Assembly: GCA_014360825.1 (NCBI GenBank)
Contig: JACIWT010000014.1
Span: 1-60,830 of the forward strand
DNA length: 60,830 bases
From: Chloroflexota bacterium
GTDB taxonomy: Bacteria; Chloroflexota; Anaerolineae; UBA2200; JACIWT01
Direction: 5' to 3'
The translations under genes were made by a program, and so were the position numbers. Positions 1-60,830 of the stretch are shown piece by piece; the first letter of the stretch is position 1, and the number at the start of each line of letters is the position of its first letter. Under the pieces are notes generated by a model. The model saw only the letters and a list, made by a program, of their open reading frames with translations. It made no database searches and was not told the origin of the DNA.

Positions 1-350
1 TTCTCCTGGTGTTTGGCAGCGTGGCGCAGCGTGCTCAACAGCAGATGGCGCTGGCACCCACCCCCTTATTGCCTGTGCCCACTTTGACATCGGAGCCATA
101 CCCGCCGCCGATACGAACGCGTCCGCCCACTATAACGCCCCAGCCCTATCCCCCACCCCAAACCCCGACGGTGATCCCACCTGCTACGCCAACAACTGAG
201 CCTCCCACTCCGATTGTTACACCACCGGTGCCCATTACCTCCACTCTTGAGATCATCTGGGCCGAGACGACCTGGATTCGCGAGGAAAACCGGCCGGTGA
301 GCATCACCTTCTGGCGGGCCAACGTGGCTGACCTGGCCAACCGGACCGAG
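1..350 (+). repeat. Direct repeat, unit A (second unit at 1830-2179)
   Basis: Bases 1-350 match 1830-2179 with a constant offset of 1829 and only scattered substitutions. The match covers the membrane anchor end, the Pro/Thr linker and the start of the propeller. After about 350 the two genes become clearly more divergent, then match closely again near the 3' end (about 1020-1130 against 2880-2985). This mosaic fits a tandem duplication with later divergence or local gene conversion. Confidence 0.85.
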
Positions 351-1238
351 ATTGGCACTTTGCCTATAGCCGAGTGGTTAGGGAATGCCAAACTATCACC
401 TGATGGAGACAAGATCGCTTTCACAACATGCTCTGGAAGCTGTGGCCCTTGGGACGGGAGCCTTTGGGTGATGAATACCGATGGGAGTGGGCTTAGAAAG
501 ATAGCCCAGGGCATAGAGGCAGTGGATGCCCGAGGGCATTCACCAGCCTGGTCTCGCGATGCTCAAAACTTGATCTACCTCAGAGTGGTGCCAAAGGAAC
601 CCCTGGAATCTAAGGAGTCAGCCGATATATGTGAGTTGCACTCTATTTCAGCCGATGGTGCTAAAGACAAAACCCTGGTAACGGAAGCCATGGTCAGTAT
701 TTATCCCCTTGGCTGGTCTGCTGATGGGAAACTAATCTATTATGACCGTATTAGTCGGGGGCATGAGCTTTGGGCCGTGGATGCCAATGGTGAAAGGCCA
801 CCGCAACATATAATGCCCTTACCTGATCAATACAAATTCTCGCCAGATGGTACAAAGCTCATCATATACACTCCGGAAGAGGGCCTTGTCATTCTCTCTA
901 CCGATGGGAGGGAGAGAAGGACGTTCGTGCCACCAGAACAAGCTTTTGGCGGGATTTGGTCCTCAGATGGCACTGAATTTATTGGGCGTCGAGGATGGGA
1001 ACTGCAACTTCGAGCAGCCAATGTCGCCACGGGAGCAACTAGAGTTCTTGTAACGGCACAGCTAACGGATATATCTGACGACCTCCTTGCCATCTCTCCC
1101 GACCATCAATGGTTAGCCATTCAAGGTTACGGGAAGGGCGAGATTTATCTTCTGTGGATCGGCACCGATCTGCGTCTCGAGGTGCCTAAGATGGGTATCG
1201 CCACCTTCGTGGGCTGGATAGCTCGTAGACCATATTAA
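1..1238 (+). CDS. TolB/PD40-type beta-propeller protein, copy 1 (5' end outside window)
   Basis: The reading frame is open from the first base (codons start at position 3), so the true start lies upstream; a GTG at position 9 corresponds to an internal Val in the intact paralogue at 1760-3082. What remains is the end of a membrane anchor, a Pro/Thr-rich linker (about codons 20-75), and a C-terminal domain with six recognisable blade motifs of the WSxDG/SPDG type (LSPDGDKIAF, WSRDAQNLIY, WSADGKLIYY, FSPDGTKLII, WSSDGTEFIG, ISPDHQWLAI). This is typical of TolB-like PD40 propellers, which usually bind proteins or ligands rather than catalyse. The protein is probably membrane-anchored and outward-facing. 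Its partner is unknown. The first 350 bases are nearly identical to the second copy. Confidence 0.8.
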   Translation, partial: LLVFGSVAQRAQQQMALAPTPLLPVPTLTSEPYPPPIRTRPPTITPQPYPPPQTPTVIPPATPTTEPPTPIVTPPVPITSTLEIIWAETTWIREENRPVSITFWRANVADLANRTEIGTLPIAEWLGNAKLSPDGDKIAFTTCSGSCGPWDGSLWVMNTDGSGLRKIAQGIEAVDARGHSPAWSRDAQNLIYLRVVPKEPLESKESADICELHSISADGAKDKTLVTEAMVSIYPLGWSADGKLIYYDRISRGHELWAVDANGERPPQHIMPLPDQYKFSPDGTKLIIYTPEEGLVILSTDGRERRTFVPPEQAFGGIWSSDGTEFIGRRGWELQLRAANVATGATRVLVTAQLTDISDDLLAISPDHQWLAIQGYGKGEIYLLWIGTDLRLEVPKMGIATFVGWIARRPY

Positions 1239-1244
1239 GAGAGG

Positions 1245-1358
1245 ATGACCAGTAAAGTTCTGGTTAGGAACCTGATCATCAGGTTTTTATGTTTGTTCCT
1301 CGTCCTCGCTACTCCTGCCCAGCCGGCCTGGGCTCAATGTTTCAGACCATCTCTTTGA
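1245..1358 (+). pseudogene. Remnant of a lysozyme-like gene (signal peptide only)
   Basis: An ATG ORF of 37 codons whose product is clearly related to the signal peptide of the gene at 3136: both share KVLVR near the start and TPAQPAWAQC at the cleavage region. Similarity ends just after the predicted cleavage site and a stop follows. It sits directly after TolB copy 1, the same position the full gene has after TolB copy 2. It is therefore best read as what is left of a duplicated neighbour after an internal deletion. A functional exported peptide cannot be excluded but is unlikely. Confidence 0.7.
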
Positions 1359-1371
1359 AAAGGAGGCATCT

Positions 1372-1560
1372 ATGGAGGAGTGTTCGCCTGCGAGCGAGAA
1401 GTGGGCAACGGCCCTCTCTGGTCTGATAATTGCTTTTGCGGTTTTCGCCTTGTTGGCCAATTCTCTCACTTTCCTGCCATCGGTTTCGGCCTATCCTCAG
1501 GCCCAGGCCACGCCAACAACTGTGCTCTGCGCCGATCACCTGAGCCCACAAGAATTCTGA
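1372..1560 (+). pseudogene. Small membrane ORF, probable N-terminal remnant of a third TolB-like copy
   Basis: A 62-codon ORF with a good SD (AGGAGG at 1361-1366) and an ATG at 1372. The product has a short charged N-terminus starting MEE, one hydrophobic segment (about residues 17-40) and then a Thr/Pro stretch (ATPTT). This order is the same as in the N-terminus of the TolB-like protein at 1760, which also starts MEE after an SD and has one membrane helix followed by a TP-rich linker. The nucleotide string encoding the ATPTT part also resembles the linker of both full copies. I read it as a truncated family member, although it could still be translated. Confidence 0.5.
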
Positions 1561-1759
1561 AACTGCCTTGACGCGAGGCTTCTTCAGTGGTATTAATATA
1601 ATTGCAGGGCGATGGCGTGGTGAAGTTGCAGGCAGATCACTCTAGTCCTTCTTCTAATGCCTGCTCCGGAACGATGGGCTCACAGCCCAAGGATAACGTG
1701 GGGGATCGGTCGACTCTATCCTTCTGAGTTTTGACTGAACCCCCAAGGAGGGATCAGTG
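1561..1759 (+). other. Intergenic stretch upstream of TolB copy 2
   Basis: About 200 bases without a supportable gene. The only structure seen is a 5-bp hairpin (GGGCT/AGCCC, 1676-1688) and the SD AGGAGGG at 1746-1752 that serves the next gene. No convincing promoter or riboswitch was recognised. Confidence 0.4.
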
Positions 1760-3082
1760 ATGGAGGAAAAGAAGGACCTTTTTGAGCAGGTGGAGCGATG
1801 GCTCGTGGTGGGCCTATTGACGTTGGCCATTCTCCTGGTGTTTGGCAGCGTGGCGCAGCGTGCTCAACAGCAGATGGCGCTGGCACCCACCCCCTTATTG
1901 CCTGTGCCCACTTTGACATCGGAGCCATACCCGCCGCCGATACGAACGCGTCCGCCCACTATAACGCCCCAGCCCAATCCCCCCCCCCAAACCCCGACGG
2001 TGCCCCCACCTGCTACGCCAACAACTGAGCCTCCCACTCCGATTGTTACACCACCGGTGCCCATTACCTCCACTCTTGAGATCATCTGGGCCGAGACGGC
2101 CTGGATTCGCGAGGAAAACCGGCCGGTGAGCATCACCTTCTGGCGGGCTAACGTGGCTGATTTGGCCAACCGGACTGAGTTGGCCACTTTATCCATAGGC
2201 CACATGATATGCCGTGCGAGTATATCCCCTAATGGTAATCATGTTGCTTTCACCACCTGCCCAAGCATTGGTGGTTGTGGTCAGGGGGACGATGTTCTGT
2301 GGGTGATGAATATTGATGGCAGTAGGTTGAAGCAATTGGCTCAAGGCCTTGTTGGAGGTACCCACTGGTCGCGCGATAGCAAAACGGTGACTTACAAGAA
2401 AGAAGTGCTCAAGCAACCACCTCCGGCCAGCACTGACGTTTCTCCTTTCATTTACGAAATCCATACCATTGCCACCGATGGCACTGATGATAAGGCCCTG
2501 GTTGTAGATGATACTGCTGACAGCGTCGCTCCATTGGGCTGGTCACCGGATGGCAGACAGCTTTTTTACCAGCGTAGTACGCCAGGCATAGGCTATGAGC
2601 TTTGGGCCGTGGATGCCAATGGTGAAACGCCTCCGCAGTTCGTGAGCTTTTTGTTCCCTGGCTGGGGCGTGGTGAGATTCTCCCCAGACGGCGCCAAGCT
2701 AACGATTTACACTCAGGAAGAAGGGCTCGTTCTGCTTTCCAGTGATGGAAAGGAAAGAAGAGTCCTGTCGCCGCCGTCAGAACCTTTCGGTGGCATCTGG
2801 TCTGCAGATAGCACAGAAATCATTGGTAGCTACGTGTACAAGAATGAGCTCCAGCTTCGAGCTCTCAACGTGAACACAGGAGCAACCAGAGTTCTCGTAA
2901 CAGCCCAGCTAACGGACATATCTGATGACCTCCTTGCTATCTCTCCCGACCACCAATGGTTAGCCCTTAAAGGCTACAGGAGGGGCGAGATTGATCTTCT
3001 GTGGATCGGCACCAACCTGCGGGTCGAGGTGCCTGCGAAAGGCATCGCATCCTTCGTGGGCTGGATAGCTCGTAGACCTTGA
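1760..3082 (+). CDS. TolB/PD40-type beta-propeller protein with N-terminal membrane anchor, copy 2
   Basis: A 440-residue protein: a short cytoplasmic N-terminus, one transmembrane helix (about residues 14-32), a Pro/Thr-rich linker (about 45-100), then a propeller with blades marked by ISPNGNHVAF, WSRDSKTVTY, WSPDGRQLFY, FSPDGAKLTI, WSADSTEIIG and ISPDHQWLAL. The ATG at 1760 is chosen over the GTG at 1757 because the SD AGGAGGG at 1746-1752 is 7 nt from the ATG. Such PD40 repeats are known from TolB and related exported binding proteins. The role here is unknown. The gene stands just upstream of a lysozyme-like secreted protein, and the pair appears to have been duplicated as a unit. Confidence 0.8.
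   Translation: MEEKKDLFEQVERWLVVGLLTLAILLVFGSVAQRAQQQMALAPTPLLPVPTLTSEPYPPPIRTRPPTITPQPNPPPQTPTVPPPATPTTEPPTPIVTPPVPITSTLEIIWAETAWIREENRPVSITFWRANVADLANRTELATLSIGHMICRASISPNGNHVAFTTCPSIGGCGQGDDVLWVMNIDGSRLKQLAQGLVGGTHWSRDSKTVTYKKEVLKQPPPASTDVSPFIYEIHTIATDGTDDKALVVDDTADSVAPLGWSPDGRQLFYQRSTPGIGYELWAVDANGETPPQFVSFLFPGWGVVRFSPDGAKLTIYTQEEGLVLLSSDGKERRVLSPPSEPFGGIWSADSTEIIGSYVYKNELQLRALNVNTGATRVLVTAQLTDISDDLLAISPDHQWLALKGYRRGEIDLLWIGTNLRVEVPAKGIASFVGWIARRP
1830..2179 (+). repeat. Direct repeat, unit B (first unit at 1-350)
   Basis: This is the second unit of the tandem direct repeat and lies inside the intact TolB-like gene. It differs from unit A by isolated substitutions, including a longer C run at about 1979-1988 where unit A reads a C run broken by an A. 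Confidence 0.85.
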
Positions 3083-3135
3083 ATGCTCCTCTGCAAAGCT
3101 TTGCATAAGAGACCACATCATTGGAGGTCATAAAC

Positions 3136-5375
3136 ATGGCTATGAAAGTTCTGGTTAGGAGCCTGACCATCGGCCTTTTATGCTCGTTCCTCGTTCTTAC
3201 AACTCCTGCCCAGCCAGCTTGGGCCCAGTGTTCCGGATCATGTCCCACCAGTTGCGCTCAGGCAGCCAGGTGTGGCCAGCAGCCAAATCGCATCACGATG
3301 GGCCCGACTTTTGACAATGCGGCGACCAACAGCTTGGGCAGCGCTGGCCCTACCTATAGTCAAATACGCCGAGGTATTTGCCCCAATACCTACAACGTGA
3401 CCGTATCTACCTCCAATCCCATCCCGAGCGTCATCTTGAAGGCTATCGGGCTAGTGGAATCCAGTTGGCGACAGTTCGACTGCGACGGCGATTTTGCCAG
3501 CGAGTGGGATTGGACTCTTATCACTGGAGACTGTGGTTATGGGGTAATGCAGGTAACCTCCTGTATGGATACCGGCTGTGGGTGGTTCACTCCCAGCCGC
3601 GTGGCGGGGGAGATCGCCTACAACATCGGCACAGGCACCAACTTTCTCATCCGGGATAAGTGGAACTGGCTGAGCACACCGACCTGCCGGCAGATCGGAG
3701 GGAACAACCACACCTACGGTGAAGACTGGTACTACTCAGTCATTGCATACCATAGCTGGAGCAACGTGAACGATCCTAATCGCAATGATCCCGCGAATCC
3801 ACCATATTATAATCCGGAGCGTCCACCATACCTTGAGAGCAATTATACGGAGTTCAGTTATCCCTACCAGGAGCGGGTTTGGGGATACGTGGCCCACCCA
3901 GTCAATATAGGTGGGCTGTGGTGGCAGCCGCAGCGAATTCCCTGGGTCCCCAGGGGCATCTTCGGCACCTGGCAACCGGGAAATTGGCGACCGCCCGAAT
4001 GGACGCCTCGCCCGACCTTTTACTACCTGCCCGACATCAAGGCCAACTATAACGGTTGGAACTCCTACATCACCCTCTTTAACCCTCGCAGTGACCTCAC
4101 TCTGGCTGTGGACATCGCCCTGTACAATCAGGACGGCACCTTCAACAAATGGTGGTTGGACCCCCCTCCTAGCAATCCACCTCCTTACATCCGCCTTGCC
4201 CCACGTGCCTCCCGCACCATTGCCGTGGCTGATCGTTTCCCTGGCAGCAGTTTCAGCGGCTCCGCCGTGATTGCCGCCAGCCAGGACATCGCTGTCTCCG
4301 TGATCCGTGTCTATCAAGGAACACCTTACACCTGCGCCATCTACAACGCCGTCGAGACTGTTTCGAACAAGGTCTACGTTCCCCTCCTGCACCGCAACAA
4401 CAACTATTGGAACTCCGAGATCATCATCCAAAACGCCGGCAGCCAGTCCGCCCAGGTCACCGTGTATTACCACGCCCGCACTGGCTACAGTTGTAGTACC
4501 AGCGTGACCATTACAACGCGGGGTTCATACACATTCGACCTGAAAAATAACCCCGGCTGTGACATTGGCTCGCCCTTCGTGGGCGCGGCTACCATCTCGA
4601 GTACTCAGCCCATCGCGGTGGTGGCCAATCAACTGCGCGACGACGGCGCTAACGGCACTGTCGAATCTCTGATGAACTACGAAGGCTTCGCCACCGGGGC
4701 CGTGTACTTGTTTGCCCCTATGCTGATGAGGGGCAACAACGACTGGGATTCGGGGCTGGCCATCTACAATCATAACGCCAGTTCAAACTCCATTCAGATT
4801 GGGTACAACGCACAGCAAGGTGAATCGTGGTCGGGTAGCCAGACGATTGCTTCTGGGGCCAACGGGATCGTAACCATTCACCCCGCCCCGCCGGACAGTG
4901 TGAGCCCCCCATCCCCTTTGTGGGATCGGCCGTTTTGAGTGCGCAGGTTGGGAAGCCCATCTCGGCTATTGTCAACGAGATCAGGTCCACTGCTAACAGT
5001 TACCCGGCCATGTGCTATCGGATGGCCACGGAAGGGGGCAGGAAGTTCGTTGTGCCCCTGGCCTTCAAGGACAAGTTGAACTGGATGGGGCGGAGTTACT
5101 GGTCCACCGGGCTCATGGTACAGAACCTGAACACTACTTCCAACGCCAGCGTGACCGTGACGTGTTACGCTGCCGATGGCACTCAGGCGGGGAGCGCCAG
5201 TTATACAGTCTCGCCACAGAGATCCAAGGTAGTGTTCCCGTTACCTATTACGACCACCGACTTCCTCGGCTCGGTGGTGGTGACAGCGGATCAGGATGTG
5301 GCCGTGGCGGTGAACCATATTGTGTCGGGCAGCACGGAAGACACGGCGATGAGCCACACTGGCATCAAACGCTGA
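3136..5375 (+). CDS. Secreted lysozyme-like protein with four C-terminal repeats; frameshifted
   Basis: The start is ATG 3136 (SD GGAGG at 3123-3127). A signal peptide ends around AWA-QC (residues 28-32). Next comes a lytic transglycosylase/lysozyme-like domain (about 85-220) with a candidate catalytic Glu at residue 108 (GLVESSW) and a GYGVMQVTS segment resembling the SLT GxMQ motif. Four beta-rich repeats of about 110-140 residues follow, each opening with a hydrophobic motif (YYLPDIKANYNGW, VYVPLLHRNNNYW, VYLFAPMLMRGNNDW, FVVPLAFKDKLNW). The frame is broken: it reaches a stop at 4938, while the rest of repeat 3 (PFVGSAVLSAQ, matching PFVGAATISST in repeat 2) and repeat 4 continue in another frame to 5375. 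One base appears to be missing at the C run 4905-4910. This could be a real mutation, a sequencing error or, less likely, a -1 frameshift site. Restored length would be about 746 residues. Confidence 0.75.
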
Positions 5376-5449
5376 GATCATGGCAAGACCAGGCCCAAGA
5401 GCCCTGCACTAACGTAGCGGGTCAGGCGGTGGGCGATGCAGCCCGCCGC

Positions 5450-5478
5450 TTTCCATTGCCCGCAAACCCGCTTATAAT
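5450..5478 (+). promoter_or_regulatory. Candidate promoter for the NfeD-type gene
   Basis: The -10 is a perfect TATAAT (5473-5478). The best -35 at 17 nt spacing is TTTCCA (5450-5455), which is weak. The start codon at 5499 lies 20 nt downstream. Confidence 0.45.
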
Positions 5479-5498
5479 AGAGGCACGAGGTGATCAGT

Positions 5499-6824
5499 AT
5501 GCGCAAACGAAAGTTCTTGCGCGCTCTACTGTGGCTGGCACTCGCCTGCACCGTGCTGGCAGGGACAGCCCGCGGTCAGACACCGACGATCCATCTGCTC
5601 GATATCAAGGGTCCCGTCACCCCCATTATGCAAAGCTACATTGACCGGGGCATTCAGGCCAGCGTCGAGTCGGGCGCGGTGTGCCTGATCGTGCAACTGG
5701 ATACCCTGGGCGGTTCGGTCAATGTAACGGGTGAGGTGGTCAAGGAAATCCAAAATGCCGATATACCGGTGGTGATTTACATCGCCCCCGCCGGAGCGAC
5801 GGCCGCCTCTGCCGGGACATTGGTTACACTGGCCGGACACGTCGCAGCCATGGCTCCCGGCACAACCATCGGCGCTCTCAGCCCGGTGGGACCACAAGGC
5901 GAAGAACTGCCTGAGACCGCGAAGACCAAGGAGGTCGAGTGGCTGGTGGCCAATGCCCGCAACCTGGCGGCGCGGCGCGGGGAATCGGCGTTAGCCTGGG
6001 TCGAGAAGGCCATTCGCGAGAGCGCCGTGGCCACAGCCAACGAGGCTCTGAAACTGGGCGTAGTGGACATCGTGGCCACTGATCTCAACAACCTGGTAGC
6101 ACAATTAGACGGGCGCGAGATCCAACTGGCTTACCGAAAGGTTACACTACGCACTTCCGGAGCGCAGATCAACCGGCTACCGATGAACCTCATCGAGAGT
6201 TTCCTTCACGTCATCACCGACCCCAACATTGCCTTCATTCTCATGACCATTGGCATCAATGCCGTCATCTTCGAACTCTCCAGCCCGGGCGGCTATGTAC
6301 TGGGTATTATCGGCGTCATCTGTCTGGTGCTGGCCTTTTATGCTTTCGGCGTGCTCTCCGTTAACTACACGGGCCTGGCCTTTATTGCCTTGTCATTTGT
6401 GTTGTTTGCTCTGGATGTGATAACACCCGGCCTGGGCGTCCTGACAGTCGGGGGTGTAGTCGCTTTGGTGCTGGGAGCGATGGTGCTTTTCAACACTAGC
6501 ATATATCCTGTCTCCCGACCTCTGATATTTACGGTGGCCTTAGCCACAGGCATGTTCTTCGCCTTCGTGGTCTCCAAGGCCATCCGCGCCCAATCGCGGC
6601 CTGTGGCGGTCGGCGCCGAGACGCTCGTCGGTCAAATTGCCACGGCCCGTTCGCGGCTCGATCCACAGGGTAGGGTGTGGGTAGAAGGCGAACTGTGGGA
6701 CGCAATCGCCACTGACGGGCCCATCGCTCCAGGCGAAAAGGTGAAGATAGTGGGTGTCGAGGGCCTGCACCTACACGTACAGTCGCTTACCCACGAGAGT
6801 CCTACACGGGCTGCCCAAAATTGA
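5499..6824 (+). CDS. NfeD-family membrane-bound ClpP-class serine protease
   Basis: A 441-residue protein with a signal peptide (about 1-26), a ClpP/SppA-like protease domain (about 28-215), a membrane block of four to five helices (about 240-370) and a C-terminal OB-like NfeD domain (about 375-435; GAETLVGQIATA). The protease part has DTLGGSVN and the nucleophile context TAASAGT (Ser 104); in this family a Ser/Lys pair cleaves hydrophobic membrane-protein segments such as stomatin C-termini. No SPFH/stomatin gene is adjacent here. ATG 5499 is preferred to GTG 5490, which overlaps the SD (GAGG, 5487-5490). Confidence 0.9.
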   Translation: MRKRKFLRALLWLALACTVLAGTARGQTPTIHLLDIKGPVTPIMQSYIDRGIQASVESGAVCLIVQLDTLGGSVNVTGEVVKEIQNADIPVVIYIAPAGATAASAGTLVTLAGHVAAMAPGTTIGALSPVGPQGEELPETAKTKEVEWLVANARNLAARRGESALAWVEKAIRESAVATANEALKLGVVDIVATDLNNLVAQLDGREIQLAYRKVTLRTSGAQINRLPMNLIESFLHVITDPNIAFILMTIGINAVIFELSSPGGYVLGIIGVICLVLAFYAFGVLSVNYTGLAFIALSFVLFALDVITPGLGVLTVGGVVALVLGAMVLFNTSIYPVSRPLIFTVALATGMFFAFVVSKAIRAQSRPVAVGAETLVGQIATARSRLDPQGRVWVEGELWDAIATDGPIAPGEKVKIVGVEGLHLHVQSLTHESPTRAAQN

Positions 6825-6852
6825 GGGCTAGGGACCCAGAGGTGTATCCACC

Positions 6853-7920
6853 ATGCGGATTGAGGTTCACGACGGTGTCACCGGCTTCGACACGCTGAAG
6901 GAAGAGTGGGGAGCGTTATTGCCGCGTTGTCCCAAACCGACCATCTTCTTGACACCAGAATGGCAGCGTGCCTGGTGGGAAACCTTTGGGATGGGACGCG
7001 AGTTACACCTCTTGGCCATACGCGATGAGGATGGGAAACTGACCGCAGTTGCACCGCTCTTCAGGCAACAGACCGTAGTCGATGAGAGCCCTTGGCCTAC
7101 GATCAGCATCGAACGCCCAGCATTGCCCGCAAAGGGGCAAAAGATGTGGACAGTGCACTTCGTGGGCGGCACAGAGGTTTCAGACTATCTAGACCTCATC
7201 GTGGACTGTGAACGGGTGGACCAGGCCTGCGCCGCAATGATGGATTACCTGTCGGGCGAGCAGTGGGAGATCCTAGACCTGCATAACATCCCAGGTGATT
7301 CGCCAACCATAGAGGCCTTGATTTCAGAGGCGCGCAAACGAGGCTACGAATTTAGTGTGGCGAGAGAAGATGTTTGTCCTTTCATAGATCTGCCGCCTAC
7401 CTGGGAACAGTACCTTGCTGCTTTGACCAAAAAGCAGCGGCATGAACTACGCCGAAAAAGGCGAAAGGCTGTGCGTGAGGCGCTGGTAGATTGGGATTTA
7501 GTGCGTGATTCGTCAGACTGCGAGGCGAACTTAGCCGTATTCTTCGACCTTCACATCCGCAGCGATCCTGATAAGGCGGACTTCCTCGACGCTCAGATGC
7601 AAGACTTCTTTCGACGTGTGGCAACCTTTGCCTTACAACATGGCTGGCTGTGGTTGGCATTCATTCACATAAACGGTCAGCCAGATGCCAGCATTCTCTG
7701 CTTCGATTACAATCACGAGATTCTGGTCTACAATTCTGGCTACGACCCCCACACTTATCCCATGCTGAGTTCTGGCATGGTGCTAATGGGCTATCTCATC
7801 CAGCGGGCCATTGAGACAGGCCATCGGCGTTTCGATTTTATGCAGGGTGGCGAGCGCTATAAATACGATTTTGGGGCTAAAGATGCGGAAGTAAAACGGC
7901 TGTGCATACGCCGCCCGTAA
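6853..7920 (+). CDS. GNAT-like acyltransferase, BioF2/CelD type (Acetyltransf_6)
   Basis: A 355-residue protein with the layout of the CelD/BioF2-like acetyltransferase family: an N-terminal fold with EWQRAWWETFG, a basic hinge with KKQRHELRRKRRK (about residues 193-206), and a C-terminal GNAT half ending in the conserved RFDFMQGGERYKYDFG segment. Relatives act in extracellular polysaccharide or cell-wall modification, and some are FemAB-like. The substrate cannot be told from the sequence. It follows the NfeD gene by 28 nt and may be co-transcribed with it. It converges with the VanW-family gene 36 nt downstream. Confidence 0.8.
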   Translation: MRIEVHDGVTGFDTLKEEWGALLPRCPKPTIFLTPEWQRAWWETFGMGRELHLLAIRDEDGKLTAVAPLFRQQTVVDESPWPTISIERPALPAKGQKMWTVHFVGGTEVSDYLDLIVDCERVDQACAAMMDYLSGEQWEILDLHNIPGDSPTIEALISEARKRGYEFSVAREDVCPFIDLPPTWEQYLAALTKKQRHELRRKRRKAVREALVDWDLVRDSSDCEANLAVFFDLHIRSDPDKADFLDAQMQDFFRRVATFALQHGWLWLAFIHINGQPDASILCFDYNHEILVYNSGYDPHTYPMLSSGMVLMGYLIQRAIETGHRRFDFMQGGERYKYDFGAKDAEVKRLCIRRP

Positions 7921-7956
7921 CTGGAAAAGGGGTTTCGATGAAGATGGCCTGCCTTT

Positions 7957-9786
7957 TTATGGGTTGCTGCCGCCCGTTCCCACTTTATAACGTGCTGGCC
8001 AGGGCACAAAGCGGCTGAAGAAGCGTTCGCGGGCGATGATTTCACCATCACGGCGAATGATGCGGTAGATGGTCACGTCCGCGCCGTCATGGGCCAAATC
8101 AGTCTGCACCGTTTTACCAGTGGGCAGAGAGGGGTCATTCTCATAGATTGGCGGGCCAGCGGGCACGACATTCTCCACGATGGGCCCTTCTATTTCCACT
8201 GTGCGGTTGGGCTTGCGTCCATAGAATCGGAATGTCAGTTTCCCGGAGACCTGATCTACCTCGGTCTGTATTAAGATAGGGGTGTCCGTGTCATTCTCGA
8301 AGCGGAAATCCACGTCTGGCACGAAGACGGTGGCGTCCAACCCCATCGGTGGCTCGTACCATCCAACGCGGTAGGTATGAGCATGGCGTTCCACGATGGG
8401 GAATCCGCCCCAGAAAGCGGCGCGGAAGCAGGTGGTGGAAACCTGACAAATACCACCCCCAGGGCCTAATACCGTCCGATCACCGAAAATAACATAAGCC
8501 TCAGCGTATCCGGCTTCTGCGCTTACCTCTCCTAGGTGCTCGTTGAATGAGAAAATGGTGTGTGGCATCACCACAACACCGTGGAAACGTGCGGCAGCGA
8601 TGCGGATATTCTGTGCCCGCGCTGCAGATGAGCCGGTAAAGTAACTGACGCCCTCCGAGATCAGGTCTAATGGCAATGTTATGCGACTGGTGAAATCTTC
8701 CATGGAGACCGTTGGCGCCTGCACAGATATAGGCAGGGTTACTATACGTTCGGTTCCCATAGCCGCCTGTTTGATGAGTTGTATTGACTGCTCGATGTCC
8801 AGGGTAAGTCCTTTTTGATCTTCGAGTATGTAAGAAAGGCTGCCATCGAGAGGGTCGTATTTGAGTAGGGCGTCCCGAGAGGGTCGGTTGATCTGCGCTG
8901 CAATAGGTGTTAGGAACGCACGCAGGGGAGATCCATCCAGGTCAACAGCCAGTTGCACCGCTGATGCGTCAGATTTTACTTGGCTGAGCAAGATCGCTTC
9001 AGCCAATTGAGACGGTTCTAACATCCAGGTTGGGTCGGAATGGAGAATGGCACTGACCTCCGGAGGCAACTTCACGTGTATTGGAGCAGAGAGGATGTGC
9101 TGTACCAAAGTCGCCGCTTCGCCCACCTCGGAGATGGAGGGGTGCACCTCTTTCACTATCAGGTTTACATTTAGGGGACCCTGATTGGCTACCGCTGTGC
9201 GGATGGCGGCGATGGAGGCCGGGACATCCAATTCGCACCCCATCACCGCTGGTGTGGTGATGACCTGGGTGCCGGAGATTTCCACGCTGGCATTGCGCAC
9301 CGCGATGTTGATATCACGGGCTATGCGCCCTAAGAGCAAGGCACAAGCACCTTCATCCAGACTTGGCTGTAGCGGAACGTCTACGTGGTAAACCAGGGCG
9401 CTGATACGCGAGCGCCAGGCGTCTACCCATGAGCCCATCCGCCCGATCCGATAGGCCTCCGAGACCGCCTTGGACACATCTAAACCGATACCCAATTCCC
9501 TTCCAGAAACCGTCCAGGTTCGATCACCATAGTAGAGGTACACTTGTGCGGGCAGGAGGAGGGGGCGGACGGCATTCACCCGCGCGGTAGCCTCTTGTGG
9601 CGTCAGCCCACCGACATCTATGCCGCGGATAGTCACGCCACGATAGATTCGGCCTGCGTATCGCGCTTGGTAATCAGAAGCAATCGTGGCAAAGGCTAGG
9701 ATGAGCATGAAAAGCAGGATTTCGATAACCACGAAGGGGGCCAGTGAAATTCTCGTTTTGCTCCTAACCTCAGGGTGGTCCGTCAT
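7957..9786 (-). CDS. VanW-family protein with N-terminal peptidoglycan-binding-like domains
   Basis: A 609-residue protein with one N-terminal transmembrane helix (about 18-42) and a large exported region. The region after the anchor (YRGVTIRGIDVGGLTPQEA) matches the start of the PG_binding_4-type domain that precedes VanW domains; a second such domain probably lies at about 200-340. The VanW domain follows at about 375-510, with FSFNEHLGEVSAEAGY and the GGGICQVSTTCFRAAF motif. The C-terminus resembles a short beta domain (TDTPILIQTEVD onward). VanW proteins are associated with the envelope but their biochemical role is not settled. The gene is followed by no terminator that I could identify. 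Confidence 0.9.
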   Translation of the reverse strand: MTDHPEVRSKTRISLAPFVVIEILLFMLILAFATIASDYQARYAGRIYRGVTIRGIDVGGLTPQEATARVNAVRPLLLPAQVYLYYGDRTWTVSGRELGIGLDVSKAVSEAYRIGRMGSWVDAWRSRISALVYHVDVPLQPSLDEGACALLLGRIARDINIAVRNASVEISGTQVITTPAVMGCELDVPASIAAIRTAVANQGPLNVNLIVKEVHPSISEVGEAATLVQHILSAPIHVKLPPEVSAILHSDPTWMLEPSQLAEAILLSQVKSDASAVQLAVDLDGSPLRAFLTPIAAQINRPSRDALLKYDPLDGSLSYILEDQKGLTLDIEQSIQLIKQAAMGTERIVTLPISVQAPTVSMEDFTSRITLPLDLISEGVSYFTGSSAARAQNIRIAAARFHGVVVMPHTIFSFNEHLGEVSAEAGYAEAYVIFGDRTVLGPGGGICQVSTTCFRAAFWGGFPIVERHAHTYRVGWYEPPMGLDATVFVPDVDFRFENDTDTPILIQTEVDQVSGKLTFRFYGRKPNRTVEIEGPIVENVVPAGPPIYENDPSLPTGKTVQTDLAHDGADVTIYRIIRRDGEIIARERFFSRFVPWPARYKVGTGGSNP

Positions 9787-9810
9787 TTATGCATCTGCAT
9801 TCTCTGCCTT

Positions 9811-10719
9811 TTACTCTGCTTTGCTCCTCGTGCGTGCCTCAACCCTGGCCAAATCCTCTATCACCGTGATGATGGCAGAGTGATCCAATTCCCCGCCTCC
9901 CTTCGCCAGTAGTGCAGCGAAGAACTCGCGCACGAGGCTGGTCACTGGCAGCGGCACCTTATAATCCCGGCCCGTCTGCATGGCAATGCCAAGGTCCTTG
10001 TAGTGCAATTTGCTCTTGAACCCTGGTACGAAGGCACCCCGAATCACATGGGGTGCCCGTACTTCCAGTGCCCAGCAACGTGCAGCACCCCCGCTGATGG
10101 CTTGCACAATCACCGCCGGATCCACGCCCGCCTTCGTCCCCAATACCAACGCCTCGCTCATGGCCGCTAACGTTCCGGCTACTACAATCTGGTTGCACGC
10201 TTTTACCGTCTGGCCTGCACCGCTTTCACCCACGTAAATGATGGTCTTGCCCATTGCTTGGAAAATGGGTAGGCAACGCTGGAAAACTTCTTCTTTGCCT
10301 CCCACCATGATCGAAAGCGTCCCCTGAATGGCACCTACGTCCCCGCCACTGACTGGGGCATCAAGCATCTCTACACCCTGCGCGGCGGCCTTTTGAGCCA
10401 GAGAAACGGCGACTGCCGGAGCAATCGTGCTCATGTCAATCAGGATCAGACCCTCGTGTGCGCCAGAAAGCACGCCGTCTGGCCCGGCTACCACAAGTTC
10501 TACATCGGGTGAGTCGGGGAGCATCGTAATCACTACTTCGCTTTTGGTCGCAACCTCTTTTGGAGTGCGTGCCGCGATGGCTCCCTCTGCCGCGAGTTCA
10601 TCCACCGGGCCTCGACTGCGGTTATGGACTACCAGCGGGTAGCCGGCTTTCATGAGATTGCGAGCCATTGGCTTGCCCATGATGCCCAGGCCAATAAAGC
10701 CAATCATTGTCTTTGACAT
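9811..10719 (-). CDS. garR: Beta-hydroxyacid dehydrogenase (tartronate semialdehyde reductase/3-hydroxyisobutyrate dehydrogenase family)
   Basis: A 302-residue NAD(P)-dependent dehydrogenase. The N-terminal Rossmann motif is GFIGLGIMGKPMARNL. The substrate motif DAPVSGGDVGAIQGTL (about 122-137) and the catalytic-Lys segment GQTVKACNQI (Lys around 172) are both present. GarR reduces 2-hydroxy-3-oxopropionate to glycerate, which would suit the glycerate 2-kinase encoded at 30837-32225, but sequence alone does not separate this from 3-hydroxyisobutyrate or related substrates. The start is supported by an AGGAGG SD and by a TTGCCC-17-TAAAAT promoter at 10761-10789. The gene lies 24 nt upstream of the VanW-family gene on the same strand. 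Confidence 0.75.
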   Translation of the reverse strand: MSKTMIGFIGLGIMGKPMARNLMKAGYPLVVHNRSRGPVDELAAEGAIAARTPKEVATKSEVVITMLPDSPDVELVVAGPDGVLSGAHEGLILIDMSTIAPAVAVSLAQKAAAQGVEMLDAPVSGGDVGAIQGTLSIMVGGKEEVFQRCLPIFQAMGKTIIYVGESGAGQTVKACNQIVVAGTLAAMSEALVLGTKAGVDPAVIVQAISGGAARCWALEVRAPHVIRGAFVPGFKSKLHYKDLGIAMQTGRDYKVPLPVTSLVREFFAALLAKGGGELDHSAIITVIEDLARVEARTRSKAE

Positions 10720-10760
10720 GATCCAACCTCCTGCAGGAAGAGTTTCGTTGCACTGATGAC

Positions 10761-10789
10761 ATTTTACCCCCTCTCACGCGTAGGGGCAA
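10761..10789 (-). promoter_or_regulatory. Candidate promoter of the beta-hydroxyacid dehydrogenase gene
   Basis: On the minus strand TTGCCC (10789-10784) and TAAAAT (10766-10761) are separated by 17 nt, about 40 nt upstream of the start codon at 10719. Confidence 0.55.
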
Positions 10790-10856
10790 TTGGGAGAACA
10801 CCGGTCGTGCACACCCGTCATCGATGAATGAAAGTGTCTCAGTGTCTCGACTCGCC

Positions 10857-10885
10857 TTGACAAGAATCTCGTTCTATGCTATGAT
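10857..10885 (+). promoter_or_regulatory. Consensus promoter of the iscR operon
   Basis: TTGACA (10857-10862) and TATGAT (10880-10885) are separated by exactly 17 nt. The expected transcription start is near 10892, so the iscR leader is only about 30 nt. Confidence 0.85.
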
Positions 10886-10909
10886 AATTCCGAATTTTTA
10901 GTAGGAATT
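10886..10909 (+). promoter_or_regulatory. Palindromic candidate operator for IscR autoregulation
   Basis: An inverted repeat AATTCC (10886-10891) and GGAATT (10904-10909) around a 12-nt A/T-rich centre starts directly after the -10 box and spans the expected transcription start. Rrf2-family regulators bind such dyads and often repress their own operon. The link to this IscR is inferred from position. Confidence 0.55.
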
Positions 10910-10920
10910 CTGGATTTGCC

Positions 10921-11337
10921 ATGAAATTATCGGCGCGTGAAAGATATGGCCTGCGGGCTATGGTGGAATTTGCCAAGCGTTACGGGTCGGGTCCTGTGAC
11001 TTTGGGCGAAGTCGCTGCAGCGCAGGATATGTCATTGTCCTATTTGGAGCAGATTGTGGCACCATTGCGCCGGGCAGGATTGCTGGATAGCGCTCGCGGT
11101 GCACGTGGTGGCTATGTTCTAGCCCGGGCACCCGAAGAAATCACAGTTGCCGACGTGCTGCGTGTTTTAGAGGGCACCATCTTCCCTCTTAGTTGTGTGG
11201 GTGAAGAGGAAACCTGTGCACCGTGTGCCCGGGAGGCAGTCTGCACGGCGCGCACGGTGTGGCAGAAAGTGCGAGATGATCTCTTGCTCACACTAGATTC
11301 AACCACCTTGGCCGATCTCGCAGCACGACCTGTTTAG
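10921..11337 (+). CDS. iscR: Rrf2-family Fe-S cluster regulator IscR
   Basis: A 138-residue winged-helix regulator. The N-terminus KLSARERYGLRAMVEFA and the recognition region YLEQIVAPLRRAGLL, followed by the wing ARGGYVLAR, are typical of Rrf2 proteins. Cysteines at 92, 99, 102 and 108 fall where IscR binds its [2Fe-2S] cluster. IscR senses cluster supply and controls Fe-S biogenesis genes. It heads iscS, iscU and mnmA on the same strand, with a consensus promoter and a dyad operator just upstream. The SD is weak (TGGA, 10911-10914), consistent with a short leader and low expression. Confidence 0.9.
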   Translation: MKLSARERYGLRAMVEFAKRYGSGPVTLGEVAAAQDMSLSYLEQIVAPLRRAGLLDSARGARGGYVLARAPEEITVADVLRVLEGTIFPLSCVGEEETCAPCAREAVCTARTVWQKVRDDLLLTLDSTTLADLAARPV

Positions 11338-11425
11338 AAGCAGCGATTTCAGATCACTATTGCTCTGTATGAATGGGGAGCTACTTGCTCTCCGTAACAA
11401 ATGACTTGTTGCGAGGAGAAGAAGG

Positions 11426-12613
11426 ATGTCGAGACCGAACAAGACCATCTATATGGATCACGCTGCCACTACACCCGTTGACCCACGGGTAGTGGAGGCA
11501 ATGCTGCCTTACTTCACCCAGAAATATGGCAATGCGTCCAGCATTTATGCACTAGGCCGCGAGGCTCATGCGGCGATGGAGGAGGCGCGAAGCCGGATCG
11601 CCGCCATCCTGAATGCCGACCCGAAAGAGATTATCTTTACCAGTTGCGGCACGGAGAGCGACAACTTGGCCATCCGCGGTGTGGCCTGGGCCAATCGGGA
11701 TAAGGGCAACCATATCATCAGTTCGCCCATCGAGCATCACGCTGTTGGGCACACTCTGGAACAATTACACAAACTGTGGGGCTATGAGATCACCTATGTG
11801 CCTGTGGACAGGTACGGCGTAGTGGACCCAGACGATGTAGGCCGTGCCATCACTGACAAGACCGTACTTATTACCATTATGTACGCCAATAATGAAATAG
11901 GCACTATTGAGCCCATCGCGGAAATAGCGAAAGTTGCCCAGGCCAAAAAAATCCCCTTTCACACCGATGCCGTACAGGCTGGTGGGGCGCTGGACCTCGA
12001 CGTCAAAAAGTTGGGCGTGGATCTTATGTCTCTCTCCGCTCATAAGTTCTATGGACCTAAAGGGATCGGCCTGCTCTACGCTAAGCGCTTCACCAAGCTC
12101 GTCCCCACTCAGACTGGCGGATCGCACGAGCGGAACCGCCGAGCAGGAACGGAGAACATACCGTACATTGTCGGTATGGCCAAGGCGCTGGAACTTGCCC
12201 AGAACGCGCGTGAGGAGATCAACCGGCATGTCCAGGCGCTGCGCGACAGACTCATCCAAGGTGTACTTTCGACGATACCAGATGTGCTGCTCACCGGGCA
12301 TCCAACACAGCGCTTGCCCAACAGTGCCAGTTTTGTGTTCAAAGGCGTTGAGGGCGAGTCAATCCTGTTGAATCTGGATTTGCAGGGCGTTGCGGCGAGC
12401 AGTGGGTCGGCTTGCACCTCCGCATCACTGGAGCCCTCACATGTACTGTTGGCCTTGGGCTTACCACCGGAGATTTGCCACGGCAGTCTGCGCCTAACAC
12501 TGGGCAAAGATAATACGGAGGCAGACGTGGAATATGTCCTCTCGATCTTGCCCGGCATCGTGGAAAAGTTACGGGCTATGTCGCCGGTATACCAGCAGAT
12601 GAGGAGCCAATGA
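11426..12613 (+). CDS. iscS: Cysteine desulfurase IscS/NifS
   Basis: A 395-residue pyridoxal-phosphate enzyme that moves sulfur from cysteine to scaffold or tRNA-modifying partners. The PLP lysine is K207 in SAHKFYGPKG. The catalytic loop Cys is C330 in SSGSACTSASLEPSHVL, the long-loop IscS/NifS type. Other landmarks are DHAATTPVD at the N-terminus and RRAGTENIP at about 239-247. The start has an SD (GAGGAGAAGAAGG) just upstream. It lies between iscR and iscU and probably supplies sulfur both for Fe-S assembly on IscU and for tRNA thiolation by MnmA. Confidence 0.95.
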   Translation: MSRPNKTIYMDHAATTPVDPRVVEAMLPYFTQKYGNASSIYALGREAHAAMEEARSRIAAILNADPKEIIFTSCGTESDNLAIRGVAWANRDKGNHIISSPIEHHAVGHTLEQLHKLWGYEITYVPVDRYGVVDPDDVGRAITDKTVLITIMYANNEIGTIEPIAEIAKVAQAKKIPFHTDAVQAGGALDLDVKKLGVDLMSLSAHKFYGPKGIGLLYAKRFTKLVPTQTGGSHERNRRAGTENIPYIVGMAKALELAQNAREEINRHVQALRDRLIQGVLSTIPDVLLTGHPTQRLPNSASFVFKGVEGESILLNLDLQGVAASSGSACTSASLEPSHVLLALGLPPEICHGSLRLTLGKDNTEADVEYVLSILPGIVEKLRAMSPVYQQMRSQ

Positions 12614-12628
12614 TAAATGAACGGCACT

Positions 12629-12648
12629 CGCGCCCCTGTTGGGGCGCG
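12629..12648 (+). promoter_or_regulatory. Perfect 8-bp GC hairpin between iscS and iscU
   Basis: CGCGCCCC (12629-12636), loop TGTT, GGGGCGCG (12641-12648). There is no T run after it, so it is unlikely to be a full intrinsic terminator. It may stabilise or partly attenuate the operon transcript. Confidence 0.6.
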
Positions 12649-12689
12649 CTGTGTATGTTGATAATTAAGGTGGCAGAGGATGCACATTC

Positions 12690-13124
12690 ATGTATAGCGA
12701 ACTCGTCATGGAACACTTTCAGAATCCACGCAACGTCGGCGTGATCGAAAATCCGGATGGGGTGGGCAAAGAAGGCAACCCCATCTGTGGGGACGTCATG
12801 GAAATGTTTATTAAGGTGAGGGATAACATCATTGAGGACGTCAAGTTCCGCACTTTCGGCTGTGGCGCGGCAATTGCTACTAGTTCGATCGCCACTGAAA
12901 TGGTGAAAGGCAAGACCTTGGAGGAAGCCTGGCGATTGAGCAATCGTGCTGTTGCAGAGGCTCTGGGTGGTTTACCCAGCAACAAGATGCATTGCTCGAA
13001 TTTGGCCGCCGATGCCATGCATCGGGCCATCTGGGATTATTATCAGAGACACCCCGAATTGGAGCGCCCGGACTGGCTGGTGGAGCCGAGGGGACACCCC
13101 GAGATACACGCCGAGGATGAATAG
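12690..13124 (+). CDS. iscU: Fe-S cluster scaffold protein IscU/NifU N-terminal type
   Basis: A 144-residue scaffold on which [2Fe-2S] and [4Fe-4S] clusters are built from IscS sulfur. The three ligand cysteines are C33 in NPICGD (with Asp 35 next to it), C58 in FGCGAAIA and C102 in MHCSNLA. The protein starts YSELVMEHFQNPRNVG, a typical family start, and is slightly longer than E. coli IscU owing to a charged C-terminal tail. It lies 76 nt after iscS, across a strong hairpin, and 51 nt before mnmA. No hscA, hscB or ferredoxin gene follows, so this is a reduced isc operon. Confidence 0.95.
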   Translation: MYSELVMEHFQNPRNVGVIENPDGVGKEGNPICGDVMEMFIKVRDNIIEDVKFRTFGCGAAIATSSIATEMVKGKTLEEAWRLSNRAVAEALGGLPSNKMHCSNLAADAMHRAIWDYYQRHPELERPDWLVEPRGHPEIHAEDE

Positions 13125-13175
13125 AGGGAAGAGGAGATATCTCACGCAACTGACTATCTCTCGGAAGGTAGGTCT

Positions 13176-14276
13176 GTGAGCGAATTGTCGGCACATTTGG
13201 GCAGGACACGGGTCGTGGTAGCGATGAGCGGCGGCGTAGATAGTTCGATGGCCGCCGCGCTGCTTGTAGAACAAGGCTACGATGTCATAGGAATCATGAT
13301 GCGTCTCTGGGCCGAAGACTATGCTGGAGAAGGAGCGGGGAATCTTTGCTGCTCGCCTGAGGCTGTGGATGATGCCCGAAGGGTTAGCCAGCGCTTGGGC
13401 ATACCCTTTTACCTCACTAATTTCGAGCGCGAGTTTGAAGCCCGCGTAGTTCAGCAATTCTGTGCCGAATATGCCAGAGGACGCACTCCCAACCCCTGCA
13501 TAGCCTGCAACCGTTACATTAAATTCGACCTCCTGCTCAGACGCGCCCAGTCGCTGGGTGCCCACTACCTGGCCACCGGCCACTACGCACGCATACGACA
13601 AGTGGACGGACGATACCAACTTCTGCGTGGTGCGGACCCTCAAAAAGATCAATCCTACATGCTATATATGTTGGGACAGGAGCAACTGGGCCGGGTGCTT
13701 TTTCCAGTAGGCGAGTACACGAAGGCTCAGGTGCGCGAGATGGCTGCTCGCCGCGGATTGATCACGGCCAGCAAGTCCGACAGCCAAGAGGTTTGCTTCA
13801 TCCCAGATAACGACTATCGCCGTTTCTTACGCCATCGCGACCCCGATGTCGCTCGGCCTGGCCCTATCGTGGACATCGACGGCAAAGTCCTAGGGCAGCA
13901 CGGGGGATTGGCCTTCTACACCATCGGCCAGCGCCAGGGATTGGGCATTCCTTATCATTATCCGCTCTATGTAGTGGACTTGGACCCCGTTCGCAACGCA
14001 GTGGTGGTTGGACCAGCCAAGGGGCTCGAACGTCGGGAACTCGTGGCTGAGGATACAAGTTTTGTGTCAGGTCATGCCCCCGCCGATCCAATGGAGGTCA
14101 CAGTCCAGGTGCGCTATCGTGTCGAAGACGCACCTGCCACATTGATCGTCCTGCCCAATAACCAGGCGCGTGTTATTTTCAAGCAGCCGCAGCGTGGTAT
14201 CGCACCCGGACAGGCGGTGGTGTTTTATGAGGGAGAGGTCGTGCTCGGTGGCGGAACAATCTGCCAGACAAGGTGA
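13176..14276 (+). CDS. mnmA: tRNA-specific 2-thiouridylase MnmA
   Basis: A 366-residue enzyme that makes the 2-thio group of U34 in tRNA-Lys, -Glu and -Gln. The PP-loop SGGVDSS lies at residues 18-24. The catalytic cysteines are C108 in NPCIACN and C207 in SDSQEVCF. The conserved TGHYARI and KDQSYMLYML segments are also present. The start is GTG 13176. Placement after iscS fits the supply of sulfur. tRNA-Lys(TTT) and tRNA-Gln(TTG), two of its expected substrates, lie about 2 kb downstream on the other strand. Confidence 0.95.
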   Translation: MSELSAHLGRTRVVVAMSGGVDSSMAAALLVEQGYDVIGIMMRLWAEDYAGEGAGNLCCSPEAVDDARRVSQRLGIPFYLTNFEREFEARVVQQFCAEYARGRTPNPCIACNRYIKFDLLLRRAQSLGAHYLATGHYARIRQVDGRYQLLRGADPQKDQSYMLYMLGQEQLGRVLFPVGEYTKAQVREMAARRGLITASKSDSQEVCFIPDNDYRRFLRHRDPDVARPGPIVDIDGKVLGQHGGLAFYTIGQRQGLGIPYHYPLYVVDLDPVRNAVVVGPAKGLERRELVAEDTSFVSGHAPADPMEVTVQVRYRVEDAPATLIVLPNNQARVIFKQPQRGIAPGQAVVFYEGEVVLGGGTICQTR

Positions 14277-14279
14277 GAT

Positions 14280-14543
14280 ATGACACCCGCATTCCTTTCA
14301 CCAGCGCTGGTCCTTTCAATCGTCATCGCAACAGCCTACGCAGCGCTTTTCCATCTCCTGTGGGGGAAGAGGGCACAAGAGTTGCCCATTTATTGGTTAG
14401 GAGCACTACTGGGATTTGGCTTGGGTCAACTTGTAGGGAGGCTGCTCAACCCAAGACTATTGCATCTGGGTGATGTCTATTTTCTGGAGGGATCTGCGCT
14501 TTGTTGGTTGTTTTTGCTACTTGTCAAATGGCTGAAGAGATGA
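14280..14543 (+). CDS. Small hypothetical membrane protein (87 residues)
   Basis: An ATG start 3 nt after the mnmA stop implies translational coupling. Three hydrophobic segments (about 5-26, 38-56 and 66-84) make up almost the whole protein, with a few basic residues between them (WGKRAQELP, GRLLNPRLL). I do not recognise the family. A promoter for the next gene lies inside its last codons. Confidence 0.65.
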   Translation: MTPAFLSPALVLSIVIATAYAALFHLLWGKRAQELPIYWLGALLGFGLGQLVGRLLNPRLLHLGDVYFLEGSALCWLFLLLVKWLKR

Positions 14544-14549
14544 TATAAT
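14521..14549 (+). promoter_or_regulatory. Internal promoter for the small membrane/stress protein pair
   Basis: TTGTCA (14521-14526) and a perfect TATAAT (14544-14549) are 17 nt apart, overlapping the 3' end of the preceding gene. It would let the two downstream genes be expressed separately from the isc operon. Confidence 0.65.
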
Positions 14550-14569
14550 CTCTACAAAGGAGGTCGCTT

Positions 14570-14857
14570 ATGTGGTTAAGCAGCCTTCGGGATGTGGCTA
14601 TTATTCTACTGGCTGTCGAGTCTCTGGCGATCGGTGTGATTCTCTTCGTGCTGCTCGTAGAAATCCGCAACTTAGCCCGGCTACTGCAGGAGGAAATAGA
14701 GCCACTCCTGAATTCGGCAAATGAGACGGCGGATACAGTGCGAAGTACAACAACATTTGTGAGTCAAAAGGTTGTGTCCCCCGTGGTGCGGGTGTATAGC
14801 CTTGCTTCAGGCATTCGGCGTGCTCTGGCCGTTTTTGTATTGAGGAACCTGCGGTGA
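14570..14857 (+). CDS. Small membrane-anchored coiled protein, DUF948-like
   Basis: A 95-residue protein with one N-terminal membrane helix (about 7-30) followed by an amphipathic helix (EIRNLARLLQEEIEPLLNSANETADTV in outline, about 31-60) and a basic C-terminus. This layout resembles DUF948/YtxG-type general stress proteins, which are commonly encoded beside YtxH as here. It has an SD (AAAGGAGG) and its own promoter. The role is unknown; a membrane-associated stress function is inferred from context. Confidence 0.6.
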   Translation: MWLSSLRDVAIILLAVESLAIGVILFVLLVEIRNLARLLQEEIEPLLNSANETADTVRSTTTFVSQKVVSPVVRVYSLASGIRRALAVFVLRNLR

Positions 14858-14889
14858 AACAAGTGTGTGAAGAGTAAGGAGGGATTCAA

Positions 14890-15201
14890 ATGAGCAGGGA
14901 ACCCAGAGGTGGCGAATTTTTGGCTGGTTTGATCCTCGGTGGTTTGGTGGGTGCAGCAGTGGCTTTGTTATTCGCCCCCCAGCCTGGCGAGGAGACCCGG
15001 ACCCGCCTCCGCGAGAAGGGCATTGAACTACAAGAGCGACTGGCTGAGGTTGGGGAACGAAGCAAAGAAGTGTTCCAGGAACAGCGTGTCCGTTTGGAGG
15101 AGGCTATTGAGGAGGGCAAGGAGGCGGCCGAGAAAAAGAGGGAAGAGATCTTAGCGCAACTTGAGGCAGAGAAAAAGGGCCGAGCCAAGCAGAAAGCCTG
15201 A
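14890..15201 (+). CDS. YtxH-like protein
   Basis: A 103-residue protein matching the YtxH pattern: a glycine-rich membrane segment near the N-terminus (FLAGLILGGLVGAAVALLFA, about 10-29), then PQPGEETR and a long charged helix likely to form a coiled coil (about 38-100, ending in an Ala/Lys-rich tail). YtxH-like proteins are linked to general stress in Bacillus, but their function is not defined. It is preceded by AAGGAGG and follows the DUF948-like gene by 32 nt, and the pair ends at a strong hairpin. Confidence 0.8.
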   Translation: MSREPRGGEFLAGLILGGLVGAAVALLFAPQPGEETRTRLREKGIELQERLAEVGERSKEVFQEQRVRLEEAIEEGKEAAEKKREEILAQLEAEKKGRAKQKA

Positions 15202-15226
15202 TATGTGGGTCCAATATCACAAATAC

Positions 15227-15263
15227 AACAAGGGTAAGGGTGTAATATCCCCTTACCCTTGTT
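15227..15263 (+). terminator. Bidirectional terminator-like hairpin between ytxH-like gene and HNH gene
   Basis: A 14-bp stem pairs 15227-15240 (AACAAGGGTAAGGG) with 15250-15263, with a 9-nt loop. It lies between convergent genes. The T content after the stem is modest. Confidence 0.7.
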
Positions 15264-15282
15264 ATTGGCCTCAGATGCTCTC

Positions 15283-15792
15283 TTAGAGCAGGTATTTCTG
15301 CCAAGCCTTCTCCATCGGTCCAGGACCGAGCAGAACAATGGCAATGTACTTGGGCCGTGTGGGCTCAGCGAGCAGCCTCATGCCTGCTTCGGCAGGCGTG
15401 CGTTTCCCTTTCTTCTGGTTGCAGAGCAGGCAAGCCGTGACTACATTCTCCCATGAGGTCTCGCCACCTTTAGACCGAGGGATAACGTGGTCCACAGTAA
15501 GCCCACCCTTACCAGGCTGGGCACCACAATACTGGCACGTATACTGGTCGCGGGCTAGTACCGTCCGACGGTTCACAGGCAGGCTCCACCGATGCGGCAC
15601 GCGCACGTAGGTCACTAGGCGGATTACCAGAGGTACCGGCAATGAGACACTGGCTGCACGCAGATAGGCATTGGTTGCTTCCACCACTTCCGCCTTTTCT
15701 TTGAGAAGTAAAATGATAGCCCGGCGTACTGAGACTATGTTCAGTGGCTCATAAGTAGCGTTGAGAACCAGCACGCGACTCAAGACGATCAT
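15283..15792 (-). CDS. HNH endonuclease family protein
   Basis: A protein of about 169 residues with a C-terminal HNH fold: CQYCG, then LTVDHVIPRSKGG and NVVTACLLCNQKKG, giving four zinc-binding cysteines and the catalytic-type DHV/N elements. The N-terminal half (VLVLNATYEPLNIV and VEATNAYLRAASV) matches the widespread stand-alone bacterial HNH family whose physiological role is unknown. The start is uncertain. ATG 15792 overlaps an extended SD (GGAGGTGAT), so TTG 15780, which would begin SRVLVLNATYEP, is a possible true start. Confidence 0.85.
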   Translation of the reverse strand: MIVLSRVLVLNATYEPLNIVSVRRAIILLLKEKAEVVEATNAYLRAASVSLPVPLVIRLVTYVRVPHRWSLPVNRRTVLARDQYTCQYCGAQPGKGGLTVDHVIPRSKGGETSWENVVTACLLCNQKKGKRTPAEAGMRLLAEPTRPKYIAIVLLGPGPMEKAWQKYLL

Positions 15793-15840
15793 CACCTCCG
15801 TCCAAGGTTTCCCCTTAGATTGAAATTATTGTTACACCAC

Positions 15841-15869
15841 AAAGCGCGGACCGTCTGGCCGCGCTTTTT
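15841..15869 (-). terminator. Intrinsic-type terminator after the tRNA genes
   Basis: A 9-bp stem pairs AAAGCGCGG (15841-15849) with CCGCGCTTT (15859-15867). It lies just past the 3' end of tRNA-Gln in the direction of transcription. On the plus strand the stem is followed by two more T, on the minus strand by TTT within the stem. Confidence 0.65.
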
Positions 15870-15922
15870 ACGTACCCCTATCCCGGCTCCCTGGCACGGA
15901 GAAATCGTTTTCGATCTAGAGG

Positions 15923-15993
15923 CTCGGGGACCAGGATTCGAACCTGGATCGAGGGATCCAAAGTCCCTTGTCCTACCATTAGACGATCCCCGA
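15923..15993 (-). tRNA. tRNA-Gln (anticodon TTG)
   Basis: The acceptor stem is a perfect 7-bp pair (TCGGGGA with TCCCCGA) and the discriminator is G. The anticodon loop CTTTGGA carries TTG, and the T-arm contains GGTTCGAATCC. CCA is not encoded. It is transcribed after tRNA-Lys. Confidence 0.95.
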
Positions 15994-16116
15994 ACGCACC
16001 CGCAGGGCCAGCCGAGATCGTTTGTAACTGCGGGCCAAAGACGGTAAGAGATAGCCGGTGCTGCCCCGGCCCCAAGACAATCGCTACCTTGGTCGAGACT
16101 GCTCGCCTCCTCCGAA

Positions 16117-16189
16117 TGGGCCGCGCGGGACTCGAACCCGCAGCTCACGGATTAAAAGTCCGTTACTCTGCCACTTGAGTTAGCGGCCC
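16117..16189 (-). tRNA. tRNA-Lys (anticodon TTT)
   Basis: The acceptor stem GGGCCGC pairs with GCGGCCC, with discriminator A. The anticodon loop CTTTTAA carries TTT, and the T-arm contains GGTTCGAGTCC. CCA is not encoded. A promoter lies about 85 nt upstream. Confidence 0.95.
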
Positions 16190-16273
16190 TTGCATGCCCC
16201 ATGCCAAGACATACGGGCATTCGGGCCGCTAGGCCCACGCCCATGTCCTCTGAGGCTCACCCTTCTCAGCATT

Positions 16274-16303
16274 ATTATATTATGGCTTCCCCTCAAATGT
16301 CAA
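16274..16303 (-). promoter_or_regulatory. Promoter of the tRNA-Lys/tRNA-Gln unit
   Basis: On the minus strand a perfect TTGACA (16303-16298) and a perfect TATAAT (16279-16274) are separated by 18 nt. Confidence 0.8.
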
Positions 16304-16456
16304 CTTAAGGTGAAACGATGTCCCATCCCTTCACAGACAGTGGATGCGGGGGTAAATTGGGATTTCTGGCTTGCGAATCGTCATCCTCCCCGGCTAATTC
16401 GCATTCTCTGACATTTTCAGATACAATAACGTCGTCTCGTGGAGGGGGGATTATAA

Positions 16457-16819
16457 ATGACAACGCATGCGGTCGTGTTAGTGACTACCTCGTCTACTGA
16501 AGAGGCGGAGCGCATCGGACATACCTTAGTGAACCGGAAATTAGCCGCCTGTGTTAATATCGTCAACCCTATCCGTTCGATCTACCGCTGGCAGGGCCAA
16601 GTGGAAGACGGCCAGGAAGTGCTTCTGATCATCAAGACCACTGCCACGCATTTGGATGCGGTCGCCGCCAAGGTCACTGAATTGCACTCCTATCAGGTGC
16701 CAGAGATCATCGCCGTGCCCGTTGTCGCTGGCTCTCAGGCTTATTTGAAATGGATTGATGAAGAGACACAATATCCATCTGGCAGCGTCAAAATCTCCGT
16801 CACGCCGAAAGAGGATTAG
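16457..16819 (+). CDS. cutA: CutA-type divalent cation tolerance protein
   Basis: A 120-residue protein with the whole CutA pattern: VLVTTSSTEEAERIG at the N-terminus, NRKLAACVNIV, SIYRWQGQVEDGQEVLLIIKT in outline (about 41-61) and the C-terminal HSYQVPEIIAVPV and YLKWIDEET segments. CutA forms a ferredoxin-like trimer. It was named for copper tolerance in E. coli, but its role elsewhere is unclear. A GGAGGGGG SD is just upstream. Its 3' end is followed directly by tilS. Confidence 0.95.
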   Translation: MTTHAVVLVTTSSTEEAERIGHTLVNRKLAACVNIVNPIRSIYRWQGQVEDGQEVLLIIKTTATHLDAVAAKVTELHSYQVPEIIAVPVVAGSQAYLKWIDEETQYPSGSVKISVTPKED

Positions 16820-16844
16820 CACGATAGCCAGCCTGCAGCAGTCA

Positions 16845-18302
16845 GTGGAGGAATTCATTCGCCGCCACAACTTGCTGCGGCCTGGAGAGACGGTGGTGGT
16901 AGGAGTATCTGGTGGACCCGATTCTCTTTGCCTGGCCCACTTGTTGTTAGGGCTGCGTGAACGCTACCCGCTGGCTGTTCACTTGGCCCATCTTCACCAC
17001 GGTATCCGCGGTGCCGAAGCAAATGCAGATGCGGCCTTTGTAGCCGAGATCGCTCATCGGTGGAAAGCACCGTTGACAGTGGAGAGAATAGACGTGCCAG
17101 CCCTGGCGAAGGAACGTCATCTTTCCGTAGAGGAAGCGGCCCGCACGGCACGATACGAATTCCTGGCTCGGGTAGCCCGGGCCGTCGGCGCGGAGACCAT
17201 CGCTGTTGGCCACAACGCCGACGATCAAGTGGAAACCGTAGTGATGCACTGGTTGCGTGGGGCTGGGTTGGCTGGCCTGCGTGGGATGCAGCCACTATCG
17301 CCAATGCCGGGCGCCGAGGAGAGCGGCCTGCGCCTCATCCGACCGTTACTGAGCACATACCGCGCCGACATCGAAGCCTATTGTATGGAGGTGGGCATCA
17401 CCCCGCGCTTCGACCGCTCCAATCTGGATACCACCCTCTTCCGCAACAGACTGCGCCACGAATTGCTCCCTTACCTTGAGGAGTATAATCCCAACTTCCG
17501 TGAACTGGTACGCCGAGCGTCCATTGTATTGGCTGACGACTACGACTATCTACGCGCAGCGACCGAGTCCGCTTGGACCAATACCGTGTTGGAAGAAAGC
17601 GAGACCTACGTGGTCTTCGCATTGGCACCATGGCGGGCATTGCATCCCAGCCTGCAACGTGGCCTGTTGCGGAGTGCAGTGCAGCGACTTCGCCGCTCGT
17701 TGCGCGATGTGGGCGCGGTGCACGTAGAAAATGCAATGGAGATTGCTCGACTAGGTCATACTGGCCAGCGGGCTACACTTCCTGCCGGACTCGAACTTAT
17801 ATTAGACTACAACCAGTTGGTTATCGCCGAGGCGGGCCACGAACCCCGACCGACATCGGGGACCTACATCTACATGGGCACAGATTCAGTGCCTGTGGTA
17901 CTCCCTGGCCAGACACCGTTACCGGGTACACCTTGGCTGCTAGAAACACAGTTGATCCCGCGGGATGAACTAGTCATCGATCCCAAACGTAACCAGGACT
18001 CCCACCAGGCCTTTCTGGACTACGACGCTATCCCCACCTCGATGATGTTGCGTCGGCGCAAGCCGGGAGATCGCTTCTGCCCCCTAGGATTGGGAGGCCA
18101 TGAGAAAAGCCTGACCGAGTTCCTAATCGGCGCCAAAGTTCCTCGCGCTCTCCGTGATCGCATCCCATTGCTCGTGGCCGCTGAGCAAATTCTGTGGGTC
18201 TGTGGTTTGCGGCCGGACGAACGGGCAAAAGTGAAACCGGAGACTAGGACCGTCTTGCATCTGCGCTTTATTCGTCACCCCATGGCAGAGGAGAGCGCAT
18301 GA
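16845..18302 (+). CDS. tilS: tRNA(Ile)-lysidine synthase TilS
   Basis: Adds lysine to C34 of tRNA-Ile(CAU) so that it reads AUA. The PP-loop SGGPDS lies at residues 22-27 counted from GTG 16845, followed by HLHHGIRG, EEAARTARYEFL and VGHNADDQVETVVM, all typical of TilS. The C-terminal TilS domain is visible (MLRRRKPGDRFCPLG, then SLTEFLIGAKVPRALRDRIP). The frame is open further upstream to ATG 16755, but that start would overlap cutA by 65 nt. GTG 16845 has no clear SD and coupling to cutA is possible. Length is about 485 residues, slightly long for the family. Confidence 0.9.
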   Translation: MEEFIRRHNLLRPGETVVVGVSGGPDSLCLAHLLLGLRERYPLAVHLAHLHHGIRGAEANADAAFVAEIAHRWKAPLTVERIDVPALAKERHLSVEEAARTARYEFLARVARAVGAETIAVGHNADDQVETVVMHWLRGAGLAGLRGMQPLSPMPGAEESGLRLIRPLLSTYRADIEAYCMEVGITPRFDRSNLDTTLFRNRLRHELLPYLEEYNPNFRELVRRASIVLADDYDYLRAATESAWTNTVLEESETYVVFALAPWRALHPSLQRGLLRSAVQRLRRSLRDVGAVHVENAMEIARLGHTGQRATLPAGLELILDYNQLVIAEAGHEPRPTSGTYIYMGTDSVPVVLPGQTPLPGTPWLLETQLIPRDELVIDPKRNQDSHQAFLDYDAIPTSMMLRRRKPGDRFCPLGLGGHEKSLTEFLIGAKVPRALRDRIPLLVAAEQILWVCGLRPDERAKVKPETRTVLHLRFIRHPMAEESA

Positions 18303-19495
18303 AACGGATCATCCTAAGGCCGGGCCGAGAAAAACCAGTGCATAACCGTCATCCGTGGGTTTTTTCAGGCGCGATTGCGCGCGTAGAAGACTCTCCCAAT
18401 GACGGAGACATCGTGGTTGTCACGGACCAAGACGGCAATTTTTTGGCGCAGGGCTATTACAATTCCCACTCCCAGATCGCAGTGCGCTTGCTCTCTTGGG
18501 ATGAGAGCGAGCCCATTGACCGGGCATTTTTCCGTCGGCGGTTGGAACGTGCCATAGCCGCCCGCCAAGACCTCGCTGCAGATGAATCCACGACTGCCTA
18601 CCGTCTCGTCTTCGCTGAATCCGATGGGTTGCCAGGATTAGTTGTGGATCGTTACAACGACTATCTCGTTGCCCAGTTTCTGACCTTGGGGGTGGATTGC
18701 CAGAAATCGCTTATCACCGGGCTATTGGCCGAGATGTTGTCGCCGACGGGCATCTATGAGCGCAGTGACGTGGATGTGCGCCAATATGAGGGGCTGGAGC
18801 CAAGCACTGGTCCCCTTTGGGGTGAGACGCCACCAGATCTCATGGAGATACAGGAAAACGGATATCGTTTCTTAGTAAATGTGAAAACTGGCCAGAAGAC
18901 AGGGTTCTATCTGGACCAACGCGAGAACCGGGCCCGGGTACGAGACTTCAGCGCCGGGCGCGAAATGCTGAATTGCTTCGCCTACACTGGCGGGTTCGCT
19001 GTTTACGCCGCAGCGGCTGGCGCAGGGCCAATCACCAATGTAGAATCATCCGCTGAGGCACTTGGCTTGGCGCAGCGCAACATGACCCTGAATGGATTGG
19101 AGTCAGGACGTGAGGATATAGATACATATGAAGAGGGCGACGTATTCACAATCTTGCGGCGTTATCGTGACCAAGGGCGGTCTTTCGATCTGGTAATACT
19201 GGATCCGCCTAAGTTCGCTCACACCCAGGCACAGATTGCCTCCGCGGCGCGGGGCTACAAAGACATTAACCTGTTGGCTCTGCAGTTGCTCCGACCAGGT
19301 GGCATCCTGTTCACTATGTCCTGCTCCGGCTTGGTAAGCGCGGATTTATTCCAAAAGATCGTATTTGGCGCCGCCATAGACGCAGGGCGCGATGTGCAGA
19401 TCATTGGCCGATTGACACAAGGGGTGGATCACCCGATCCTGCTTTCCTTCCCAGAGGGGGAGTATCTGAAAGGATTGATCTGTCGCGTGTTATGA
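18299..19495 (+). CDS. rlmI: Class I SAM-dependent rRNA methyltransferase, RlmI (YccW) type
   Basis: A 398-residue protein with an N-terminal PUA-like domain (HPWVFSGAI, GNFLAQGYYN), a central EEHEE-type region (GLPGLVVDRYNDYLV) and a C-terminal methyltransferase domain. The methyltransferase part has QKTGFYLDQRENR, the SAM motif MLNCFAYTGGFAVYA and the catalytic-region LDPPKFA; in RlmI the cytosine-5 nucleophile Cys lies in the TMSCSGLV-like motif, present here. It would make m5C in 23S rRNA. ATG 18299 overlaps the tilS stop (ATGA), so translation is coupled. Confidence 0.9.
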   Translation: MKRIILRPGREKPVHNRHPWVFSGAIARVEDSPNDGDIVVVTDQDGNFLAQGYYNSHSQIAVRLLSWDESEPIDRAFFRRRLERAIAARQDLAADESTTAYRLVFAESDGLPGLVVDRYNDYLVAQFLTLGVDCQKSLITGLLAEMLSPTGIYERSDVDVRQYEGLEPSTGPLWGETPPDLMEIQENGYRFLVNVKTGQKTGFYLDQRENRARVRDFSAGREMLNCFAYTGGFAVYAAAAGAGPITNVESSAEALGLAQRNMTLNGLESGREDIDTYEEGDVFTILRRYRDQGRSFDLVILDPPKFAHTQAQIASAARGYKDINLLALQLLRPGGILFTMSCSGLVSADLFQKIVFGAAIDAGRDVQIIGRLTQGVDHPILLSFPEGEYLKGLICRVL

Positions 19496-19541
19496 GGGAG
19501 TTCATCGAAATAGACTTGCCTTTGCATAAGGAGGCATATTC

Positions 19542-20105
19542 ATGGGAATGACGGATGATGTAGCGAAGATCCTGATCTCGGAAGAGGAAATACAAGCCCG
19601 CATAGCCGAGTTGGGCAAGGCCATCTCCAGAGACTATGAGGGAGAGGACCTGGTTCTGGTGTGCATCCTCAAAGGCGGTGTGACATTTCTTGCTGACCTG
19701 ATGCGGAACCTGACTATCCCTCACGAGGTGGACTTCATGGCCATCTCCAGTTATGGGCGGGGCACGACCTCCAGCGGCGTCGTACGCATATTGAAAGACT
19801 TAGATACGAACATAGAGGGCCGCAATGTGCTGATTGTAGAAGATATCATTGATACTGGCCACACGCTAGAGTATATCATCGCCAACCTGCGGACGCGCCG
19901 CCCGAAAAGCCTGCGTATCTGCACACTGTTGAGCAAGCCGTCACGCCGCGAGGTGGATATCCCACTCGATTACGTGGGTTTTGAGATCCCTAATGAGTTT
20001 GTTATTGGCTACGGGCTGGATTTTGCCGAACATTATCGCAATTTGCCCTTCATAGGCGTGCTCAAGCCGGAGAAATACGGCCCGCTCCTGGAGGAACTGG
20101 ATTGA
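19542..20105 (+). CDS. hpt: Hypoxanthine phosphoribosyltransferase
   Basis: A 187-residue purine salvage enzyme that converts hypoxanthine (and usually guanine) with PRPP to IMP or GMP. The PRPP-binding motif [13 protein letters not shown] lies at residues 96-108, the LKGG loop at 43-46 and the flexible-loop [11 protein letters not shown] at 69-79. The C-terminal [17 protein letters not shown] segment that contacts the base is intact. The start is set by AAGGAGG. The last codons overlap an alternative TTG start of the next gene, which is not used in my reading. Confidence 0.95.
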
Positions 20106-20137
20106 CGAACCACAACCCCTATTTCAAGGAGGCCAAA

Positions 20138-21268
20138 GTGAGCCGAAAGGGATTCCTGATCGTTGTTACTGTATGGGTGGTTTTGATCGCCATGTCAGTA
20201 GCACAGACCAAGAGAGAAGTTCTGGCCCTGCCATCCCGGATGGACTTCGTAGAGGTGTTCCAGCAAGGTCATCAAGGATACACTGGCGCGACGGACACTT
20301 ATCTCGTCTATGAGGATAACACGTCCCACGGCAGCGAGCAATTTCTGTATCTGCTGGGCGGCGGGACGGAGGGGGCTATTGTCAGCCTGTTGCGGTTCGA
20401 CGTCTCCCGGCTCCCACCGAACACCCGCGTTACGTCCGCGACGTTGGCCCTCTATTGCTATTATATAGAACGTGAGGCTCTCCCTGACTTTCGGGGATAT
20501 TTGTACTGTGTGAAGAGACCGTGGGACGAAGGCAGCGCGACGTGGTACATGGCCACAGCCACTACTTGGTGGACGCTCCCCGGTTGCGCCGGACCCGGCA
20601 CTGACCGTTGCGACCCGGCCAATGATACCACTGACCTTTACGCCGGCGGCGCGCCAGAGGGTAAGTGGTTCGAGTGGGACGTCACCGAACTGGTCCAACA
20701 GTGGGTTGATGATCCATGGCATAACTTCGGCGTGGTCATCAAAAGCAACACGGGCCCCTATTGGTTTCCCTCTTCCAATAGCGCGATGGGTTTTTTCGAT
20801 CAGCGCCCTAAGCTGACGGTGCACTATGTTCTCCACACGCCTACACCCACTGCCACTCAGACGAACACCTCAACCCCGACCCGCACGCCCACTGTCACCC
20901 GCACGCTCACGCTTACCCCGACTCCTACTTTAAGTACTGGCACCATTCGGGGTATGGTATGCGAGGACTTGAATGCCAATGGCGTGTGCGACACCGGTGA
21001 ACCACCTCTCCCAGCCGCAACTATCCGTTTGTGGGATGCTCAAGGGGTGAAGTTGAGCGAGATAATCACCCTGTCCGATGGACTTTTTGTCTTCTCCTAC
21101 ATCCCTCCGGGCCAGTACACGGTGGAGGAGATTGACCCACCAGGCTACACCTCTTATCCTGATCAAAACCGGGTAGAAGTCTATGTCGCCGCGGGCACAG
21201 TGACCACAGTGAATTTCGCCGATAGGCGTTTGAGGTGGCTCTATTTGCCCATCGTGTGTAAGAATTAG
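20138..21268 (+). CDS. Secreted DNRLRE-domain surface protein with SdrD_B-like domain
   Basis: The start is GTG 20138, set by AAGGAGG at 20126-20132; it gives a clean signal peptide (about 1-30). Domains in order: a DNRLRE domain (about 40-225, with ASTYL-like DTYLVYED, LLRFDVSRLP, KRPWDEGSATW and WDVTELVQQWVDDP), a Thr/Pro linker (about 230-268), and an SdrD_B/CnaB-like domain (about 268-365, with DLNANGVCDTGEPPL and PPGQYTVEEIDPPGY). It ends with RWLYLPIVCKN, a hydrophobic tail resembling the opening strand of the repeats in the lysozyme-like protein. It is probably a surface-exposed structural protein; there is no LPXTG anchor. Confidence 0.8.
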   Translation: MSRKGFLIVVTVWVVLIAMSVAQTKREVLALPSRMDFVEVFQQGHQGYTGATDTYLVYEDNTSHGSEQFLYLLGGGTEGAIVSLLRFDVSRLPPNTRVTSATLALYCYYIEREALPDFRGYLYCVKRPWDEGSATWYMATATTWWTLPGCAGPGTDRCDPANDTTDLYAGGAPEGKWFEWDVTELVQQWVDDPWHNFGVVIKSNTGPYWFPSSNSAMGFFDQRPKLTVHYVLHTPTPTATQTNTSTPTRTPTVTRTLTLTPTPTLSTGTIRGMVCEDLNANGVCDTGEPPLPAATIRLWDAQGVKLSEIITLSDGLFVFSYIPPGQYTVEEIDPPGYTSYPDQNRVEVYVAAGTVTTVNFADRRLRWLYLPIVCKN

Positions 21269-21283
21269 CGAGCGACACGCAAA

Positions 21284-21311
21284 GAACCCCGGAGGAGAAT
21301 CTCCGGGGTTC
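21284..21311 (+). terminator. Bidirectional hairpin between convergent genes
   Basis: An 11-bp perfect stem pairs GAACCCCGGAG (21284-21294) with CTCCGGGGTTC (21301-21311), with a 6-nt loop. It lies 15 nt after the DNRLRE gene and 74 nt from the convergent aminotransferase stop. No long T run is present. Confidence 0.65.
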
Positions 21312-21385
21312 TCATATCAGGTCAAGCGATGCCAAGCCTGTCAGGTGCTGAAACAGCATAGCCCTGGGTTGAGTGAGCGGTGCTT

Positions 21386-22558
21386 CTACTTCACACCCAA
21401 CTTTGCTACTGCCGTGCGTATGCGGTCCAATGCCTTGCGGATGTTCTCGATTGAATTGGCGTAGGAAAGGCGAATATACCCCTCGCCGTAGTCCCCAAAC
21501 GCCGTTCCAGACAGAGCCGCCACCCCAGCCTCGTTGAGGAGATAGTCGGCGAACTGTTTGCTGCTCATGCCGGTGCCGGTGATGTTGGGGAAGACATAGA
21601 ATGCGCCCGCTGGTTTAGCACAGCGAATACCAGGGATGTCGCATAAGCCCGGCACGATGACGTCGCGGCGTTGGCGGAAGGCCTCCACCATCTTCTCTGA
21701 CTCGGTTTGCGGACCGGTGAGGGCCTCGATGCCCGCCATTTGAGTGAAAGCCGCGGTACAAGAGTTGGAATTGGTCATCAAACGTGCCACGTGATTTGCC
21801 AATTCCGTTGGCATCACCCCGTAACCTAATCGCCAACCCGTCATAGCGTAAGTTTTGGAGAAGCCATCGAGGATAATGGTTCGCTCAGCCATTCCGGGGA
21901 ATGTGGCGATGCTGACGTGTTCACCCTCGTAGATGATTTGGCTATAGATCTCATCTGAGAGCACAACCACGTCATTTTTCACTGCCGCCTCCGCGATAAC
22001 CCTCAAGTCGTCGCGGGTGAGCACACTGCCGGTTGGGTTGTGGGGCGAGTTGATAATGATCATCTTGGTGCGTGGCGTTATCTTGTCGCAGAGTTCCTCC
22101 GCATCCGCGCGGAAGTCGTTTTCTTCGCGCAGCGGGATGGGAACTGGGGTCGCGCCGGTAAAATTAATCATAGACTCGTAGATGGGGAAACCAGGGTTGG
22201 GATAGATGACCTCGTCGCCCGGCTCGCACAAGGCCAGGATAGTGAAGAACATGATAGGCTTGCCGCCCGGCGTCACCACCACCTGATCGGGGGTGAATTT
22301 CATGCCCCTGGTTTTGCTCATGTAGTCAGCGATGGCCTCTCGCAATTCGGGGATGCCAGCCGAGGGGGTATAGTGGGTGTGCCCGCTGCGCAGCGCCTTA
22401 CACGCCGCTTCAATGATATTGGCCGGGGTATCAAAGTCGGGCTCACCGATCTCCAGGTGGATGATCTCCCGCCCCTGCGCCTCCAGTGCCTTGGCCCTGA
22501 CTAACACCTCGAAGGCGGTCTCCGTCCCCAGCCGACTCATTCTTTTTGCCAGTTTCAT
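21386..22558 (-). CDS. aspC: PLP-dependent class I aminotransferase (aspartate aminotransferase-like)
   Basis: A 390-residue fold-type I aminotransferase. Landmarks are EIGEPDFDTP at the N-terminus, NSPHNPTGSVLT, LSDEIYSQIIYEG and the PLP lysine motif DGFSKTYAMTGWRLGYG; the final RLSYANSIENI carries the substrate-carboxylate Arg. This is the aspartate/aromatic subgroup (AspC Igamma-like); the actual amino donor is not settled by sequence. Of two adjacent ATGs, 22558 is preferred because AAGGAGG is 5 nt upstream of it and only 2 nt from ATG 22561. It is the last gene of a long minus-strand run. Confidence 0.85.
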   Translation of the reverse strand: MKLAKRMSRLGTETAFEVLVRAKALEAQGREIIHLEIGEPDFDTPANIIEAACKALRSGHTHYTPSAGIPELREAIADYMSKTRGMKFTPDQVVVTPGGKPIMFFTILALCEPGDEVIYPNPGFPIYESMINFTGATPVPIPLREENDFRADAEELCDKITPRTKMIIINSPHNPTGSVLTRDDLRVIAEAAVKNDVVVLSDEIYSQIIYEGEHVSIATFPGMAERTIILDGFSKTYAMTGWRLGYGVMPTELANHVARLMTNSNSCTAAFTQMAGIEALTGPQTESEKMVEAFRQRRDVIVPGLCDIPGIRCAKPAGAFYVFPNITGTGMSSKQFADYLLNEAGVAALSGTAFGDYGEGYIRLSYANSIENIRKALDRIRTAVAKLGVK

Positions 22559-22646
22559 CATTTCCTCCTTGTATGGAAATGCTCACAAGTTTCGCTTTCG
22601 ATTTTACTATGCAATTGGGAGAAACAACAAACGCTATATCTACTGG

Positions 22647-23774
22647 TTACAAGACCAGATCCTGATACAACCTGACCAACTTCTCTGCCGCTGCTTTCCA
22701 GGTGAAGGTCGCTGCCCGCTTTTTTCCCGCCTGTATCAATCGTTCCCGCAGGGGTGCGTTCTCCAACGCATGCCAGATAGCCTCCGCGATAGCCTGCACA
22801 TCCAGGGGATCTACTGTAAGCGCTGCATCTCCCACCACCTCTGGTAATGAGGAAGTGTTCGATGTGACCACTGGTGTCCCGCAGGCCATTGCCTCCAGCG
22901 GAGGTAAGCCAAAACCTTCATAAAGGCTTGGGAAAGCGAAAACATCCGCTGCTGAATACAGGGCGGGTAAATCCGTATCCTCAACATAGCCCAAAAAGAG
23001 CACGTCATCTCCGATGCCGAGTTCGTGAGCCCGGCGTGGCATATCCTCGTATAACCACCCCCTTTCGCCTGCGATGACCAAGCCGTGTGGCAGCCCCTTT
23101 TCTCGTTTCAGCCAAGCGAAGGCCTCGATGAGCCGGGTGTAGTTCTTGCGCGGTTGCAGCGTACCCACCGAGAAAATAAAGGGCCGGGCCAGGCCGTATT
23201 TTGCTCTGATCTGCTCTACCTTTTCCTTTCCCACAGGGTGAAAACACGCCTCGACCCCAGAATAGAGCACTTGAACTTTCTCCGGCGGAACATCTAATAA
23301 GGTTACCAAATCCTCCTTTGCACTCTGTGAGTCGGCCAACACGAGATCGGCGCGGTAGACGGCGGGAGGCACAACAGCCAGCAGGTAAGCGCGCAGGTGT
23401 TCGTCAGCGCAGTCGGGTGTGCGAATGAAGGAGAGGTCATGGACAGTGACAATTCGCGCCCCTTGCCGTAGCGGTGGCAGGGCGAAATCAGGGGAATGGA
23501 ATAGATCTAACCGGCCGGTGCACCAGTCAACGGGCAGAGGGAGTCGCAGACGATACCAGAGAATAGCCATCCAACGATCAGATAAGGGAAACGTGCGCAG
23601 CGCAAAGTTCCCTTGAGTCGGCAGCGGCGCATCGGGCGGCACCTTCCCTGCTGCGAAGAGGACATACTCGTTCGTGTGATCTAACTCGGCCAGTGCCGAC
23701 ACGAGACACCGTGTATAGCGCCCTATGCCTGCCTTTTGGCATAGAGCAGGAGTTACATCAATGCCTATACGCAT
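22647..23774 (-). CDS. Glycosyltransferase family 4 (GT-B) protein
   Basis: A 375-residue GT-B glycosyltransferase. The acceptor half begins IGIDVTPALCQKAGIGRYT, the Gly-rich loop of mannosyltransferase-like members. The donor half has FIFSVGTLQPRKNYTRLIEAF and the E-x7-E motif region YEGFGLPPLEAMACGTPVV. It probably builds a cell-surface glycan together with the O-antigen-ligase-like gene that lies upstream in the run, 174 nt away. The donor sugar cannot be predicted. Confidence 0.85.
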   Translation of the reverse strand: MRIGIDVTPALCQKAGIGRYTRCLVSALAELDHTNEYVLFAAGKVPPDAPLPTQGNFALRTFPLSDRWMAILWYRLRLPLPVDWCTGRLDLFHSPDFALPPLRQGARIVTVHDLSFIRTPDCADEHLRAYLLAVVPPAVYRADLVLADSQSAKEDLVTLLDVPPEKVQVLYSGVEACFHPVGKEKVEQIRAKYGLARPFIFSVGTLQPRKNYTRLIEAFAWLKREKGLPHGLVIAGERGWLYEDMPRRAHELGIGDDVLFLGYVEDTDLPALYSAADVFAFPSLYEGFGLPPLEAMACGTPVVTSNTSSLPEVVGDAALTVDPLDVQAIAEAIWHALENAPLRERLIQAGKKRAATFTWKAAAEKLVRLYQDLVL

Positions 23775-23948
23775 TGTGAGAAGCCCTCACCAGTGGCGGA
23801 AGGTTCACAGGCGGTTGTCACCAAGGTTTGGAAAGAGGACGATCACCGTCGCCAAAGCTTTCGCCAATTGTATCACATCCCAGAACGTTCGCCGTCGCCC
23901 GGGCGGTGAAGTGAGCTGCACAGTTTTACGCCCTTTTAGGCGCAGATG

Positions 23949-25391
23949 TCACGTCTCGGCTCTGCGGCAGATCAGCCAGATTACTCCCAGTAGCAGGCCT
24001 ACCTGTACCCCCATACTATGGACGTACAGATTGTCGAAGAAATTATGCACCGACAGGTGCATGAACATACCAAATGCGCCTAATGCTACACCGTGCCAGT
24101 AACCCTGACTACACCGCACGGCTTTCCAGGCTGTGGCAAGAGCGGCACCAACGAAAAGCACATAGGCTCCTAATCCTACCAGACCCATCTCCGCTAACGT
24201 GTTCAAATAGTAGTTATGGGCGTGGCCTAAGGGATCCTGCCACCGAGGGATGGCGTAACGCTCGTAGACCACTGGGTAGTTGCCAATCCCCACGCCGAAC
24301 CAGGGGTGATCACTGAACATATCCCAGGCGGCTTTCCAATGTGCGAGGCGCTCTAGGATAGCAAAATTGGCGTCTGTCACTTCCACAGCCTGGATGTCAA
24401 CGCCAGAGAGATAGGGCACGAAATCAACCACGCGTTGGATGAGAGATTCTGGCAGCAGTGCCGCATCACCTAGGAGGAGGAAAAGGCCGATGAGCACCAG
24501 TCCTAATAAACCTAATAGAAGCGTCCGGCGACTATGGGCCAACGTAACAGCCAGTGCCGCCACTCCAAAGCCCAGCCATGCCCCTCGGGACCAACTCATC
24601 ACCAACGCCGCACCCATAACGGTGCACCCTACAACCGCTGCGGCCCAGGTCACTGCTGTGGGGCGCCCCTCGTGAGTAGTTGATAGACCGGCCAAAAGCA
24701 AGCCGTAGGCTAAAGGCAGGGTGAGACCCATATACCCGCCGAAGGGATTAGGCTGGTAGAAATGCCCGGATGCTCGCATGAAACGTCCGAAAAGCACGAA
24801 CTCTTCCGGTCCAATACTGCGCCCGAATTGGTAGATGCCGTACAACCCTTCTAACGTTCCGGCCACCAGGAGGCCTAGCACCAGCCAGCGTGCTGCCTCG
24901 CGATCCACTACATTTGCTACGAACAGGCAAACGAATAGCACCTCACCCCATTTGATAATTTCTTTCACCGCGGGTTCAGCGGCAGTGGAGGCCAGCACCG
25001 AGGCCACCATAATCACAAGGAGAAAAACGAGCGGGAAAGCGATGGGCGGGCAAACGATGCGGATTTCACGGTCGGCAACCATGCGAGCGTACCACGCAAA
25101 GGCAAGCAGGGCAATCAGCATTTCGGTCCCGCCGACGGTGAACCCACTGACGGTCATACCGCGTAGTGTGCCGAAAGGCACCATGAAGGCTAATAAGGCT
25201 ACTGCGTACTGCGGCCGCAATAGTACGAAGGCAAAAAGGCCGGTCCCGATCATCCCCAGCACTATCCAGGCGGTCGGCAAAAGAGCAATAGCCAGCGCTA
25301 CTGGGATGACTAGTACTGCCAGGACCAGGTCGCCGCGCGTGATATATAATTTACCTATCTTAATCTCAGCCGACAACGGAGCACACACCAA
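23949..25391 (-). CDS. O-antigen ligase/polymerase family membrane protein
   Basis: A protein of about 480 residues with around ten to eleven hydrophobic segments and a large extracytoplasmic loop near residues 300-375. The conserved core is recognisable: ALVMSWSRGAWLGFGVAAL (about 265-283) and HAHNYYLNTLAEMGLVGL (about 395-412), as in WaaL/Wzy-type proteins. In an organism without a typical LPS it more likely polymerises or ligates another surface polysaccharide. The start is uncertain: the frame opens at TTG 25391 followed by GTG 25388, with no good SD. Confidence 0.8.
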   Translation of the reverse strand: MVCAPLSAEIKIGKLYITRGDLVLAVLVIPVALAIALLPTAWIVLGMIGTGLFAFVLLRPQYAVALLAFMVPFGTLRGMTVSGFTVGGTEMLIALLAFAWYARMVADREIRIVCPPIAFPLVFLLVIMVASVLASTAAEPAVKEIIKWGEVLFVCLFVANVVDREAARWLVLGLLVAGTLEGLYGIYQFGRSIGPEEFVLFGRFMRASGHFYQPNPFGGYMGLTLPLAYGLLLAGLSTTHEGRPTAVTWAAAVVGCTVMGAALVMSWSRGAWLGFGVAALAVTLAHSRRTLLLGLLGLVLIGLFLLLGDAALLPESLIQRVVDFVPYLSGVDIQAVEVTDANFAILERLAHWKAAWDMFSDHPWFGVGIGNYPVVYERYAIPRWQDPLGHAHNYYLNTLAEMGLVGLGAYVLFVGAALATAWKAVRCSQGYWHGVALGAFGMFMHLSVHNFFDNLYVHSMGVQVGLLLGVIWLICRRAET

Positions 25392-25452
25392 AAGGGATCA
25401 GAGCATAGGAGTCCGAGATCCTGCGCGACGATCATCCGAGGCATCGGCTCTG

Positions 25453-26676
25453 TTATGCCCCGAACTTGGTCAATCGCAAGGCATTGGCGAGAGCCAGGGG
25501 CATGATATCTGTGGCTGGGAACTGTCCCAGCGCACCGCGGGCACACCCTCGCTCAGAGAATTCCGTCACCTCATCGCTGCGGCAATAAGGCGAGTAGATA
25601 AGTGTTGGAATAGGATGCCAACTGTGGGATCGCAGGAGCGCTGGTGTGGAGTGATCCCCCGTAACAACGACCACATCCGGTTTGAGGGTCATCAATCGCG
25701 GAATGTAAGCGTCCACCTGTTCAATGATGGAGACTTTGCGATCGAAGTCACCGTCTTCACCAGCGCTATCAGTCCACTTGATGTGTACGAAGAAGAAATT
25801 GTACTCCTCCCAGTTGGACTCTAACGCTGCGAACTCGTCCTCCATTGTCTCGCCAGGGTGCAACACTTGCATCCCCACCAGTTTCGCCAGTCCACGATAC
25901 ATGGGATAAACCGCAATGGCCAGTGGATTAAGCCCATAAACCTCCTGCATCGTGGGGATAGATGGGCGCTTAGAGATGCCGCGCAATAAGAACATATTGG
26001 CGGGGTACTGGTCGGCCAGAAGGGGCTTTGCTTGGCGCACGAACTCGTTGATGAGGTCGGCGGTGCGGTGCGCAGCGGCAGGGTCGGCAGCATCCGATAA
26101 CGGCTCTATCTTGTGGGGCAATGCTCCCAATTGTTGAGGGTCAGATTCGGTCAAGCCATCACCCAATCCATCGCCCCGGAGCACCAGAATAAAGCGGTAA
26201 TCTTTCACCGGCTCCACGAAGATTTCGACACCCGGGAGTTTGATAGCGCGCAATCGGGCACAGAGTTCCGCATTCACATCGGTTGAGATGCGTCCTGCTC
26301 GCCGGTCCGTGACCCGGCCCTCGCTGTCCACGGTGCAAAAATTGCCCCGGGCTGCCACATCCTGCGGCTGGAGATCGAAATCCACGCCCAGTGCCTCCAG
26401 CACACCGCGGCCGATCTCGCAGGCCAGCGGGTCATAGCCGAAGAGCGCTAAATGCGCAGGGCCGCTACCCGGAGTAATGCCGGGAGCGACGGGCACACTT
26501 AATCCGCAGACAGATTGGGAAGCCAAAGCATCCAGGTGTGGAGTCGTGGCTGTCTCCAGTTCCGTTAAGCCACCTGGTTGAAGAGGCAGTCCTCCCAGCC
26601 CATCCATCACCAGGAAAACGATCTTAGTCTCAGCGGGTATCACCAGTGATTTCAATCGCGAGAAAGGAATCATCAT
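25453..26676 (-). CDS. apgM: Cofactor-independent phosphoglycerate mutase, archaeal (ApgM) type
   Basis: A 407-residue member of the alkaline phosphatase superfamily that interconverts 3- and 2-phosphoglycerate. Metal-site motifs are FLVMDGLGGLP near the N-terminus, APGITPGSGPAHLALFGYDP (containing the catalytic Ser region), and VVVTGDHSTPA near residue 345. ApgM forms are standard in archaea and present in some bacteria. It belongs to a glycolytic block with pfkA, pgk and pyk and follows pfkA by 25 nt. No other phosphoglycerate mutase is seen in the window. Confidence 0.9.
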   Translation of the reverse strand: MMIPFSRLKSLVIPAETKIVFLVMDGLGGLPLQPGGLTELETATTPHLDALASQSVCGLSVPVAPGITPGSGPAHLALFGYDPLACEIGRGVLEALGVDFDLQPQDVAARGNFCTVDSEGRVTDRRAGRISTDVNAELCARLRAIKLPGVEIFVEPVKDYRFILVLRGDGLGDGLTESDPQQLGALPHKIEPLSDAADPAAAHRTADLINEFVRQAKPLLADQYPANMFLLRGISKRPSIPTMQEVYGLNPLAIAVYPMYRGLAKLVGMQVLHPGETMEDEFAALESNWEEYNFFFVHIKWTDSAGEDGDFDRKVSIIEQVDAYIPRLMTLKPDVVVVTGDHSTPALLRSHSWHPIPTLIYSPYCRSDEVTEFSERGCARGALGQFPATDIMPLALANALRLTKFGA

Positions 26677-26701
26677 TGTTGCTCCGCTTTGGCATCGGGG
26701 G

Positions 26702-27679
26702 CTATTGAGCCATGATTTCGGCTAGATTGTACAAGTTTAGGTCGGGCATACGCTTTTGAGCCACCACCTCGTCAATCGGCGTAGTCACGATTTTATTAGA
26801 TATTAGGCCGACCATCACGCCGCTTTTGCCTTCGCGCAAAGCATCCACTGCCGCCGCGCCCAGACGTGTGGCTAAGAGCCGGTCAAACGCCGACGGTGAG
26901 CCACCGCGCTGTACGTGACCCAGAATTGTCACCCGCACTTCGAAGCCGGTCTCTTCATGGTGCTCGCGCAGATAATCGGCAATGGCGGTGGCGTTGTATC
27001 TTGCGCCCTCGGCCACGGAGATGATGCAATGTGCCTTGCCACGCAAGTAGGCCTCATTGAGTGTGCGGGCGACATCTTCCAGTTCGAAGGGCACCTCGGG
27101 GATACAGATCATCTCTGCGCCGCCTACGATGCCAGCAATTAAGGCCAGATATCCACAGTCGCGGCCCATAATCTCCACCAAAAACGCCCGTTGATGGGAG
27201 GAGGCGGTATCTTTGATGCGATCGATGGCTTCCAGTGCGGTATTGAGCGCAGTGTCGACACCGATAGCAATATCCGTTCCACAAAGGTCGTTGTCGATCG
27301 TACCCGGCACGCCGACCACCTTGATGCCCAGGTCATGGAGGAGCTTCGCCCCGCGTAAACTGCCATCGCCGCCGATGACCACGAGGCCATCAATCCCCGC
27401 CTCGTTCAGATGACGGACAGCCTGGACCTGGCCTTTCTTGGTCATGAACTCGGGGCAGCGGGAGGTACCCAGAAAGGTGCCGCCACGACCAATGATGCCG
27501 CCTACTGAACGAGCATTGAGGGGGATCATTTCGTTGTAAACCATCCCCATGTATCCCCGCTTGATGCCCACGACTTCGAGCCCGTGGTGGAGAGCATTCC
27601 GTACTACTGCGCGGATGCAGGGGTTCAGTCCCGGGCCATCGCCACCGCTGGTCAATACTCCGATCCTGTTAACGCTCAT
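26702..27679 (-). CDS. pfkA: ATP-dependent 6-phosphofructokinase
   Basis: Phosphorylates fructose 6-phosphate. The N-terminal motif is [12 protein letters not shown], a variant of the usual TSGGDAPGMN. The donor-site positions that separate ATP from pyrophosphate enzymes read GGDGSLRGA and PGTIDND (Gly, not Asp/Lys), which favours ATP. The effector/substrate region [10 protein letters not shown] is also present. Three consecutive starts (GTG 27685, ATG 27682, ATG 27679) follow GGAGG; ATG 27679 has the best spacing (6 nt). At about 325 residues the length is normal. It lies 29 nt after pgk in the glycolytic run. Confidence 0.9.
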
Positions 27680-27708
27680 CATCACCCTCCCGCGCTCTCT
27701 TCCAAGCG

Positions 27709-28884
27709 CTATTTGTCGTTCAGGGCCGCCACCCCCGGCAGTGTCTTGCCCTCAAGGAATTCCAGCGATGCACCACCCCCCGTAGAAATGTGGGTCATTT
27801 TGTCAGCCACGCCAGCCTGTTCGACCGCGGCTGCAGAATCGCCACCACCGATGATAGTTGTTGCCCCGAGTTTAGCCAGTACATTGGCTATGGCTACTGT
27901 GCCTGTGGCGAAGGCCGGGAACTCGAAGACACCCATAGGACCATTCCACACCACTGTTTTCGCACCCTTCAACGCTGTCTCGAAACGTTTGATCGTCTCC
28001 GGGCCAATGTCCATAATGCGCCAATCGGTAGGTACCCGATCGGCCAGTACGGTGCGATAGGTAGCATCTGCAGCGAACCTGTCGGCGATGACTACATCAG
28101 TGGGCAGAAGGATCTTATCCTTGCCCCGGGCCAGCAAATCTCGGGCCACATCTAACCGGTCGTCCTCGACCAGTGATTGGCCAACCTGGCAACCCTGGGC
28201 CTTGAGGAAAGTGTTGGCCATGCCGCCGCCAATGAGCAGTCGGTCCACTTTGCCCAGCAGGTTCTCGATAACTGCAATTTTGTCTGATACTTTGGCCCCG
28301 CCCAAAATAGCGACGAATGGGCGCTCTGGCGTAGCCAGGGCTTTCCCGAGAAAGGTCAACTCTTTCTCCATCAGGAACCCGGCTACCGAGGGTAGATAGT
28401 GGGTGACCCCTTCGGTGGAGGCATGGGCCCGGTGAGCCGAGCCGAAGGCATCATTCACGTAGATGTCGGCCAATGAGGCGAGTTTCTTAGCAAAATCAGG
28501 GTCGTTGGCCTCTTCCTCACTGTGGAAGCGCAAATTCTCTAGCAGGAGAACATCGCCAGCCTTTAGTTCCCTTACCGCTTTCTCCACCCCGGGCCCAATG
28601 CAATCCTCTGTCTTGTGGACCGTGACGCCAAGGAGTTCAGAAAGCCGCAGGGCCACCGGGGTCAATCGCATGGACTCGACAACTTTGCCCTTTGGTCGGC
28701 CCAAGTGCGAACACAAGATAACCTTGGCTCCCTGCTCGCGCAGATATCGGATGGTCGGCAATGCCTCTTGGATGCGCCGATCGTCCGTGATTCTACCGGA
28801 CTCATCTAATGGCACGTTGAAATCCACACGCACGAGGACGCGTTTGCCCTTGGGATCAATATCGCGAATGGTCTTCTTTTCCAT
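27709..28884 (-). CDS. pgk: Phosphoglycerate kinase
   Basis: A 391-residue enzyme of lower glycolysis (1,3-bisphosphoglycerate + ADP to 3-phosphoglycerate + ATP). Typical signatures are [41 protein letters not shown], the nucleotide-binding GGAKVSDKI and the C-terminal [16 protein letters not shown]. The SD GAGGAGG lies before the ATG. It sits between pyk and pfkA, all on the minus strand with short gaps, so one transcript is likely. No gapdh gene is adjacent. Confidence 0.97.
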
Positions 28885-29017
28885 AGGTTACCTCCTCTAT
28901 AAGTGTATAGGTGCTACTTGCCCCGACCTCGCGGGCTTGCGAGAAAGATTCTATCTCGATTTCGCATGCATGCCAAGCACGAATACTCTCGAGGGGTGTG
29001 TGTGCAGACCTCGGTTA

Positions 29018-30778
29018 TCAACTGACCGACACTTGTCCTTCGTAGACCAACCCACGTCGTGTATCCATTGTGATTTCCTGACCCTCCTTTAGAATCGAGA
29101 GGGCGTTTTCGACCCCGACGATGGTCGGCACACCTAGTTCCAATGCCAGCAATGCCGCATGGCAAGACTCACCTCCTAATTCCGTGATGACACCTGCTGC
29201 CTTGCGCACGAGTGGGACAAAGAGGCGCGTTGTGCACTCGGTGACAATGATATCGCCAGGGTGTATCACTGTGGAAGCCACCGTCTCCTCGGTGATGATG
29301 CGCACCCGTCCGGTTACCACTGCTGTGCCAAAACCCTGGCCCTGGCCCAAGACTTTCTCCACCACATGCACGCGGATCAGGTTTGTGGTACCTGGTGCAC
29401 TGCCTGCGGCCCCTCCGGTGATGACCAGCAGATCACCCGGCTTGACAAGCCCGTGCTCGAGGGCGGTACGCACGGCATCCGCGATCATCTCATCCGTGTT
29501 GTCCGTGCGCTTCGCCAGTAGTGGATACACACCCCAGTATAGCGCCAGACGGCGTTGCACCATCGGGCTGGGCGTGACCGCAATGATAGGAGCCTCAGGA
29601 CGAAAACTGGACACCATGCGCGCAGTGTATCCCGAAACCGTGGGCGTGATGATGGCGGCGGCATTCAGGTCACGGGCTGTCTCACAACTGGCGTGAGCCA
29701 CCGCCTCGGCGATACCGCACTTCCGTGGTTCAGTGACGGAGCGGCGTGCACCAGAACGGCGTATCTCTTCCTCAGCCCGTGCTGCTATTCTCACCATCGT
29801 GGCCACAGATTCCAGAGGATATTTGCCTACCGCTGTCTCACCAGACAGCATAATAGCATCGGTGCCATCTAAGATAGCATTGGCAACATCACTTGCTTCG
29901 GCGCGGGTGGGCCGTGGATTGCGTATCATGGATTCGAGCATCTGAGTGGCTGTGATGACGGGCACGCCGGCCATATTGCACTTTTTGATAATCATTTTCT
30001 GGGTCAAGGGCACTTCTTCAGGGGAGGTCTCGATGCCCAGATCACCTCGCGCTACCATAATGCCATCGGAGACAGCAATAATCTCGTCAATGTTCTCTAC
30101 CGCCTCTGGTTTCTCGATTTTGGCAATCACCGGAATAGGCTCACCGAGGGGAGAACGCTCCAAGATAAGTTCCTTGAGTTTCGAGACCTCCTCGGCCTGT
30201 CGTACAAAGGAAAGGGCAATCCAGTCCGCCTGGTGTTCGTGGATGAAAGCGAGGTCCTCGATGTCTTTCTCTGTGATGGCAGGTATATCACGAGGTACTC
30301 GAGGCAAGTTCATGCCTTTGTTGGTTTCTAAGAGGCCCCCGGTGATCACTAAGCAGCGGATATCCTCCTCATACACAGAGAGAACCTGCACTTCCAAAAG
30401 GCCATCATCAATCAGGATACGGTCGCCGGGTTCTACGATCTGGGGCAACTTAGGGTATTGCACCGGGATTTCGCCGGGGTGACCAATGATATGGCGGGTG
30501 GTGAGGATGATTTCTTGTCCCTCCTCCAATGGCACTCCGCCTTCCTGCATGGTGCCCACACGCAGTTTGGGCCCTTGGAGATCCATTAGGATAGCGACAG
30601 GCTTACCAACTTCAGCCGAGGCCGCGCGGATGCGCTCCACATTCTCCGCGTGGAAAGCCAGATCACCGTGAGAAAAGTTCAACCGAGCCACATCCATACC
30701 AGCCTTGATGAGGGCGCGTAGCATTTCTGGTGAGCGGCTTGCTGGCCCGATGGTGCAAACGATCTTCGTCTTCAGCAT
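29018..30778 (-). CDS. pyk: Pyruvate kinase with C-terminal PEP-utilising mobile domain
   Basis: A 586-residue pyruvate kinase (phosphoenolpyruvate + ADP to pyruvate + ATP). The catalytic barrel has TIGPASRSPEML, ARLNFSHGD, VMVARGDLGIETSPEEVP and AIMLSGETAVGKYP. The alpha/beta domain follows, then an extra C-terminal domain (about 480-586) with VLKEGQ-type ILKEGQEITMD and GVITELGGESCHAALLALEL, which corresponds to the PEP-utiliser mobile domain. Such an extension is known in several bacilli and other bacteria; here it includes the His of the SCHAA motif, whose role in pyruvate kinases is unclear. The SD AGGAGGAATTGT precedes the ATG. Confidence 0.95.
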   Translation of the reverse strand: MLKTKIVCTIGPASRSPEMLRALIKAGMDVARLNFSHGDLAFHAENVERIRAASAEVGKPVAILMDLQGPKLRVGTMQEGGVPLEEGQEIILTTRHIIGHPGEIPVQYPKLPQIVEPGDRILIDDGLLEVQVLSVYEEDIRCLVITGGLLETNKGMNLPRVPRDIPAITEKDIEDLAFIHEHQADWIALSFVRQAEEVSKLKELILERSPLGEPIPVIAKIEKPEAVENIDEIIAVSDGIMVARGDLGIETSPEEVPLTQKMIIKKCNMAGVPVITATQMLESMIRNPRPTRAEASDVANAILDGTDAIMLSGETAVGKYPLESVATMVRIAARAEEEIRRSGARRSVTEPRKCGIAEAVAHASCETARDLNAAAIITPTVSGYTARMVSSFRPEAPIIAVTPSPMVQRRLALYWGVYPLLAKRTDNTDEMIADAVRTALEHGLVKPGDLLVITGGAAGSAPGTTNLIRVHVVEKVLGQGQGFGTAVVTGRVRIITEETVASTVIHPGDIIVTECTTRLFVPLVRKAAGVITELGGESCHAALLALELGVPTIVGVENALSILKEGQEITMDTRRGLVYEGQVSVS

Positions 30779-30836
30779 ACAATTCCTCCTCTGACGGCTG
30801 TCAAAAGTTCACGAATTGCCGTCCTTGCGCTCGGGC

Positions 30837-32225
30837 TCAAAAGGCGAAGATGAGCGTCAGATCATTGACATTAGTGCGCGTCGGGCCGGTGACCCAGAGT
30901 TCGCCCAGATCGCGGAAAAAAGAGTGAGAGTCATTGTTCTGCAAATAACGCTCCGGGACCAATCCTCTTGACCTTGCCCGGCTCACAGTTCCTCCATCCA
31001 CAATGGCCCCAGTGGCTACAGTTGGTCCGTCACCGCCATCGCTCGCCCAGGCTACAATCAGCGTATTCGGTAGCCCCTCAATACCCAACGCTGCAGCCAA
31101 GGCCAATTCCTGATTGCGCCCGCCCAACCCGCTCCCCCGTACTGTAACAGTGGTCTCGCCGCCAGCGACAACGCAAGCCGGGCGGGGCGATGGTTCACCA
31201 CGCTCATGGATAGTTCGGGCGATGCCAGCCAGGAAGTATCCTACCTCCCGCGCCTCACCTCCCAGCCGGGTTGTGAGCAAGAGGGTGTGAAATCCCAGCC
31301 CTCGCGCCCGACTAGCCGCAGCCTCGGCAGCCATTGCTACGTCGGCAATGACTACATTCTGAGTATGCGCAAAAACAGGGTCGCTTGGTTTGGGCGTCTC
31401 AGGGACCTCGCCGGTCAATCCGCGTTGCAAATGCTTTTCAACTGATAAGGGGATGCGTCCCAAAAGTTGATACTTCTCCAAGACAGCCCAAGCATCGGCG
31501 AAAGTGGTGGGGTCAGGCACAGTAGGGCCGGAAGCGATGACGTCTAGTGGACTACCCACTACATCGGAAAGTATGAGGCTTACCACTGGCCGAGGATGGG
31601 CCACTTTGACGAACTGCCCTCCTTGTACCTGTGAAAGGTGCTTGCGCACCGCGTTGAACTCGTTGATGGTCGCCCCTGACCTTAGCAAAGCGTCCGTGAG
31701 TGTCGCTATGTCTGCCAATGACACACCCTCCACGGGCAGCGTCCATAATGCCGATCCCCCACCAGAGATAGGGCATAGTATCAGATCCTCTTGGCTAGTT
31801 TGGCGCAGAAGTTCGAGCATCCTTCTCGTACCAATCAAACCCCGTTCATCTGGCAATGGGTGGCCAGCCTCGTGAACGGTCACCCGGCGCGTGGAAACAG
31901 CATGGCCGTACTTTGTGTTCACCCAGCCAGTTGCAATGCGCTCGCCGATTATCTCTTCCAGTGTTGCGGCCATCACCGCACTGGCTTTGCCCGTCCCGAA
32001 TACGCACACCTTGCGTCCTGGCGGAAGCGCGTATTCGGTGTTATTCACGCGCAGGGCGTTTCCATGCCACGAGACGTGAGCGCGAATAGCATCCACCGGA
32101 TCAGCTGCCCGGAGCGCTGCTGTAAGCACGTCATGGACGCAATTCCTCGCCTCGGTGGGAATATCCGTACCAATGGGAATGGTAGCGAAGAAATTGATGC
32201 TACCTCTTATGACTCGCTCTGCCAT
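30837..32225 (-). CDS. gckA: Glycerate 2-kinase (MOFRL/GckA family)
   Basis: A 462-residue kinase that makes 2-phosphoglycerate from glycerate. It has the GckA/TtuD layout: an N-terminal domain with [17 protein letters not shown] and [16 protein letters not shown], and a C-terminal MOFRL domain with [25 protein letters not shown] (split in outline), ASDGGDGPT and NNDSHSFF. The product enters glycolysis at the enolase/PGM level, consistent with its neighbours pyk and apgM. The start overlaps the upstream acyl-CoA dehydrogenase by 19 nt, implying coupling. The garR-like gene at 9811 could provide glycerate. Confidence 0.9.
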
Positions 32226-33427
32226 ATCTCTGGGTCATATGCAGGCAGTTCGCAGCGCAGAGGCTTATCCTCGCGGAAGCCCAGCGCATACTGGGCCTGT
32301 ATCAACGTCTGAATCTCCCGGCTGCCCTCGTAAATCACGGCGCCCCTCGAGTTGCGCAAGTAACGCTCTACGTCGTATTCGTCGCTGTAGCCATAGGCTC
32401 CGTGAATCTGTATAGCGTCGTCTGCCGACTCGAACGCGGCATCACAGGCCAGCCATTTAGCCAACGAGGTCTCCCGTGTGTTACGGATGCCCCGGTTCTT
32501 GAGCCAGCCTGCTCGGTAAACAAGCAAACGGCAGTAGTCGCGACGCGCCGCCATTTTGGCAATCATTTGTTGTACCAATTGGTGCTGAGCAATGGGCACG
32601 CCAAAAGTATGGCGTTCCAGCGCGTACTTCACTGACGCCTCTAGGCACGCTTCAATGAGGCCTACCGCTCCTGCTGCCACCGTGTAGCGTCCATTGTCCA
32701 ATGCGCTCATCGCAATTCTGAAGCCTTCACCCTCATATCCCAGCAAGTTTTCCGCTGGAACGCGCGCATCCGTCAATGTGATGCTGCCCGTATTGCCAGC
32801 CCGCACGCCTAACTTACCGTGGATGGTACCCGTGCTCACTCCAGGAAATTCTCGTTCGACAATGAAAGCAGATAGACCTGTATGGTCACGGGCTTTTTTC
32901 TTTTCCAGATCCGTCCAGGCAAAGATAAGGAACTGATCGGCCACATCGGCCAGAGAAATCCACATCTTTTCGCCATTGAGCACGTACGTATTACCATCGC
33001 GGACTGCGGTGGTCTGCAACCCTACTACATCTGACCCTGCGTTAGGCTCGGTGAGACCGTAGGTGGCGATGCGCTGGCCCATCGCCTGAGGTACCAGGTA
33101 CTTCTGCTTCTGCTCCTCGGTAGCCCATTGGAACAGAGCAAGACTGTTTAACCCCACATGCACGGACATGATCACTCGTGCTGCGGTGTCCACACGTTCC
33201 AATTCTTCACAGGCGATGGCGAGCGAAATGTAATCCATCCCTGCGCCGCCGTACTTCACCGGGATACAAATGCCCAGCAGGCCTTGAGCGGCCATCTTAG
33301 GCAGAAGGGACTTGTCGAATTCGTGCCTACGGTCGAATTCCTTGATGGTGGGGGCAATCTCGCGTGCCGCAAATTCACGTACCATCTTACGCACCATTTT
33401 ATGTTCGTCGGTGAACTCGAAATCCAT
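32207..33427 (-). CDS. Acyl-CoA dehydrogenase
   Basis: A 406-residue FAD-dependent dehydrogenase that oxidises acyl-CoA to trans-2-enoyl-CoA. The FAD/substrate motifs are [19 protein letters not shown] and [17 protein letters not shown] in outline, and the catalytic base is the Glu in [10 protein letters not shown] (about residue 374). [17 protein letters not shown] and [19 protein letters not shown] are typical of short-chain enzymes. No electron-transfer flavoprotein or other beta-oxidation gene is adjacent; it is instead the first gene of the glycolytic minus-strand run. The SD is GGAGGGAG. Confidence 0.9.
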
Positions 33428-33547
33428 TCATCTCCCTCCAAAAGTTTCGAATTCCATTCCTCTTGAATGAGGCGGGGTTATTTCTATTCTATCACAAGAT
33501 ATAGACAAAAGCACAATCGAGGTATCTGGCACTCCGTTTGCGGCCCT

Positions 33548-33576
33548 TTGTCATTCGCCCGTGAAAGGCCTATAAT
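33548..33576 (+). promoter_or_regulatory. Promoter of the MBL-fold lipoprotein gene
   Basis: TTGTCA (33548-33553) and a perfect TATAAT (33571-33576) with a 17-nt spacer. The expected start near 33583 excludes upstream in-frame starts and supports ATG 33613. Confidence 0.75.
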
Positions 33577-33612
33577 TTGGGGTGGCTGTTGTCCGTGTCT
33601 GGAGGATGTGCT

Positions 33613-34359
33613 ATGCGCGTGCTGCGATTTGCATTCTTGTGGGCGGCTACGCTCGCGCTGGTGTCTTGCGGCAAGGCCACGACACCAGCGACATTGCCTG
33701 TCACAGTACTGCCGACAGCGGAAATCCCCAAGGAGGTGATTCAAATGTTGGAAGGTATTACGTGGCTAGGCCATGCTAGTTTTCGCATTGAGGGGCCGGA
33801 AGGCGTGGTCTACATTGATCCTTGGAAGTTGAAAGATGGTCCGAAGGCCGATCTTGTCCTCGTCACGCACGATCACTACGATCACTGCGTTCCTGAGGAC
33901 ATCCAAAAGATCGCCAAAGCCGAAACGTCCATTGTCACCACGGCTTCTTGTGCCAACAAACTGACTGGTGATGTCCATACGGTCAAGGCGGGGGACAAGA
34001 TCACTGTGAAAGGGGTTGCCATCGAGGTCGTGCCAGCCTACAACATCGGCAAAGACTTCCATCCCAAGGCGGCTGGGGGTGTAGGTTACATTATCACCGT
34101 AGGTGGACGGCGCATCTACCATGCCGGAGACACGGATCTCATCCCGGAGATGAGCACCATCCGAGCCGATGTGGCACTGCTACCCGTTGGTGGTAAATAC
34201 ACGATGACTGCGGAAGAGGCGGCCGAAGCAGCCAATCGCATTAAACCCACGGTCGCGGTGCCCATGCATTGGGGTGACATCGTAGGCTCACGTGCCGATG
34301 CCGAGCGCTTCAAGACTCTGGCAAAAGTGCCCGTGCAAATCCTGGAACAGCAGAAGTAG
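33613..34359 (+). CDS. Metallo-beta-lactamase-fold hydrolase (COG2220/UlaG-like), predicted lipoprotein
   Basis: ATG 33613 has GGAGG at 33601-33605. The N-terminus is a lipoprotein signal with lipobox LVSC (Cys at about 20), then a short TP-rich stretch. The MBL domain shows GITWLGHASFRIEG, VLVTHDHYDHCVPED (HxHxDH), YHAGDTDLIPEM and the last His in VAVPMHWGD. These are the zinc ligands of the UPF0173/UlaG-like group. A lipoprotein form is unusual since most relatives are cytoplasmic. The substrate is unknown. It is monocistronic, between divergent acyl-CoA dehydrogenase and convergent AMMECR1. Confidence 0.85.
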   Translation: MRVLRFAFLWAATLALVSCGKATTPATLPVTVLPTAEIPKEVIQMLEGITWLGHASFRIEGPEGVVYIDPWKLKDGPKADLVLVTHDHYDHCVPEDIQKIAKAETSIVTTASCANKLTGDVHTVKAGDKITVKGVAIEVVPAYNIGKDFHPKAAGGVGYIITVGGRRIYHAGDTDLIPEMSTIRADVALLPVGGKYTMTAEEAAEAANRIKPTVAVPMHWGDIVGSRADAERFKTLAKVPVQILEQQK

Positions 34360-34399
34360 GCGGCCCCTATTCTCTTGATGAAGTAGAGCGCAGTAGGAT

Positions 34400-34930
34400 C
34401 TAATGATATCGCTTCACTTCGAAGCGAAATAGTTGCACGGGTTCTCCAGGTGCGATGCCAGCCTTTTGTCGGGCGATGTCCACCTGATATTCGACGGTAT
34501 CCACACCTTCCAGGTCGGGCAACAACAGTCCACGCCGCCAACCCGATTGCACGATGACGCCATAACGCTTCGGGTCTAGGTCTTCTAAAGATTCGACGGG
34601 CTCTGGTTCAGTAAGCACGTCCACGGAGATATCTAAGTCTGCCAGTTCCTCAGGGCGTACGGGCGGGAAGCGCGGGTCGCGAGTGGCTGCGCTGATGGCA
34701 TTCTGTATAACTTCTTGGGCCACATTAGGCTGCGTGGGTTCGATTGTCCCAATGCAACCCCGCAGGTTCCCGTGCCTATGCAAGGAAACAAATGTCCCTG
34801 CCCGGCTCTTCATTTCCGGCGTCATTTCATCGGGCGCTGGCGGCCGTATGCGCTCCCCTCGCTGGACGTAAGCCTCTATTGTTTTCCGTGCTAATTGTAC
34901 CAGAGGATGGGCCTCTTTTCCCTCAGTCAT
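34400..34930 (-). CDS. AMMECR1 family protein
   Basis: A 176-residue protein with the AMMECR1 domain over almost its whole length: [20 protein letters not shown] (with the invariant LRGCIGT), [24 protein letters not shown] and [23 protein letters not shown] 34930 is preferred to an upstream in-frame start at 35047, which would run into the M28 peptidase gene. The AMMECR1 fold is widespread and its bacterial function is unknown; a nucleic-acid-related role has been suggested, and it is often encoded with a MEMO protein and a radical SAM enzyme, neither of which is here. Confidence 0.9.
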
Positions 34931-34976
34931 AGTCCTTCTCCTTGTAACCTCAACACTGAGCCTTTCCTTTTGCTCC

Positions 34977-36116
34977 TCACCGCGCGTCCAGTTTGTGCGC
35001 GATGCCGATGAGCAATCTGTAAGCCGTCTCCACCGTCGTAGGGTCAATGTTATCTGGTGTGTCAGTCTCCCAATGCCAATTGGGAAGCACGCCCCGCTGG
35101 TCGAAGGCCATAATGCTCATAGCCTTGTATCCACGGCGCAAGGGTATTTGGCTATCGGTGGTCAGAGCGCGATAGGGACGAGACTCGGCATCCAATCCTT
35201 GCTCCGCGACCACTTCACCTGCTATTTTGAGCAATGTAGGGTCAGAAGGATAGAATCGCAGGATGCCCTCGCCAGTGATGTAAGCGGTTTTCCCGGCACC
35301 TAGGTTATCCAGATTGATGAAATAGGTGTGCTCTCTGTCAAAGTGATGGGCTTCCATGAACCGCTGCATCCCAAATAGTCCTGCCTCTTCACACCCTGTA
35401 GCCACAGCCCATAACTCCGTTTGCTGGAGATCTGTCAACGTTTCAGCGGCAGCAAGTAGCACCGCTACTCCTGAGGCGTTATCGTTCGCGCCGGGGGTGT
35501 GCTTCATAAATAGCTCACGATGCACCATGATGAGCACGCTCACTGTCAGATAGAGGGCGCAGGCCACTTGCACGAGCCATAGTGACCGTAGGGGCACCAT
35601 CAGTCCCACTAGGCTGAGGGCAACAATCACAAACATGGCCGCTGTCATGAGAATTAACGAGCGTCGGAATCCTGCCACCATGCTAGGGTGCCAGAGCAAC
35701 GCTGCTCGGGATGAGTCCATGTGCGCTGTGATGATTAGCCGTTGTTTGGGCTTGCTCGATGGAGACCGTATGCCCCGTACGTTCTGGCTGGGACCCTTGG
35801 GCATCACGCGACTCAGTGTTTCCACTCCATCCTGCTCAGCGACGAAGAGAAGTAGCGAAAGCATAGCCAGAATGCACGAGGCCAGTGGACTGATGTGGTA
35901 CAGTGCCACCGCTACAATAAAGCCCAGATAAATCAGGCTGAAAGTCAGACTGAATGTACCAGGGGCTTGGAAAGGCTGGATATCAGTATCCATTCCTGCC
36001 TCACTCAGCCGCTTGGCGATGTATTCGGCGGCCTGCTTTTCCTGTGGTGTAGCAGACCCCCGGGGGCCGATTTCTTTCGCCAGATAGCGTATGGTATCCA
36101 TCAATGGGCTCATCAT
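34977..36116 (-). CDS. M28 family zinc peptidase with inserted transmembrane segments
   Basis: A 379-residue aminopeptidase-like protein. Zinc-site motifs: [13 protein letters not shown] (His, Asp), [13 protein letters not shown] (Asp), [12 protein letters not shown] (catalytic and ligand Glu) and a distal [13 protein letters not shown] (His). Two hydrophobic segments follow the N-terminal domain (about 60-95), and two more (about 150-200) lie between the first and second zinc motifs. The catalytic domain is thus interrupted by membrane helices. Soluble M28 enzymes lack these. It is probably an integral-membrane peptidase. The ATG overlaps the stop of the GDPD gene (ATGA). Confidence 0.85.
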
Positions 36117-36889
36117 TCATCCTCCTTCCCGCTCAGTACTTTATGTAAGACATCCGGCTGGTTGGTGATGATGATATCCACGCCGAGTCGAGTCAACCGG
36201 CGCATCTCGGCAGGCTCGTTGACTGTCCAGGTGTTCACACGGTAACCCCTATTCCGGGCCCACTGCAGGTAGTCTGGTGAGACCATAGTATGGTGCGGGT
36301 GCAGGGCGTTGGGATGGGCGAGGGGCCGGAGCCAAGCCCGGCGAAGTGGCATAGGAAGAGCAGGGGCATACAGCAACCCCGTTTGTATCCCCGGATCCAG
36401 CATCTTGACTCGACGGATAGCAAATGGATTGAAGGAAGAGATAATCACGCGCTCAGTCAGTTCATACTGATACATAAGATGCAACACTGCTCTCTCTAAA
36501 CCCTCATCTCGTAGCGATAAAGACTTGAGTTCGATGTTCAGGAGCATGTCATCTCCGGCCCACTCCAAGACCTCCTGAAGGGTGGGTATCCGTTCTCCGG
36601 TGAAACTTGAATGGAACCATGAGCCAGCATCCAGTGTTTTGATCTGCTTAACCGTTAGGTCACGGATGCGGCCCGCTCCATTGGTGGTTTTGTCTACCGT
36701 CAAGTTGTGACACACGACGGGTACACCATCGGCGGTGAGCAATGTATCGAGTTCGACGCCATCAGCACCCATTTGACGGGCGGCTTCGAAGGCGGCCAGC
36801 GTATTCTCAGGAGCCATTTCGGGCGCGCCACGGTGGCCGAAGATGAGGGGCCGAGAAGTGTAGAAAAGCATATCCGGTCGTTCCTGCAT
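36113..36889 (-). CDS. glpQ: Glycerophosphodiester phosphodiesterase
   Basis: A protein of about 258 residues that releases glycerol 3-phosphate from glycerophosphodiesters. Active-site motifs are FGHRGAPEMAPENTLAAF (His-Arg and Glu-Asn), GADGVELDTLLTADGVPVV with the metal-binding Glu/Asp, and CHN for the second His. The C-terminal YRVNTWTVNEPAEM is also typical. The start is uncertain: ATG 36889 or ATG 36871 (MLFYTSRP); the longer frame reaching 37009 would overlap the divergent promoter region of the carboxypeptidase gene and is not favoured. Confidence 0.9.
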   Translation of the reverse strand: MQERPDMLFYTSRPLIFGHRGAPEMAPENTLAAFEAARQMGADGVELDTLLTADGVPVVCHNLTVDKTTNGAGRIRDLTVKQIKTLDAGSWFHSSFTGERIPTLQEVLEWAGDDMLLNIELKSLSLRDEGLERAVLHLMYQYELTERVIISSFNPFAIRRVKMLDPGIQTGLLYAPALPMPLRRAWLRPLAHPNALHPHHTMVSPDYLQWARNRGYRVNTWTVNEPAEMRRLTRLGVDIIITNQPDVLHKVLSGKEDE

Positions 36890-36937
36890 AGAAGTGTAAC
36901 ACGGCGTCGCAGGTATGTCAAACGATCGCTCTCTTGG

Positions 36938-36967
36938 TTGACCTATTGTATCCCTTTGCAGTAGAAT
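36938..36967 (+). promoter_or_regulatory. Promoter of the D,D-carboxypeptidase gene
   Basis: TTGACC (36938-36943) and TAGAAT (36962-36967) with an 18-nt spacer, 26 nt upstream of ATG 36994. It excludes the upstream in-frame start at 36934. Confidence 0.65.
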
Positions 36968-36993
36968 TATCGCGATCCTCGTACGCAAGGGAA

Positions 36994-38076
36994 ATGATGC
37001 GCCGCTCATTGCTTATTTCAGTCATTGCCATTGGTGCTTGTTTCAACTTGGCCTTTGCGCCTCCGGTGCTCGTCGAGTCTGATACCGCACGCCAGCCGCT
37101 TTATCCTCACCAGATCTCTGAACTGGCGAGCACCGCCTTGCCCACTATGCGGGCCGTCGCTGCCATATTGGTGGATGTCCACAGCGGCGAAGTGCTCGTG
37201 GCACAAAATGAGCATCAGCGTCTCCCCCCAGCCAGCACCACCAAGATTATGACCGCTCTCCTAGCCCTGGAACGTGGGAATCTAGAGGATGTGGTGACTG
37301 TAGGCAACGAGGTATATATTGAGGGAGCACGCGCAGGACTGGTACCGGGCGAAAGGCTCACCCTGCGCGACCTACTTTATGCCTTGCTCTTACCATCGGG
37401 CAATGACGCTGCTATGGCCATCGCGCGGCATATCGCTGGCTCAGAGGATGCTTTCGTGGCCTTAATGAACAACCGCGCACAAGAGTTGGGCCTGGCCGAC
37501 ACGCATTTCACCAACCCTCACGGACTCGACGCATCCGACCAGTACTCCAGTGCCTATGATCTCCAGCGCCTGGCTCTCGCTGCCCTTGCCAAACCCGACT
37601 TCGCCCGCATTGTGGCTACCAGGGATGTCACTGTAGGCAGCCATTATTGGGTCAATCGCAATGAATTGTTGGGTGATTATCTCGGTGCAGATGGCGTGAA
37701 GACCGGTACTACCGAGGCCGCTGGTGAATGCCTGGTTGCCAGCGCAACGCGGGACGGAAGCCAGGCCTTGGTGGTGGTGCTTGGCAGCACGGACCGATAT
37801 GCCGATGCCCGTACTCTATTGGATTACTATTATGCTCATTACGCATGTGTTCCACTCGACGCGGGTCCCCAGATTATGAATCGGATCCGCAGCTCGGATG
37901 GTGAATGGCGAGCCCTTGTGGGCGGAAAGCCCCCCATGGTTCTTCTGGCACGGTGGAAAATACCCCTTTTGCGCTTTTACAGGAAAGTGAGCGGAGCAGA
38001 TGCAGTACTCTTGTGCTTCATTGCTGATCAACTCCTGATGGAGATACCACTCGCTATCGCACCGTCTAGTTATTAA
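36994..38076 (+). CDS. dacF: D-alanyl-D-alanine carboxypeptidase (peptidase S11)
   Basis: A penicillin-binding protein of about 360 residues that trims the terminal D-Ala of peptidoglycan stem peptides. The N-terminus is a signal peptide (about 1-22). The three active-site motifs are STTK (Ser 81, Lys 84), SGN (Ser 135) and KTG (Lys 236). ATG 36994 or 36997 follows AAGGG. The C-terminus after about 330 contains hydrophobic stretches rather than a clear amphipathic anchor. It leads a run of envelope and RNA-modification genes up to glmS. Confidence 0.9.
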   Translation: MMRRSLLISVIAIGACFNLAFAPPVLVESDTARQPLYPHQISELASTALPTMRAVAAILVDVHSGEVLVAQNEHQRLPPASTTKIMTALLALERGNLEDVVTVGNEVYIEGARAGLVPGERLTLRDLLYALLLPSGNDAAMAIARHIAGSEDAFVALMNNRAQELGLADTHFTNPHGLDASDQYSSAYDLQRLALAALAKPDFARIVATRDVTVGSHYWVNRNELLGDYLGADGVKTGTTEAAGECLVASATRDGSQALVVVLGSTDRYADARTLLDYYYAHYACVPLDAGPQIMNRIRSSDGEWRALVGGKPPMVLLARWKIPLLRFYRKVSGADAVLLCFIADQLLMEIPLAIAPSSY

Positions 38077-38098
38077 ATGTGTTTTATTGAAGTGTGAG

Positions 38099-38887
38099 AT
38101 GCGTAAACGCTTACAAGTTGTATTGGCCGAAGCGGGGGTGGCCTCTCGCCGCCGCAGCGAAGCACTGATCCGCGCTGGGCGGGTGCGCGTGGACGGTCAC
38201 GTGGTTACGGAAATGGGTGTGCGAGTGGATCCTGCTATCCATCGCATTGAGGTAGACGGCCAGCCACTACCTCCGCCTCAAAAGAAGGTCTACCTGTTGG
38301 TGCACAAACCTCGCGGCTATATTTCTACATGCTTTGACCCGCAGGGTCGTCCCACAGTCCTTGACCTAGTGCCATCCGACCTGGGACGGCTCTACCCTGT
38401 AGGTCGGTTGGATTTCGAGAGTGAGGGACTCCTGATTCTGACCAATGACGGTGAATTCGCGTTGCGTCTGGCACATCCTCGCTACCACCAGGAGAAGGAG
38501 TACCGCGTTCTCATCGCAGGCCACCCCAATGAGGAGACATTGCGCCGTCTGCGCCAAGGGGTGACCTTAGATGATGGTTTAGCCATGCCGACGAAAGTGG
38601 AGAACATCGGCAGGGAACGTGAAGGCACTTGGCTAAGTATTACTTTGCACGAAGGACGTAAGCGACAAGTAAGACGGATGTGTGAAGCCGTAGGATGTGC
38701 AGTGCGGCGGCTTATCCGCGTGCGCATGGGACCATTGGAATTGGGGGATCTTGCGCCGGGTCAATACCGGCGGCTCAACGCTGCCGAAATCACCACTCTC
38801 ATAGAAATCCCTGGCCCACTTGAGCGAGGAGCACTTGATAACGCCCTCGGCGAGGGCGCTTCTTGCGAGGCGGGTGAACTTGTCTAA
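38099..38887 (+). CDS. rluB: RsuA/RluB/RluE-family 23S/16S rRNA pseudouridine synthase
   Basis: A protein of about 262 residues with an N-terminal S4 RNA-binding domain (QVVLAEAGVASRRRSEALI, then GRVRVDGHVV) and the catalytic domain with VGRLDFESEGLLILTNDG, whose first Asp is the nucleophile. KPRGYISTCFDPQGRPTV and the final HEGRKRQVRRMCEAVG agree with RluB-type enzymes. ATG 38099 is preferred over TTG 38087 because it starts directly with MRKRLQ before the S4 domain. Its 3' end overlaps the cmk start; rluB-cmk pairs are common in bacteria. Confidence 0.9.
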   Translation: MRKRLQVVLAEAGVASRRRSEALIRAGRVRVDGHVVTEMGVRVDPAIHRIEVDGQPLPPPQKKVYLLVHKPRGYISTCFDPQGRPTVLDLVPSDLGRLYPVGRLDFESEGLLILTNDGEFALRLAHPRYHQEKEYRVLIAGHPNEETLRRLRQGVTLDDGLAMPTKVENIGREREGTWLSITLHEGRKRQVRRMCEAVGCAVRRLIRVRMGPLELGDLAPGQYRRLNAAEITTLIEIPGPLERGALDNALGEGASCEAGELV

Positions 38888-39587
38888 CGTATTGACTATC
38901 GCGATCGATGGACCGGCGGCTTCTGGTAAAAGCACCATTGGCGCTGCCATCGCCGAGAAACTGGGTTACATTTATCTCGATACCGGAGTAATGTATCGTG
39001 CGGTAACGTGGGTTGCCCTGCAACGCGGAATCCCTATTGCCGATGAGACCGCTATCACGGCTCTGGCTGAGGCGTTGGTCATCCGCGTGACTCGACCTAC
39101 AATATGCGATGGCCGCCAGTACACCGTTTACGCTGATGGTGCGGATGTGACCTGGGATATCCGCCGTCCTGAGGTAGATGCAAATGTCTCGCCTGTGTCG
39201 GCTTATCCGGGCGTACGGACCGCGCTCACTGCGCAGCAGCGCGCCATTGGCCAACAGGGACGTGTAGTAATGGTAGGTCGTGACATCGGTACCGTGGTCA
39301 TGCCCGACGCGGATCTCAAGATATATTTGGATGCCACTGTGGAAGAACGCGCTCGTCGCCGCCATCGGGAAAATTTGGCCCGCGGCCAGCCCAGTAGTTA
39401 TAGGAAGATCCTGCGGGCTATGCGCCAACGGGACAAAATGGATAGCGAGCGGGAGGCAGCACCGTTGCGCCCAGCCAAAGATGCCGTGGTGATAGATACA
39501 ACTCACATGACTATCCCTGAAGTAGTGGCTGCAGTGGAGTCGCTGATATGGGAACGGTCTACCGATTGCGACGCCAAATTCCCTTAG
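38880..39587 (+). CDS. cmk: Cytidylate kinase
   Basis: Phosphorylates CMP and dCMP. The Walker A loop IDGPAASGKSTIG starts at about residue 9, followed by YLDTGVMYRAVTW and, near the middle, VVMVGRDIGTVVMPDADLK in outline. DKMDSEREAAPLRPAKDA is the typical C-terminal lid region. The frame is open to TTG 38820, but TTG 38880 is preferred: it starts right at the conserved domain, has GAGG about 9 nt upstream and overlaps rluB by only 8 nt. It overlaps the downstream plsC gene by 40 nt. Confidence 0.9.
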   Translation: MSNVLTIAIDGPAASGKSTIGAAIAEKLGYIYLDTGVMYRAVTWVALQRGIPIADETAITALAEALVIRVTRPTICDGRQYTVYADGADVTWDIRRPEVDANVSPVSAYPGVRTALTAQQRAIGQQGRVVMVGRDIGTVVMPDADLKIYLDATVEERARRRHRENLARGQPSSYRKILRAMRQRDKMDSEREAAPLRPAKDAVVIDTTHMTIPEVVAAVESLIWERSTDCDAKFP

Positions 39588-40195
39588 CCATCTTTCGCGG
39601 TCTACTGCGTCTTTTCACCCGTTGCGAAATACACGGGCGAGAGAATATCCCTACCAGTGGCCCGCTGATTATCGCGTTCAATCACCTGGGCCATCTGGAT
39701 GGGCCGTTAGTGATATCCGCGATGCCATTCAACGTTGAGGCCATTGCCCTTTCAGATCTATACCGGGTGCCGGTGACTGGGCAACTCCTGCGTCTTTATG
39801 GAGTGATACCCGTGCACCGGGATGCTTTTGACCGCGAGGTGCTACGTCGCGCGTTGGAGGTGCTTGGGAATGGCGGTGTGTTGACGTTAGCGCCTGAAGC
39901 GCGGCAGAGCCCTACAGGCGCCTTAGTAAAGGCGCGGGACGGTGTTGCTTATTTGGCGATGCGCTCTAGGGCACGAGTACTACCCGTCGCGTTGACCGGG
40001 ACGGAGAAAGTATACTCTGAGTGGAAACAGCTACGACGCCCACGGCTCACTCTCACTATCGGTGAACCGTTCTCTTTGCCGCAACTGACTGGCGTTGGGA
40101 CCGAACGCCGCCGCCAACTGAGTGAGGCTACCGACATGGTCATGCGACGCATCGCTGCGCTCCTTCCACCAGAGTACCGTGGTGTTTACGGTTGA
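39548..40195 (+). CDS. plsC: 1-acyl-sn-glycerol-3-phosphate acyltransferase (PlsC family), first
   Basis: A 215-residue membrane-associated acyltransferase that would make phosphatidic acid from lysophosphatidic acid. The catalytic NHLGHLD (H-x4-D) is at about residues 44-50. The second block reads LAPEARQSPTGAL, where most members have PEGTRS, so the Gly-Thr is replaced by Ala. YGVIPVHR and VLPVALTGTEKV correspond to the third and fourth blocks. The ATG lies inside the 3' end of cmk. A second family member follows, so the two may have different acyl or acceptor preferences. Confidence 0.85.
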   Translation: MGTVYRLRRQIPLAIFRGLLRLFTRCEIHGRENIPTSGPLIIAFNHLGHLDGPLVISAMPFNVEAIALSDLYRVPVTGQLLRLYGVIPVHRDAFDREVLRRALEVLGNGGVLTLAPEARQSPTGALVKARDGVAYLAMRSRARVLPVALTGTEKVYSEWKQLRRPRLTLTIGEPFSLPQLTGVGTERRRQLSEATDMVMRRIAALLPPEYRGVYG

Positions 40196-40251
40196 TTATG
40201 GGATGGGGGTGGCCTCCTAATACAGGATATTGCTTGTGAGGGTGGGTCGGT

Positions 40252-40950
40252 ATGTGGTGGTTCTATCATCTGGCAAATGCAGTTTTAGGCATCTTGTTCC
40301 GCTTGCTCCTGGACGTGCATGTCACTGGGGTGGAGAATGTCCCACGTCATGGTCCGTTTATTGTTATTATGAATCATCTTTATTTTCTCGACCCGGTGCT
40401 GGTGGCGGGTTACGTCCCCCGAGAGATTGTCATGATGAGCAAGGTGGAGAACTTCTTCAACCCGCTCTTCGCGTTAATCATTACCCTTTATGGCGCATTC
40501 CCAATTCGCCGGGGAGAGGTGGACCGCCGGGCACTACGTCGTTCCGTCGAAGCGCTCAAGTCTGGGAGAGGATTACTCATTTCGCCGGAAGGTACGCGCA
40601 GCAAGGTCACACGGGCCTTGCAAGAAGGAAAGGACGGCACCGCTCTTTTGGCTCTTAAAACTGGCGCGCCAATTCTCCCCGTTGCTCTATCGGGCCAGGA
40701 ACACTTCCTCACCAACCTCCGACGTTTGCGCCGAACACCTGTCCGTATTGCCATCGGCCGTCCTTTCCGATTACGTCCACCAAACACCAAACTGGAACGC
40801 CATCATTTGCACGAAATGACCCAGGAGATCATGTACATCCTCTCCGCACTTTTGCCGCCTCGCTACCGCGGCGTCTACGCAGATTTGGAGAAGGCTACTA
40901 CGCAGTACATTGAATTCCTCACCGCCCCAGCCGAGGGTGGAATCACTTGA
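40252..40950 (+). CDS. plsC: 1-acyl-sn-glycerol-3-phosphate acyltransferase (PlsC family), second
   Basis: A 232-residue paralogue of the preceding gene with canonical motifs: NHLYFLD (about 41-47), the acceptor-binding SPEGTRSK and APILPVALSG. There is a hydrophobic N-terminal segment (about 5-22). Both end with a similar tail (ALLPPRYRGVY and ALLPPEYRGVY), so they probably arose by duplication. The last four bases overlap the TTG start of the DUF512 gene. Confidence 0.9.
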   Translation: MWWFYHLANAVLGILFRLLLDVHVTGVENVPRHGPFIVIMNHLYFLDPVLVAGYVPREIVMMSKVENFFNPLFALIITLYGAFPIRRGEVDRRALRRSVEALKSGRGLLISPEGTRSKVTRALQEGKDGTALLALKTGAPILPVALSGQEHFLTNLRRLRRTPVRIAIGRPFRLRPPNTKLERHHLHEMTQEIMYILSALLPPRYRGVYADLEKATTQYIEFLTAPAEGGIT

Positions 40951-42239
40951 GCATCCAGGGCATCGGGGTCATCGCCAATGTAGAGTCGGAAAGCATTGCA
41001 GCAAGGGCTGGATTGCGTTCCGGTGACCACATAGTCATGGTCAATGGCCGCTCCCCGCGTGACGTAGTGGACTTCCAGTTCTATGCCGCCGAAGAGGAAG
41101 TCGAGTTCCTAGTGTCGCGCGGTGATGAACGGCTTACTATCAAGTTCCAACGGCCTTATGGAGAGGACTTAGGCATCGCTTTCACCGAGGACTTGTTCGA
41201 TGGCATACGCCGCTGCAACAATCGCTGCGAGTTTTGCTTTCTCCATCAAATGCCGCCGAACTTGCGCCCCTCCCTGTGTGTTAACGATGACGACTACCGC
41301 CTCTCTTTCCTCTACGGCAATTTTATTACTCTGACCAACCTGACCGAAGCGGACTGGGAGCGGCTGGCTGAACAGCGCCTCAGCCCGCTCTATGTTTCCG
41401 TACACGCCACAGATCCCGAACTACGTCGACGCCTTCTACGCAACTTTGCTGCACCTGATATCTGCGAGCAAATCCGTCGCCTGGGCACACTGGGCATTGA
41501 GGTGCATGCCCAGGTGGTAGTGATTTCAGGTGTGAATGACGGTCCGGCGCTGGTCCAGACGGTAAACGAACTGGCGGCGCTTTACCCTACTGTGCAGTCT
41601 ATCGCTTTGGTGCCGGTGGGTCTGACCCGCTATCACCCTCGTGATCTGCGCGCTCTCACGCCCAGAGAGGCTGCTTTTATCGTGGATCATTTCTCGTCGG
41701 TGCAGCGACGATTTCGCCGTACTCATGGCCTGGGCCTCCTCTATTTTTCCGATGAGTTCTATTTGTTAGCGGGCCTGCCTATGCCCCCAAGCAAAGAATA
41801 TGATGGCTATCCCCAATTGAAGAACGGCGTCGGGCTCACCCGGCTCTTGCTAGATGACTGGGACAAGGCTCAGGAAGAGCTGCGTGGTGTAAGGGTTCCT
41901 TACAGTTGCATGACCCTGGTCTGTGGGGCGCTCATCGCCCCCATTTTGACCCAATTGGCGGTAGAATGCAGCGATCTGATAGGGGCGCAAGTGAGAGTCC
42001 TACCGGTGATAAACCAGGCGTTGGGGGAGACGGTGACGGTATCGGGTCTCCTATTTGGTAAAGACGTAGTATCGGCCCTACAGGCTCAAGCCCTGGGTCA
42101 GGTAGTGATCCTGCCCCGCGTAATGTTCGATGCTGCGGGCGAGCGGACCCTCGACGATCTCACTGTGGATGTCCTGGCCGAGCGGGTGAACGCTCGGGTT
42201 GCCCTGGCGGATATGCTCTCGGAAGTCGCCTATCTCTGA
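40947..42239 (+). CDS. PDZ-domain radical-SAM protein (DUF512 family)
   Basis: A 430-residue protein with an N-terminal PDZ-like domain (VESESIAARAGLRSGDHIVM in outline, about 12-65), then a CxxxCxxC cluster (Cys 90, 94, 97 in CNNRCEFC) as in radical-SAM enzymes, and the C-terminal DUF512 domain (about 225-430) with YCSDEFY-like YFSDEFYLLAGLPMP. The family is common in Firmicutes, Cyanobacteria and Chloroflexi; its reaction is unknown. Translation is coupled to plsC (TTGA overlap). Neither der nor plsY, frequent partners elsewhere, is in the window. Confidence 0.88.
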   Translation: MSIQGIGVIANVESESIAARAGLRSGDHIVMVNGRSPRDVVDFQFYAAEEEVEFLVSRGDERLTIKFQRPYGEDLGIAFTEDLFDGIRRCNNRCEFCFLHQMPPNLRPSLCVNDDDYRLSFLYGNFITLTNLTEADWERLAEQRLSPLYVSVHATDPELRRRLLRNFAAPDICEQIRRLGTLGIEVHAQVVVISGVNDGPALVQTVNELAALYPTVQSIALVPVGLTRYHPRDLRALTPREAAFIVDHFSSVQRRFRRTHGLGLLYFSDEFYLLAGLPMPPSKEYDGYPQLKNGVGLTRLLLDDWDKAQEELRGVRVPYSCMTLVCGALIAPILTQLAVECSDLIGAQVRVLPVINQALGETVTVSGLLFGKDVVSALQAQALGQVVILPRVMFDAAGERTLDDLTVDVLAERVNARVALADMLSEVAYL

Positions 42240-42578
42240 GCGGCGCGTTTTCATCTAGATTTCATCTAATTATGCTACTATATTGCTTGTCAAGGAGGTG
42301 AGGCTACCTGAGAAAATAACTAGTGCTGGGAGGATTGAAGCGCACGGACTGCTCTTCGGGGCAGTTGACGAGGTGGAGGTTCCCTACCGCAGGGTGGGGT
42401 TAATCCCGGCGATACCATCGTCGGGAGAAAATCGAGTGGTCAGCGGAAGCCTCCGGGGATGGCCGCATCCCCCCTTACCTCCGGGTTTAAAGCCCCTCCA
42501 CAACGCCCCCGGGCGACCGGCGGGACAAAAGAGAGTGCGGCGGCAAACCGAAAAACTATCCCCAAGGAGGTCATTTCC
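42240..42578 (+). promoter_or_regulatory. glmS leader region (339 nt)
   Basis: The stretch between the DUF512 stop and the glmS start. Its first 60 bases are A/T-rich and include TATATT at 42279-42284 as a possible -10 without a good -35. The glmS ribozyme fills 42339-42545, and the SD AAGGAGG lies at 42564-42570. The open frames through this region are not considered genes. Confidence 0.6.
42339..42545 (+). ncRNA. glmS ribozyme: glmS ribozyme (glucosamine-6-phosphate-activated), diverged, with an insertion in P2
   Basis: The 5' leader of glmS contains the landmarks of the self-cleaving glmS ribozyme in order. The cleavage-site context is A42339/GCGC. P1 is ACTGC (42349-42353) with GCAGT (42361-42365), followed directly by the signature GTTGACGAGG (42364-42373). 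P2 is GGAGG (42375-42379) with CCTCC (42450-42454), and inside it AATCGAG and CAGCGGAAGC match the conserved ATCGA and CGGCGGATGC. P3 is GCCGCA (42462-42467) with TGCGGC. P4 carries the same GCGA tetraloop as the Thermoanaerobacter ribozyme (GGCGAC, 42511-42516), followed by CAAAAGAGAG (42526-42535). Unlike the consensus, about 45 nt with two hairpins are inserted between the 5' strand of P2 and AATCGAG, and the residue five after cleavage is A rather than C. The fit is by eye. Confidence 0.85.
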
Positions 42579-44420
42579 ATGTGCGGCATCGTTGGCTACA
42601 TAGGGCCGCGCCAGGCGTCATCCCTGATTCTGGAAAGTCTGCGTCGGCTGGAATACCGCGGCTACGACTCAGCGGGCATTGCCACCCTTGCTGAAGGGCG
42701 TATCGCTCTTCGTCGCTGTGTGGGCAAATTAGATGGCCTTGCTCACATTCTCTCTATCCAACCCCTCTCTGGCACTGTGGGCATTGGCCACACACGTTGG
42801 GCTACTCATGGAGATGTGACGGAAGCAAACGCTCACCCCCACACTGATTGCACAGGCCAGATCGTGGTGGTCCACAATGGCATTGTGGAAAATTGTGGCG
42901 AGTTAAAAGAGGCTCTTCGTATTAAAGGGCATGTTTTCCGCTCGCAAACCGACACCGAGGTCATTGCACATCTCATCGAAGAGCACTACTCTGTTACCGC
43001 TGACCTGGTGGCCGCTACCCGCGCTGCCTGTCTTGAACTCAAAGGAGCGAATGCTATCGTTGTGCTCAGCACTATCGCCCCTGACCGGCTGATCGCTGCT
43101 CGCCTAGGTAATGCTGGGGCCATAGTCATCGGTTATGGTCAAGGCGAAATGTTTGTGTCCTCCGACATCCCCGCTATACTGGATTACACGCAGCGGATGG
43201 CCTTCCTCGACCATGGTGATGTGGCGCTCGTCAGTGCGGAGAGCGTGGCTTACGAAAACCTGAGAGGGGAGGCAGTGAGTAAGGAAATTCACACCATTCC
43301 TTGGGATCCCATCTCGGCGGCGAAAGGCGGCTACAAACACTTCATGCTCAAGGAAATACATGAGCAGCCTCGCTCCGTGGCCGATGCTATTCGGGGCCGA
43401 TTAGACTTGGATAGACATCGCGTGGTGCTGAACGACTTCCCTTTCACCGAGGAGATGTTGCGCGGCGTGGAGCGCATCTACACTGTAGCCTGTGGGACAG
43501 CCTGGCACGCAGCACTCGTGGGTAAATTTCTCATCGAGGGCCTCGCTGGGCTGCCGGTGGAAGTAGACTATGGCTCCGAGTTCCGCTATCGCAATCCACT
43601 TCTCCTGAAAAACTCATTGCTCTTGGCCATTACTCAGTCGGGCGAAACGGTGGACACCTTGGCGGCGATGGAAGAGGCCCGAGGAAGAAATATCCCCACC
43701 ATCGCAGTCGTTAATGTGGTGGGTAGCCAGGCGGCCCGGCTGGCTGATGGAGTGCTCTACCTGAACGCTGGACCGGAGATCGGTGTGGCTTCCACCAAGG
43801 CTTTCACCTCCATGCTAGTAGCACAGTACTTGTTCGCCCTCTACCTGGGCCAATTGCGCGGCGTCATCTCCTCAGATCAAACGAAGCGGTATGTGCAGGA
43901 TCTGGTCGAATTGCCAAACCTGATTGGCCGCGTGCTCGAAAACGGGGATAACTACGAGGCACTGGCGCAGACGTACTTCGAGCGCGCTCATTTTCTCTAC
44001 CTCGGGCGGGGTATCAACTACCCCATTGCTCTAGAGGGAGCGCTGAAGTTAAAAGAAATCTCGTATATCCATGCCGAAGGCTACCCCGCTGGGGAGATGA
44101 AACACGGGCCTATTGCGTTGATCGACAAGAACATGCCAGTGGTGGCCATAGTGGTGCGCGATCGAGTACATGATAAAATGGTTAGCAACGTGGAGCAAGT
44201 GAAAGCCCGAGGCGGCACCGTGATCGCAATTGCCAACGAGGGCGACGACAAAGTAGCGGAGAAAGCCGATCACGTCATCTGGGTGCCGGAGACTTCGCCT
44301 TGGCTCACGCCAGTATTGACAGTGTTGCCACTGCAGTTATTGGCCTACCACATTGCGGTGCGACGCGGTTGCGATGTGGATCAGCCGCGAAACCTGGCCA
44401 AAAGTGTGACTGTGGAGTAG
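42579..44420 (+). CDS. glmS: Glutamine-fructose-6-phosphate aminotransferase (isomerizing)
   Basis: Makes glucosamine 6-phosphate, the first step to UDP-GlcNAc. The start must be ATG 42579, because the glutaminase nucleophile is the Cys directly after Met (MCGIVGYIG); AAGGAGG is 8 nt upstream. The N-terminal glutaminase domain has RWATHGDVTEANAHPH and HNGIVENCGELK. Two SIS sugar-isomerase domains follow (VACGTAWHAALVGK, SQSGETVD-like TQSGETVDTLAA, and GRGINYPIALEGALKLKE). It ends with NLAKSVTVE, the standard C-terminus. At 613 residues the length is normal. Feedback control by its product through the leader ribozyme is expected. Confidence 0.97.
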   Translation: MCGIVGYIGPRQASSLILESLRRLEYRGYDSAGIATLAEGRIALRRCVGKLDGLAHILSIQPLSGTVGIGHTRWATHGDVTEANAHPHTDCTGQIVVVHNGIVENCGELKEALRIKGHVFRSQTDTEVIAHLIEEHYSVTADLVAATRAACLELKGANAIVVLSTIAPDRLIAARLGNAGAIVIGYGQGEMFVSSDIPAILDYTQRMAFLDHGDVALVSAESVAYENLRGEAVSKEIHTIPWDPISAAKGGYKHFMLKEIHEQPRSVADAIRGRLDLDRHRVVLNDFPFTEEMLRGVERIYTVACGTAWHAALVGKFLIEGLAGLPVEVDYGSEFRYRNPLLLKNSLLLAITQSGETVDTLAAMEEARGRNIPTIAVVNVVGSQAARLADGVLYLNAGPEIGVASTKAFTSMLVAQYLFALYLGQLRGVISSDQTKRYVQDLVELPNLIGRVLENGDNYEALAQTYFERAHFLYLGRGINYPIALEGALKLKEISYIHAEGYPAGEMKHGPIALIDKNMPVVAIVVRDRVHDKMVSNVEQVKARGGTVIAIANEGDDKVAEKADHVIWVPETSPWLTPVLTVLPLQLLAYHIAVRRGCDVDQPRNLAKSVTVE

Positions 44421-44430
44421 CGGTAGACCT

Positions 44431-44459
44431 TGCACTACCCGTTTGCCTACTGTATAATG
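44431..44459 (+). promoter_or_regulatory. Promoter of the glycosyltransferase gene, abutting the glmS terminator
   Basis: TTGCAC (44431-44436) and a perfect TATAAT (44454-44459) are 17 nt apart, starting 11 nt after the glmS stop. The expected transcription start (about 44466) falls within the following hairpin. Confidence 0.7.
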
Positions 44460-44460
44460 G

Positions 44461-44487
44461 CGCCCGAGAACAGTTTCGGGCGTCATT
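44461..44487 (+). terminator. Intrinsic terminator of glmS
   Basis: A 7-bp GC-rich stem pairs CGCCCGA (44461-44467) with TCGGGCG (44476-44482), followed by TCATTTTC. It lies about 40 nt after the glmS stop. Confidence 0.65.
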
Positions 44488-44515
44488 TTCTTGGAGGAGT
44501 ATAGCCGTAGCGACC

Positions 44516-45745
44516 ATGCGCATTGCCATGATTGGCCCCTTCGGGCTGTGTTCCAAAGGCACCATGGCGGTTCGTGCACTGCCGATGGCCCAGGCTTTGT
44601 GTGCCCGTGGCCACTCAGTGCGCATAGTGCTGCCACCATGGGATTGCCCTGCAGAGGCGGGGCAGGAGCGGGAGTTGGGTGGTGTTCACGTGATCAATGT
44701 ACGGCTACCGCCGAATATTCCACTGCTCCGGCATCTTTGGCTCACCTGGCGGTTGGTGAGAACAGCGATAGCCGGCGGTGTGGACGTTGTGCATTGTTTC
44801 AAGCCCAAAGCCTATTCCGGACTGGCTGCGCTGCTGATCGGGTTTGGCCAGCGGCTGCATCTCATCCGCACTCGCCTGATCGTGGACACGGACGATTGGG
44901 AGGGCCCGGGCGGCTGGAATGAGATCGGGGGCTATTCCCGATTGCAGCGTCGCTTGTTTGCCTGGCAGGAGCGCTGGGGTCTGACTCACTGTGATGCTGT
45001 CACCGTCGCCAGCCGGGCGCTACAGACACTGGTCTGGGCCACAGGTGTCCCACCAAAGCAGGTGTATTACGTGCCCAATGGCGTTGTGCCGGCGGGACAG
45101 GGCATCCGTCGACACCCGGGCGCTTCGAGCGGGCCGTCATTGCCCGAGGATGGCTCCCGCGAATTGCGCAAACGCTACGGCTTGGATGATCGCCGCGTTC
45201 TCTTACTCTACACTCGCCTCTTCGAGTTTGACGTAGGGCGGCTGTTGGATATCCTCGAAGGCGTCGTCCAACATCTGCCCGCAACCCGTCTCCTTGTAGT
45301 GGGACAGGGTCTCTTTGGCGAAGAAGAAGGCTTGCAGACCGCAGCACGAGCACGTGGCTTGGGATCACATCTGGTCTATGCCGGTTGGGTAGAGCCGGAG
45401 GATTTGCCCGCTCACTTTGCCCTGGCCGATCTGGCTCTCTACCCTTTTGATGACACGCTCATCAACCGTGCCAAGTGCGCAGTTAAACTGATCGATCTTT
45501 TGGCAGCAGGGGTGCCCGTTGTCGCCGACCGGGTTGGTCAGAATGCCGAGTACATCGAGCACAATATCTCGGGCATTCTGGTGGAGCCTGGAGATACGAT
45601 GGCTTGGGTGGAGGCAGTGACGCATCTCCTTAACGAGGACGCATTGCGCAGGAGGATAGGCGAGGCAGCGCAGCAACGTGTGAACGCTCTCTTCTCCTGG
45701 GAGCGATTAGTCGCGGGTGTGGAGGCTGCCTACCGTGGACACTGA
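44516..45745 (+). CDS. Glycosyltransferase, GT-B fold (group 1)
   Basis: A protein of about 409 residues starting MRIAMIGPFGLCSKGTMAVR, with a Gly-rich acceptor loop. The donor-domain motifs are LLLYTRLFEFDVGRLLDIL, LVYAGWVEPEDLPAHFALAD and LLAAGVPVVADRVGQNAEYI. The E-x7-E motif is not clear: the segment where it is expected reads PFDDTLINRAKCAVKLID, so the activity is less certain than for the other glycosyltransferase. The frame extends back to 44300 inside glmS, but ATG 44516, which begins at the domain, is the sensible start. GGAGGAG is 16 nt upstream. Confidence 0.8.
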   Translation: MRIAMIGPFGLCSKGTMAVRALPMAQALCARGHSVRIVLPPWDCPAEAGQERELGGVHVINVRLPPNIPLLRHLWLTWRLVRTAIAGGVDVVHCFKPKAYSGLAALLIGFGQRLHLIRTRLIVDTDDWEGPGGWNEIGGYSRLQRRLFAWQERWGLTHCDAVTVASRALQTLVWATGVPPKQVYYVPNGVVPAGQGIRRHPGASSGPSLPEDGSRELRKRYGLDDRRVLLLYTRLFEFDVGRLLDILEGVVQHLPATRLLVVGQGLFGEEEGLQTAARARGLGSHLVYAGWVEPEDLPAHFALADLALYPFDDTLINRAKCAVKLIDLLAAGVPVVADRVGQNAEYIEHNISGILVEPGDTMAWVEAVTHLLNEDALRRRIGEAAQQRVNALFSWERLVAGVEAAYRGH

Positions 45746-46133
45746 ACGGCACAGGTGGCAGCATCGGCTCCTCATATACTGGCTACCCCTTGCTCTTTGG
45801 ATGGCATGGATCTTTTTCCTATCGTCACGGCCACAGTTGCCCAGCATCCCACAGGATTGGCTTGATACCCTGCTTAAAAAATTGGGCCATACAAGCGAAT
45901 ACGCGATACTAGCCGTGCTGTGGTGGCGGGCGTTAGGCTCCACACGGCTACCGGGACACAGGATGTCCATGGCTTGGGGGTTGTCGGTGCTCTATGCTCT
46001 CTCAGATGAGTATCACCAGACCTTTGTGCCTGGGCGGAATGGTACATTCGTGGATCTTCTGATTGATGCCTCCGGCGCGTTAGTGGGTCTGCTCTTGTTC
46101 TGGTGTTGGGGGCAACGCGCTAAGCGGTGCTGA
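45735..46133 (+). CDS. VanZ-like family membrane protein
   Basis: A 132-residue protein with four hydrophobic segments and the VanZ core: FFLSSRP, the KLGHTSEYAILAVLWW helix and DEYHQTFVPGRNGTFVDLLID with its conserved acidic and basic residues. VanZ gives low-level teicoplanin resistance in enterococci, but most relatives have no known role in resistance. GTG 45735 is chosen over GTG 45717 since GGAGG (45721-45725) lies 9 nt before it. Its end overlaps the convergent scpA gene by 54 bp. Confidence 0.85.
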   Translation: MDTERHRWQHRLLIYWLPLALWMAWIFFLSSRPQLPSIPQDWLDTLLKKLGHTSEYAILAVLWWRALGSTRLPGHRMSMAWGLSVLYALSDEYHQTFVPGRNGTFVDLLIDASGALVGLLLFWCWGQRAKRC

Positions 46134-46832
46134 GGTCACGATGATCTCACCGAAGAGACTATCCTGCTGTACGAGCACTTCGCACCGTTTGATGAGTTCC
46201 AACAGAGCCAAGAATGTTACAATGATCTCTAATCGCGATCGGGACTCTCGGAGCAAGACGGTGAAACTCACACGCTCATGGTTGTGCACCGAGGCGCGGA
46301 TGTGCTCGATCCGCTCATCTACAGATACCTTGAGCGGAGTGACTATGTGGTTCACATCAGGCAGCGGGGGCAGGAACTCCAGTGCCTGTTGTAGAGCCGA
46401 AACCAGATCCACAAGGGTTATGTCGCTGAGGCCCAGCTGGGGATGAGGCCGAGGGGGCGGAGCGACTCGCAAATAGGTGCGCAAGCCCGCCGCCTCACGC
46501 CGCCGTAATTGCAATGCTGCTTCTTTGAAACGCTTGTATTCGATGAGCTGGCGTGCCAACTCATCGCCTGCGTCTTCCTCCTCTTCTAAGGGTGGTGGAG
46601 CAGGTAGTAAGGCACGCGATTTGATGAGCAACAATTTCGCTGCGACGACTAAGAAATCCGCTAAGTACTCTGCCGATGTCTCTCGTAGCCTTTTGATGTG
46701 TTCCAGGTACTGATCGGTGACTCGTGCGAGTGAGACTTTAGTAATATCTAGTTCTGCCTTTTCAATGAGGTGTAACAAAAGGTCCAGTGGCCCTTCGAAC
46801 ACCTCTAATTGTACTTGGTACGACGTAGCCAC
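46080..46832 (-). CDS. scpA: Segregation and condensation protein A (kleisin)
   Basis: The kleisin subunit of the SMC-ScpAB condensin. The N-terminal SMC-neck-binding region is YQVQLEVFEGPLDLLLHLIE, followed by YLADFLVVAAKLLLIKSRALL. The C-terminal winged helix has FTVLLRESRSRLEIIVTFLALLELIK (split in outline) and ends near SLFGEIIV. The frame is open to 46943, but homology begins just after GTG 46832; the SD GGAGG is only 1 nt from it, so the precise start is uncertain. Neither scpB nor smc is adjacent. Confidence 0.88.
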   Translation of the reverse strand: MATSYQVQLEVFEGPLDLLLHLIEKAELDITKVSLARVTDQYLEHIKRLRETSAEYLADFLVVAAKLLLIKSRALLPAPPPLEEEEDAGDELARQLIEYKRFKEAALQLRRREAAGLRTYLRVAPPPRPHPQLGLSDITLVDLVSALQQALEFLPPLPDVNHIVTPLKVSVDERIEHIRASVHNHERVSFTVLLRESRSRLEIIVTFLALLELIKRCEVLVQQDSLFGEIIVTSAPLSALPPTPEQEQTH

Positions 46833-46914
46833 ACCTCCGCACCGATTGGCTGATGAGATTATAATAGCCGTGATGAGAGAACGCCAAGTCTGAAAGTCAA
46901 CCTCTGGGAAAAAC

Positions 46915-47643
46915 ATGATCCGTCTCGAGAATGTTTCCCGCATTTATGGTCTGGGCGATAAGACATGCGCTGCTTTGTGCGATGTGAGTCTGGCTATTGA
47001 GCGAGGCGAGTTCGTCGCTGTGGTTGGGCCATCGGGCAGTGGCAAGACGACACTGCTCAACATGATCGCTGGGATTGACAAGCCTACTTCTGGCCAAGTT
47101 TGGGTAGACGGCGTATTAGTCAATGCTCTGGATGAGAACCGTCTGGCTCGCTGGCGTGGGGGGACGGTGGGGATCGTTTTTCAATTCTTCCAATTGTTGC
47201 CCACTCTGACTGCATTGGAGAACGTGATGCTGCCAATGGAACTGCGTGGCTCCTATTCCGATACACGTCGTGAGCGGGCGATGGAAGCATTGGCGCGGGT
47301 GGGGATGGCAGATTATGCCCATCGTCTCCCATCCGAACTCTCCGGAGGCGAACAGCAACGCGTTGCTATCGCCCGCGCTCTGGCCAATGACCCGCCTTTG
47401 CTCCTGGCCGATGAACCAACAGGTAATTTGGACACCGACTCGGGATTAAAAGTGATCGAATTGCTAGCCGAACTCAATGTGGCGGGCAAGACCGTCATCT
47501 ACGTCACCCACGAAGAGCGTTTGACCTCTCGCGCTCGGCGCATTGTGTTTATGCGCGATGGGAGGATCGTAGGCGAGCAGTCTGATCCGGCAAGCCAGCC
47601 TTGCGCGAACCGTCGTTTCGGGTATAATATCGAGGAGATTTGA
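46915..47643 (+). CDS. ABC transporter ATP-binding protein, LolD/MacB type, without adjacent permease
   Basis: A 242-residue ATPase: Walker [13 protein letters not shown] (about 39-50), Q-loop [19 protein letters not shown] in outline, signature [15 protein letters not shown] and Walker [13 protein letters not shown], followed by the H-loop YVTHEE. The sequence pattern is that of the LolD/FtsE/MacB group, which act with FtsX/MacB-like permeases. No such permease gene is near; the next gene is a lipoprotein isomerase. The start lies 83 nt from scpA on the opposite strand. Confidence 0.9.
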
Positions 47644-47664
47644 CCAACCATCGCAGGAGGCTAT

Positions 47665-48657
47665 ATGTCCAAACGCATCGTCGTTGCCCTGATGCTTACA
47701 TTGACATTAATGGCATCTTGTAAGCCATCACCAACCCCACTACCCACATCCACTGCTGTCAATATGGCATCTACTCCAACAGTTGCACCGCTGACCATGC
47801 CAACTACTGGCCCTCAACCCACCTCCACCCCGACTGAACTCCCTACTGCCACCGCCATACCACCTGACGTCATCGCCATCGTCAATGGTGTGCCTATCCT
47901 GCGGTCGAGGTTCGATGCCCAAGTCGCTCAGGCGCAGGCTTACTTTCAACAGCAAGGCCTCGATCCAACGAGTGAGGAGGGAAAGGCGGTCCTCCTGCAA
48001 CTGCGTTATCAAATTCTAGATTGGATGATTGACCAGGAGTTAATTGCGCAGGCAGCCAGGCACGCGGGGATCAATATCACGGATGAGGAGGTGGATGCAG
48101 AAATAAACAAGATCATCTCCAGTTCTAGCGCTGGAGATGAGGCGGCATTTGACGCTTGGCTGACAGAGAACGGCCTTACCCGTGATGGTTTCCGCGAGCA
48201 ATTGCGCTCCGAACTACTCAGCGCAGCGTTACAAACCAGAGTGGTGGCCGGTCTACCGACCACTGCCGAACAGGTACATGCCCGTCATATTCTAGTGAAC
48301 TCAGAAGAACAGGCTATGGAAGTGCTCCAGAAACTACTTTCGGGCGAGTCCTTCGCTTCTCTTGCCGCTCAATATTCGCAAGACCGTAGCACCCGCGAAG
48401 ATGGCGGTGACCTGGGCTTCTTTCCCCGAGGAGTGATGGAACCGAACTTCGAGGCGGTGGCATTCACCCTCCAGCCTGGACAAATCAGCGGCATCGTCCA
48501 GACCCCCTTTGGCTATCACATCATTGAGGTGTTGGAGCGAGATCCGGACCGACCCATCCCCGAGGATATGTTGGTCACGATGCAACAGACAGCCTTTGTT
48601 CACTGGTTGGAATCGGAGCGGAGCAAGGCAGATATCTGGAAGGCCCAACTTGAGTAG
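47665..48657 (+). CDS. prsA: Peptidyl-prolyl cis-trans isomerase lipoprotein, SurA/PrsA type
   Basis: A 330-residue lipoprotein: lipobox LMASC (Cys about 19), a long Thr/Pro linker (about 22-68), a SurA_N-type helical domain (about 70-190: AIVNGVPILRSRFDAQVAQ, LDWMIDQELIAQAARHAGI, LTRDGFREQLRSELL) and a parvulin domain (about 205-305: VHARHILVNSEEQAMEVL, GGDLGFFPRGVM, FGYHIIEVLERD). It would help fold exported proteins on the outer face of the membrane. The SD AGGAGG precedes ATG 47665. It follows the ABC ATPase by 21 nt. Confidence 0.92.
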   Translation: MSKRIVVALMLTLTLMASCKPSPTPLPTSTAVNMASTPTVAPLTMPTTGPQPTSTPTELPTATAIPPDVIAIVNGVPILRSRFDAQVAQAQAYFQQQGLDPTSEEGKAVLLQLRYQILDWMIDQELIAQAARHAGINITDEEVDAEINKIISSSSAGDEAAFDAWLTENGLTRDGFREQLRSELLSAALQTRVVAGLPTTAEQVHARHILVNSEEQAMEVLQKLLSGESFASLAAQYSQDRSTREDGGDLGFFPRGVMEPNFEAVAFTLQPGQISGIVQTPFGYHIIEVLERDPDRPIPEDMLVTMQQTAFVHWLESERSKADIWKAQLE

Positions 48658-48670
48658 AAGAGGGTCTGGG

Positions 48671-49447
48671 ATGACAAAATTAGCCATTACTGGGAAGGGA
48701 GGGGTCGGCAAAACGACCTTGGCCGCACTACTGGCCTATCTGTACGCCGAAGAGGGACGTACAGTTATCGCCATTGATGCAGATCCCGATGCGAATCTGG
48801 CCTCTGCTTTGGGTTTCCCTGCCGAGATCACCGCGAATATTATCCCTATTGCTGAAATGAAAGAATTGGTTGCCGAACGCACCGGCGCGCAACCCGGCAC
48901 TATGGGTGGCTTTTTCAAAATCAATCCGCGCGTGGATGACATTCCTGATCGCTTTGCTGGCACACATCGCGGAATCAAACTCTTGATGCTTGGCACTGTG
49001 CAGCGAGGTGGAGGAGGATGCATCTGTCCGGAAAGTGCGCTATTGCGAACGTTGATGCAGGAGCTCTTGGTGCGCCGCCAGGAAGTCGTCATTCTAGACA
49101 TGGAGGCCGGACTGGAACACTTAGGGCGCAGCACGGCCGCTGCGGTAGACGCATTTATTGTCGTTGTCGAGCCCGGGTTGCGCAGCATCCAAACTGCGAA
49201 TAGTATCCGCCAACTGGCGCAAGACATCGGTGTCAAGAGAATTTACATTGTCGGCAACAAGGTGCGGGGTGAGGCGGATCGCGACTTCGTTTACCAAAAC
49301 CTGCCTGGCTATGATGTAATAGGTTTTCTTCCCTACGATGAAAATGTCATAGAAGCCGATTTGCGCGGTGAGGCAGTGTTCGATCTGGCCCCGGCCCTAG
49401 TTGCAGAGGCACGCCGGATCAAATCCCGCCTCTGTGAGGCCGTATAA
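48671..49447 (+). CDS. cooC: CooC/ParA-family ATPase (Ni-insertion ATPase-like)
   Basis: A 258-residue deviant Walker A ATPase (GKGGVGKTTLA, 9-19; AIDADPDANLASALGF, 34-49). It has the Cys-x-Cys pair C117/C119 in GGGGCICPESALLR, the dimer-interface metal site of CooC. CooC inserts nickel into carbon monoxide dehydrogenase. ATG 48671 follows directly after the isomerase gene (13 nt), whereas an upstream frame start at 48509 would lie within it. No CODH/ACS or hydrogenase gene is in the window, so the target may be elsewhere or different. Confidence 0.85.
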   Translation: MTKLAITGKGGVGKTTLAALLAYLYAEEGRTVIAIDADPDANLASALGFPAEITANIIPIAEMKELVAERTGAQPGTMGGFFKINPRVDDIPDRFAGTHRGIKLLMLGTVQRGGGGCICPESALLRTLMQELLVRRQEVVILDMEAGLEHLGRSTAAAVDAFIVVVEPGLRSIQTANSIRQLAQDIGVKRIYIVGNKVRGEADRDFVYQNLPGYDVIGFLPYDENVIEADLRGEAVFDLAPALVAEARRIKSRLCEAV

Positions 49448-49465
49448 AGGAGGGTGGAGAAACGT

Positions 49466-50104
49466 ATGGACATCCAATGGTTTGGACACTCGTGTTTTCG
49501 GCTCCGCACTCGCGGCGCAACGGTGATCACCGACCCTTGTGGGCCTGAGACAGGCTATGAAATACCCCGCATGCGGGCGGATATTGTAACAGTCAGCCAC
49601 GAACACGAGGATCACAACTACTGTCGTATCGTTGCAGGCGATCCCAAAATCCTCCGCGGACCGGGAGAATACGAGATCAAAGGGATCTTCATCGTCGGTA
49701 TTTCCACCTACCATGATCGGAAAAAAGGTCAGGAGCGGGGCAAGAACACAGTTTTTACGTTCGAGATGGATGGCCTTCGCATCTGTCACTTAGGCGACTT
49801 AGGACATGTGCCTTCTCAAGAGCAGATTGAGGAACTGAGTGATGTGTCGGTGCTACTCATCCCAGTGGGCGGTGGGACCACGATCAACGCAGCACAGGCT
49901 GCTGAGGTGGTGAGTCTGCTGGAACCCAATATTGTCATCCCAATGCACTATTCTACCAAAGACCTGGCCATGAGACTAGATCCAGTGAGCAAGTTTCTGG
50001 CAGAGATGGGCCAGGAAGGCGTAAAGCCTCAGGAGATGTTGCAAGTGCAAGCGGGAAACATGCCAGAGGAGACCCAGGTCGTTTTGCTGGAATACAAACA
50101 TTAG
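49466..50104 (+). CDS. MBL-fold metal-dependent hydrolase (COG2220)
   Basis: A 212-residue zinc-dependent hydrolase: DIQWFGHSCFRLRTRGATV at the N-terminus, TVSHEHEDHNYC (HxHxDH), CHLGDLGHVPSQEQIE and the later His in IVIPMHYSTKD. It belongs to the same broad group as the lipoprotein at 33613 but is cytoplasmic, with no signal. The substrate is unknown. ATG 49466 is chosen (GGAGA 5 nt upstream; AGGAGG at 49448-49453), and it follows cooC by 18 nt. Confidence 0.85.
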   Translation: MDIQWFGHSCFRLRTRGATVITDPCGPETGYEIPRMRADIVTVSHEHEDHNYCRIVAGDPKILRGPGEYEIKGIFIVGISTYHDRKKGQERGKNTVFTFEMDGLRICHLGDLGHVPSQEQIEELSDVSVLLIPVGGGTTINAAQAAEVVSLLEPNIVIPMHYSTKDLAMRLDPVSKFLAEMGQEGVKPQEMLQVQAGNMPEETQVVLLEYKH

Positions 50105-50148
50105 CGATCGTCACATCTTACATCCAGGCGGAACAGGGAGGAGAACCT

Positions 50149-50802
50149 TTGAAGCGGGTCAGCATAATCATAGGCTTGGCTGTGCTCCTGTTGGCTCTTA
50201 GCGCCTGTGGAGGCGAACCGTCCCCGACGCCTGAGGGCGACCCTCAGGCCTATATCCAGCAGGGCAAAGCATTGTTGGACCAGGGGAAGGTGGAGGAGGC
50301 CATTGCTCTGTTTGAGACGGCGGTGAAGATTGATCCTAACTCCATCGAAGGTCATTTTCGACTAGGCAATGCCTATTATGAGCAAGGGCGTCTGAACGAC
50401 GCTGCAGCTCAGTTCCAAGCGGCTATCCGCCTCGACCCAAACAGGGCCGACGCTATCTCCAACTTAGGGGTGGTTTACTATCAGCAGGGACAACTTGATA
50501 ATGCCATCCGTGAATTCAAACGGGCTTTGGAAATCACTCCCAATGACGCTGAAATACACTATGATTTGGGCGCAGCATACGTGCAGCAACAGCGATTGGA
50601 TGACGCAGTGAGCGAGTTTCAGGAGGCACTGCGCATAAACCCAAACCTGCCGGAGCCCTATTTTGGGCTGGGGACCGTTCACAAGTTGCGAGGCGAAAAG
50701 GAGGAAGCGATCGCTGCGCTCCAACGGTTCATAGAACTCAGTGATAGCCCACAATTTCGCGCTGCGGCGGAAAGTATGCTCAACGAGTTGCGTAGCCAAT
50801 AG
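50149..50802 (+). CDS. TPR-repeat lipoprotein
   Basis: A 217-residue lipoprotein: signal peptide with lipobox LSAC (Cys 20), then at least four to five TPR units (AYIQQGKALLDQGKVEEAI, GHFRLGNAYYEQGRLNDAA, AISNLGVVYYQQGQLDNAI, IHYDLGAAYVQQQRLDDAV, PYFGLGTVHKLRGEKEEAI). TPRs mediate protein-protein contacts on the outer membrane face. The start is TTG 50149 with GGAGG at 50137-50141. It is probably co-transcribed with the MBL gene upstream and the M16 peptidase downstream. Confidence 0.9.
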   Translation: MKRVSIIIGLAVLLLALSACGGEPSPTPEGDPQAYIQQGKALLDQGKVEEAIALFETAVKIDPNSIEGHFRLGNAYYEQGRLNDAAAQFQAAIRLDPNRADAISNLGVVYYQQGQLDNAIREFKRALEITPNDAEIHYDLGAAYVQQQRLDDAVSEFQEALRINPNLPEPYFGLGTVHKLRGEKEEAIAALQRFIELSDSPQFRAAAESMLNELRSQ

Positions 50803-50864
50803 CCTCTTCTACTTTTGCTGTCAGCACTCATTAGGAAAGTCAATGCTGGCTTTCTGAGGTTGCG

Positions 50865-52139
50865 ATGGATGCAATGCCACAAAAGACAGTCTTGCGTAAT
50901 GGTCTTCGGGTATGGATAACACCGATGCCACAAACTCGCTCCGTGAGTGTAGCGGTCTTCGTGGCGGTGGGTTCACGCTATGAGCCCGACGAAATGGCCG
51001 GTGCTTCACATTTCGTGGAGCATATGCTCTTCAAAGGCACAGAACGCAGACCGAACGCCCAGGATATCGCGAAGACTATCGAGGGTGTCGGTGGGATGAT
51101 GAACGCTAGTACAGGTCGTGAATTGACCGTCTACTGGACCAAGGTCACACCATCCCATTTCCCTCTGGCCCTAGATCTACTCATTGATATGCTCCGCCAT
51201 TCGCTCTTCGACGAAACCGAGACGGAGAAAGAGCGGTCTGTCATTATTGAGGAGATCAACAACACCCTTGACACACCCAGTGAGTGGGTGGGTGATTTAG
51301 TGAATGCGCTCCTCTGGCCGAATCATCCTGTGGGGCGGGATGTGGCTGGAACACGAGAAAGCGTTAGCAGGCTTTCCAGAGACGCTTTGCTGAACTATCA
51401 AGCCAGCGGATATGTGCCGGCCAACGCTGTAGTAAGTATCGCAGGAGCCATTCAGTATGAGGATGCTGTAAAGGAGGTTGAAACCTTCTTGGGCGACTGG
51501 TCCGGCATGCCCACTTGCTCTGCGCCACCAGTCACGGATGCTACGGGAGGGTTCCGTCTAAAGATCGGACACAAGGTGACGGAGCAAGCGCACTTCTGTC
51601 TCGGCGTGCGTGCACTACCGCGTCTTCACCCTGACCGTTTCACTTTGATGGTGTTGAACACCATCCTGGGCGAGGGCATGAGCTCACGGCTTTTTGTCGA
51701 AATCCGGGAAAAGCGAGGTCTGGCCTATGACGTTGGCTCTTATGTCAATTATATGAGTGACACGGGGTCCCTTGTGATTCACGCTGGTGTCCCTGTACCA
51801 AAGGCTCCTGCAGCAATAGAGGCTTGCATTCAAGAGATGGTTAGGCTCAAGGAGGAACTCGTTACACCGACCGAATTGGAGCGCGCTATAGAATATGCAA
51901 AAGGGCACCTGTTGCTCAGTCTGGAAGATACCCTCGCTAATGCCTCCTGGGTAGGCCGCCAAGAAGTACTCGACCACGAGGTACTTTCTGTAGATGATGT
52001 GGTGGCTCGCATCCAAGCCGTGACTGCTGAGGAGATCCACCGCGTGGCCACAACCCTATTCACGACCGAAGCGCTCCGGCTCGCCGTGGTCGGACCCTTC
52101 GAGGATGAAGCGCCTTTCTACGCCGTATTGGGGTTGTAG
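50865..52139 (+). CDS. M16 family zinc metallopeptidase (processing-peptidase-like)
   Basis: A 424-residue peptidase with the inverted zinc motif HFVEH (His 49, Glu 52, His 53) and the distal Glu in IIEEINNTLDTP (about 129). The second, non-catalytic half shows GEGMSSRLFVEIREKRGLAY with the RGLAY motif that binds substrate in the closed form. It is of the single-chain mitochondrial-processing-peptidase/PqqL type (about 420 residues). ATG 50865 and ATG 50874 are both possible starts. The target substrates are unknown. Confidence 0.92.
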   Translation: MDAMPQKTVLRNGLRVWITPMPQTRSVSVAVFVAVGSRYEPDEMAGASHFVEHMLFKGTERRPNAQDIAKTIEGVGGMMNASTGRELTVYWTKVTPSHFPLALDLLIDMLRHSLFDETETEKERSVIIEEINNTLDTPSEWVGDLVNALLWPNHPVGRDVAGTRESVSRLSRDALLNYQASGYVPANAVVSIAGAIQYEDAVKEVETFLGDWSGMPTCSAPPVTDATGGFRLKIGHKVTEQAHFCLGVRALPRLHPDRFTLMVLNTILGEGMSSRLFVEIREKRGLAYDVGSYVNYMSDTGSLVIHAGVPVPKAPAAIEACIQEMVRLKEELVTPTELERAIEYAKGHLLLSLEDTLANASWVGRQEVLDHEVLSVDDVVARIQAVTAEEIHRVATTLFTTEALRLAVVGPFEDEAPFYAVLGL

Positions 52140-52166
52140 AGACGGACCCGCTCGATTCGGATGGAT

Positions 52167-52195
52167 TTGCAGAAAGCAACAACTATTGGTATAAT
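52167..52195 (+). promoter_or_regulatory. Promoter of tRNA-Val
   Basis: TTGCAG (52167-52172) and a perfect TATAAT (52190-52195) with a 17-nt spacer. The predicted start is about 6 nt before the mature tRNA. Confidence 0.75.
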
Positions 52196-52207
52196 ATTTC
52201 TGAAAAA

Positions 52208-52281
52208 GGGCAAGTAGCTCAGTTGGTCAGAGCGCCACGTTGACATCGTGGAGGTCGTAGGTTCGAGTCCTATCTTGCCCA
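52208..52281 (+). tRNA. tRNA-Val (anticodon GAC)
   Basis: The acceptor stem GGGCAAG pairs with CTTGCCC, with discriminator A. The anticodon stem CCACG/CGTGG encloses loop TTGACAT with anticodon GAC. The D-arm is AGCTCAGTTGGTCAGAGC and the T-arm carries GGTTCGAGTCC. CCA is not encoded. Confidence 0.97.
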
Positions 52282-52388
52282 CTCATTGGATTGATCATGA
52301 GCCACCGTCCTAACTGCGGTGGTTTTTCTTCTAATGGGCGTAAGGCGAAGGAAACAATGCCCACGGCACTTCGGAAGGTTGGCGACCG

Positions 52389-54071
52389 ATGAATATCCTA
52401 GAGCGGTTGGCAAGCATCCCTCTTTTCCAGGATTTGACGGACGAGGAACTTCGCCTGCTTGCCTCCATTGCCAGAAGAGAGAGATACGCCAAGGGCAGTA
52501 AACTCTGTCACCAGGGCGAACTCGGCACAACGTTCTATATCTTCGATTCTGGGGAGGCGCAAGTGCGCCGCTTTGACATCCAGACAGGCGCTGAAGAGCC
52601 GGTGGGCTATAAGCGCCCTGGCGATTTCTTTGGAGAGACCTCATTGCTGCTGGGTGAGCCCCGTGATGCTACTGTGCGCATCACGGCTGACGCTGAGGTC
52701 ATCTGCATCAATAAGACAGAGTTCGATGCCTTGCGGGAAGAACACTCCCGTCTCTTTAAGAATTTGCGGCTGAGCCCCTCGGTACGCAGGAAATTGGAAT
52801 TGCGGCGTTTCCCTTGGATGGAACCTGGCGAGACCACGGCCGAATTCGCGCGAAAACACTGGTGGGTTCTCGTTCAGTTGTTGTTCAAGCCCCTGATTGC
52901 GCTGCTTTTGACTGCGATTGTTCTACTCCTCCTCAGTCACATTGTCCCCAGTTGGTCTGCAGCGTTTCTCGTCCTTCTCCTCATCTCTGCGGCCGTATTG
53001 TTGGGGTACCCAATATTAGACTGGCGAAATGATTACTACGTGGTGACAAACAAGCGGGTTGTACACGAGGAAGTGCAGTTGTTCGTCTCTCAGACGCGTG
53101 ACGAGGCTCCGCTGGATAAAATACAAAACGTTACTGTGGAGAGGAGGGCTTTGGGGAATCTGATAGGGTTCGGCGATGTGGTCATCCAGACTGCTGGGCC
53201 TCGCGGACTCATTATGTTTCGCTATCTATGCAAACCCGAGCAGATGATGCAAAGCATCTTTGAGGAGATGAACCGGGCCAAAGCACGAGCTCGGGCTGAG
53301 GAACGACGGGAAATCCGGCAGGAACTGCAACGGCAATTCGGTTGGTCCGAAGAGGCTCCTCCGGCACCTATCGAACCACGTAGGCGATATGTAAAAGAAT
53401 TGAGCCCGCTAGGACGTGTTCTCCTGCGGATACCGCACCCGTGGGTCCGTTCAGAAGTGGGAGAAACTGTGACTTGGCGCAAGCATCCCGTCTTTCTCCT
53501 ACAAAACATCGCCTTTCCTCTGCTGGGTTTAGTAGCGCTTGTAGCAGTGGCGGCTTTGGTCGGGAAGATACACGACTCACCTGGACCAGGCTTCTGGCTG
53601 GGTTATATGTTGGTGGTGGCTATTGTAGTCTTTCTGCTGTGGTATCAATATGTGGATTGGGGCAACGATATTTACATGGTCACCGCTGATGCGCTGATCG
53701 ATGTGGAGAAAAAGCCGCTCTTTGGAGCGGAACAGCGCCGACGCGCTGGTTTGGAAATGGTGCAGAATATCTCTCTCGATATACCCGGTGTATGGGGTAT
53801 GCTCCTCGATTTTGGCGACGTCGTTATTCAAACGGCGGGAGTAGAGGGATCGTTGATTTTCACCCGGGTTTCGAATCCTCGCGAGGTCCAGGCTGATATC
53901 GTCAGTCATATAGAGGCCTTCCGCGAGCGGCAAGCGCGTGCCGAGGCAGAGCGGCGTCGGGCAGAATTATCGGATTGGTTTGTTGCTTACCGAGAAATCT
54001 TGGAACAGAAAGAACGAAGTCAAGCGTCCCAGGCGAAGGACAAGAGGAAGTCTGACATGGAAAGAAAATGA
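52389..54071 (+). CDS. Cyclic-nucleotide-binding domain fused to two transmembrane/bacterial PH-domain modules
   Basis: A 560-residue protein. An N-terminal cNMP-binding domain (about 10-125) has the phosphate cassette FGETSLLLGEPRDATV (81-96) with its Glu and Arg. Then come two repeats of a two-helix membrane pair plus a bPH2-like beta domain. Module 1 has helices at about 165-183 and 189-207, then DWRNDYYVVTNKRVVHEE and GFGDVVIQTAG. Module 2 has helices at about 368-393 and 402-420, then DWGNDIYMVTADALIDVE and DFGDVVIQTAG. A charged coiled-coil-like tail (from about 500) follows. A membrane sensor or scaffold regulated by a nucleotide is inferred; no catalytic domain is seen. A monocistronic setting between tRNA-Val and a terminator supports an independent role. 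Confidence 0.85.
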   Translation: MNILERLASIPLFQDLTDEELRLLASIARRERYAKGSKLCHQGELGTTFYIFDSGEAQVRRFDIQTGAEEPVGYKRPGDFFGETSLLLGEPRDATVRITADAEVICINKTEFDALREEHSRLFKNLRLSPSVRRKLELRRFPWMEPGETTAEFARKHWWVLVQLLFKPLIALLLTAIVLLLLSHIVPSWSAAFLVLLLISAAVLLGYPILDWRNDYYVVTNKRVVHEEVQLFVSQTRDEAPLDKIQNVTVERRALGNLIGFGDVVIQTAGPRGLIMFRYLCKPEQMMQSIFEEMNRAKARARAEERREIRQELQRQFGWSEEAPPAPIEPRRRYVKELSPLGRVLLRIPHPWVRSEVGETVTWRKHPVFLLQNIAFPLLGLVALVAVAALVGKIHDSPGPGFWLGYMLVVAIVVFLLWYQYVDWGNDIYMVTADALIDVEKKPLFGAEQRRRAGLEMVQNISLDIPGVWGMLLDFGDVVIQTAGVEGSLIFTRVSNPREVQADIVSHIEAFRERQARAEAERRRAELSDWFVAYREILEQKERSQASQAKDKRKSDMERK

Positions 54072-54096
54072 GGGGATCACTGCACCTGATCCCCTC
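54070..54096 (+). terminator. Terminator-like hairpin between convergent genes
   Basis: A perfect 10-bp stem pairs GAGGGGATCA (54070-54079) with TGATCCCCTC (54087-54096), with a 7-nt loop, at the stop of the cNMP/PH gene. It may serve the convergent DUF4349 gene as well. Confidence 0.7.
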
Positions 54097-54113
54097 GCTT
54101 CTGGGCCCGTATG

Positions 54114-55013
54114 TTAGCCTTTCGCTACCCGCCGTCGCTGCCACCAACGCCAAACCGACCAGAGGACCAAGACAGGCACGAGCAGTATCAGCAGAATTGG
54201 TACGCCATAGACCAAGGCCCATATCACCACGTTCGCGAGAACTTTAAGGGTGTTCACCAAAGCTCGGGCCGCATTACGTAGCGTGCGCCCAGGGTCCCAG
54301 CCGGGCTCCACCACTGGCTTTTCCAATTCCTCGGGAATGAGATCCACAGTGATAGTTGCCAAGGCCGTCATATTCTCCAAATACTGCTTGCGTCCTTGGA
54401 GCGTCTCAATCTGGCCGCGAATGTTCACTAGTTCGCGATGGACAGCCAGAATATCCTCAGCCTTGGTAGAACGTTCGCGCACGGTGCGGAGCAGTTCCAG
54501 GAGCTCGTTCTCTGTGGCTTGTAGATTACGCAACTGGGACTGTAAGTCGGTGTACTCCTCGGTAACATCTTGACCGGAGATATTCTCCTGTTCTACTCTA
54601 GTTGCCAGTGCTTTGATGCGATCCAGGGCTGTATCCAGTGACTTGGCGGGCACGCGTATGGTCACTTGGGCCCGTACCACTTCGCCTTGGTACCAGGAAT
54701 TGGATTGCGAAATGTAACCGCCCAAGTTGACAGCAATCTCCTTGACGTTGTCGAGGGCAGCCATCGCATCTTTGACCACGATCGAGAGATTGGCGGTACT
54801 CACGATCATCCGCTCCTCGGACGGCGGAATGGCTCCGGCGTCGTAGGAGATCCCAGGCTTGGGCGCAGTTGCGGCCTGCTCCGCTAAGCCTCTTGCGGCG
54901 GGCGGCGCTGGTGTAGGCACCGCCACGGACTTTGACAACAGAGGGGCGCACGACGCCATTCCCAGGATTAGAGCCAACGTGATACCAAGATAACCCCATT
55001 TCTTTGCGTGCAT
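54114..55013 (-). CDS. DUF4349-domain lipoprotein
   Basis: A 299-residue lipoprotein: signal peptide with lipobox GMASC (Cys 22), a PA-rich linker, then the DUF4349 domain (about 68-265): MIVSTANLSIVVKDAMAAL, GGYISQSNSWYQGEVV, RVPAKSLDTALDRIKAL, SGQDVTEEYTDLQSQLRNL. A coiled coil (about 155-215) is typical. A C-terminal membrane helix (about 268-290) ends in WRWWQRRRVAKG. The family is of unknown function and widespread in Gram-positive and Chloroflexi genomes. Confidence 0.88.
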   Translation of the reverse strand: MHAKKWGYLGITLALILGMASCAPLLSKSVAVPTPAPPAARGLAEQAATAPKPGISYDAGAIPPSEERMIVSTANLSIVVKDAMAALDNVKEIAVNLGGYISQSNSWYQGEVVRAQVTIRVPAKSLDTALDRIKALATRVEQENISGQDVTEEYTDLQSQLRNLQATENELLELLRTVRERSTKAEDILAVHRELVNIRGQIETLQGRKQYLENMTALATITVDLIPEELEKPVVEPGWDPGRTLRNAARALVNTLKVLANVVIWALVYGVPILLILLVPVLVLWSVWRWWQRRRVAKG

Positions 55014-55101
55014 GTTGCTTGTTTCCTTTCCCCTATGTAGTTGTTCGTCACAGGTGTATTAGGGACGTCTGCAAGATGGAGAGTGTTCCTGTGAAGGCCA
55101 T

Positions 55102-55830
55102 TTACCAGCCAAAGGTAAGCCGCATGGCCAGCCGATGGGGCAGGCCAGACTCTTTCATTTTCCGCTGGGTGCTCTCGATATCATAGGGGACACGGCGGTA
55201 TTCCACGGTGCACGCGTCCATATCCAAGAGCATATAACTGGCGCGGGGATCTCCATCTCGCGGTTGGCCCACGCTGCCGGGATTGATGATCCAACGTCCT
55301 TCTGCAAGGACAATAGGCTCACCGATACTGGGTATGATCACCTCAATATCTTCCCCTTCTGCTCGGTGGCGAAAAATCAGGGGCACATGGGTGTGCCCTA
55401 CCAGGCAATAGGGCGTGGTGAAATAGGCGAAGTTTTGCTCAGCAGAATAAGGATGAGATATGTACTCCCAGATAGGGTATCGAGGGCTGCCGTGCACAAT
55501 AGTGAACCCTTTTTCAACTACACGTTCTCCCAGATCTGTCAGAAACTGCCAGTTAGCGGCGGAGAGTTGCTTTCGTGTCCACAAACAGGCACGCATGGCG
55601 TCAGGATTGAAATCGGAGATGTCCAGTTTGTTGATAGCGGCCCAATCGTGATTGCCAGCTACGCAACGGAGTGACAATTCTTTGACCATCTCTGTGCACT
55701 CATTTGGATCCGGACCATACCCTACCACATCGCCCAGACACCAGACTTCATCAAAAGGGGGTGTATCAGCCAAGACAGCCTGCAGAGCGGCCAGATTGGA
55801 ATGAATATCCGAGATGATTAGATAGCGCAT
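55102..55830 (-). CDS. Calcineurin-like metallophosphoesterase
   Basis: A 242-residue binuclear metal phosphoesterase: ISDIHSNLAALQAVL (D-x-H), GDVVGYGPDPNEC (GDxxGYG), VAGNHDWAAINK (GNHD), IVHGSPRYP and LVGHTHVPLIF (GHTH). This pattern is the YfcE/MJ0936-like group of stand-alone phosphodiesterases, whose physiological substrate is uncertain. It is divergent from the small membrane protein gene, whose perfect promoter lies 160 nt away. Confidence 0.9.
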   Translation of the reverse strand: MRYLIISDIHSNLAALQAVLADTPPFDEVWCLGDVVGYGPDPNECTEMVKELSLRCVAGNHDWAAINKLDISDFNPDAMRACLWTRKQLSAANWQFLTDLGERVVEKGFTIVHGSPRYPIWEYISHPYSAEQNFAYFTTPYCLVGHTHVPLIFRHRAEGEDIEVIIPSIGEPIVLAEGRWIINPGSVGQPRDGDPRASYMLLDMDACTVEYRRVPYDIESTQRKMKESGLPHRLAMRLTFGW

Positions 55831-55989
55831 TCAAGACCTCTTTTGAATTCTGCAAAGTGGTAAATTATGATACTGCCGGTTGCTTTCTATGGCAAGATAG
55901 AGTTCTGCTTTGTACTTAGAGCACCGGCCGGTTCGATTGTTTCCAGGCATGACTGGAATGGTGATCTCTTGGCGCAGTACGAGTTGATT

Positions 55990-56018
55990 TTGACAATAAC
56001 GCGTATTTCGATTATAAT
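55990..56018 (+). promoter_or_regulatory. Perfect consensus promoter of the small membrane protein gene
   Basis: TTGACA (55990-55995) and TATAAT (56013-56018) with a 17-nt spacer, both boxes fully consensus. Transcription should start near 56025, which fixes the start of the following gene well inside its open frame. Confidence 0.85.
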
Positions 56019-56076
56019 TAAAAATCATTGTAAAAATAACACATTTCTAGCCAGCGGCGAGGGGATCCAAGCAAAA

Positions 56077-56445
56077 GTGAACCCGACTACCAGGCGAATC
56101 TACATGATTGCTATCTTTCAGATCATCCCGTTGCTTATCCTTCCACCCGATCTGTTTCGCACTGCGAGCGTGCGTTTTCTGATCCTGCCGCTCGTCCTCT
56201 TCGGTTTGCTAGCCTGGGGTCTTGTGACTTATCGGAAGTGGGCCCGTCGACTGAGCATCTTCGTTCAAGGGTTCCACATCATTATCCGGTTGCTCACCCT
56301 TTTGCCGCGAGCGTACATACCACATGCCGCGGGCGGTGGGCCTAACTGGCCGTGGATTCTCACGAGTGTGGCTGCAATCCTCCTTTCGGGCCTCTTTCTC
56401 TACATTATCGACCAGCCCGAGATCCAGTTAGTGTTCGAGGCATAG
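56077..56445 (+). CDS. Small integral membrane protein of unknown function
   Basis: The frame is open from 55867, but the promoter at 55990-56018 lies within it, so the start must be downstream; GTG 56077 gives a 122-residue protein beginning NPTTRRIYMIAIFQIIP. Four hydrophobic segments (about 10-28, 32-52, 65-80 and 95-113) with basic loops (TYRKWARRLS) are visible. It may belong to a DUF family, but I do not recognise it. An unusually strong promoter suggests high expression. Confidence 0.6.
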   Translation: MNPTTRRIYMIAIFQIIPLLILPPDLFRTASVRFLILPLVLFGLLAWGLVTYRKWARRLSIFVQGFHIIIRLLTLLPRAYIPHAAGGGPNWPWILTSVAAILLSGLFLYIIDQPEIQLVFEA

Positions 56446-56502
56446 CCAGCGAAATCCAGCGGGTACCACGCGATGCCCAGTGGTCCGAGTGAGGATGGAT
56501 CA

Positions 56503-56528
56503 TGACACCACAATGACCCGTGGTGTCA
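56503..56528 (+). terminator. Hairpin after the small membrane protein gene
   Basis: A 9-bp stem pairs TGACACCAC (56503-56511) with GTGGTGTCA (56520-56528), with an 8-nt loop, 57 nt after the stop. No T run follows, so the terminator role is tentative. Confidence 0.45.
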
Positions 56529-56572
56529 GTGGCAAACGGCTCATTACCCTCAGCAGGCTTGAAAAGGGCCTC

Positions 56573-56601
56573 TTGCTATTAGGGTCGTTTTTTGGTATAT
56601 T
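56573..56601 (+). promoter_or_regulatory. Promoter of the liv operon
   Basis: TTGCTA (56573-56578) and TATATT (56596-56601) with a 17-nt spacer. The predicted start near 56608 favours GTG 56641 as the livH start. Confidence 0.65.
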
Positions 56602-56640
56602 GAAATGGGCTTAGTGTACTGCCCAGGGAGGAGAGAGCGT

Positions 56641-57666
56641 GTGAACGATACTGTTATGAAAGTCACCCTACGCCTGATTACATGGGCGATGATCGTTGCC
56701 CTCGCAGCCGGGTTTCTCTACAGACTCCTCGCCCTAATTCTCTCGAATCCGGCCTACTTTTTCGAACAGGTGCGCAATGGGCTGCAGTTAGGATTCGTCT
56801 ACGCCCTCATTGCTTTGGGCTACACCATGGTGTACGGCGTCGTGCGGCTCATCAACTTCGCTCATGGTGATGTGTTTATGGTGGGCGCTTTCACCAGTTT
56901 TTATGCTATCACCCGCTATGGATGGGGTTTCCTGCCGGCCATCTTGCTTTCCATGATCATCTGCGCTGTTTTGGCTATCACCATCGAACGGGTGGCCTAC
57001 AAACCGCTCCGTGATGCGCCACGTATCTCCGCCCTCATCACGGCCGTTGGCATGTCCTTTTTCCTGGAGTACTTCTCCGCTCTGGATTTCGTGTTCACTC
57101 CCGACTATATTACGTACAAGCGCCCATTTGAGGTAAGGGTGTGGGAAGTCGGCGGGGTGACGATCTCCAACATCATGATCATCATCGTTGTAGCCGCCGT
57201 TTTGTTGCTGGCCTTCCTCCAGTACGTGGTGCGGCAAACGAAAATTGGCAAAGCCATGCGGGCTACCGCAGCCGATAAACCCACCGCCCGGCTGATGGGT
57301 ATCAACATTGACTTGGTCATCTCGGCTACCTTCGGATTGGGCGCCCTGTTCGCTGGGGCAGCGGGTGTGCTTTACGCTATCGCTTATCCGCAAATCATCA
57401 CTTTCGTTGGCATCTTGCCCGGCCTCAAGGCCTTTGTCGCTGCGGTGCTGGGTGGTATTGGCAGCATCCCGGGCGCATTCCTGGGCTCGCTTATCATGGG
57501 ACAAGTAGAGGTGCTCACCACTGCTTTCTTTTCCGTGCCGTTGCCCTCCGGTGAGGTGTTACGAGGTTCCACCATCCGGGACCTCATTGCCATGGCTGTC
57601 TTGATCCTTATTTTCCTGGTCCGACCGCGTGGTCTGCTGGGTGAACCAGAGGCGGAGAAGGCATAG
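56641..57666 (+). CDS. livH: Branched-chain amino acid-type ABC transporter permease LivH
   Basis: A 341-residue inner-membrane permease with eight or nine helices. Family motifs are NGLQLGFVYALIALGYTMVYG, RLINFAHGDVFMVGAF and the EAA-like region MRATAADKPTARLMGIN (about 206-222). GLKAFVAAVLGGIGSIPGAFLG in outline is the C-terminal signature. GTG 56641 is chosen from GGGAGGAG upstream and the promoter position. Substrates of LivHM systems are branched-chain amino acids, urea or other small polar solutes; the substrate here is not determined. Confidence 0.93.
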   Translation: MNDTVMKVTLRLITWAMIVALAAGFLYRLLALILSNPAYFFEQVRNGLQLGFVYALIALGYTMVYGVVRLINFAHGDVFMVGAFTSFYAITRYGWGFLPAILLSMIICAVLAITIERVAYKPLRDAPRISALITAVGMSFFLEYFSALDFVFTPDYITYKRPFEVRVWEVGGVTISNIMIIIVVAAVLLLAFLQYVVRQTKIGKAMRATAADKPTARLMGINIDLVISATFGLGALFAGAAGVLYAIAYPQIITFVGILPGLKAFVAAVLGGIGSIPGAFLGSLIMGQVEVLTTAFFSVPLPSGEVLRGSTIRDLIAMAVLILIFLVRPRGLLGEPEAEKA

Positions 57667-57676
57667 GGGGCTACTT

Positions 57677-59032
57677 ATGAAGATATTGCGTGCCATACCC
57701 TCCTGGATTACCAGCGCTGTCGTTGCTCTGGCCCTTTACTTTGGCGTCGAGTGGCTTTTCCGCCAAGGAAAACTCACCATCTATTGGCAACAGGTATGCC
57801 AGATGGCCGGGATAATGGCGATCACATCGTTGGGGCTCAATGTGATCTATGGGTTCAACGGACAGTTCTCGCTGGGGCATATTGGCTTCTACGCCATCGG
57901 AGCCTATACATCCGCCCTGATCACCAAAGACTGGCAGACCCAGTGGAGCGGCGTTCGCACTGGAGCACTCGCAGGTGTGCTGGCCCTGGAGTTGGCATTG
58001 GTAATGGCAGGCGTGGTTTTCATGTTGCTCCGAGTGGGCCGATTGCAGAAACGGCTACGCGAAACCCTGTCTCGGTGGCTTAACCAGTTTGAGGTCGGGT
58101 TCCTCTCCTTTCTGGTGTTAGCAGTCGCTCTTATCATCAGTATGGCGGTTGGCATAGGAGTAATGAAGGGCGTATTTGCGGCACTGCCTGGTTTTTTGGA
58201 AAACCTTCTCGGCCGTCTGCCTGCCCAGATGGCAACCCAGGTCGTATTCTTCCTGGCTTTGATCTGTGGAGCTTTGCTGGCCTCCATTGTGGCTCTGATT
58301 ATTGGACTGCCGTTACTCAAACTAGCATCTGACTATTTCGGTATTGCTACACTGGGGTTCGCTATGATGGTTTTCAGTGCCCTCCAGAACGCCGACAAGG
58401 TTATCCCAACCATGAAGGGAGCACGAGGCATGGTGGGCATCCCTCGTCTGACAACATGGACATGGGCCTTTGTGCTGACGGTGGCGGTCATTATTATCAC
58501 CCGCAACTTGCGTTACTCCAGCGTAGGCCGAGCAATCGTTTCGGTGCGCGAGGATGAAATAGCAGCCAAAGCGATGGGCATTGATGTCGCCCGTTACAAA
58601 ACTTTAGCCTTCACCATTGGTGCGCTCTTTGCTGGACTGGCGGGCGGTCTTTATGCTCATCTGTACACCTTCTTACATCCGAGCACCTTCAACTTCATCA
58701 AGGGATTTGACCCGCTTATCATCATCGTCTTTGGTGGACTGGGTAGTATTACTGGCACGATTGTGGCCTCAGCAGGATGGGCATTCCTTTTGGAAGGGTT
58801 ACGCGTGCTTCTGCCTCAGGGGTTTGAGGCTTGGCGCTTCGTTATCTATCCTGTCCTGTTGCTGCTTATCATGCTCTTGCGGCCACAGGGGTTGTTTGGG
58901 GGTGTGGAACTGGGCTGGCTGAGACCGCCGAAAGTAGTCCGCCGGGAAATACCCACCCCAGCGGTCAGGCCGGTAGAGGTGGTCGCCAATCCTGACAAAC
59001 ATTCATCAGAGAGCGGAGGGGTAGCCCAATGA
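57677..59032 (+). CDS. livM: Branched-chain amino acid-type ABC transporter permease LivM, with internal insertion
   Basis: A 451-residue permease, much longer than the usual 320-360. Standard LivM elements are ITSLGLNVIYGFNGQFSLGH and YAIGAYTSALITKDW at the N-terminal side, and LPLLKLASDYFGIATLGFA, SVREDEIAAKAMGIDVARYK and the final IYPVLLLLIMLLRPQGLFGG. Between them, about residues 90-190 form an extra region with a charged stretch (RLQKRLRETLSRWLNQF) and two additional hydrophobic segments not seen in typical LivM. A C-terminal tail from about 415 is hydrophilic. It starts 10 nt after livH and overlaps livG by 4 nt. Confidence 0.9.
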   Translation: MKILRAIPSWITSAVVALALYFGVEWLFRQGKLTIYWQQVCQMAGIMAITSLGLNVIYGFNGQFSLGHIGFYAIGAYTSALITKDWQTQWSGVRTGALAGVLALELALVMAGVVFMLLRVGRLQKRLRETLSRWLNQFEVGFLSFLVLAVALIISMAVGIGVMKGVFAALPGFLENLLGRLPAQMATQVVFFLALICGALLASIVALIIGLPLLKLASDYFGIATLGFAMMVFSALQNADKVIPTMKGARGMVGIPRLTTWTWAFVLTVAVIIITRNLRYSSVGRAIVSVREDEIAAKAMGIDVARYKTLAFTIGALFAGLAGGLYAHLYTFLHPSTFNFIKGFDPLIIIVFGGLGSITGTIVASAGWAFLLEGLRVLLPQGFEAWRFVIYPVLLLLIMLLRPQGLFGGVELGWLRPPKVVRREIPTPAVRPVEVVANPDKHSSESGGVAQ

Positions 59033-59850
59033 ATGGTCGTCCCGATTCTGCACCGAGGTTCGATGGTGTCCCCGTCTTAGAAATCCAGGGGTTGACCAAG
59101 TATTTCGGCGGCCTGAAGGCTGTGAGTAACTTTGACGTGACTATTCATCAGGGAGAATTGGTGGGACTGATTGGCCCTAACGGTGCAGGTAAAACCACCG
59201 TATTCAATATGATCACGGGTCTCTATACTTTGAGCGCTGGGGATATTCGCTTCCAAGGACAATCAGTGGTTGGTATGGAGCCACATGCCATCACCCAATT
59301 AGGCATTGCCCGCACGTTTCAGAACATCCGCCTTTTTCCCAACCTGACCGTGCTGGATAACGTTCGGATTGCTTATCACCCTCATGCCGGCTATGGCATT
59401 GGTGAGGCTATCACCCGACTGGGCCGCTTTGGTCATCGGGAGAAAGAACTCACCGAAAAGGCGTTGGACTTCCTCGCCGTGTTCAATTTGGCCGACCGAC
59501 ACGACGAGATCGCCCGCAACCTGCCTTATGGCGAACAACGACGGCTGGAAATCGCGCGTGCCCTGGCTTCAGAGCCCAAATTGCTGTTGCTGGACGAGCC
59601 CGCAGCAGGCATGAACCCACAAGAAGTGGTGAGACTAATGGACCTCATTCACTTTATTCGTGATCGCTTTAAGTTGACCATCTTTCTCATCGAGCACCAG
59701 ATGCGTGTGGTCATGGGCATTTGCGAGTGGATCACGGTGATGGATTTCGGTGAGGTCATTGCCCGGGGCACACCCAAAGAGGTTCGAGACGACCCTAAAG
59801 TCATCGAGGCATACCTGGGTTCAGGTGCTGCTCTGCACCTAGTAGCCTAG
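59029..59850 (+). CDS. livG: Branched-chain amino acid-type ABC transporter ATPase LivG
   Basis: A 273-residue ATPase with Walker A GPNGAGKTTVFN (about 45-56), signature LPYGEQRRLEIARAL and Walker B LLLLDEPAAGMNPQE, then the H-loop IFLIEHQM. The LPYGEQR signature and AAGMNP are characteristic of LivG rather than LivF. It has an N-terminal extension of about 14 residues rich in polar residues. ATGA overlap with livM indicates translational coupling. Confidence 0.95.
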   Translation: MNGRPDSAPRFDGVPVLEIQGLTKYFGGLKAVSNFDVTIHQGELVGLIGPNGAGKTTVFNMITGLYTLSAGDIRFQGQSVVGMEPHAITQLGIARTFQNIRLFPNLTVLDNVRIAYHPHAGYGIGEAITRLGRFGHREKELTEKALDFLAVFNLADRHDEIARNLPYGEQRRLEIARALASEPKLLLLDEPAAGMNPQEVVRLMDLIHFIRDRFKLTIFLIEHQMRVVMGICEWITVMDFGEVIARGTPKEVRDDPKVIEAYLGSGAALHLVA

Positions 59851-59864
59851 AAGAGGTTTATTAT

Positions 59865-60575
59865 ATGCTGCTGGAAGTCAGTGACTTGAACGTTTACTAT
59901 GGCGCTATCCACGCGTTGCAGGGGATATCCTTTAACGTAGGAGAAGGGGAGATTGTGACGCTGATAGGAGCCAATGGGGCAGGGAAGAGCACGACCCTGA
60001 AAACCATCTCCGGTCTGTTGCGCCCGCGCTCAGGTCGCATTATTTTCATGGGCAAAGACCTCACCCGCATCCCTGCTGAGCACATCGTTTCGTTGGGTAT
60101 TTCACAGGTGCCAGAAGGCCGCAAAATATTTGCTCCCCTCACGGTCCGCGAGAATCTGGAGATGGGCGCCTACACCCGCAACAGCCAGAAGGAAGTCGAG
60201 GAGGCTATGGAGCGGGTATTCGCCAGTTTCCCTCGGTTAAAGGAACGCATCAATCAAGTTGGCGGCACGCTCTCGGGTGGGGAGCAGCAGATGCTTGCCC
60301 TGGGACGTGGCCTTATGTCCAAACCCAAACTCCTGCTTCTCGATGAGCCTTCCATGGGTTTGGCTCCTTTCCTCATTGAAGAGATTTTCAGGATCATCAA
60401 GGAAATTAACGCGCAGGGCACGAGTATCCTGTTGGTAGAACAAAACGCACACATGGCCTTACAGGTGGCCCATCGCGGCTACGTGATGGAGACAGGACGT
60501 ATCGTGCTCGAGGGCACGGCAGAAGAACTGCGCCAGAACCGCGAGGTGCGGCGAGCCTACCTCGGTGAGGCGTAA
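59865..60575 (+). CDS. livF: Branched-chain amino acid-type ABC transporter ATPase LivF
   Basis: A 236-residue ATPase with Walker A GANGAGKSTTLK (about 36-47), signature LSGGEQQMLALGRGLM, Walker B LLLLDEPSMGLAP and H-loop ILLVEQNAHMAL. It forms the heterodimeric motor with LivG. It follows livG by 14 nt and is the fourth gene of the operon. Confidence 0.95.
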   Translation: MLLEVSDLNVYYGAIHALQGISFNVGEGEIVTLIGANGAGKSTTLKTISGLLRPRSGRIIFMGKDLTRIPAEHIVSLGISQVPEGRKIFAPLTVRENLEMGAYTRNSQKEVEEAMERVFASFPRLKERINQVGGTLSGGEQQMLALGRGLMSKPKLLLLDEPSMGLAPFLIEEIFRIIKEINAQGTSILLVEQNAHMALQVAHRGYVMETGRIVLEGTAEELRQNREVRRAYLGEA

Positions 60576-60669
60576 GAGACTGCCCTGTCCGGCAAAGGAG
60601 GTGATGTGGTCGTAAACAGCGCGATCTTCTGTCAGGGCCTGGTCAGCCCGCCTGTGCGTTCGGATGTTT

Positions 60670-60687
60670 GGCCGTTAGGGAACGGCC
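60670..60687 (+). promoter_or_regulatory. Intergenic hairpin before the substrate-binding protein gene
   Basis: A 7-bp stem pairs GGCCGTT (60670-60676) with AACGGCC (60681-60687) around AGGG. It lies in the 143-nt gap between livF and the binding protein. Such a stem could stabilise a separately abundant binding-protein transcript; this is inference. Confidence 0.45.
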
Positions 60688-60718
60688 CAATTCAAGTCCA
60701 GTCTGAGGAGGAGAGGAA

Positions 60719-60830
60719 ATGAACCCTAAGATTCGGAACATTTTGGCTGTCCTGGTGGTTGCAGGACTCTTACTATCGGCCTGCCGCCCCACACCCACTC
60801 CAGCCCCAACGCCCACTAAACCGCCGGTGG
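60719..60830 (+). CDS. ABC transporter substrate-binding lipoprotein, N-terminus only (LivK-like, inferred)
   Basis: The ATG at 60719 follows GAGGAGGAGAGG. The visible 37 codons encode a lipoprotein signal with lipobox LLSAC (Cys about 22) and a following TPTPAPTPT linker; the gene continues beyond the window. By position after livHMGF it should be the periplasmic-type binding protein anchored to the membrane. The binding domain itself is not visible. Confidence 0.75.
   Translation, partial: MNPKIRNILAVLVVAGLLLSACRPTPTPAPTPTKPPV

Follow-up and report, generated by a model that had tools for sequence, protein, structure and literature searches.

A predicted glmS ribozyme with a two-hairpin module beside its core pseudoknot in the leader of a Chloroflexota glmS gene

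Is the RNA ahead of glmS in this Chloroflexota genome a functional ribozyme with an added peripheral element, or a ribozyme in decay? Ribozymes of the glmS class are the textbook example of a ribozyme with a metabolite cofactor, and the detailed pictures of them come from Gram-positive RNAs. The glmS product makes glucosamine 6-phosphate, and for this class the ligand, the cleavage chemistry and the subsequent decay by RNase J are known. An earlier note on the window, the whole stretch of 60,830 nt analysed here, had described a diverged glmS ribozyme at 42339-42545 and left both readings standing. The leader elements and the glmS gene described below lie on the forward strand. A local scan with the Rfam model RF00234 gave a full-length match at 42328-42548 (36.8 bits, E 3.2e-7) that covers all 167 model positions. 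The gene downstream (42579-44420, 613 aa) is glmS, encoding glutamine--fructose-6-phosphate aminotransferase (TIGR01135, 803.6 bits at a cut-off of 418). It is the single full copy in the genome, starts about 33 nt behind the ribozyme end (42545) and has the ribosome-binding site AAGGAGG at 42564-42570. The score of the ribozyme stays 0.2 bits under the RF00234 gathering score of 37, hence its absence from a window-wide Rfam scan at the gathering threshold, which listed three tRNAs only. In view of the local match we dropped this negative scan as counter-evidence. Since the window is among the 36 leaders that we aligned, we rebuilt the profile from the 35 relatives with the window sequence excluded, and it recovers 42339-42454 at E 5.8e-21. 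By homology and gene context, 42339-42545 is a member of the glmS ribozyme family RF00234 in a glmS leader, which upholds the assignment of the earlier note, although the match falls just short of the family threshold. A further match of the ribozyme model in the window (26728-26783) is weak, at chance level, and was discarded. No promoter passed a consensus scan. The upstream neighbouring gene (40947-42239) encodes a TIGR03279-like radical SAM/PDZ protein that scores under the family cut-off.

Every motif named in the earlier note was located in the sequence, in the order and at the positions given there. Cleavage is predicted from the RF00234 alignment between A(-1) and G1 (42339/42340), within the context AGCGC (42339-42343). 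The core letters A/GCGC, GACGAGG (42367-42373), UCGA (42432-42435) and GCGGA (42443-42447) are intact in the window and invariant across the 36 diverse leaders of our MAFFT alignment, in which the window is included. The P1 hairpin ACUGCUC-UUCG-GGGCAGU occupies 42348-42365, and seven of its seven pairs are changed on both sides in relatives. From the same alignment, P2 is placed as GGAGG (42375-42379) with CCUCC (42450-42454), and the UCG at 42432-42434 as the 3' strand of P2.1, whose 5' strand is 42369-42371; P2.1 is 99.1% paired. In P2.2 the CGC of 42341-42343 faces GCG at 42443-42445, in three pairs that are invariant in 36 of 36 leaders, and a fourth pair is absent in the window. The segment 42442-42446 comprises A53 (42442), this 3' strand of P2.2 and the active-site G, roles taken from homologous residues (PMC11602151, PMC7125110). 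The double pseudoknot is present in this form; as P2.1 and P2.2 show no variation, they are consistent with a pseudoknot and give it no independent support. P3 (GGGGAU/AUCCCC, 42455-42472) carries in its loop the 5' strand of P3.1 (GCCGC, 42462-42466), at a position homologous to GCCAC/GUGGC in relatives, and the partner strand GCGGC lies at 42540-42544. This P3/P3.1 pseudoknot is found in the sequence, as is P4 (42506-42524, from the RF00234 alignment) with its GNRA loop GCGA (42513-42516) and the motif ACAAAAGAG at about 42525. P4.1 was placed by comparison with relatives (L050-L052, L068); its 5' strand (42492-42499) pairs poorly with the 3' strand (42532-42538), in about four of seven positions. 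Over the 36 leaders the whole structure is paired in 92.6% of cells, compared with 67.2% for shuffled sequences and 35-45% after sliding the partners. A minimum free energy (MFE) fold of the whole leader was set aside: it mispairs the core, because the pseudoknots are outside its model.

The most conspicuous departure from ordinary glmS ribozymes, in which about 3 nt (UUA) join the 5' strand of P2 to the 3' strand of P2.1, is an insertion of 52 nt at 42380-42431. It reads UU, hairpin 2a, UUAA, hairpin 2b and GAAAA. The earlier note had recognized an insertion of about 45 nt at about 42382-42427. Its existence is borne out, and it belongs to the linker that joins P2 to P2.1, not to P2. Hairpin 2a (CCCUACC-GCAG-GGUGGGG, 42382-42399) pairs 42382-42388 with 42393-42399. 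The stem CCCU/AGGG proposed before is out of register and was ruled out by the MFE fold and by the longer register CCCUACC/GGUGGGG that homologous stems keep. The second proposed stem is present, and we set its length at 10 bp: hairpin 2b (UCCCGGCGAU-ACC-AUCGUCGGGA, 42404-42426) pairs 42404-42413 with 42417-42426. Folded alone, the insertion reaches -28.4 kcal/mol, compared with -15.7 in shuffles (z -4.5, 0 of 200 shuffles as low), and its MFE structure consists of exactly these two hairpins. All seven pairs of 2a and all six outer pairs of 2b covary, with changes on both sides, in the 36 aligned leaders (13 of 13 tested insertion stem pairs), with 96% and 90% of cells paired, respectively. 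Around these variable stems the unpaired letters UU, CUAA/UUAA and GAAAA are conserved. We parsed 159 distinct leaders, nearly all from Chloroflexota, with the GlmS start visible in the available DNA for 140. About 120 of them have the two-hairpin module, in six a single hairpin is followed by GAAAA or a comparable tail, and 28 lack an insertion. The carriers include Anaerolineae, Caldilineae, Thermoflexia and Chloroflexia, and the window fits the subfamily pattern P2 - hairpin - (C/U/A)UAA - hairpin - GAAA - UCGA. The element is not rare within its lineage. From its covariation the insertion is a conserved module, not a defect.

A second peculiarity concerns P2.2. Canonically, C5 and G53 form a pair in this helix and position 6 bulges out. 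The window has A5 (42344), C6 (42345) and A53, and the earlier note was right to point out both adenines (the latter in CAGCGG). In the 159 leaders positions 5/53 are A/A in 89, C/G in 67, A/C in two and T/G in one, and intermediates of the type A5/G53 or C5/A53 do not occur among them. On a quick GlmS tree, parsimony requires at least 12 changes of this state. A test on independent pairs across well supported branches yielded three pairs, too few to reach significance, so the argument is drawn from the counts and the parsimony minimum of 12. On the lack of intermediates we rejected decay as the origin of A5/A53; judged by these leaders, it is a lineage-wide linked exchange. Among the leaders with A5, 60 have U at position 6, 15 have A and 14 have C, in each case facing A53, and two have G, facing C53. 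We suggest that the fourth layer of P2.2 is remodelled in this lineage, with A5 for C5 and A53 for G53, and that the bulge has probably shifted from position 6 to position 5, letting 6 pair with 53. Published double mutants show that the P2.2 bulge can shift (PMC7125110). The fit is imperfect for the window: C6/A53 is no standard pair, and thus its P2.2 has three clear pairs only. The same trio A5-C6-A53 occurs in 14 of the 159 leaders, the window and 13 others.

In relatives with the insertion, a further helix, P0, is formed between the leader at -16 to -2 and the linker between P3 and P4.1, for example GGAGAAGCA/UGCUUCUCC or GGGGAAGCG/CGCUUCCCC, and its end usually lies 1-2 nt ahead of A(-1). 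P0 has at least 7 bp in 80% of these relatives, compared with 42% when partners are swapped. Its mean score over 130 relatives lies at z 14.3 against swapped partners, and four control windows, three of them upstream and one downstream, gave z 0.2-0.6. In the window, GGAGG (42329-42333) could pair with CCUCC (42478-42482); this P0 is uncertain, because it has only 5 bp and ends 5 nt from A(-1). Some insertion-bearing leaders (L048, L057 and others) have a possible hairpin in the P3-P4.1 linker (such as CACGCU/AGCGUG) around the 3' strand of P0, with z 4.5 against swapped flanks, which, if formed, would compete with P0. Farther upstream lies a Shine-Dalgarno-like AAGGAGG (42292-42298), 7 nt after TATATT and without a start codon in place. 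GGAGG or AAGGAG is found at -75 to -22 in 90 of 129 insertion-bearing leaders, compared with 12.8 in shuffles, and in most insertion-bearing leaders no short open reading frame follows the site. In six leaders (L033, L042, L048, L050, L054, L057) it is followed by an AUG fused to a stop codon, and in others by a very short open reading frame just upstream of the ribozyme. We propose that the AAGGAGG may act as a 5' stabiliser. It resembles the STAB-SD of the cry3A mRNA, which likewise lies near the 5' end without directing translation (PMC4113751); the likeness is one of sequence. STAB-SD stabilisers block RNase J1 (PMC4113751).

Taken together, we consider a cis-acting, glucosamine 6-phosphate-dependent glmS ribozyme that exposes the glmS mRNA to RNase J, with the insertion bracing its pseudoknot, to be the best reading (probability roughly 0.85); what the sequence shows of it is homology, gene context, conservation and covariation. 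The P2-P2.1-P2.2 double pseudoknot would hold a preformed pocket that glucosamine 6-phosphate enters, to serve as the acid for cleavage between 42339 and 42340. The glmS mRNA would be left with a 5'-OH and would then be degraded by RNase J, and the outcome would be product feedback on GlmS. Cleavage would presumably also remove the protective Shine-Dalgarno-like 5' site. In B. subtilis RNase J1 degrades the cleaved glmS mRNA (PMC3997798), and the genome studied here encodes an RNase J family protein (612 bits, assigned from one family model). The two-hairpin insertion, in place of the linker of about 3 nt, could brace the pseudoknot from the periphery. Because of its position it is expected to protrude from the core at its P2/P3 end, pointing away from the active site. 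Self-cleavage of the window copy is likely: the core letters are complete, the insertion stems intact and glmS is in place, while P4.1 with about four of seven pairs and the short P0 argue against it.

Decay would mean that the window copy descends from an active glmS ribozyme and that cleavage is weak or lost here. The score under the Rfam gathering score, the missing standard pair among A5, C6 and A53, and a P4.1 and P0 weaker than in L050-L052 are in line with this. However, every core letter is kept, both insertion stems are intact, and the A5-C6-A53 trio recurs in other leaders, as described above. Mismatches in P4 and P4.1 are not deleterious in B. subtilis (PMC11602151), and the weaknesses of P4.1 and P0 are local and peripheral. 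We regard decay as improbable, and of the two readings offered by the earlier note the sequence evidence favours the first, a functional variant carrying an extra peripheral element, given the covarying insertion, intact core and adjacent glmS.

A slightly smaller chance is given to an insertion that does not brace the pseudoknot but modulates the ribozyme, as a second sensor or as a binding site for a protein. The conserved unpaired UU, CUAA/UUAA and GAAAA beside the variable stems would suit such a site, yet the stems differ freely in length and loop, and some leaders have only one hairpin, as expected of a structural module, and the short conserved letters resemble junction contacts. Least probable to us is a mainly translational control, in which P0 would hold the CCUCC before cleavage and the released CCUCC would cover the ribosome-binding site of glmS. 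P0 is supported across relatives, and GGAGGU (42566-42571) has its complement in ACCUCC (42477-42482). Both partners hardly vary, however, so that covariation cannot test this pairing, the P0 of the window has only 5 bp, and the B. subtilis glmS ribozyme works via mRNA decay (PMC3997798). We keep the ribozyme with a bracing insertion as the preferred reading.

Compared with glmS ribozymes of the Bacillus and Thermoanaerobacter type (RF00234), the window RNA shares the gene context, A/GCGC, P1, P2, P2.1 and the core letters, as well as P3, P3.1, P4 with its GNRA loop and the IL4 purines. It differs by the 52-nt two-hairpin module where that type has about 3 nt of linker, by A5/A53 in place of C5-G53 and by an additional strand, that of P0, between P3 and P4.1. 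A literature search on added stems in glmS ribozymes found nothing. McCown, Roth and Breaker (2011, RNA 17:728) reportedly described glmS variants from Deinococcus-Thermus with additional stems within the catalytic core. These stems are probably the same insertion, and this limits a claim of novelty.

With a model derived from the aligned Chloroflexota leaders, 67 of the 111 Deinococcota genomes gave a match at E up to 0.01, and the two-hairpin module is found in 28 of 28 distinct parsed Deinococcota leaders. The Thermus igniterrae glmS ribozyme (L180) bears the module and is among the matches listed by a pattern scan, whereas RF00234 at E up to 1 gave no match in this genome (G474). The Deinococcota ribozymes (L180, L283-L312) share with insertion-bearing ones of Chloroflexota the module, here with an AUAA-type middle linker and a GAAAGA tail, P0 (7 bp in most leaders) and A5. 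They differ in that stem 2a is shorter and lacks the GCRA-type loop, and position 6 forms a G6-C53 pair in place of U6-A53 or C6/A53 (A5, G6 and C53 in 27 of 28 leaders, in line with the shifted bulge). Within the Chloroflexota, 174 of the 298 genomes of the class have an RF00234 match at E up to 1, and the family is scattered across the phylum.

A match of the model derived from the Chloroflexota leaders was found outside glmS in 14 Anaerolineae genomes from two families. Four of these RNAs (L315, L327, L329, L331) precede a type I glutamine synthetase gene (TIGR00653, tested for L315). They lie at about 140-360 of their locus, have the two-hairpin module and the cleavage context AGCGGC, and two exceed the RF00234 gathering score (L331 with 47.7 bits, L329 with 42.9 bits). 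Nine others (L316-L319, L321, L323-L326) precede a gene with Ada/AraC and methylguanine-DNA methyltransferase domains (tested for L317), and most of these nine have a strong intrinsic-terminator-like hairpin behind them. The remaining one (L313, G096:C114:37992-38109) is a canonical-looking second copy (AGCGCAUGG), also followed by a terminator-like hairpin. The gene downstream of it looks glutamate-synthase-like by eye, and NCBIfam gave no assignment for it. At the cleavage site the 13 copies other than L313 read AGCGGC or AGCGAC, a sequence that could put position 4 in a bulge. Because several precede an intrinsic terminator, the non-glmS copies may be separate small RNAs or attenuators. Our literature searches returned no paper that combines glmS, ribozyme and Anaerolineae, and no title or abstract that links the glmS ribozyme to glutamine synthetase in bacteria. 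It is conceivable, though we hold it with considerable doubt, that Chloroflexota and Deinococcota share a distinct glmS subfamily, with the two-hairpin module, a moved P2.2 bulge and a P0 clamp upstream of the cleavage site. In it, cleavage would remove a ribosome-bound 5' stabiliser, and members would have been co-opted by other genes of Anaerolineae, glutamine synthetase among them, partly with G4 and a terminator. With its different core linker, P2.2 register and upstream helix, such a subfamily would offer natural experiments on which core contacts the ribozyme requires. Many members escape the current covariance model or score too low with it: among the 298 genomes of the class mentioned above, 177 match an insertion-aware model at E 1e-4 and 89 pass the RF00234 cut-off. 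A Chloroflexota-type glmS leader also occurs on a contig binned as Paludibacter (Bacteroidota; L138), probably a binning error.
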